Source: Desulfurococcales archaeon (GTDB lineage Archaea; Thermoproteota; Thermoprotei_A; Sulfolobales; Desulfurococcaceae). From it: a stretch of DNA of 33,815 nt. Under the pieces are notes generated by a model. It was not told the DNA's origin and searched no databases. It worked only from the letters and a program-made list of their open reading frames with translations. Made by a program: the position numbers and the translations under genes. Below are positions 1 through 33,815 of the stretch, in pieces (the first letter of the stretch is position 1; the number at the start of each line of letters is the position of its first letter). The stretch covers positions 1 to 33,815 of the forward strand of contig JALVIT010000088.1 of NCBI GenBank assembly GCA_027028545.1. Reading direction: 5' to 3'.

Positions 1-140
1 GTTTAGCCCGCCGCTCCCAAGAGCCCGACGCCGCAGGGGCTATGCTCACCCGGGGACGAGCCGGGCAATATAATGATTGTTTGCCCGGGAGGTTGAGGCG
101 GAGCCCTTTGACCCGGTTCGAGTGTAGACTCCCCCTAGAG
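1..140. ncRNA. GC-rich, probably structured RNA segment of unknown identity, cut by the left window edge
   Basis: GC-rich island in an AT-rich genome. Contains the hairpin CCGGGCAA-N12-TTGCCCGG (approx. 62-93) and further potential pairings (GGGAG with CTCCC). No ORF over it in the track. Strand and identity not determined. Confidence 0.4.
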
Positions 141-169
141 TATACGTTGTCTGTGTAGGGCTCCTACCT

Positions 170-1153
170 ATGGCGCGATCGCCCTCCAATGTCTTCTCCT
201 ATCTGTGGATGGTTTTGTTTATATACTGGTTCTATACATACTTATCTATTTGGTGGAGGTGTGTGCATCGTATAGTCCTGCTAATTATAGTCTCTACCGC
301 TATAGCCCTCCTACTAGTCGTAGTACCATACACTTTGCTTAACCCTATGAGGGTTCATGGAACACCGTATATGGTAGAGTATAATCTTGTAGGATACATG
401 GTTGATAGGGAGGAATTCCTCGGATACGCTAAAAACATATTCAAGATAAACACGTCTGGCTTAGAGGAAACACTAAACAATATCGAGGAGATGGACTATA
501 ATACATCACTATTCATAGCAATGAACAAATTCATAGTCGAGAAGGAGATCATAGAGAGCAATAACAGCTTAGTCACCATAGAGTTTAAACCAACAAACCT
601 AGTAATCCTAGCATACACGGAGAAGCCAGACTACATAGAACACCGAGAGAGATACAAGTTCGAGATAGTAAATAAGACATATCGTTTAACGCTGAAAGGA
701 TCGGATATAACAAATCAGATATACCTCCTACCGGGATCAATCGATGAGATAACTCCTGGAGATGAAACATTAGAGATAATAATAACGAATAAGACGATGC
801 TCGAGGAACAAATGTGTCTAACCGGTGAGCCCGGAGATGATAAGGATGAACTAGTCAAATACTATAAGGGGCTTGTGGAAAGGGATAAGATAGATAAGGC
901 TACATGCAGCCAAGACCCGAAATGTATAGGTGGTTGTAGAGTTAGAAGGGTAGAATGCATAGACGGCTGGCCAATACTGGTAGGTGATACTGCAACTTGT
1001 TGTAAAATAATAGATAACATCAAACACTGTATAACATATCCATCAACAATAGCAACCGCTAAAGGAGACTTATCCGTAAGGATCTATGGCGGAGTAGAGC
1101 TCGGAGAACTAATGAATACCGTTAAACCCCTATTGAGGAGTATTATAAGTTGA
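170..1153 (+). CDS. Membrane-anchored extracytoplasmic hypothetical protein with C-terminal Cys-rich region
   Basis: ORF of 327 aa. N-terminal TM segments (HRIVLLIIVSTAIALLLVVV), NxS/T-rich body, cluster of Cys (TCSQDPKCIGGCRVRRVEC...TCCKIIDNIKHC). The real start may be downstream (e.g. GTG at 263). Confidence 0.65.
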   Translation: MARSPSNVFSYLWMVLFIYWFYTYLSIWWRCVHRIVLLIIVSTAIALLLVVVPYTLLNPMRVHGTPYMVEYNLVGYMVDREEFLGYAKNIFKINTSGLEETLNNIEEMDYNTSLFIAMNKFIVEKEIIESNNSLVTIEFKPTNLVILAYTEKPDYIEHRERYKFEIVNKTYRLTLKGSDITNQIYLLPGSIDEITPGDETLEIIITNKTMLEEQMCLTGEPGDDKDELVKYYKGLVERDKIDKATCSQDPKCIGGCRVRRVECIDGWPILVGDTATCCKIIDNIKHCITYPSTIATAKGDLSVRIYGGVELGELMNTVKPLLRSIIS

Positions 1154-1159
1154 AAACTG

Positions 1160-2143
1160 TTAGTGAAATATCTCTCCAACCCTAGACTTATACTCTGCAA
1201 TACTAGCAGTCTTCAATGGATCTAAACCACGCATCCTGGCTAGCTTAACACTAGCCAATCCAAGCAATAAGCTACCATATAATAATTTCTCGAGGATATT
1301 ATCACCCTTCAACTCAACCATATATACCGGATACCCCCTCCTAACATATATGTTCTCCATAAACTCTACAAGTCTAGAGCCAACCCTATCACTGGGGTCC
1401 CTAACTAGTATAACCGTATACTTGTTCTCATAGGGGTTCTCCCAACCGACAATATCGTTATGCATCCACTCAGGAGCAGTTTCAACCTTAACAGGTATCT
1501 TAGAGTTCTCGTTAAACTCGTTCTTACCACGTATGAGTAGGGGTTCATAGGGTGTATGGCCAGCTAGTATGAGTAGTCCACGGTTCTCAGCTAGGAATCC
1601 AGCCAGTCTATACGCTGAATCTACAATATCACCCATAAACTCAGCTATAAACCTATAGGCAGCCTCAGCAACACTTTTAGAGACAATAGTGTAGCCTGAT
1701 GAGTCGAGGACACCGAGGATACCGTAGAGCATATGGGGTAATGCAGTCCTAGGAGCAATACCCTTAACAACTGGTATGAAGGGTATATTGTTGCGCTTAG
1801 CCTCCTCCTCCAATAACCCATCACTAGAGACAACGACTATTCTAGAACCCCTCCCCAAAGCCTCTCTATAGGCTAGCCTGGTCTCCAAGGTATTACCACT
1901 ATAACTAACAACAAACACTAGATCATCCCCGGAGACGTATCGGGGTAGGAGATGGGACTTAGAAACAACAACCGGGGGGCCACCGAGAACACTGGATAGG
2001 ACCGAGACATAGTCTCCGACAATACCACTACCACCCATACCGGATACAACGACAAGCCTATACCTACCAGGCACACTCACAATACCCCAACTCTTCAAAC
2101 CATCCTCCAACTGATTAATCCATCCAAGATAATACTCCTCCAC
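1160..2143 (-). CDS. Bifunctional phosphoglucose/phosphomannose isomerase (SIS domain family)
   Basis: VVSGMGGSGIVGDYV and VFVVSYSGNTLETRLAYREA SIS motifs, and NEFNENSKIPVKVETAPEWMHNDIVGWE, typical of archaeal PGI/PMI. Confidence 0.88.
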   Translation of the reverse strand: MEEYYLGWINQLEDGLKSWGIVSVPGRYRLVVVSGMGGSGIVGDYVSVLSSVLGGPPVVVSKSHLLPRYVSGDDLVFVVSYSGNTLETRLAYREALGRGSRIVVVSSDGLLEEEAKRNNIPFIPVVKGIAPRTALPHMLYGILGVLDSSGYTIVSKSVAEAAYRFIAEFMGDIVDSAYRLAGFLAENRGLLILAGHTPYEPLLIRGKNEFNENSKIPVKVETAPEWMHNDIVGWENPYENKYTVILVRDPSDRVGSRLVEFMENIYVRRGYPVYMVELKGDNILEKLLYGSLLLGLASVKLARMRGLDPLKTASIAEYKSRVGEIFH

Positions 2144-2248
2144 AGACCTACACCTCTAACACGACAATTATCAACACATAATAATATCGGGGTTCAAAAT
2201 AAATACTAACCCCATAAACCTATAGGTAGAGACAGGTGAGGGAAAGAA

Positions 2249-2893
2249 TTGTCAAATATAGTGAAGCTTCTAGGGAATGGTAGATGGATACTTAGAAGCC
2301 ACTACATGAACGCCAAGATAGCCATAGTATTAAACATAGCATTCTACAAATCGGTGAAGGGTAGGGTATTAATAATAGATTGGGAAAACAATTTAACACC
2401 AATAATTGAAAGGATAGAGGTCCGTGGAAAACCCGAAAACATATTGATAACAGGTGAAACACCTAGAGATATGGGGGATGCGGAGAATATATTAGTCCTA
2501 GAACCACGTAAAACACCATTAGACATACACAATAGAAACATACTGATCACAACAACACCTGGGAGGAAGATATGGATACCTAGGATCTATAGGAAGGCAT
2601 ACATTACGAGATACGATGAAGAATACAAGCTGAGAACTGGGGAGGAGGAATACAGGTTCAGGCTAAACGGTATAAATATTATAGAGATAGATAAGCCTCC
2701 GGGAAGACTTGGTGAAGCATATAGTTTACTGAGAGAATCAATCCTAGAATATGGAGAACTAAGAGTTAGGGATGTAGTATTCATACTATCAAAAAACCTA
2801 GGCATAAGCAGGGATGAAGCCCGGAGGATACTATCAGAGCTCACACGTAGAAAATATATAGGTGTTAGAAAGGGTATAGTTGAAATATGGTGA
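2249..2893 (+). CDS. Hypothetical protein with C-terminal winged-helix-like region
   Basis: 214 aa ORF. C-terminus VRDVVFILSKNLGISRDEARRILSELTRRKYIGVRKGIVEIW looks like a winged helix. Confidence 0.6.
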   Translation: MSNIVKLLGNGRWILRSHYMNAKIAIVLNIAFYKSVKGRVLIIDWENNLTPIIERIEVRGKPENILITGETPRDMGDAENILVLEPRKTPLDIHNRNILITTTPGRKIWIPRIYRKAYITRYDEEYKLRTGEEEYRFRLNGINIIEIDKPPGRLGEAYSLLRESILEYGELRVRDVVFILSKNLGISRDEARRILSELTRRKYIGVRKGIVEIW

Positions 2894-2969
2894 TGAAGAC
2901 ATCCTAGACTATTCACTTATTTGAGTACTTGAAGTATTTTGGTAATTATGAGAACATCTCAATGTTTAG

Positions 2970-3404
2970 AGGATTAGTGCATTAATTGTTCTCGAAGACT
3001 TGGACAAGCTTAGAGATAGAGTTAATGGTTCAAAAAAGTTCAATAAGAAGCTTAGTCTATGGGTTTACCGTAGAATACAGAGCTATATACGCTATAAGGC
3101 ATTAATTGAAGAATTACCAGTAATTTATGTTGATCCGAGAAATACCTCTAAGACTTCTCCTATCAGTGGTGAATTAGTGTTTATTAATTATAGATGGGTT
3201 AAGCTACCAAACGGACACATTGTTACAAGAGACCATGTTGCTTCATGGAATCTAGCCCTAAGAGGTCTTAAACTTCTTACCCGAGATGTGGGGCTCTGTG
3301 GTTCCATGAAAGCCCTGAAAGCCCCCGACCAGATGCAAACCCAAGAAGGGATGAAGGGGAAGCCCGTGCAGGTTTTCAAAGTTTCGAAAATACCCAAAAC
3401 ATAA
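2970..3404 (+). pseudogene. tnpB: TnpB (IS200/IS605-type OrfB) C-terminal remnant
   Basis: ALIVLEDLDKLRDRV (RuvC-II-like Glu), FNKKLSLWVYRRIQSYIRYKALIEELPVIYVDPRNTSKTSPISGELVF, and NGHIVTRDHVASWNLALRGL (RuvC-III-like Asp). In-frame stop at 2967-2969, N-terminal RuvC-I region absent. Zinc-ribbon Cys positions read TSPISG. Confidence 0.82.
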
Positions 3405-3413
3405 AGCACGGGC
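3362..3413 (+). repeat. Inverted repeat GCCCGTGC...GCACGGGC at the 3' end of the TnpB remnant
   Basis: 8-bp perfect arms at 3362-3369 and 3406-3413, with nested TTTTC/GAAAA (3373-3377/3386-3390). Overlaps the tnpB stop codon. Possible element right end or omega-RNA 3' hairpin. Confidence 0.55.
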
Positions 3414-3452
3414 AACCACGGATAAAAACGCTATATAAGAGGGGGGATCTGA

Positions 3453-3920
3453 TCACCCGCACTCGTAGTTTTCGAGTGTTTCATCATAGTATAGTTTCAT
3501 TAATCCAAGCTTCTTCAACACGATATTTATATAGTCGTATATGATCTCCCTTCTAACACCCATACGTTCAGCCCTGCGGACAACTATGCTCTCAACGATA
3601 GCATACCTTCTATACTTCTCGTTGAGATCCTTCCATGGTATGCCGGTCATAGCCTTCATAACCTCGCGATCAATAGGTATAACACCCTTCTCCATTAGAA
3701 AGGCTATGATCGGGTATCCGATGTATCCCTTAAGCCTAGTACCATTATCACTACTATAAACCCTATTATCCGGCAATACCACGACCTTATATCTTTTATC
3801 ACCCCTACTAGATACGACCTCAGCACATACATCACCGATAGTCTTTAACCTACCATCTCCAAGACAACCAATGGCTTCAAGAACCTTGATCCTAGGAGGC
3901 TTACGTAGAAGCTGGGGCAT
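3453..3920 (-). CDS. Conserved-looking hypothetical protein
   Basis: 155 aa ORF adjacent to another minus-strand ORF, normal codon composition. Confidence 0.65.
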   Translation of the reverse strand: MPQLLRKPPRIKVLEAIGCLGDGRLKTIGDVCAEVVSSRGDKRYKVVVLPDNRVYSSDNGTRLKGYIGYPIIAFLMEKGVIPIDREVMKAMTGIPWKDLNEKYRRYAIVESIVVRRAERMGVRREIIYDYINIVLKKLGLMKLYYDETLENYECG

Positions 3921-3922
3921 AT

Positions 3923-4171
3923 CTAACCCTCCTCAACAAGCTCTAAAACAATTGGTTCAAGCCCTAAAACCCTACCTCTACCAGAGATCATCTGTCCAAC
4001 TCCAAGCCTCAAATACTCACTATGCTTCTCCTCCGGAACGATCAGGTAGAAACCGGTGCTTTCATCATCAATACTACCCTGAACATACAGTGCCTTACCA
4101 CTATAGCCCTCAGGGGTTTCAAACCCAACTATAACCCCATCGAATAATACAATCCTACCCCTCTCCAACAT
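3923..4171 (-). CDS. Small hypothetical protein (82 aa)
   Basis: ORF immediately upstream of and coupled to 3453-3920. Confidence 0.6.
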   Translation of the reverse strand: MLERGRIVLFDGVIVGFETPEGYSGKALYVQGSIDDESTGFYLIVPEEKHSEYLRLGVGQMISGRGRVLGLEPIVLELVEEG

Positions 4172-4245
4172 GACCCATCACTATACTAACACTATCCTCT
4201 AAGTTAAACTTCATATATGGTTGAGGGTATTAATAATTATATTGA

Positions 4246-5130
4246 GTGGGAGCCTTGACAACACCAATAATAGAAAACACATTAAGCACAGGCCTCATAA
4301 TAGCAGGTGCATACGCGGATAAACTACGTAGAACACTATTCGCACAGCTGAGAGACTATGTTAAGAAGAATAAAGAGTATGCACGGGAAATAGCTAGGGC
4401 TGCTGGAGAGATCAATAGGCTACTATACCATATAATCGTAGAGGAGCTTAAAAGCGATAAGGGAGACGTGGTTAGGATCAGGGTGAAGTATAGCTTCGAC
4501 CCGGAGAAGATGGAGATCAAATGGCATTACGACACACTCCAAATAGAATACTTCAAGAGATACCCAGATGAAAAAGTAGCTGAAACAGTTAAGAAGGTGC
4601 TGGAGGAAAAACTAGCAGCTGTAAAGGAGGAGTTTAGAGAAGCACCAACAGCTGAAGAAGCAGAGAAGATGCTTCGTGGGGAGAAACCCGTTGAGTGGAG
4701 GGAGGAGGCTACAATAGGAATATCTGAGGAAACCAGGCCATTAGAGAGGAGGGTTGAGGAGAAACCAGTAGTTGAGAAACCCGAAGAGGCTAAACCGGTT
4801 GAGAAACCAGTTGAGATACCATCAATAGCTGAAGCCGACCCAATAGGTGCAACGGTTGATGGCGGTGTAATATTTAAACTAGTTGATGAAGAGGGTGGAT
4901 CGGTTGGACTAGCAACTATAGAACCCCATGCCGGCGAATACTATATAGATGCAGTACTCATAGCGCCAGGTAAAGCATATAGGTCTAGATTCAAGGCTAA
5001 ACACGATAAGGAGGAATACATATCAAACCCGAAGCTACTAATAGATGAAATAACTAAGGCTAAGAAGATAGAGCTCGGAAAAGAGGAGGCTGAATCGATC
5101 ATAAGGGCTAAGATGGAGGCCCTCATATGA
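4246..5130 (+). CDS. DUF2258-like crenarchaeal protein with E/P/K-rich linker
   Basis: N-terminal TTPIIENTLSTGLIIAGAYADKLRRTLFAQLRDY, charged linker VEKPVVEKPEEAKPVEKPVEIP, and a C-terminal second domain. Family name from memory. Confidence 0.6.
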   Translation: MGALTTPIIENTLSTGLIIAGAYADKLRRTLFAQLRDYVKKNKEYAREIARAAGEINRLLYHIIVEELKSDKGDVVRIRVKYSFDPEKMEIKWHYDTLQIEYFKRYPDEKVAETVKKVLEEKLAAVKEEFREAPTAEEAEKMLRGEKPVEWREEATIGISEETRPLERRVEEKPVVEKPEEAKPVEKPVEIPSIAEADPIGATVDGGVIFKLVDEEGGSVGLATIEPHAGEYYIDAVLIAPGKAYRSRFKAKHDKEEYISNPKLLIDEITKAKKIELGKEEAESIIRAKMEALI

Positions 5131-5849
5131 GGAAGATAGGAGTCATAGGTGGAACAGCAACACACAGGTTATTCAAAGCACCAGTAATGGAGATGGATAC
5201 ACTGGTAGGAAAAATACACTACATGCTAACAGCAACTGAGCCACGAATAGTATATATTCCGAGGCATGGGTTGAAACACGACATACCATCAAACCTCGTA
5301 AACTATAGAGCAATAATAACAGCATTAACATATCATAACGTCAAATATGTAATATCAACAACACTAGCGACAAGACTAAACCCAGACTATTCTATAGGGG
5401 ACCTGGTTATACCACACGATATAATAGACTTGACGAAATCGAGACAGGCAGGGCTAGAACCCTCCAAGAGGATATTCACCGATATGAGGAACGTGTTCTC
5501 GGAGCAGCTCAGAAAAATACTCTACGAGAAGGCTATAGAGCAGGGATTCAACGTTCACGACCGGGGAGTAGTGGTTGTGATCGAGGGTCCAAGGCTTGAA
5601 ACACCGGCTGAGGCCAGGATGTATAGGATGCTTGGAGGAGACCTAATATCTATGAGTCTAGCACCGGAGGCGTTCATGGCTAAAGAGGCTGGGCTCGAAT
5701 ATGCAGCTATAGCCATAATAGTTAATCCAGCAGCCGATGAAGGGGCTAAGAAGAGTATTGAAGAGATAAATAGTATGCTTGAAGAAATAAGGCCCAGGCT
5801 CAAAAACCTAATACTTGAAACAGCTAAAATCCTCACAAAGCTACAATAG
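5127..5849 (+). CDS. MTA phosphorylase / purine nucleoside phosphorylase family protein
   Basis: IGVIGGTATHRLF, VYIPRHGLKHDIPSNLVNYRA, VVVIEGPRLETPAEARMYR, DLISMSLAPEAFMAKEAGLEYAAIAIIVNPAA. Overlaps the preceding gene by 4 bp. Confidence 0.85.
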   Translation: MRKIGVIGGTATHRLFKAPVMEMDTLVGKIHYMLTATEPRIVYIPRHGLKHDIPSNLVNYRAIITALTYHNVKYVISTTLATRLNPDYSIGDLVIPHDIIDLTKSRQAGLEPSKRIFTDMRNVFSEQLRKILYEKAIEQGFNVHDRGVVVVIEGPRLETPAEARMYRMLGGDLISMSLAPEAFMAKEAGLEYAAIAIIVNPAADEGAKKSIEEINSMLEEIRPRLKNLILETAKILTKLQ

Positions 5850-6839
5850 CTTTCCAGCCTCACGATTAATCAGATCTATGAATTCATCCAGTCTATCCCT
5901 TGGAAACCTAGCACCGGCAGCATATGGATGACCGCCACCAGTCCCATCTATTAACGGCGTAATCCTCCTAAGCAGAAGGTTTAGATCAACACTTACACTC
6001 CTAAGACTGGCAACACATTTAGTATCCCTAATCTCACATGCTAAACCTATCGGCGTCCCACCATAGATCCTGGCATAATTTGCAGCCCTACCAAGACTAC
6101 CACCGGGATCGACCACATATGATACTAATCCTTTAACCTTAAGCATAGATTTAATCCTAATCCTAAGCTCCTCATCCCTAATACTTTGCTCCAAAGCCTT
6201 CAACACTAGGCGGGAATCACTACTTGGAAGCATATTCCTAGCTAATAATCTAACGATCCTCCTCTTAAAATCATACTCCTTACGGGAACCCTCTAACCCC
6301 TGAACAAGTATTCCAGCCTCAAAATACACACTCCTCTTATCCCAGTCTAGTAGAGCCTTCTTAACCCATGGTGTCTCATCTAGATAATCACCTATAGCAC
6401 CATATAGTGCAACCCTCTCATACTCTCTACTAAGACCCCTCTCGCTGAAATACCTATAGACGAGCTCGGATGCTGAACAACACGTATCATGAATTATCTC
6501 CCCCCAAAGATCCCTCGGTTTTAAACTGAGGGGTTCTGGGTGATGATCAATGTATAGTAGCCTACCATGCTCCGAATATCTTCTAAACAAGGACTCGATC
6601 TCGCCGAGGTGTTTCTCGCTGAGGGCTATATCGGCTATAAACACGTTGTCACCAAGCTCAGCGAAAGACCTAAGATCCTCGGCTAATCCAGCTGGATGAG
6701 TGAAGTAGATATCTACATCGAAACCCCTCCCAGCTAGGTAGGCGTAGGCTAATGCGCCGGAGACAACACCATCAGAATCCCCATGGATTAGTAGAACCCA
6801 CCTAGACAAACCCGATACACCACCATAAAACCCCTCCAT
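5841..6839 (-). CDS. DHH family phosphoesterase (RecJ-like/nanoRNase-like)
   Basis: HGDSDGVVSGALAYAYL, FIADIALSE, LLYIDHHPEP, and C-terminal GGGHPYAAGARFP (DHHA1). Confidence 0.88.
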   Translation of the reverse strand: MEGFYGGVSGLSRWVLLIHGDSDGVVSGALAYAYLAGRGFDVDIYFTHPAGLAEDLRSFAELGDNVFIADIALSEKHLGEIESLFRRYSEHGRLLYIDHHPEPLSLKPRDLWGEIIHDTCCSASELVYRYFSERGLSREYERVALYGAIGDYLDETPWVKKALLDWDKRSVYFEAGILVQGLEGSRKEYDFKRRIVRLLARNMLPSSDSRLVLKALEQSIRDEELRIRIKSMLKVKGLVSYVVDPGGSLGRAANYARIYGGTPIGLACEIRDTKCVASLRSVSVDLNLLLRRITPLIDGTGGGHPYAAGARFPRDRLDEFIDLINREAGKLL

Positions 6840-6862
6840 AGAGGGATGGAGGGCTTTTAAGA

Positions 6863-6927
6863 GGGGTTAGACCCGCACAGATCCTCATCGCATAGATGCT
6901 TAGACCTGCTAAGCCTCCTCATCCCCC
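6863..6927. repeat. Two-copy direct repeat (period 33 bp) with internal hairpins; possible non-canonical C/D-like sRNA (minus strand) or operator
   Basis: Plus strand: GGGG-TTAGACC-N9-CCTCATC-GCATAGATGC-TTAGACC-N10-CCTCATC-CCCC. TTAGACC at 6867 and 6900, CCTCATC at 6883 and 6917. Confidence 0.5.
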
Positions 6928-6964
6928 ATAAATAATCATAGAATGGTCAGACCTCTTAAAACAC

Positions 6965-6981
6965 TATCCATCTAAAGGATA
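6965..6981. promoter_or_regulatory. Short palindrome TATCC-N7-GGATA just upstream of the recombinase gene
   Basis: TATCCATCTAAAGGATA read directly. Inverted arms around a 7-nt centre, 20 bp upstream of the TTG start of the Xer-like ORF. Confidence 0.35.
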
Positions 6982-7000
6982 TTATTCTATAGGGGGGTCG

Positions 7001-8002
7001 TTGTTGACTATAAGGATAGATATTGGTGAAGCATCCGAAGAAATACTAGAACTAGACAACTACGAGATCATGGAGGAATTCCTAGCAATACTTGAAGCTT
7101 CAGGAGCTAGTAGAGACACCATTAAAGCATATAGATCGGCGATAACAGACTTCTTAGAATACCTGGGAGATAAGCCATTGAGGGATGTAAGGCTTAGAGA
7201 TATTATAGATTGGAGAAACCATAGGTTGAGAAATGGTTTTAGGAAGGGGAAGAAGGGGGATAAGAGATCTAGAACAGTAACACTACACTACTATAACCTA
7301 TTCATAAGGAGATTCCTAAAATGGCTAGGTATAAGGATCAGGGTTCCAAACGTTAAGAAGCCTCCGAGGAAGATAGAGGTCTTAACGGATGAAGAGATCG
7401 AGAAGCTATATAGAGCTGTAAGGGATCCACTGGATAAACTAATACTAGACATACTACTAGACACAGGGCTTAGGAGTAGGGAACTGATCAATCTAAGGGT
7501 TGAAGACATAGACTTCAAAGAAGGCGTTATAACGGTTAAGGAGGCGAAATATGGTAAGGAGAGAAAGGTACTAGCAACGAAAAACACACTAGAAGAGCTG
7601 AGGATGTGGATAAAACTGAACAATATGAAGAAGGGGGATAAGGTAGTACCATTAACGTATAGTGGACTATACAAAAGGATTAAGAGGATGGCGAAGAGAG
7701 CTGGGATACCTATAGAGAAGATACACCCCCACATACTAAGACACACATTCGCAACAAGGGCGTTAAAGAAGGGTATAAACATATTCTCACTACAAAGACT
7801 ACTAGGACACACAGACATAAAGACAACACAGATCTACACCCATCTAACAATAGAAGACATCAAGAAGGAATACCAAACACACCTAGATAATATAATAAGA
7901 TGTCCAAACTGTAGAAGGGAGATACCCAGCTATGCATTATTCTGCCCGTACTGCGGCTACTCCTTAAATAATAAGAAAGAGGTTGAGGCTACAATAGGAT
8001 AA
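7001..8002 (+). CDS. Xer-type tyrosine recombinase with C-terminal zinc ribbon
   Basis: LLDTGLRSRELINLRVEDID, HPHILRHTFATRALKKG, LLGHTDIKTTQIYTHLT catalytic motifs. C-terminal RCPNCRREIPSYALFCPYCGYSL. TTG start preceded by AGGGGGG. Confidence 0.92.
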   Translation: MLTIRIDIGEASEEILELDNYEIMEEFLAILEASGASRDTIKAYRSAITDFLEYLGDKPLRDVRLRDIIDWRNHRLRNGFRKGKKGDKRSRTVTLHYYNLFIRRFLKWLGIRIRVPNVKKPPRKIEVLTDEEIEKLYRAVRDPLDKLILDILLDTGLRSRELINLRVEDIDFKEGVITVKEAKYGKERKVLATKNTLEELRMWIKLNNMKKGDKVVPLTYSGLYKRIKRMAKRAGIPIEKIHPHILRHTFATRALKKGINIFSLQRLLGHTDIKTTQIYTHLTIEDIKKEYQTHLDNIIRCPNCRREIPSYALFCPYCGYSLNNKKEVEATIG

Positions 8003-8042
8003 ACTTTTATAGAACTAAAAACAAAACCCTACATAGAAAAGT

Positions 8043-9140
8043 ATGTATGATGATCATAATATTCGGTTGATAATAATGATTAAAACGCGTTTCATTACAT
8101 ATTTAATAGCGATACTGGTTATAACTAGTTTACCCTACCCATTAACCTATGGTGCAGGGGTATTAGAACACGGAAATAATGAATATAGTTTCTGGAAGGT
8201 AACTATCTTAGCAAACAAAATCATTATTATGAAGCTCATACTCGATAAATATTTCACGAAATACCATAATCTACTAGTATTCGATGAGAATATATCCACT
8301 CTTAGATTCTCAGAATATTTGCGTGAATTATATAGAGAGAATACGTATATTATATCTAAATTTGTTGGGGATTTAGAGGGGGTAGGATATTCATCAATAA
8401 TAAATAATACAAGTATGTCGAGGGAGTTAAACGAACTAAATATTAAACTAGTAGCAATAGTCAAATATAGCAATGGAGTAGTAATACATGTATATAACGA
8501 CTCTCATATACCGCGTAACGTGGAAGACGGTGAGAGGATAAAGGCAGTTATCAACAGATACATACAGCTCGGTGAAAACGATAATATAATACTTAAAATA
8601 CTTCCAATAAATAGCAGCTACTCCGGAGAAAAACTAGTAACACATGATAAATTCACATATTTCACAAAAATAGGTTGCTTCATGGATGCAGATATTCTAG
8701 GATTACGTGGGCTACTGTTTAACACACAGATAATGCAGCATAATAAAAACATATCAAAGAAGTATGTATTAGAAGAGGTTAGAAGGAAGATAACGGACAC
8801 AGAACCATTTATTGTGGTATTTATAGAAAATGTTGAGGAATGGAGTTTTAAGCCAACAATAAAATACATCAATACTACAAAGGAGAACATAGAGAATACA
8901 CGTAGGGAAAACGATACATCTATAACACAAATAAATAGAGATAATATAACATATGACGCCCGAAAAGATATGGCTAAGGATTCGGATAGTGATTCCAAGC
9001 ATAAGGAAGTAACGAATCAAAGCGTTGTTAGAAGTAATGAATCCGTTTCATGGGATCTATTCCTTTTACCAACAACTATTGCCCTGTCAATACTATTAGT
9101 AGCATTAACCATACTATATGTCAGGAAAAATCCCCTTTAA
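8043..9140 (+). CDS. Secreted or membrane-anchored hypothetical protein
   Basis: Signal-peptide-like N-terminus (probable start MIKTRFITYLIAILVITSLPYPLTYGAG), NxS/T-rich body, C-terminal TM helix LFLLPTTIALSILLVALTILYVRKNPL. Confidence 0.65.
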   Translation: MYDDHNIRLIIMIKTRFITYLIAILVITSLPYPLTYGAGVLEHGNNEYSFWKVTILANKIIIMKLILDKYFTKYHNLLVFDENISTLRFSEYLRELYRENTYIISKFVGDLEGVGYSSIINNTSMSRELNELNIKLVAIVKYSNGVVIHVYNDSHIPRNVEDGERIKAVINRYIQLGENDNIILKILPINSSYSGEKLVTHDKFTYFTKIGCFMDADILGLRGLLFNTQIMQHNKNISKKYVLEEVRRKITDTEPFIVVFIENVEEWSFKPTIKYINTTKENIENTRRENDTSITQINRDNITYDARKDMAKDSDSDSKHKEVTNQSVVRSNESVSWDLFLLPTTIALSILLVALTILYVRKNPL

Positions 9141-9661
9141 CCAGTAGGATGCATTATCTTCTCTATTAAGTGAGCTATAACGACACGCGGTATTCTAGCA
9201 TAATCTTTATTCCTTGAACGATACTCCTTCACAATCTCCTCTCCATTCCTAGTTGGATAATCATCACTATACTCGCTAAATATTTCTAAAAGCTTATCGT
9301 CTAGGATTATACCTATTAATGGATTAACTGGTATACGCCACTTAACACCACTATGCTTTATCTCTAGGAGTTTTTCAAGATATTTATCCTCATCATCCAC
9401 ATCCTCCAGTTCGGCCATATAATATGGTGTTAGATAATGTGCTACTATAGCAGCCTTAAGATTAGTCTTCAATCTAATATAGATCTCGGATATCTCGCTA
9501 TGATCGAGTAATACGGCATGGGATCCCTCATCCACAATATATCCTTTAGATTCCAAATACTCGATGAATCTATCAAGATCCTTAACATTTTTTGCTATGA
9601 GCTTCATAGACATCAACCAACCATATAAACAACTAAAACAGTTTATAATCTTAATCCACAA
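9137..9661 (-). CDS. Hypothetical protein
   Basis: 174 aa ORF. Likely start at MKLIAKNVKDLDRFIEYLESKGY. Confidence 0.55.
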   Translation of the reverse strand: MWIKIINCFSCLYGWLMSMKLIAKNVKDLDRFIEYLESKGYIVDEGSHAVLLDHSEISEIYIRLKTNLKAAIVAHYLTPYYMAELEDVDDEDKYLEKLLEIKHSGVKWRIPVNPLIGIILDDKLLEIFSEYSDDYPTRNGEEIVKEYRSRNKDYARIPRVVIAHLIEKIMHPTG

Positions 9662-9673
9662 TTCAGAGAGGGG

Positions 9674-11290
9674 ATGTGGATGTATAGGGTATTATATGAT
9701 GAAGTCTTCCGAAAGGAGACGATTACAGGTGGATCTAATGAAGATAGGGTTGTTCGTAGGTTAATCAGTATTTTTAGGGAGTTTGTTGATGATGTTGATG
9801 TAGTTGAAACACCAGTAGATACATGGATCGAGGATGAATGCTGGATAATATATGGTGATAAAGAGACTAGATGCCACGCTATGCCCTATATACTATCCGG
9901 GGAGATCGAGGCTGAGATAGCATATGCGGAATACTATGGTAATAGGATAGCATCATCTAAACCTGTTAGGGATACGATAGTATTTATACCGTTCCCAGAG
10001 GACCCCGATGATATAAAATTTGTTGTGCTAAAACTATACGAACACGGAGTCAAAGCAGTAATATTCTACGACCAACTACCAGGTAGATACCGTAGGATGG
10101 TGCTCATAGGTGATGAAGACTATAGTTGCTCACATGGATCACCATCACCAATACCAGCGGTATCAGTTAGGAAAGAGGACTATCTAAGGATCGTGAAGGA
10201 TAATCCACATAGAGCTAGACTAATAGTAAAGACGAGGATCATACATGGAGCAACCGGTAAGACGGTTATAGGGTGGATAAATGGTAGGGATAATAGGGAG
10301 ATACATATAACAGCACACCACGACCACTGGTTTACGGGTTTTAGCGATAACTTGATCGGTGTTGAAGCCCTAATACAACTAGGCAAAAGAATTAAGGAGA
10401 AACGAGAATTCAAAGAAACCATACTACTAATATCATATACAGCTGAGGAATCCGGAGCACCAAACTATACAAGCTGGTACTGGACATGGGGTAGTAGATA
10501 CTATTTAGAGCTTAGAGATAAATCCAATACTTTGGAGAACATATTATTCGATATAAATATTGATGCAATATACTCAACACCCTTTTACATAAATACAAAC
10601 CCGTCTATGATACATTGCATAGAAGAGCTTAAGGATAAACTCCCAATAAGATATAGGGGATACGACCATACAGATTTCGATAGCTTCATGTATACTAGAA
10701 GGGGTATACCAGCATTGACAATAAACAATCTACTAGAGATCAAACACATTTATCATACAAATCTAGATGATGGAGGAGAGGTAGAGCGGGAGACTATAGA
10801 TAAAGCAATTGACACAACATATATAATCCTAAAATGCTTAGTCGAGAAGCCTCCGAGATATAGAAACATCATAGAGTATCTAAAGAACAACGATATACCG
10901 GCTTCATCAAACTATAGAAACCTCATAGGGAGGCTGGAAAACCTAGATAAACTGGTAGAGGATGAAAACATGAGGATAAGGATAGCAACCAAAACACTAA
11001 CAACCGTATCATACATACCGGGTATAGATGGATTATTCGAATCAGACCTGGTAGGGGATATAAAGCTGATATATAGGATAATGAAGAATATCGAAAAATA
11101 TATTGGGAGGAGGATAAGGGCTAAAGCCATTGACCGTGAACAGATACTAGATGTATCACCGACTAAATATAATATTGGAGAGTTAGATATAGCGTTGAGC
11201 CATATGATTAATGGGAGGATAAATAATTATCAGAAACAACTCGATCATGAAATAAGGCAAATAATCTTAAAGAAATACTTTAAACCCTAA
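9674..11290 (+). CDS. M28 family zinc peptidase with PA-like insert, apparently cytosolic
   Basis: ITAHHDHWFTGFSDNLIGVEALIQL, LLISYTAEESGAPN, FDINIDAIYS, RRGIPALTINNL...IYHTNLDD. No signal peptide. Confidence 0.82.
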   Translation: MWMYRVLYDEVFRKETITGGSNEDRVVRRLISIFREFVDDVDVVETPVDTWIEDECWIIYGDKETRCHAMPYILSGEIEAEIAYAEYYGNRIASSKPVRDTIVFIPFPEDPDDIKFVVLKLYEHGVKAVIFYDQLPGRYRRMVLIGDEDYSCSHGSPSPIPAVSVRKEDYLRIVKDNPHRARLIVKTRIIHGATGKTVIGWINGRDNREIHITAHHDHWFTGFSDNLIGVEALIQLGKRIKEKREFKETILLISYTAEESGAPNYTSWYWTWGSRYYLELRDKSNTLENILFDINIDAIYSTPFYINTNPSMIHCIEELKDKLPIRYRGYDHTDFDSFMYTRRGIPALTINNLLEIKHIYHTNLDDGGEVERETIDKAIDTTYIILKCLVEKPPRYRNIIEYLKNNDIPASSNYRNLIGRLENLDKLVEDENMRIRIATKTLTTVSYIPGIDGLFESDLVGDIKLIYRIMKNIEKYIGRRIRAKAIDREQILDVSPTKYNIGELDIALSHMINGRINNYQKQLDHEIRQIILKKYFKP

Positions 11291-11344
11291 ACAATATTAA
11301 AAACAATTAAAACCATAACCACCATCAAGTATCTACCCCTCACG

Positions 11345-12802
11345 GTGTATGAAATGCCCACGATAACACCGGATAAGTTTAGAATGGATAAATACGTTGA
11401 TTTCCCCAAATGGTATCATAGTATATTAAAATATGCAGAAATAGTTGACATAAGATACCCGATTAAGGGTATGAATGTATGGATGCCCTATGGATTAAAG
11501 GCTTTAAGGAATATACAGAGGATAATGATCCAGTTGCTCGAAGAAACAGGGCATGAGGAAGCATATTTTCCAACAATGATCCCCGAATCGGTGTTTTCAC
11601 GGGAAAAGGATTTCCTAGAGGGGTTTGGCGGTGAAACATTTGTCGTTGAGGGGACTATGAGTAAAAAGTTTAGTGAGAAACTCCTTGTTAGACCGACGAG
11701 TGAGACGGTTATGTATTATATGTGGAATCTATGGATTAAGGGTAGAAGTGATCTACCGTTAAAAATGTATCAAATCGTGAATGTTTTCAGATATGAGACC
11801 AAGATGACCCATCCAATACTACGTGTTAGGGAGATCATGTCCTTCATCGAAGCCCATACAGCCCATGCAACACCCGGCGAGGCTGAGAAGCAGATCGAGG
11901 AGGCTATCGGTATATATAAGAGGTTCTTCGACTCCCTCCTAATACCATACTATATAGTTAAAACACCTCCATGGGACACCTTCGCGGGTGCAGAGTATAA
12001 CTATGACTTCATAACAGCCATGCCTGATGGTAAGGGTTTAGAGCTAGGATCAGTGATTAATCTCGGACAGAAATTCGCTAAGGCATTCGATATAAAATTC
12101 ATGGATACGGATGGAGAGGTCAAATATGTGTATCAGACATGCTACGGTATTAGTGAGAGAACACTTGGAGCGGTAATAGCTATACATGGCGATGAGAAGG
12201 GGTTATTCTTCCCGCCAAATATAGCACCCATACAGGTGGTGATAGTCCCGATCGCTAGGAGGGGGGAGGAGGATATAATAAGATACTCGCGTAAAATAGC
12301 CGGTCTATTAAAGGAGAATGGTATAAGGGTATATGTTGACGACGATCCAGAACATACACCGGGATGGAAATACTACTTCTGGGAGATGAAGGGTGTCCCT
12401 ACAAGGCTAGAGATCGGTAGGAGGGAGCTCGAAAACCGGACAGTAACTATAGCTAGGAGGGACGGCAAACCCAAGAAAACTGTGAGGTTGGATGAGCTGA
12501 TAAAGGAGCTATATAATACGTGGAGCGAGATCGAGAAGGTATTGTATGAGAGGGCTTTGAAGCATCTAGAGAAGATGACGATCATAACCGATAAACCGGA
12601 GGAAGCTAGAGGGAGGAAGGCATTGATAATAACACCATGGGATGGATCACAGGAATGTGCAGAACAATTGGAAATAGATACTGGTAAAGGGGTTCTCGGA
12701 GAGATTAGGGAGTCGCCGATAAAACTACCACCCCTAACGGGTAAGAACACGTGTAATGGTAGACAACCGGATAGATACGCATTATTAGGCGTAACATATT
12801 AA
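11345..12802 (+). CDS. proS: Prolyl-tRNA synthetase (archaeal/eukaryal type)
   Basis: FPKWYHSILKYAEIVDIRYPIKGMNVWMPYGLKALRNIQ, LLVRPTSETVMYYMW, RVREIMSFIEAHTAHAT, GKNTCNGRQPDRYALLGVTY. Confidence 0.97.
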   Translation: MYEMPTITPDKFRMDKYVDFPKWYHSILKYAEIVDIRYPIKGMNVWMPYGLKALRNIQRIMIQLLEETGHEEAYFPTMIPESVFSREKDFLEGFGGETFVVEGTMSKKFSEKLLVRPTSETVMYYMWNLWIKGRSDLPLKMYQIVNVFRYETKMTHPILRVREIMSFIEAHTAHATPGEAEKQIEEAIGIYKRFFDSLLIPYYIVKTPPWDTFAGAEYNYDFITAMPDGKGLELGSVINLGQKFAKAFDIKFMDTDGEVKYVYQTCYGISERTLGAVIAIHGDEKGLFFPPNIAPIQVVIVPIARRGEEDIIRYSRKIAGLLKENGIRVYVDDDPEHTPGWKYYFWEMKGVPTRLEIGRRELENRTVTIARRDGKPKKTVRLDELIKELYNTWSEIEKVLYERALKHLEKMTIITDKPEEARGRKALIITPWDGSQECAEQLEIDTGKGVLGEIRESPIKLPPLTGKNTCNGRQPDRYALLGVTY

Positions 12803-12863
12803 AACGATATAACATAAAGTTTAAGAATAATCTAAAGAATTAACCATAACCGGTGATTAAGGA

Positions 12864-13109
12864 ATGAGCGACTATATAAAGCAGCTAAAAATGCTCTTAT
12901 TAGCAAAGCTAAAGGGATTTAAACTAATGGATAAGAGTCCAAGCGTCTTCGCCATCATAAAGGAGAACAAGATTAAAGCGATCGTTAAGGATCAGGGAGA
13001 ATTCGTAATAGTAAATATAGCTGGTAAAGACTATAAATATGATAAATGGTATACGAAGCCAGAGCATCTAGCAAATGTTCTAGTAAACTATCTACAGCAG
13101 AGCAGCTAA
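12864..13109 (+). CDS. Small hypothetical protein (81 aa)
   Basis: Short ORF downstream of proS, same strand. Confidence 0.5.
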   Translation: MSDYIKQLKMLLLAKLKGFKLMDKSPSVFAIIKENKIKAIVKDQGEFVIVNIAGKDYKYDKWYTKPEHLANVLVNYLQQSS

Positions 13110-13154
13110 GATCTACACGGTAGCCTAGAAGATATAGTATAATGTTTTTAAAAG

Positions 13155-13832
13155 CTAATGAATGATCTCTGCATCCTCAATACTATAAATGTATTCATAG
13201 GGGGCTTTTTTAACGATCTTACCCCTTAAAGCTATACGGCATCTATATAGAGGCATATAGGATACAAACGTTTCAGCCTCCCCGCCCTCAAAGGCTGGGT
13301 TAAAACCATACCTCCTAGACAATCTAATGATCTCGACAGCATCCTCCTCCGTGATAACCCTACCGAGATATCTCGGTGGGAGGCCATATGTCGATATCGA
13401 TAACAGTACTATTTCAAAACCTTCTCTAACAAGACTTAACAAGTACTTCTCCTGATCAATCCTCCATAACGGATTATAACCCTTCAAGCCAACCTCTTCG
13501 AGTATCATGGAGAACCTAATCCTTTGGAAATCGCTTAGAAGGGCTCCAGTGAATACAGCTTCTACACCATACTTGTCCCTAGCATCGATCAATAACTCCC
13601 TCAAAACACTTAGCTCCTCCCCCTCATTCCTAACCGGTTTGAGGTGTATAGGGATACCTAGACAATAGGATTGCATCCTTAAGAGTTTTTCAAGGGGTCT
13701 ATGATATAGGAGGGAATAGTCATATGTTGGCATGATCGATAGTAGAACCCTTACATCAAAGCCTTGAAGCATAGCCCAGTATAGTGAGAAACTACTATCC
13801 TTACCACCGGTAAATAATACACCAGCCTTCAA
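13155..13832 (-). CDS. dph6: PP-loop ATPase of the diphthine-ammonia ligase (Dph6) family
   Basis: MKAGVLFTGGKDSSFSLYWA PP-loop, VFTGALLSDFQRIRFSMILEEVGLKGYNPLWR, FNPAFEGGEAETFV. Confidence 0.87.
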   Translation of the reverse strand: MKAGVLFTGGKDSSFSLYWAMLQGFDVRVLLSIMPTYDYSLLYHRPLEKLLRMQSYCLGIPIHLKPVRNEGEELSVLRELLIDARDKYGVEAVFTGALLSDFQRIRFSMILEEVGLKGYNPLWRIDQEKYLLSLVREGFEIVLLSISTYGLPPRYLGRVITEEDAVEIIRLSRRYGFNPAFEGGEAETFVSYMPLYRCRIALRGKIVKKAPYEYIYSIEDAEIIH

Positions 13833-14518
13833 CCTAGATACACCATTAGAGCTATGACTGCTAAATAGATGAATACTATAGAGTTATAGGTCAAATACCT
13901 ATCCAATATAACATTATACGCTTTATCCCTAAACCCCCTATACGGAAAAATCCTAATCACCGGATAGTTAAATATAAACGCCAGAATTGTTGAAAATAAT
14001 GCATTAAACCATGTATTTAACCCCATCATGTGAAGAATTATACTCATAGTATAGATAGATGAATATATTTGATAAAGCCCCCCATCCTCAAACCAGTTTG
14101 AATTAATAATATAGATCATGAAGAGGCCGAATATCAGGGTTATTAGAGAATATACATCTCCAAATACAAATATATTAGACATACCCATTAAGCCCATTAC
14201 TAAGACGACATATAATATAATATTATATATTCCCCAAATGGTATACTCCCTACTACACCCACATAACACAAGGATTAATGGAAATAGTAGCAATCCCACT
14301 ATAGGGTTGAAGCCCGTAATGGATAAGGGGGAGAACAATAGGATTAAGGAAGATAAGAGGAGCAGTAACATCTTTCCTCTAATACTACGGAGTAAATCAA
14401 TACCCCCAATAATTCTATAGTAGATTATAGCCACTAGTAGGGTGTATAGTAAACCTGGATAGATAAAATAGTTAAATAGTAAAACTGCAAAATATATTGG
14501 TATCCCGCTTAGAAACAT
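13829..14518 (-). CDS. Membrane protein, candidate degenerate NuoH/MbhM-like subunit
   Basis: Start taken at MFLSGIPIYF. Multi-TM. YFIYPGLLYTLLVAIIYYRIIGGIDLLRSIRGKM resembles the PGLLF...(RK..AR) N-terminus of NuoH-like subunits without its conserved charged motif. Confidence 0.5.
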   Translation of the reverse strand: MFLSGIPIYFAVLLFNYFIYPGLLYTLLVAIIYYRIIGGIDLLRSIRGKMLLLLLSSLILLFSPLSITGFNPIVGLLLFPLILVLCGCSREYTIWGIYNIILYVVLVMGLMGMSNIFVFGDVYSLITLIFGLFMIYIINSNWFEDGGLYQIYSSIYTMSIILHMMGLNTWFNALFSTILAFIFNYPVIRIFPYRGFRDKAYNVILDRYLTYNSIVFIYLAVIALMVYLG

Positions 14519-14784
14519 ATTATCACCGTGGAGATGATTATCAATAATATCAGAACCCATATAAACCAATTAACAAATTTGTCGGTTAAAAATATCCTCT
14601 CCTCAACAAGATCATATAATCTTATAACACGATCGAGAATACGTGAACCCATTATATCATATATATCGCTTAAATCTCTCCTAAGGGAGGGATGTCCTAG
14701 TAGAATATATATTATATAGATTAGCGAAGCCATGAGGTATGCTATAAGTAATAGACTATATACATCGATCATCCTATCACCCAA
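14509..14784 (-). CDS. Small membrane protein, candidate MbhI / NuoL C-terminus-like
   Basis: TM - amphipathic helix (DIYDIMGSRILDRVIRLYDLVEERIFLTDKFVNW) - TM, as in NuoL-like C-terminal segments. Confidence 0.5.
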   Translation of the reverse strand: MGDRMIDVYSLLLIAYLMASLIYIIYILLGHPSLRRDLSDIYDIMGSRILDRVIRLYDLVEERIFLTDKFVNWFIWVLILLIIISTVIICF

Positions 14785-16036
14785 ACACTATGTTCTTATA
14801 CCTACCTTGCTCAAGCAGTATTAATGCAGATGTATGGAATAGATAATATGTTGCCAACAGGGTTACTAGTGAAACAATAATGAAAAATATGGCATCACGA
14901 CTAAGCATTACATGGCTATACTTATGGATCAATGCTACATGGTAAAAGATTATAGGGATTGAGAGGAGTATTGCAAAGATCGGATTAGTGATATACAACG
15001 ACACGATCAGATATGCTAACGGGATAAATCCCAATAATGGGAAAACACCATATCTAGACAGAACAATTATTTCCTCATCTAATAGCCTACTACTATGGAT
15101 AATACCATGTATATATATCGCGGCTAAGAACAACTGTATAGTTAGAGAAGCATTAACCGGTAAAACCATAAACCCGGATAATAGGAGGAAATACTCTATA
15201 GGTAATAAACCATCACCTGCACCCCTATTCTTAAACAAATATAACATATAGCCATATAGATTCACCAATCCAATAATATACATGGCATAACCCATAACAT
15301 GATAAAGTTCGCTGTTACCAAATGTAAACAGTATTCTAAGTATAGGTATGAGCAACGTATTAGCTACCAATATATTCTCTATACCATATCCATGAACCCC
15401 CCTCATAGTAAAGGGGGTGAATCCTAGGAGTAGGAAGAATATTGAAAACAATGCTAGAGCTACAAGGGATAAACCAATATTGTATAAAGTAGCCGATAAA
15501 ATACCGGCTCTATATAGATAGTTTATATATCCTAGGTTGAAGTGTCCTAGAAACATAATGCTAATCGTAAACATGATCAATAATAAGCTTTCAACAATAA
15601 GGAATCCGCGACGATCCATATCTATAATTCTAGATAAGTAAACTATAGTAGTGAGTAGGATGAGAAATATTGCAATGGATAAAAGATCTATAAGAGAACA
15701 CATAATAATCGAAAAAAGAGCGAATAATAAGAGGTATATGTTAAGCCTCCGCTTAACACTATTGATAAGATAGATCAATGATATAAAGAATATATTTATC
15801 GCGGAGAGGGGATCATAAACTAGTATCAGAGGCTGTGAAAAATCCTTAAAGAGAGGCATACTCGACAAGAATACGGTATAGATCAACTGCAGATACGAGA
15901 TATAGACCATTTGGGTAAGTGATATGATAAATACTATCGAGGAGAATATTAGATCGATTAAATATTTTTTATAAAAGTATCTAACTACGATATGTATTAT
16001 GACTATAAGGGGTATAAGTAATAAGTAATAATACAT
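14777..16036 (-). CDS. Polytopic membrane protein, candidate degenerate MrpD/MbhH/NuoN-like antiporter subunit
   Basis: Start taken at MYYYLLLIPLI. ILVYDPLSAINIFFISLIYLI and FFLLLGFTPFTMRGVHGYGIENILVANTLLIPILRILF resemble the D.LS and G..P.H.WL.DAH...P regions of the proton_antipo_M family. Confidence 0.55.
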   Translation of the reverse strand: MYYYLLLIPLIVIIHIVVRYFYKKYLIDLIFSSIVFIISLTQMVYISYLQLIYTVFLSSMPLFKDFSQPLILVYDPLSAINIFFISLIYLINSVKRRLNIYLLLFALFSIIMCSLIDLLSIAIFLILLTTIVYLSRIIDMDRRGFLIVESLLLIMFTISIMFLGHFNLGYINYLYRAGILSATLYNIGLSLVALALFSIFFLLLGFTPFTMRGVHGYGIENILVANTLLIPILRILFTFGNSELYHVMGYAMYIIGLVNLYGYMLYLFKNRGAGDGLLPIEYFLLLSGFMVLPVNASLTIQLFLAAIYIHGIIHSSRLLDEEIIVLSRYGVFPLLGFIPLAYLIVSLYITNPIFAILLSIPIIFYHVALIHKYSHVMLSRDAIFFIIVSLVTLLATYYLFHTSALILLEQGRYKNIVFG

Positions 16037-16044
16037 AGCTCCCT

Positions 16045-16278
16045 CTACCCCCTCCTCAAAAGGGTAATGAGTATAGAAAGATACCATATAAACGATAAAT
16101 AATCAAACCATATAACACTATGATTATACAGCTCAAATACAATAACACCTAAAAGTGCAGGAATAACTATTAAGATCTTATAGTCCCTACTCGAAAATAA
16201 CCCCCTATATAATATATAGATTATAATGATCAGGGTGATCATTATAATGATTAATTCGATCAATCCCTCCGCCCCCAT
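16045..16278 (-). CDS. Small membrane protein, candidate MrpC/NuoK-like
   Basis: 77 aa, three predicted TM helices, coupled to its neighbours. Confidence 0.4.
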   Translation of the reverse strand: MGAEGLIELIIIMITLIIIIYILYRGLFSSRDYKILIVIPALLGVIVFELYNHSVIWFDYLSFIWYLSILITLLRRG

Positions 16279-16712
16279 AGATCAAGTATTATTGCAGTAA
16301 TATCCGCTCCTAGTAGGGCTAGTATGAGATAATATAATTCACTTCCGAAACCATATTTTTTACTATAGAGTATAGACAAGTTTGTGATCGTCGGTATCAA
16401 CCCATTGGTATAGATCAGTATTAGTATTAGTGTTAGCGAAGTTACTAGAACCATAATCTTTGAAATCCTTCTACCAGTTAATATGGCTAGAATACCTACT
16501 ATAATTATCAATTCATTGAGGCGTATGTTAATAAGTAGATTAACCCTCGGGAAAGCGGTTTGTAGCAGGCTTGTATTTTTGGATATATATTCAAGTTGTC
16601 TATCAGCTGTTTCACCAGTTACGAAATAATCTTGATTACCTATAGCGATATACGTGATCATTATAGCTAGTAATCCCATGACCACTATAAATAGTATCTT
16701 AACCCCCTTCAC
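16260..16712 (-). CDS. Membrane protein, candidate MrpB/MbhE-like
   Basis: NLLINIRLNELIIIVGILAIL resembles the NxVTxIxxxxRxxDTxxExxVL signature of MrpB/MbhE-type subunits in degenerate form. Confidence 0.4.
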   Translation of the reverse strand: MKGVKILFIVVMGLLAIMITYIAIGNQDYFVTGETADRQLEYISKNTSLLQTAFPRVNLLINIRLNELIIIVGILAILTGRRISKIMVLVTSLTLILILIYTNGLIPTITNLSILYSKKYGFGSELYYLILALLGADITAIILDLWGRRD

Positions 16713-16881
16713 TATGCTTCACCAACGCTATATAGGTTATGGTGTAGAGGATTGCTGATAGATACATACCTATTAGGATGAACAATATGATCGGTGAAAT
16801 ATATAGCAGTTTAATTCTAACCCTCCTACTAATACCATTAGAAGTTAAAATTACCGATAGGATTAGAGCCTCAAAAAACAC
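16699..16881 (-). CDS. Small membrane protein, candidate MbhD/DUF4040-like; 5' end uncertain
   Basis: 60 aa from the GTG. The same frame stays open upstream (AVINVLIDLLI-V...) to about 16915 without a standard start codon. Confidence 0.4.
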   Translation of the reverse strand: MFFEALILSVILTSNGISRRVRIKLLYISPIILFILIGMYLSAILYTITYIALVKHSEGG

Positions 16882-16968
16882 GATTAATAGGTCTATAAGA
16901 ACATTAATAACCGCTCACCCCCTCCATATATATTCCAAGTATCCAACTAAATATATTGGGGAAATATA

Positions 16969-17682
16969 GTGAATTTAAAGATAACAGTATTGGTTAATGA
17001 TGAAGCATTAGAAGGGTTAATGAAGGTCCATGGCTTATCGATATTTATAGAGTATATGGATCAATACATACTATTCGATGTTGGCCCATCACCTAAAATA
17101 CTAGAGTATAACTCCGATAAGATCGGTATCGATCTGGAGCTTGTCGATAAAGCTGTTTTATCACACATACATATCTCCCATATAGGTGGACTACCCCTCC
17201 TAGAATGGTCTGCCCCATTCATAAAGGTCTATGTCCCCTATGGCTCTATAGAATCAATTAGGAGTAGGGTTAAGGTTTCGGGGTTGAAGCTTCTAGAGGT
17301 TGATTCGTGGACTGAGATCTATAGGGGGGTATATATTACAAAGCCCATACATGGGCCACCATGGGAGCACTCCCTAGTAATTGATACAGATAAGGGATTA
17401 GCTGTATTTACCGGCTGTATGCATCCTGGGATTAGAAAGGTTGTGGAGGAGATCTGGAGGTATCTTGGAGAGAAGAGGATCTATGCGTTAATAGGTGGAT
17501 TCCATCTATCAAATGCGCCGGAACAGGTTATAGATGATTTTATCAATTACCTAGAGGTTTTAAAGCCTAGATATATAGCTCCTCTACATTGTTCGGGTAG
17601 TTTATTGAAGGAAAAGATTAAGAGTAGCAAACCAGGTATAATCTATGATCTAAAAGCCGGTGAATCGCTACAGATCATGTAG
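16969..17682 (+). CDS. MBL-fold metallohydrolase
   Basis: VDKAVLSHIHISHIGGLPLL, FTGCMHPGI, IGGFHL, IAPLHCSG. GTG start. The canonical HxHxDH Asp position reads Ser. Confidence 0.85.
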   Translation: MNLKITVLVNDEALEGLMKVHGLSIFIEYMDQYILFDVGPSPKILEYNSDKIGIDLELVDKAVLSHIHISHIGGLPLLEWSAPFIKVYVPYGSIESIRSRVKVSGLKLLEVDSWTEIYRGVYITKPIHGPPWEHSLVIDTDKGLAVFTGCMHPGIRKVVEEIWRYLGEKRIYALIGGFHLSNAPEQVIDDFINYLEVLKPRYIAPLHCSGSLLKEKIKSSKPGIIYDLKAGESLQIM

Positions 17683-17687
17683 GGGGT

Positions 17688-18284
17688 GTGGGTATGGTGG
17701 ATATTGATGAAGCGTATAGATTAGTTGATGCTATGAAGCTATTAATACTCCTGGGTATGTGTAATCCCCGCGGGGGTAATGGTAGTGTTAGGATTAAGAA
17801 TAAGATGCTGATAACACCTAGTGGCTTAGCGAAACATAATTTGGGTGTTGAGGATCTGGTAATATATGATTTAGAGACCGGGGAGATCGGTGGGAGATAT
17901 AAGCCCTCAATAGAGCTATACGTTCATGCTCTAACATATGAGAAGAGGAGGGATATTAGAGCAATACTACACGGGCATCCACCCTATACGCTGGCATTAA
18001 CGGATCTAGGTCTCAGCGATTGGTGGAAGACGGGGCTTGTCGAAGTAGAGTATAGTGTTGGGAGGGTAGTAGTTGCAACACCATACCCGCCTGGTAGCAG
18101 GGAATTGGCCGAGGAGGTTTCAAATAGGTTTGCCGAGAGGGCTAGGATAGTTATAGTTCCAAAACATGGAGTATTTGCTGGGAGTAGGGATGTGTATGAA
18201 GCATTAGATGCTATAGTGGCTCTAGAGGAGACGGCTAAATACGTCTTCGTATCAAGGGTTATGGAGAAACTCGGGATAAAATAA
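17688..18284 (+). CDS. Class II aldolase/adducin family protein (fuculose-phosphate aldolase-like)
   Basis: NPRGGNGSVRIKNKMLITPSGL, KPSIELYVHALTY, AILHGHPPYTLALT, PKHGVFA. Confidence 0.86.
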   Translation: MGMVDIDEAYRLVDAMKLLILLGMCNPRGGNGSVRIKNKMLITPSGLAKHNLGVEDLVIYDLETGEIGGRYKPSIELYVHALTYEKRRDIRAILHGHPPYTLALTDLGLSDWWKTGLVEVEYSVGRVVVATPYPPGSRELAEEVSNRFAERARIVIVPKHGVFAGSRDVYEALDAIVALEETAKYVFVSRVMEKLGIK

Positions 18285-18287
18285 TAT

Positions 18288-19691
18288 CTACTTCCTACCA
18301 CGATACATTGGATGATACTTCCTAATATGCTCTAGAGATACATGCTTCAACTCCTCCTCCGGGAGGATCGATAATAGATCCCAGCCCTTATCGAGGGTTT
18401 CCTCAATACTTCTACGCTCATACTCCCCCTGCCCTATGAACTCTTTCTCGAACCTATCAGCGAATTCCAGATAGCGTTTATCTCTAGGGGATAAAGCCTC
18501 CGTACCAACAACAACTGCTAACTCTCTAAGTCTAACACCCTCAGCATATGCTGCATAAAGCTGCATGAAGACTCCACGATGATCCTCACGTGTCTTACCC
18601 GGACCAATTCCATCCTTCATTAGTCTTGAGAGGCTCATCAATATATCGAAGGGTGGATAGATGCCCTTAAGCCATAACTGCCTAGACAATACTAACTGAC
18701 CCTCGGTAATATAACCTGTTAGATCAGGTATTGGATGGGTTATATCGTCGTCGGGCATAGTCAGTATTGGCATCTGTGTAACACTACCCTTCTTACCCTC
18801 AACTCTACCAGCCCTCTCATAGATCGTTGCCAAGTCGGTATACATGTATCCAGGGTATCCACGACGACTTGGAACCTCTTCACGGGCAGCACTCAATTCA
18901 CGTAGTGCTTCACAGTAATTAGTCATATCCGTAAGTATAGCTAATACATGCATATCATATCTCCAAGCTAGAAACTCTGCAACGGTTAAAGCTACACGGG
19001 GTACAGCGATCCTCTCAATAACCGGTGAATCAGCCGTATTGATGAAGGCTACAGCATTCTCGAGTGCGCCATAGTTTTTAAAGTTCTCTATGAAGAACAT
19101 TGCATCATCATAGCTAACGCCTATAGCTGCAAATACTATGGCGAACCTCTCCTCCCTACCTCTAACACGAGCCTGCCTAACGATCTGTGCAGCTATACGG
19201 TTATGTGGTAGACCAGAACCACTAAATATTGGTAGTTTCTGTCCACGAACAAGGCTATTCAAGCCGTCGATAGCGGATATACCCGTCTCGATAAACTCTG
19301 AGGGTGGTAGTCTTGATGCGGGGTTGAGGGGTGCGCCATTAATATCGAGATGATCTTCGGGGACTATCTGTGGTCCACCATCTATCGGCCTCCCTAGACC
19401 ATCGAATATTCTTCCAAGCATGTCTATGCTTACAGGTATCCTCAATGTTTCACCACGATACCTAACCCTAGAATGCCTTAGATCGATCTCGCTTACACCG
19501 CCGAAGACCTGTATGATCGTTGCCTCCCTACCAACATCTATAACCTGTCCAAGCCTTGTCTCACCAGTTCCCAATACAACCTCTACAACCTCACCATAAC
19601 TCACACCCCTCATAGGTTCAGCAATTAATAGACTACCCTGAGCCCTTAGTAGTTTGGGTGATTCACGTATGGCTAGGCTTAGATCATCCAT
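18288..19691 (-). CDS. atpB: A-type ATP synthase subunit B
   Basis: [57 protein letters not shown]. Start taken at [12 protein letters not shown], just after the atpA stop. Confidence 0.97.
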
Positions 19692-19692
19692 T

Positions 19693-22600
19693 CTAGACAC
19701 CTCCCATAAGCTTTTTATACTCGTCGCGGATATTCTTGAAGATCTCTTCAAAGCGTGGCTCGAAGCCCTTATTTGGAATCTCCTTCATACGTGCTATTAG
19801 AATCCTTGAATGCAGCTTCCTAATATCTTCAACTAATATCCCTCTCCGGATAGCCTTTAAGCCTAGATCGTAGAATAGTAGTATAGCCTTCATCATCAAC
19901 ATAGCCTTCTTCGGCGGACAATAAGTGTCTACATCATGGAAGGCGTTCTGCTGTAGGAAGTCCTCCCTAATCATACGGGCAACCTCTAAAACCAGTTTAT
20001 CCTCCTCGGGGAGGGCTTCAGCACCTACGAGTCTTACAAGCTCTTCGAGCTCAGCCTCTTTCTGAAGGATTGCTAACGCCTTCTCACGTAGACTCCTCCA
20101 CTCCGGATCAATCTCCTCCTCCCACCATTTAGATACATTATCAACGTATAGACTATAGCTGATCAACCAGTTGATCGCTGGATAATGCCTCCTATAAGCT
20201 AGGTTCACATCCAAGGCATAAAGTGCACGGACAATCCTCAATGTAGACTGGGTTACAGGCTCGCTGAAATCAGCACCTGGTGGTGATACAGCACCCATAA
20301 TCGTTAAACTACCAGTCCTCTCAGGCATACCCAGTGTTCTAACATATCCACTCCTCTCATAGAAGCTGGCCAGCCTTGATCCTAGATATGCTGGATAACC
20401 CTCCTCACCCGGCAACTCCTCCAATCTACCACTAATCTCCCTCATAGCTTCAGCCCATCTACTAGTGGAGTCTGCAACCATTAATACGTGGTAACCCATA
20501 TCCCTAAAGTATTCACCAATAGTTGCTCCAAGGAAAACACTCGTCTCACGAGCGGCTACAGGCATATTACTCGTATTCGCTATAAAAACACTCCTCTCAA
20601 CCAGTGGTTTACCAGTCCGTGGATCAACAAGCCTCCTAAAACTATGAAGAGCATCAGCCATCTCGTTTCCTCTTTCACCACAACCAACATAGATCGCAAT
20701 ATCGACAGCACTCCATTTCGTCAATTGCTGCAAGGTAACAGTATTATGGAATATTGCTGGTATACTACCACCTATAAAGTTATGATATTCCTCGACAGTT
20801 AGATCATATACGGGAGTCTTCTTCTCGATAACACTGATCTCCTCAACCTTATCCAATGCAACATATTTCATAGCCGATAATATCCTTTCTAAAGTATCTA
20901 GTATAGCAGTGTTTATCTTCTTCCTCTTCATCAAGACTAGACTATTAGCAGTATTCACCAGTTTACGGAGGCCATAACTAGTAATATTTTCACCGCCATA
21001 TATTTGATTACCTATATGAACCCCCAGTTTCTCAAATTCCCTTTTCGATGCTATCATGTAGAGTTTTCTGAGAAGTCTCGGCGATAATGGTATAGTTTCA
21101 CGCTTTAATCTATTCCTTCCCATTTTACTTGTGATATATCTTCGTATTTTCTCTACCTTATCTATCGATGGTGCATTTCGTAGAACAATATTATAGAATT
21201 TCTCCAATTCACTTAATCCAGTAATCTCTAACCTATGTCCCCCCTCAACTATAGAGTAGAGTATCCCCAATCGTGTGAGTATATATGCTAATCCACTGAT
21301 TAGATTCTTAGAAGCACTATAGAATTCGAGTGTATTACCGCTGAACCCGCCATCTCCCAGATAATACCCCCTCAGAAAACTTATGATGATATTATTCGGC
21401 GACTTAAATACATAGCCTGGTACGATGGCATTATGGGATTTTCTGCGTGTCGGCATACCTAGTAGATGTAGGAATCTCGATAAGAGACTTGAATAGATTT
21501 CAACACAATATACTGTATGGCATTTCTTCTCTCTAGCGTCTATGTTGAATAATGATTTGGCTAATTCTCTAAACCTCTTTCTTAGAATCTCATTATTATT
21601 GAAGAATAGGATCCTTCTATTAATGATTGAACCATCGGATATTAATAAGCCGAGGAATTCTGCTAATTTCTCACTCATTTCATGTGGTATCTTGATTCTT
21701 TTCCTACTCCTCTTTAATCCAAGGTCTTTTGGATAACTTATTTCTCCATATCTCCTACGTAAAGATATTATTAGTTTCAATGGAATAGATCGTTCGGCAT
21801 ATGCCAGTGTTTTAATAGTAGCCTTAGACAACCCTGTCTCTCTACTAAGCTCTAATATTTCGTAGTCACTCATATCTCTTAGAATCCTTCTAACCACATT
21901 GTTCACGTTTTCATCCCGGCTCATAACATCATCGTATTCAGCTAGTTTATCTATTGGTAGAATCGGTGTCTTCTGTGGATTGAATGGTATCCTACGTGGT
22001 ATTACGATATAATCCATCGGTGTAATCCTATATGCTTCTACAAACTCTATATATCCATCCGGATTAAATACTGGTAATTTATGTATAGGGGTTATCTCTA
22101 TCACTCTACCACTAGCAGTCTTTATCCTAACTACCTTATTGGTATATCCCCGATAGACGTGGGTGATGCGTGCTTTCACGAATCTCTCTCCATTAAACGC
22201 GAATACGTGGAGATCCTTATCTCTAGCATCAATTATTTCCTCATCCAACGATAGATCCGGTTTACCGTTTTTAACTTCCTTAAATAATTCATCAATAGCT
22301 ACAATACGTCCATCATCCAGCAATACAGGGGTTCCAGGTAATACGCATTTACCAGTGCCGAAACCGCCTGGTATTGCTGCTTTTCCTCCCTTTGCTAGTG
22401 GGAAGAAGAAGTCTATAACTCTCTGTCCTGTTATTAGTAGTTCTGAGGGTTCTAGTTTCTCCCTGTAAGGTCTTGGTTTTCTAACTGGCCATTTTTGGAG
22501 CATTGCTATATCCTTGTCTCCTATCCTAGCTATCGGCTCTGTTATGGTGTAGTCTCCTTCACCGGCTAACTCCTTGATTTCTCCATGTATATCCGGTGGG

Positions 22601-23052
22601 ACCATTATGTAGTGTCTAACTGTTTCCGATTCATCGACATACCCTATAATATCTCCCCCACCAACCTTCTCCCCGATCTTAGCTGTCGGTATGAAATGCC
22701 ACTTCTTATCCCTAGGTAGTGGTGCAACCTTAACACCCCTCTTAATGAAGAAGCCTACAAGCTCCTGAAGAATTGGTAGGGGTCTCTGAATACCGTCGAA
22801 TATAGATGATATAAGCCCCGGACCCAGCTCGGCAGCTAATGGATACCCAGTACCATATACTGGTTCGCCAACCCTTAACCCTGTTGTATCCTCGTAAACC
22901 TGTATTATCGCCTTATCCCCCTCAATACCAATGATCTCACCTATAAGCCTATCATTTCCAACCTCTACAACCTCGTAAACCTTACTACCACGCATATTCT
23001 CAGCTATTACAAGGGGTCCTGAAACCCTATATATCGAACCCTTAACACCCAT
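19693..23052 (-). CDS. atpA: A-type ATP synthase catalytic subunit A, intein-containing
   Basis: GGFGTGK | intein | [10 protein letters not shown] Walker [48 protein letters not shown]. 1119 aa precursor. Confidence 0.98.
20743..22347 (-). mobile_element. Intein with LAGLIDADG homing endonuclease inserted in the atpA Walker A motif
   Basis: Starts [14 protein letters not shown], ends [15 protein letters not shown] followed by Thr. 535 codons. [14 protein letters not shown] and [14 protein letters not shown] dodecapeptide motifs. Confidence 0.96.
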
Positions 23053-23097
23053 ATCCTAGCACCATACACAAACCATATTCTAACCGGTAAACATATC

Positions 23098-23445
23098 TTA
23101 TTTTAACTCTATTCTCAACCCTATATATTTAGTCATCATCTCCTCATAGTACCTCTTAGGATCAATGCCTGCAATTTCCCTCGGAGAATCAATAACTATA
23201 GCTAAAACCTCCCGATGCTCCTCAAGGAGATCAGAGACCTCTCTACACTCCCTAAGAATACCTCTAAGTATGATGACAACACCATAACCCTCAATACTCT
23301 TCTCGAGCAATACCTTAATATCTTGGCAATCTCCTTTGAACACATAGTAGTCTATACCCGCAGCAGCACCGATAACCCCTAGATATGGATCACCTATTAT
23401 TAGAGCCCTCTTAGCCTTAGGGATTAAACTCATATCGGCCACCAC
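23098..23445 (-). CDS. atpF: A-type ATP synthase subunit F
   Basis: RALIIGDPYLGVIGAAAGIDYYVFKG, YGVVIILRGILREC, between atpC and atpA. The start may be the inner Met. Confidence 0.85.
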   Translation of the reverse strand: MVADMSLIPKAKRALIIGDPYLGVIGAAAGIDYYVFKGDCQDIKVLLEKSIEGYGVVIILRGILRECREVSDLLEEHREVLAIVIDSPREIAGIDPKRYYEEMMTKYIGLRIELK

Positions 23446-24401
23446 GATTTTATCAATTCTTCATAGTATTGGCGATACAAACCGCTCTCAATAACGTTGA
23501 AAACACCCCTAACATAGAAGCTCTCACCAAGACTTAAAATGATAAACCTTAAAACACTATTAAGGGATCCGGATAGTAGATCCTTAGACCTATACGATGA
23601 ATAAATTATTGATGCAGAATCAAGAATGGAAAAACTAGTATTCATACCCTTCAAAACGTTTAGGATAGAGGATAAATCTTTAGAATAATTATTCCCGGTG
23701 TAAAGTGTGTTTAATAATCCCTCAAGACCCTTCTGTCTACATAGGGTATGGAATTCATCCCTACCAAATAAGACAATTAGATTAGGCTCAACAATCTCCT
23801 CAACAAGACAATACTTTAGATGGAATAGATCGTTGAAGACTCCGTAGATTATTAAAGCCTTAGAGGGGAGGACCCTAGCTTCATTTAGGGTGGGCATATA
23901 ACGTATAACACTACTAATTGTGATCTTATTAGTCCTTAGAACATCCTCGATAATAATCTTTAATCTACGTGGAATCCTACTATAATATAGTGATTCGAGA
24001 TCAACACCCTCACTATCAATAATACTGGGTAGAAAACCTAGAGGATATATAATGCTCGGACTACGATTATTTAGGAGAGCTGATATGAATGGAACACTAT
24101 TTGCTAACTCGAAGAAGTCTAGAAAAATACTTAGAGGCTTATAGACATGCGGATAACGCTTAGATTCCGATACAACTGTGTTAATCCTCCTATAAGTATA
24201 GGAGTCAACCAGTTTGAAGACATCCTTCAAGCTAACCCTTCTACCATAGATGTTTTCATAGAGGAATATACCGAGGGGTTTATCACCGATACTCTTCACA
24301 GCATTTAGAATATTCGATGCTGAAAGCATTATTTCGAGATCCTTCCTAGTTAGAACATCCTTTAACATAACCCTAACAAAATACTCTAGTCTATCCGTCA
24401 A
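23430..24401 (-). CDS. atpC: A-type ATP synthase subunit C
   Basis: KDVLTRKDLEIMLSASNILNAVKSI, FELANSVPFISALL. Operon position. Confidence 0.83.
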   Translation of the reverse strand: MTDRLEYFVRVMLKDVLTRKDLEIMLSASNILNAVKSIGDKPLGIFLYENIYGRRVSLKDVFKLVDSYTYRRINTVVSESKRYPHVYKPLSIFLDFFELANSVPFISALLNNRSPSIIYPLGFLPSIIDSEGVDLESLYYSRIPRRLKIIIEDVLRTNKITISSVIRYMPTLNEARVLPSKALIIYGVFNDLFHLKYCLVEEIVEPNLIVLFGRDEFHTLCRQKGLEGLLNTLYTGNNYSKDLSSILNVLKGMNTSFSILDSASIIYSSYRSKDLLSGSLNSVLRFIILSLGESFYVRGVFNVIESGLYRQYYEELIKSWWPI

Positions 24402-24405
24402 TATG

Positions 24406-25005
24406 TTAACCCCATAGGATCTTAGCGATCATTGGTGCTAGGACTTGTTTAGCTCTCTGAAACCTTGTATCATAGCTATTATCTATCCTTTCTCCCCCCT
24501 TAGATACTAGTATTAATCCACCAGTTATCCCATCATCCTTTACGATCTTTACCCCCTCCAGATTATTCTCAACGAGTATCTTAGCCATAGCATCTGTATC
24601 CACCGGGTTAACATATACTGTTTCGGGCTCCTCAATGTATTGTAGTGATTCCCTTAATAGGTTCCCCAATGATTCCTCAATACTAAAACCCCTCCTCTCC
24701 CTAATTATGTTCCATGCGTCATTGAATACCTTCTCCAATACTTCATACTTCTTAGAGCTTATGATTATCCTAGCTTTACGTCTAGCCTCTGAAACTATTA
24801 TCCTAGCTTTAGCCTCCATAATCGATATGATTTCCTCCCTCTTCAAACTGCACTTCTTACTCCACTCCTCTTCAGCCTTCTTAACAATCTCCTCAGCCTT
24901 CTCCTCGGCATCCCTAACTATTTCTTCAGCTTTACGTCTAGCCTCAGCGATCATCTTCTCCCTAAGCTCATCTATACTGCCCATCCCGTCTAAACCCTCA
25001 ACCAA
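24406..25005 (-). CDS. atpE: A-type ATP synthase subunit E
   Basis: MIAEARRKAEEIVRDAEEKAEEIVKKAEEEW coiled coil, GGLILVSKGGERIDNSYDTRFQRAKQVL. Confidence 0.9.
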   Translation of the reverse strand: MVEGLDGMGSIDELREKMIAEARRKAEEIVRDAEEKAEEIVKKAEEEWSKKCSLKREEIISIMEAKARIIVSEARRKARIIISSKKYEVLEKVFNDAWNIIRERRGFSIEESLGNLLRESLQYIEEPETVYVNPVDTDAMAKILVENNLEGVKIVKDDGITGGLILVSKGGERIDNSYDTRFQRAKQVLAPMIAKILWG

Positions 25006-25456
25006 TTAGTGATACACCTAGTAGTGCAAACACCATTCCAAGTATACCTATAAGCTCTACATACACCGCTAGTATCAACGTATTAAAGGTTATCCTACCC
25101 TTAGTCCTAGGTAGCTCAGCTATACCCGATGCACATACAACTCCTTGAAACCATGCTGAGAAGAATTCTGCAAAACCAGCGGCTAGACCCAGTCCAAGCA
25201 TTGCTAATGCTTTAGACATTGCTATATCTGGCGTTATGCTGTAGATGAAGTTTATCATCACTATCAATCCATAGAATGTCTGTGTCATCGGTAGCGCTGC
25301 CAACATGAATACGTTTCTAAACTGTTTAGGATCCTCAGCTAAAGATGCTGCACCAGCCATACCCGCCTTACCCATACCTATCGATGAACCACCCAGTCCT
25401 CCGAGTAGTGCTAGTGCTCCCCCAATATAGGCTATTCCAGCTGCATCCAAAACCAT
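24998..25456 (-). CDS. atpK: A-type ATP synthase proteolipid subunit K (c), duplicated hairpin form
   Basis: 152 aa, 4 TM, LPMTQTFYGLIV ... WFQGVVCASGIAEL ... VYVELIGILGMVFALL. Confidence 0.93.
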   Translation of the reverse strand: MVLDAAGIAYIGGALALLGGLGGSSIGMGKAGMAGAASLAEDPKQFRNVFMLAALPMTQTFYGLIVMINFIYSITPDIAMSKALAMLGLGLAAGFAEFFSAWFQGVVCASGIAELPRTKGRITFNTLILAVYVELIGILGMVFALLGVSLIG

Positions 25457-25510
25457 CTCTATCTCACCATTAGAGTTGTTAGACCACGATATTTACACAT
25501 ATCCATTGAG

Positions 25511-25518
25511 TATATAAA
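25511..25518 (-). promoter_or_regulatory. Candidate internal archaeal TATA box upstream of atpK
   Basis: Minus-strand GGAGGAGTTTTATATACT in the 91-bp gap between atpI and atpK, about 55 nt upstream of the atpK start. Confidence 0.4.
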
Positions 25519-25547
25519 ACTCCTCCCCCTAGACGGGCAACCACGTA

Positions 25548-27509
25548 TTAGGATATAGTAATCCTCCTCCTCAAAACGATCCTTAAGGGTGTGAAGGGGT
25601 ATCCGGTTCCTTCATAGAATTTACTGAGGAATTCGACAAAGCATAGCCTCAACGAATGTATAAATCCTCCCAGGGCAGATAGAGCAGTATTCAATAAGTG
25701 TCCTATGAACAGTATTATAGCCATCACCAGACCCCCGACAATGTATCCTAGGATACCTCCTAGTGAGCCACCAACACCTCCAAAGGCTAGTGATGCTATC
25801 TGGTTAAAGCTCTGACCCAAATAAATAGTTGCCAAGCCAACACCCGCTAAACGGCTATAACTTAAGGTATCGCCCAATAGCCCTGTGAGCTGGAAAAGCC
25901 ACATTAATAATCCGAGACCACCCATAGTCTTAACCATACCAGCAATAATCACACCAATACCTGCCAACGCCCCCCATAGGAAGTAGCTATACATGTAGCC
26001 CGGTATACCAAGTATATCAACCCTGAGCATGGTATGCATAACGTATGGGATCCCAAAGGCTTCAGATATGAATAGCCCAGTCTCACTCAACACATCACCG
26101 ATTCTACGCTCACCCCAAGCCTTAGCTAGTGTTAATGCATGACCTATATTAACATGTATTAAACCGATTAGTATCGCGGTTATCAAGAATTTAACCGGGT
26201 TGATGAAGATATCGCTGAGAACAAATATTTGGACACCGAAAACCGTTCCACCGATGAAGCCGACTATAAACCCTATAATGCTTGAAACGATCAAAGCCTT
26301 CTTAAAGAATTGGTAGTCCCTATTACTAGGATCATCGACGAATTTATCCAGTATGAGGAAGGCTGCCAGTATTATAGCAGCTGAATAGCCCATATCTCCA
26401 AGCATCAGTCCGAAGAATAATGCGAAGGAATAAGTTATTATCGGTGTAGGATCCCACTCCCAATACCTTGGAACACCCATAAACTTCACAATCGGCTCAA
26501 ACCATCTCATAACCGGTGGATTACTTAACTGTGTAGGGGGCTCATCCCTACCCTTAACTGGCTCCAAATATTCTATATAGAAGGGTATATTCTCCCTAGC
26601 TAGTCTATCTTCAACCCTCCTCCTATCCCTCTTAGGCATCCATCCACTAATCACCGATAGGTATCTAGCACCATAGGATTTCATCAACGCACTTAGTCTA
26701 CCATAGATATTTTCGAGGTAGAGCCTATACTTTAATAGATATTCTATATTCTCATCTATAGTCTTCTCCAACCGATCCCTTACATCTCTAAGCTTCTTCT
26801 CGAGCTCTCCAGCTAAGCTGTTAAGCCTAGATAATAGCTCTCCAACACTCCCCTCTCCACTTAGAAACCTACTAATATCTATAGGGGATAGACCGCATTG
26901 CTCAACTATACTGGATACATCCTCATATCTAGCTTGGAACAACACGTTTACGACGATAGTGCTATCTCTGACGAACTTCCTTAGAACATAGTGTTTAACA
27001 TTATAACGTTTGCATAGATTAGACAAAGTATTCAACTGATCGAGCGTCCCCTGGAGAGTTAATACCGTTATGTATCTACCCTTATAAAATATATTATCGA
27101 CTGGCGTCTCCGGGGGGTATAGTGTGAGTATGTCGATGTATCTCCTAATAGTTTCAAGCTCATTATTCATGCTACTTATCGATTGATTCAGAGAATTGAC
27201 CTCTTTATTCAGTTTATTTATCTCAGACCATATCCTGTCAAGACTATACTCGCTCAATTCCCCAAGAGTTATCCTGACCTCGAAACTCCTACCTCTAACG
27301 TATTGTAGTAGGTCGTCGATGATCGATAGTGCCTTCTCAACCTTTTTAAAAGTCTTAACATATTCTCCAATACCCTTACCTGATTCAACTATATGTAGAA
27401 CGCCCTCTTCATGCAACGCTCTAACAGCTTTATCAACGAACCATAGAGGGACGATAACGTTAACCCTAAACATTGGGAGGGGTTTATTAACAATTATCGG
27501 CGGCATCAC
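25548..27509 (-). CDS. atpI: A-type ATP synthase subunit I (a)
   Basis: 653 aa. GLMLGDMGYSAAIILAAFLIL, GLLGDTLSYSRLAGVGLATIYLG, and a long N-terminal coiled coil. Confidence 0.95.
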   Translation of the reverse strand: MMPPIIVNKPLPMFRVNVIVPLWFVDKAVRALHEEGVLHIVESGKGIGEYVKTFKKVEKALSIIDDLLQYVRGRSFEVRITLGELSEYSLDRIWSEINKLNKEVNSLNQSISSMNNELETIRRYIDILTLYPPETPVDNIFYKGRYITVLTLQGTLDQLNTLSNLCKRYNVKHYVLRKFVRDSTIVVNVLFQARYEDVSSIVEQCGLSPIDISRFLSGEGSVGELLSRLNSLAGELEKKLRDVRDRLEKTIDENIEYLLKYRLYLENIYGRLSALMKSYGARYLSVISGWMPKRDRRRVEDRLARENIPFYIEYLEPVKGRDEPPTQLSNPPVMRWFEPIVKFMGVPRYWEWDPTPIITYSFALFFGLMLGDMGYSAAIILAAFLILDKFVDDPSNRDYQFFKKALIVSSIIGFIVGFIGGTVFGVQIFVLSDIFINPVKFLITAILIGLIHVNIGHALTLAKAWGERRIGDVLSETGLFISEAFGIPYVMHTMLRVDILGIPGYMYSYFLWGALAGIGVIIAGMVKTMGGLGLLMWLFQLTGLLGDTLSYSRLAGVGLATIYLGQSFNQIASLAFGGVGGSLGGILGYIVGGLVMAIILFIGHLLNTALSALGGFIHSLRLCFVEFLSKFYEGTGYPFTPLRIVLRRRITIS

Positions 27510-27808
27510 TCGATCCCAGTTACAACTCTAACTATTTTATCGACAGCCTCTCCATACTTGTCTTGATCAATATTGCCATACTCCTTAACCTTCTCCTCGG
27601 CCTCTTTAATAATTCTCTCAGCCTCCTCCTTAGCCTTCTTAACGATCTCCTCAGCCTCCTCATAATAGGTTTCTATGGGTATGGGTCTATTCCTTATTTC
27701 TTCAGCCCTCCTCTCAGCCTCTCTAATGATTGATTGAGCCTTCTTCCTAGCCTCTTCGATGATCCTCTCAATCTCCTTCTCGATCTCCTCGATCTTTGTA
27801 GCCATCAA
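27506..27808 (-). CDS. atpH: A-type ATP synthase subunit H-like coiled-coil protein
   Basis: EIEREIERIIEEARKKAQSIIREAERRAEEI-type coiled coil overlapping the atpI start. Confidence 0.82.
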   Translation of the reverse strand: MMATKIEEIEKEIERIIEEARKKAQSIIREAERRAEEIRNRPIPIETYYEEAEEIVKKAKEEAERIIKEAEEKVKEYGNIDQDKYGEAVDKIVRVVTGIE

Positions 27809-27827
27809 ACATACCCCTCAACACTTA

Positions 27828-28244
27828 TTATGCTGGTCTGAAAAATATTGTAGTAGTTGTTGGTAGCTTCTCTCTAACCACGTATAATTGTGGTCTATAA
27901 ATTATTAACTTTTCATTCTCCTTAAACCCTATATCTAGGAGTTTAGCTATTGCCTTAATAGCTATCGGATCCCTAACTATGAATACACCCTCACCTAGGG
28001 AGGGAGCTGTTTCGATAATTATTGGTATTCTAAGCCTGCATGCCTCGCTATCCAGAAGCTCTTTAAGCAGTTGAAGCTCTTTAGGATCGATCAAGTGGAT
28101 CGTTCCATCTCTTAAAACAATATATGGAGTATCCATCTCAAGCAGTTCACATAGACTAACCCTCTGATATGGTAGATGCTTATTTATCAGCCTCAGCTCG
28201 ATTGATAGCCTCTCCATGAAGGAGTCTAGATCGTTTAGACTCAA
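27828..28244 (-). CDS. UPF0216/DUF61 family protein inside the ATPase operon
   Basis: ELRLINKHLPYQRVSLCELLEMDTPYIVLRDGTIHLIDPKELQLLKELL...RLRIPIIIET matches the archaeal DUF61 pattern. Confidence 0.8.
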   Translation of the reverse strand: MSLNDLDSFMERLSIELRLINKHLPYQRVSLCELLEMDTPYIVLRDGTIHLIDPKELQLLKELLDSEACRLRIPIIIETAPSLGEGVFIVRDPIAIKAIAKLLDIGFKENEKLIIYRPQLYVVREKLPTTTTIFFRPA

Positions 28245-28921
28245 CCCCCACCCCCCCTCCTACGGGCTTCGAGCATACCCTTGACACGTTTAAGCCTAGC
28301 CCTCTCCTCCCTCTCACGCTCCTCAAACTTCATCCTCAGATACTTGATCGTGGCCTCAAGCTTGGGTATGAATATGTATTCCAATGCATTAACCCTCCTC
28401 TTAGTCTTAGTGATCTCGACACCTAAGGCATGGATCGATTGCTCGATCCTCCCAAGCTCTATTATCCTCTCAATAAGCCTCTCAGCATCCCTCCTAAAAT
28501 CCTCAAGCTCGGGTAAAACCGGTCTAAAAACCCCCTTCTTATACATAGCTGTATATGATCTAACACCCATAATGTTCTCATAACCTATAATAACTCCAGA
28601 ACCCTCAGTTGCTATCCCCTCAAAATACCTATAAATTTGTTCACCATACAGACCAGATAGAAAAACAGCCCTATTATAAACATCAATAATCTTATCATTA
28701 ACCTCACGCCTAATTCTATAAGCAGATCTAATCCTAGTTAGAAACTCATTAACCAAAATAGTAAGCCTCTCACGCAAAATATGGTGAACCTTACGGGCCA
28801 GATCACGCCTACGCTTAAGCTTAATAAGCTCAATCTTCGTAGGTCTAACACGGATCAGTGAAGACATAGAGGGTTCACCGAATAACATGAATACAGAATA
28901 GGGATTATAAAGAATTACCAT
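28241..28921 (-). CDS. atpD: A-type ATP synthase subunit D
   Basis: VRPTKIELIKLKRRRDLARKVHHILRERLTIL ... ALGVEITKTKRRVNALEYIFIPKLEATIKYLRMKFEEREREE. The start may be MSSLIRVRP (28867). Confidence 0.95.
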   Translation of the reverse strand: MVILYNPYSVFMLFGEPSMSSLIRVRPTKIELIKLKRRRDLARKVHHILRERLTILVNEFLTRIRSAYRIRREVNDKIIDVYNRAVFLSGLYGEQIYRYFEGIATEGSGVIIGYENIMGVRSYTAMYKKGVFRPVLPELEDFRRDAERLIERIIELGRIEQSIHALGVEITKTKRRVNALEYIFIPKLEATIKYLRMKFEEREREERARLKRVKGMLEARRRGGGG

Positions 28922-28961
28922 AAAAATATTTTGGAAAAAATATTTGGATTAGCTAAAAACC

Positions 28962-29126
28962 TTATATAGGTACAGGATCGTGTGGTATTGGGTCTCCTCC
29001 CGGTCCGTCGGGTCCTGTTAGGCTGATTAACCCTGTCCCTGCTCCGATCAGTGTTATTACTGGCGGGATCGCTAGTATGGCGAGCTTTAGTGTTTTGACC
29101 AGTCTGTATAGTAGCTTGGGCTTCAT
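28962..29126 (-). CDS. Unannotated 54-aa membrane peptide with Pro/Gly/Asp tail
   Basis: Manual translation: MKPKLLYRLVKTLKLAILAIPPVITLIGAGTGLISLTGPDGPGGDPIPHDPVPI*. Purine-rich GGTGAG precedes the ATG. GC-richer than its flanks. Below the track's length cut-off. Confidence 0.6.
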   Translation of the reverse strand: MKPKLLYRLVKTLKLAILAIPPVITLIGAGTGLISLTGPDGPGGDPIPHDPVPI

Positions 29127-29240
29127 CTTCTCACCAAAGAATAATTTAGAATTGATCTTATGTTAATGTTTGCTCAATGAAGCATTCTGTATATTGGAGA
29201 TAAAATATAAATATCCCTGCTTAGTTTCTAAATACAAAAA

Positions 29241-29609
29241 CTATTTCACGATCCTCTTCAAGAAAAACTCGTAGGTGTTCTCACCGATCCTCCGATAATA
29301 GACCGCTCTAAACAGTGGTTTATTAGATCCAGATTCATAAATGTTTACAACAAGGGTATCACTACTACATGGAGACAAGCCTAGGTCACACTCAGTCATC
29401 CCCTCCATAACGGCAGCCTCCAAACCATAAGGTTCAAGGGCATTATTTAGAATTATCGGCAGTCTCTCCATCAAATACTCATCAATGATCCCAATATATT
29501 CACGGGTAGTCCAATCACTAGGAGCTTCAAAGGATAGTTTAAGATAGATTATCTTGAATAGCTTCTCCTCATCAACACTCATTAATCCTCTCCACCCACA
29601 TCCTTCCAC
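29241..29609 (-). CDS. Hypothetical protein
   Basis: ORF overlapping the NUDIX gene end. Probable start MSVDEEKLFKIIYLKLSFEAP. Confidence 0.55.
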   Translation of the reverse strand: MEGCGWRGLMSVDEEKLFKIIYLKLSFEAPSDWTTREYIGIIDEYLMERLPIILNNALEPYGLEAAVMEGMTECDLGLSPCSSDTLVVNIYESGSNKPLFRAVYYRRIGENTYEFFLKRIVK

Positions 29610-30130
29610 ATATAGTGTGTATAGTATGTTATAAGAAATACAGTCTTAAGGTCAGCTATCTCATTCCTCTTAACAAGATCAAGTGCTTCATCCATAGAGA
29701 CAACCAGGGGCTCAATAACCTCGTATGGTTCAGGCTTCTTACCAACATATTCAAGCCTTCTAGCTATGAAGAAATGCATAGCCTCAGTACTATATCCTGG
29801 TACCGGATAGTATTTTCCAATATAGATTAACTCCCCCGGGTCATATCCGGTTTCCTCGATCAACTCCCTTCTAGCCGCCTCACGGATATCTTCTCCCGGC
29901 TCAACAACACCCGCTGGAGCCTCGATTATATAGTCCTTTATCGGTGCTCTATACTGTTTGATCAATATGAACTTATTACTCTGAAGAACTGGGAGTATTG
30001 TAACCGATGGTGGGAAGAGGACAACATCCCTCTCAATAACCCTATTATCAATAGCCATTCTACGCCTAACAACATTGAATCTAAGCCCTTTAAACAACTC
30101 CTGATCTCCAAGGATTTCCACATTGGTCAT
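29582..30130 (-). CDS. NUDIX hydrolase, ADP-ribose pyrophosphatase-like
   Basis: GVVEPGEDIREAARRELIEETGYDPGEL Nudix box. EAPAG preceding it and YYPVPGYSTEAMHFFIARRL following it. Confidence 0.93.
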   Translation of the reverse strand: MTNVEILGDQELFKGLRFNVVRRRMAIDNRVIERDVVLFPPSVTILPVLQSNKFILIKQYRAPIKDYIIEAPAGVVEPGEDIREAARRELIEETGYDPGELIYIGKYYPVPGYSTEAMHFFIARRLEYVGKKPEPYEVIEPLVVSMDEALDLVKRNEIADLKTVFLITYYTHYMWKDVGGED

Positions 30131-30265
30131 AATACTTCATCTCCAAGATATTTTCCAGCGTTTTCATACATGTTGTCTTCATAAAAAGATATCTATCCTC
30201 GTAGATAAAATATTTATGTAGTAGTTAAAGCATCCATATCAAATGTAGTCGAAACACACAAATAC

Positions 30266-30284
30266 TAATCGGTTTAAATAAGTC
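30266..30284 (+). promoter_or_regulatory. Candidate BRE/TATA promoter for 30309-33815
   Basis: CTAATCGGTTTAAATAAG about 35-40 bp upstream of the start at 30309. Confidence 0.3.
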
Positions 30285-30308
30285 TATAGATTTAAATGGA
30301 GGATATAT

Positions 30309-31616
30309 ATGCTTGAACAAAGGATAATGGGAATTGATAGGTCCAGACTGAAATCATATGTGCATGAATTACTCAGTTTCTTATATAGATTTAGGAATAG
30401 AATAGTTTCTAGAATAGATTTTATAAAATATGTATATAGATCAGAGCTGGAGTTATTCATAGATTCCCTAACAAATGTGTATAGGTTGGGATATTATAAT
30501 AATATCGCTAATGACGTCCTAAACACCATGTCAAACCTCGGAGAAAACTATGTGAATACAAGGATAATACAGAGCTATATTAAGAGATTAATGAAGAGTA
30601 GAGTTGTTCCTGTTGCCAAGATAAACTATTTAGCGATCGGGCTATTTATATTAATAATACACATACCTAGAGAGATTAAACCATCTAATATACCATATAG
30701 GGAATGGCTACTATACTACTCCATGACACTAGAACCCTATGGTACTCTTCTAGTCTATTATATACCCATATCCTATCTAGACTATCTAGTATCATCTATA
30801 AAGAACCAGATTATGAAAAACGGTGACGGCATAAAAGTTTATCTATTTGAAAAGGGTGAAAGATTACAACCGTGCTTTAGTAATATGTGTTGGAAACTTC
30901 AACATACAACAGATCACATATATCATCTCTTCACTGGTTATAAATATGATGAACTTAAAAACATATATACAAATATAGAAAAACTACATACGAAATTAGA
31001 GGAGAAAGATAATTTTGCCAATATGAGGCTTAAACCAAACGATCTCATAGACTTAATACTACTTAAAGAATTCCAATACAATGCATTTAAACTAGTCACG
31101 GATATTTCCAAAGAGTTCAGCATACCATATAGATCGGTTAAAAAACATCTCGAAAAACACCTTATAAAATGGAAACTAATTGAGGGCATATTCTTACCAC
31201 TCAACATATTCACACCCCTTATAAGGAAGTATAAGTTGATCTATATGTCTTTTAGAGACCCAGAGAGCTATTGGAGAACCCTACTATTTTTCAAGAATAT
31301 CGCATATACAATCAGCATCTATAGAAATATAGGATTAACATATGAGAACAAACTAGATCTAACGGATAATTCTGAGCATGACATGCTAATAACAATACTT
31401 GAACCAATGGAGAGGGAATACGAGCTATACAGATTTATATATAAAGAGTCAGCAAACATCGGTCTAGAAGAATTCCAAGTATTCAACCCATCTATAACAT
31501 CATCAATGAAGTACAGTATACCCTATACAAACTTCGATCAAGAAGCTAAGGATTGGACTATAAATACTGAAGAGACTTATAAATTATATCTAAGGAGGAT
31601 ATCGGCTAGACTCTAA
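30309..31616 (+). CDS. Hypothetical protein with possible HTH region
   Basis: 435 aa. LVTDISKEFSIPYRSVKKHLEKHLIKWKLIEG is HTH-like. Confidence 0.6.
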   Translation: MLEQRIMGIDRSRLKSYVHELLSFLYRFRNRIVSRIDFIKYVYRSELELFIDSLTNVYRLGYYNNIANDVLNTMSNLGENYVNTRIIQSYIKRLMKSRVVPVAKINYLAIGLFILIIHIPREIKPSNIPYREWLLYYSMTLEPYGTLLVYYIPISYLDYLVSSIKNQIMKNGDGIKVYLFEKGERLQPCFSNMCWKLQHTTDHIYHLFTGYKYDELKNIYTNIEKLHTKLEEKDNFANMRLKPNDLIDLILLKEFQYNAFKLVTDISKEFSIPYRSVKKHLEKHLIKWKLIEGIFLPLNIFTPLIRKYKLIYMSFRDPESYWRTLLFFKNIAYTISIYRNIGLTYENKLDLTDNSEHDMLITILEPMEREYELYRFIYKESANIGLEEFQVFNPSITSSMKYSIPYTNFDQEAKDWTINTEETYKLYLRRISARL

Positions 31617-31649
31617 ACATTAATCAACTCCTATACTGGAGGGATATAG

Positions 31650-32780
31650 ATGTATTATACAAAGATAGTTTACCCGGAATTTTCAATATTTCTAAGAATA
31701 AGCATAATACTAGTATTACTGATATTAAGCATCGGATTATATTATGGAACAATAGCCGGAATAAACATATTAGAATTATACAATAATATTATACAACAAA
31801 TACAAATTCTGAATAATCCGTCAATCATAGATATGATTATCCAACTAATACTAGCACTATCAATAATAGTCGCAAACATTGCCAAAAAGGGAATATTTGC
31901 CGGGCTGGTTAAGGGCTTACACGTATACATAGTAGTGATCCTAATACTCTCATTACTCAACAACATTTACCAATTAATCGCGATCGGTGAAAATATAGAC
32001 ATTATAAGATATAATGTAGTCTTCATAACGATACTAGTAGTTAACATAGTTTTAATGATTAAATACCCAACCCTATCAGCGACAGCAAAGATCATCGATG
32101 AGGAGAAGGGTGGTGTAAAATATATGGATAATGAACCAGTGGTTCTTGATAAGAAACAATATGTTGTCTTAGATGTTATGGGGGATGTTGAGAGGGTCAA
32201 GATGGAATATGATGAAAACATGGTTAATATAAAGGAGGTGAATACACTAACTGGTAAGAGAATAATCCTAAAACCAATATCATTGATCACATCAGAGTTC
32301 AAACTGTTATATGGGGATAAACTATTATTAAGCTTCAGCTTAAAACTTGGCAGGATCAATACGAGAAAGCTAACATATATTGTTGTATTTAATGATGACG
32401 AAATAGGACGTGAAGAATACAGTGTTGAGGAGACTAAGACACTTATAAACTCCTCGTATCCAATAATAAGATCAGTTGTTTCGAGAATGGGTATCGATGA
32501 AGAAGATATAGGTGAGATACAATTCTACGATGGCAAGGGGAGATTAATACCAGGAAACACACCGATCTACATGATCGATACAGACACGATCACCTTGAAG
32601 ATATACACTGTGGAGAAACATCTAGAACTACTCAAATACTATAAAGTAGAGGATATCATGAAGCTATGGGAGAAGCTTATGAAGAGATTGGAATATCTAG
32701 ATATGGTATCTAAGGCCCTCGGTGATGAAATAACGAACAATATTGCGACGGGGATTGCCCTGATGAAGAATTGGTGGTAA
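31650..32780 (+). CDS. Membrane-anchored protein with ubiquitin-like beta-grasp region
   Basis: About four N-terminal TM helices, a beta-rich middle, then LTYIVVF...IGEIQFYDGKGRLIPGNTPIYMIDTDTITLKIYTVE, which follows the ubiquitin pattern. Confidence 0.65.
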   Translation: MYYTKIVYPEFSIFLRISIILVLLILSIGLYYGTIAGINILELYNNIIQQIQILNNPSIIDMIIQLILALSIIVANIAKKGIFAGLVKGLHVYIVVILILSLLNNIYQLIAIGENIDIIRYNVVFITILVVNIVLMIKYPTLSATAKIIDEEKGGVKYMDNEPVVLDKKQYVVLDVMGDVERVKMEYDENMVNIKEVNTLTGKRIILKPISLITSEFKLLYGDKLLLSFSLKLGRINTRKLTYIVVFNDDEIGREEYSVEETKTLINSSYPIIRSVVSRMGIDEEDIGEIQFYDGKGRLIPGNTPIYMIDTDTITLKIYTVEKHLELLKYYKVEDIMKLWEKLMKRLEYLDMVSKALGDEITNNIATGIALMKNWW

Positions 32781-32784
32781 GAAT

Positions 32785-33815
32785 ATGATAATAGTATTAG
32801 ATGGAGCATTAAAATACAATCTAGAATCCTCAAAAGCGGTTCTAATAACCAAGAAGGGTAGGGAGAGCCCTAAAGCTAGGAAACATATGATTGTCGGAGA
32901 CGTGGATATTTATAGGACAAGCTACCTCAGAACACCCCTCGGAGAAACCGATGTAATACCCCTATACTACAACCTCGGAAAAAACTATCTAGCATCTCTA
33001 AGAATACCAGATAAGAATGTGATAATCCTAGCAAATCTATCCCAAGGTTTAGATATAGGATTATCAATATATCTACTGGAAAAGATCAGTGGTCTACGTG
33101 ATCTCGAAGAAGTAGTCCTTATAGGGATCGTGCCCGCAACTAGTAGAACGACGATATTATCAAGAATATACTCCTGGTTATTGATCACTGGCGTATATGA
33201 TATATTTCTAAATAGTAGAAAGGAGGGTTTATTCAAACTTATACTGGTTGATGAAAATATTCCTCCGCAATTATCGACATTACTCGTAAATATTGTTGAG
33301 GAGGGGGTTCTGAGAAATATTTATTCAACATTAGAGTTAAGGCTGAAGAGATACATCCTTCCCGTAATAGATACGAGGTTGATCCTTAGATTTATGGTAA
33401 ACTATGCGATGCTCGAATCGGTTGATCGGGAGTATAAAACCATACTAGTATTACTTCACCACCTATTAGATAAAGCACCATCAGAACTATGGGAGTATTT
33501 TAGGAGTGAAGAAAATATACAAAGAATTAGAGCCTTGAAGTATAGGTTAGAACATAATAGGAATAATAGGATGAAGATAGGTGAAGTTATACATAAAATA
33601 GGTAGGAGGATCTATCTGGAACCTAAATATACAGAACCACTAATAGATCCCTTAAACATGGCTAAATACATGTTATCACTTGAAGGCCTATCAAAGATTT
33701 ATATGAAGAATGAAATAGTAGAGAAGATTAGAGGCATAGTGGAGAACATAGAAGATCTAGATGTTGAGAGGATTACAAAAATACAAATCATGTATCCACC
33801 CCTAGGGGGATTAGG
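32785..33815 (+). CDS. Partial ORF (at least 343 aa, open at the right edge), possible degenerate tubulin/FtsZ-like protein
   Basis: Manual translation MIIVLDGALKYNLESSKAVLITKKGRESPKARKHMIVGDVDIYRTSY... open without stop to 33815. ATG 5 bp after the previous stop. Missing from the ORF track. Confidence 0.75.
   Translation, partial: MIIVLDGALKYNLESSKAVLITKKGRESPKARKHMIVGDVDIYRTSYLRTPLGETDVIPLYYNLGKNYLASLRIPDKNVIILANLSQGLDIGLSIYLLEKISGLRDLEEVVLIGIVPATSRTTILSRIYSWLLITGVYDIFLNSRKEGLFKLILVDENIPPQLSTLLVNIVEEGVLRNIYSTLELRLKRYILPVIDTRLILRFMVNYAMLESVDREYKTILVLLHHLLDKAPSELWEYFRSEENIQRIRALKYRLEHNRNNRMKIGEVIHKIGRRIYLEPKYTEPLIDPLNMAKYMLSLEGLSKIYMKNEIVEKIRGIVENIEDLDVERITKIQIMYPPLGGL

Follow-up and report, generated by a model that had tools for sequence, protein, structure and literature searches.

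What could three closely spaced genes at the end of a Desulfurococcaceae contig encode, when the central product is predicted to join membrane helices to a ubiquitin-like domain? The window analysed here is the whole of contig G000:C88 (33,815 bp), from a metagenome-type genome of this family. The original prediction proposed a membrane-associated machine of which only part was visible. We examined the conservation of the cluster, the predicted structure of its three products and their resemblance to known systems.

Organization of the locus

Genes A (30309-31616, 435 aa), B (31650-32780, 376 aa) and C (32785-33815, 343 aa in the window) all lie on the plus strand, with spacings of 33 bp between A and B and 4 bp between B and C, confirming the arrangement and coordinates first reported. 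The promoter thought plausible at that stage is also supported by the consensus reading of the sequence: the putative promoter region of A (30270..30302, plus strand) comprises a BRE/TATA-like element, CGGTTTAAATAA (30270-30281), and a Shine-Dalgarno-like GGAGG (30298-30302). Shine-Dalgarno-like sequences can also be read ahead of B and C.

Gene C is cut at the contig end, in agreement with the view that the cluster runs off the right edge, and its homologues in relatives are about 465 aa long. Contig G000:C156 carries a 69-aa stretch resembling the end of C, and after it a CDP-alcohol phosphotransferase gene and, farther on, a partial HerA-like gene. Because of this match and the neighbouring phosphotransferase, the cluster most likely continues on G000:C156; if the two contigs are joined, about 67 residues of C are missing between them. 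This probable continuation contig also carries a 489-aa ORF (L084, 733-2202, minus strand) between the CDP-alcohol phosphotransferase and HerA-like genes. Elsewhere in the window, the gene for the V-type ATPase catalytic subunit A (19693-23052, minus strand) includes a LAGLIDADG intein (residues ~243-770 of 1119), and a tyrosine recombinase (phage integrase family) whose C-terminal part resembles a zinc ribbon is encoded at 7001-8002 (plus strand).

Distribution and inheritance

A first search identified B in ten further genomes, and A and C were then read beside it. The A-B-C order is found in 11 Desulfurococcaceae genomes including that of the window, several loci being cut by contig ends, and B and C are adjacent in every locus where both ends are visible. 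The phyletic profile, which had been suggested as a check on the cluster, thus shows its order kept in the ten further genomes. Since homologues of all three genes (23-37% identity) occur there in the same order, the ORFs can be taken to be real genes. Profile searches of 229 class genomes confined B and C to Desulfurococcaceae, and outside the family C gave at most weak fragments (E ~1e-3) among 398 phylum genomes. Relatives of A are present in 89 of the 229 class genomes.

Genomes G001 and G008 represent two more genera and carry a diverged A adjoining the Nudix-side genes described below. In G001 this is followed by a protein matching B at 96% (hhalign); the highly diverged B-like protein adjoining the diverged A there (L085, 2925-3713, plus strand) is cut by the contig end. 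In G008 the neighbour is a cut-off transmembrane protein without a profile match. Both contigs stop too early to show C. A weak match to B in G032, covering 60 aa with internal stops, was discarded.

The cassette occupies a defined position. To its left are a Nudix gene, a gene of 122 aa and the V-ATPase operon; to its right are an optional AP-endonuclease-like gene, a CDP-alcohol phosphotransferase, HerA and NurA. In many cassette-free relatives the Nudix and AP-endonuclease-like genes are direct neighbours, leaving a clean empty site. The locus is chromosomal, not mobile, and the cassette was found in two genomes assembled as one contig each (1.57 and 1.58 Mb). A HerA tree places all ten sampled carriers, together with one long-branched non-carrier, apart from ten non-carriers, with two label changes; neither G001 nor G008 could be placed in it. 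This topology is compatible with vertical inheritance and few gains or losses.

HerA and NurA are also encoded by genomes that lack the cassette and are therefore not considered parts of the module. The ATPase, vWA or secretion partners which had been suggested accordingly do not belong to it. In the literature, insofar as our incomplete search covered it, we found no description of the A-B-C cassette.

Protein B, a predicted membrane-anchored adaptor

The description of B as a protein of about four transmembrane helices with a beta-grasp region is borne out by an AlphaFold2 model with DSSP assignment (mean pLDDT 75, pTM 0.49), by Foldseek and by hydropathy profiles. The model predicts helices at residues 9-36, 57-80, 82-112 and 116-138 (the segment 9-138 corresponds to 31674..32063, plus strand), and four hydrophobic segments are observed in all 11 homologues. 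They are followed on the same strand by a predicted beta-sandwich domain (residues 142-233, 32073..32348), a ubiquitin-like beta-grasp domain with strand-strand-helix-strand-strand order (residues 238-320, 32361..32609) and a C-terminal segment (residues 323-376, 32616..32777) composed of a long helix (323-373), the coiled coil of this arm, and an -NWW end. The last two residues are -WW in 9 of the 11 homologues, 8 of which end in -NWW. Positive charge is richer at the N-terminus, in the second loop and on the C-side across the 11 homologues. This distribution favours an N-in/C-in topology, and hence a cytoplasmic C-terminal arm.

Foldseek matches of B include ISG15, FAT10 and bacterial Ubl proteins, interspersed with superantigens and other unrelated proteins rich in beta structure; in the model B carries a ubiquitin-like beta-grasp fold. 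The association of such a domain with transmembrane helices might suggest that B belongs to a ubiquitin-conjugation or type VII-like secretion system. This we regard as very improbable. The ubiquitin-like domain is internal and no homologue has a diglycine end, from which it follows that B is not a conjugated modifier. Pfam searches gave no match of B to YukD or related families, the module includes no E1, E2, JAB or secretion ATPase, and its HerA/NurA neighbours exist without the cassette. The conjugation and secretion reading of B is thus largely excluded, and the secretion, ubiquitin-conjugation and defence readings of the whole cassette were rejected. From its sequence features B looks like an adaptor rather than a modifier.

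Protein A, a predicted tandem Lrp-like winged-helix protein

Searches of Pfam, NCBIfam and PADLOC returned no convincing match for A, B or C, and the flanking genes had been held to be unassignable by eye. That judgement stands in part only: A is predicted to be a tandem Lrp-like winged-helix protein and C to have a tubulin/FtsZ-like fold. For A, the best PDB match of the profile is LrpA, a weak one (E=0.03), and nothing else came out of the PDB sequence searches with the three proteins. Comparison with one Lrp protein by hhalign gave 89.5% over model positions 42-125, and comparison with tandem-Lrp homologues gave 100%. Several A homologues also match HTH families. On these profile similarities A appears to be one of a broader group of tandem Lrp-like winged-helix proteins, whose members elsewhere include Lrp relatives without B or C, and it is probably a DNA-binding protein. 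It may be merely a regulator. While related by profile to the Lrp/AsnC-type archaeal regulators, A differs in having two winged-helix repeats and in being linked with B-C at a single locus of the carrier genomes.

Protein C, a predicted tubulin/FtsZ-like fold

The full-length homologue of C in L013 was modelled from a nine-sequence alignment (mean pLDDT 74, pTM 0.71). Its best PDB match in Foldseek is TubZ (4ei7, E=1.9e-4), and all 50 of the 50 matches listed are TubZ, PhuZ, CetZ, FtsZ or tubulin, with TM-scores mostly below 0.5. Against predicted viral structures, FtsZ, tubulin-like proteins and PhuZ are among the first ten matches, several of which are unnamed; the probability is 0.97-1.00 through the tenth match and then falls to 0.07. 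A comparison with FtsZ by eye follows the succession strand, T4-like loop, helix, strand, helix, strand through C; helices H1 and H2 are apparently lacking. Residues 83-92 (ANLSQGLDIG; 33031..33060, plus strand) fall at the position of the tubulin T4 loop, the register being set by eye from the order of secondary structures; the T4 signature is lost, and the D and G of this stretch are invariant in the nine homologues.

The sequence comparisons gave no such signal. The GGGTG(S/T)G GTP loop is absent from all nine C homologues. No profile link to FtsZ, FtsZl1 or CetZ-like proteins was obtained with hhalign, with which the positive controls worked, and in a targeted profile comparison of the T4-S6 segment the score did not exceed that of shuffled columns. 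Neither a Pfam tubulin-superfamily match nor a PDB sequence-search match was found for C. Similarly, no Pfam tubulin was detected in the window's own genome or in the other sampled genomes of the family. The Desulfurococcaceae are not known to have tubulin relatives.

The tubulin match could be a coincidence arising from a shallow model, C being another Rossmann-like sensor or enzyme domain that forms a membrane-coupled sensor pair with B, with A an ordinary Lrp-type regulator of their expression. The missing GTP loop, the lack of a sequence-level link to the tubulin superfamily, the moderate confidence of the C model and the Lrp relatives of A that occur without B or C would all agree with such a pair. 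The Foldseek matches of C nevertheless point in both libraries to a single superfamily, beyond which they fall off abruptly, and the B model, handled likewise, gave no tubulin fold. We consider this alternative possible but rather unlikely. A tubulin-like predicted fold is probable for C. Because the loop is absent, H1 and H2 are apparently lacking, the TM-scores are mostly low and the profiles are unlinked, our claim is limited to the predicted fold and does not extend to membership of the superfamily. In their C-terminal part most C homologues also have a CxxC motif plus two more cysteines, perhaps a metal site; the last two cysteines are missing in the Staphylothermus-type homologues.

Proposed organization of the module

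We tentatively favour, as a plausible rather than a firm explanation, a discrete and vertically inherited chromosomal module, restricted to one branch of the Desulfurococcaceae, in which a membrane-anchored scaffold is built around a degenerate tubulin-fold protein. B would be held in the membrane by its four helices and would display a cytoplasmic adaptor arm composed of the beta-sandwich, the ubiquitin-like domain, the coiled coil and the -NWW end. C, with its predicted tubulin/FtsZ fold and without the GTP-binding loop, may dock on this arm and would be a subunit for structure or assembly, not a canonical GTPase. A may either control the operon or tie the complex to DNA. The contact between B and C, the loss of GTPase function and the role of A are inferred from these predictions. 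Of the original proposal, the co-conserved three-gene unit and its predicted membrane-anchored ubiquitin-like protein are upheld, and the machine itself is a reasonable reading of them.

A stronger version can be envisaged, in which C truly belongs to the tubulin superfamily and can assemble although it has no classical GTP loop, while B anchors it through the ubiquitin-like domain and A ties it to DNA. The cassette would then constitute a new membrane-DNA cytoskeletal system of archaea whose genomes showed no canonical tubulin, which we judge improbable. If the favoured scaffold is correct, the combination of a degenerate tubulin-fold protein, a ubiquitin-like membrane adaptor and a DNA-binding-type protein would broaden the known uses of the tubulin fold, and the cassette would offer a small, testable system in Desulfurococcaceae.

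Relationship to known systems

The module is set apart from FtsZ, FtsZl1 and TubZRC as a new variant. One comparison is with the type III partition system TubZ-TubR-tubC, since the predicted fold of C matches TubZ best and a winged-helix protein is encoded in the same gene cluster; TubR binds the centromere through its winged helix (PMC9178275). In a DNA-positioning or segregation system of this type, A would be an adaptor like TubR, C would resemble TubZ and B would serve as the membrane anchor. Yet the GTP loop which drives TubZ is absent from C, A is Lrp-like, no centromere-like repeats were seen by eye in the 44-178 bp before A, the locus is chromosomal rather than mobile and the cassette has an additional integral membrane protein. 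Such a system therefore seems to us a distinctly unlikely reading.

In archaeal division, FtsZ with its membrane anchor SepF (PMC8178401) also combines a tubulin-fold protein with a membrane-linked partner. B differs in being integral, with four transmembrane helices and a ubiquitin-like arm, and sequence comparison does not identify C as FtsZ. Division in Crenarchaeota is described as relying on ESCRT homologues, not FtsZ (PMC8178401). A Snf7-family (CdvB-type) match was obtained in 15 of 40 genomes of the family, that of the window's genome being above the curated cut-off and most others below it. The eukaryotic cofactors TBCB and TBCE, which handle tubulin, have a ubiquitin-like domain as B does, and a TBCE-containing complex (9edr) is among the Foldseek matches of B. 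This match reflects the shared ubiquitin-like fold, whereas the cofactors have no transmembrane helices, no operon and another domain set.

The FtsZl1 family, with the membrane-remodelling operons predicted for it (Makarova and Koonin 2010, PMC2875224), resembles the module in that a diverged protein of tubulin-superfamily type is encoded with membrane proteins. One crenarchaeal tubulin-like protein, SSO1376 of Sulfolobus, has been reported and is a member of FtsZl1 (PMC2875224). Proteins of this family, unlike C, keep the GGGTG(S/T)G loop and are far larger (811-1051 aa here). They are often encoded with vWA, GTPase or kinase genes, none of which is present in the cassette. There is no profile match to FtsZl1 from C or B, and B shows no similarity to the transmembrane proteins encoded beside FtsZl1 genes.

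Two further observations concern CetZ-like and FtsZl1-type proteins. A CetZ-like protein of 429 aa (L139, 6425-7714, minus strand) matches FtsZ at 97.5% by hhalign, yet a GGGTG(S/T)G loop of the usual kind was not found in it. In four loci of other Thermoproteota (L133, L134, L135 and L137) the FtsZl1-type gene adjoins a gene for a large multi-transmembrane protein of ~800-860 aa, and in three of them (L133, L135 and L137) also a gene of 383-459 aa, suggesting a possible conserved FtsZl1 neighbourhood.
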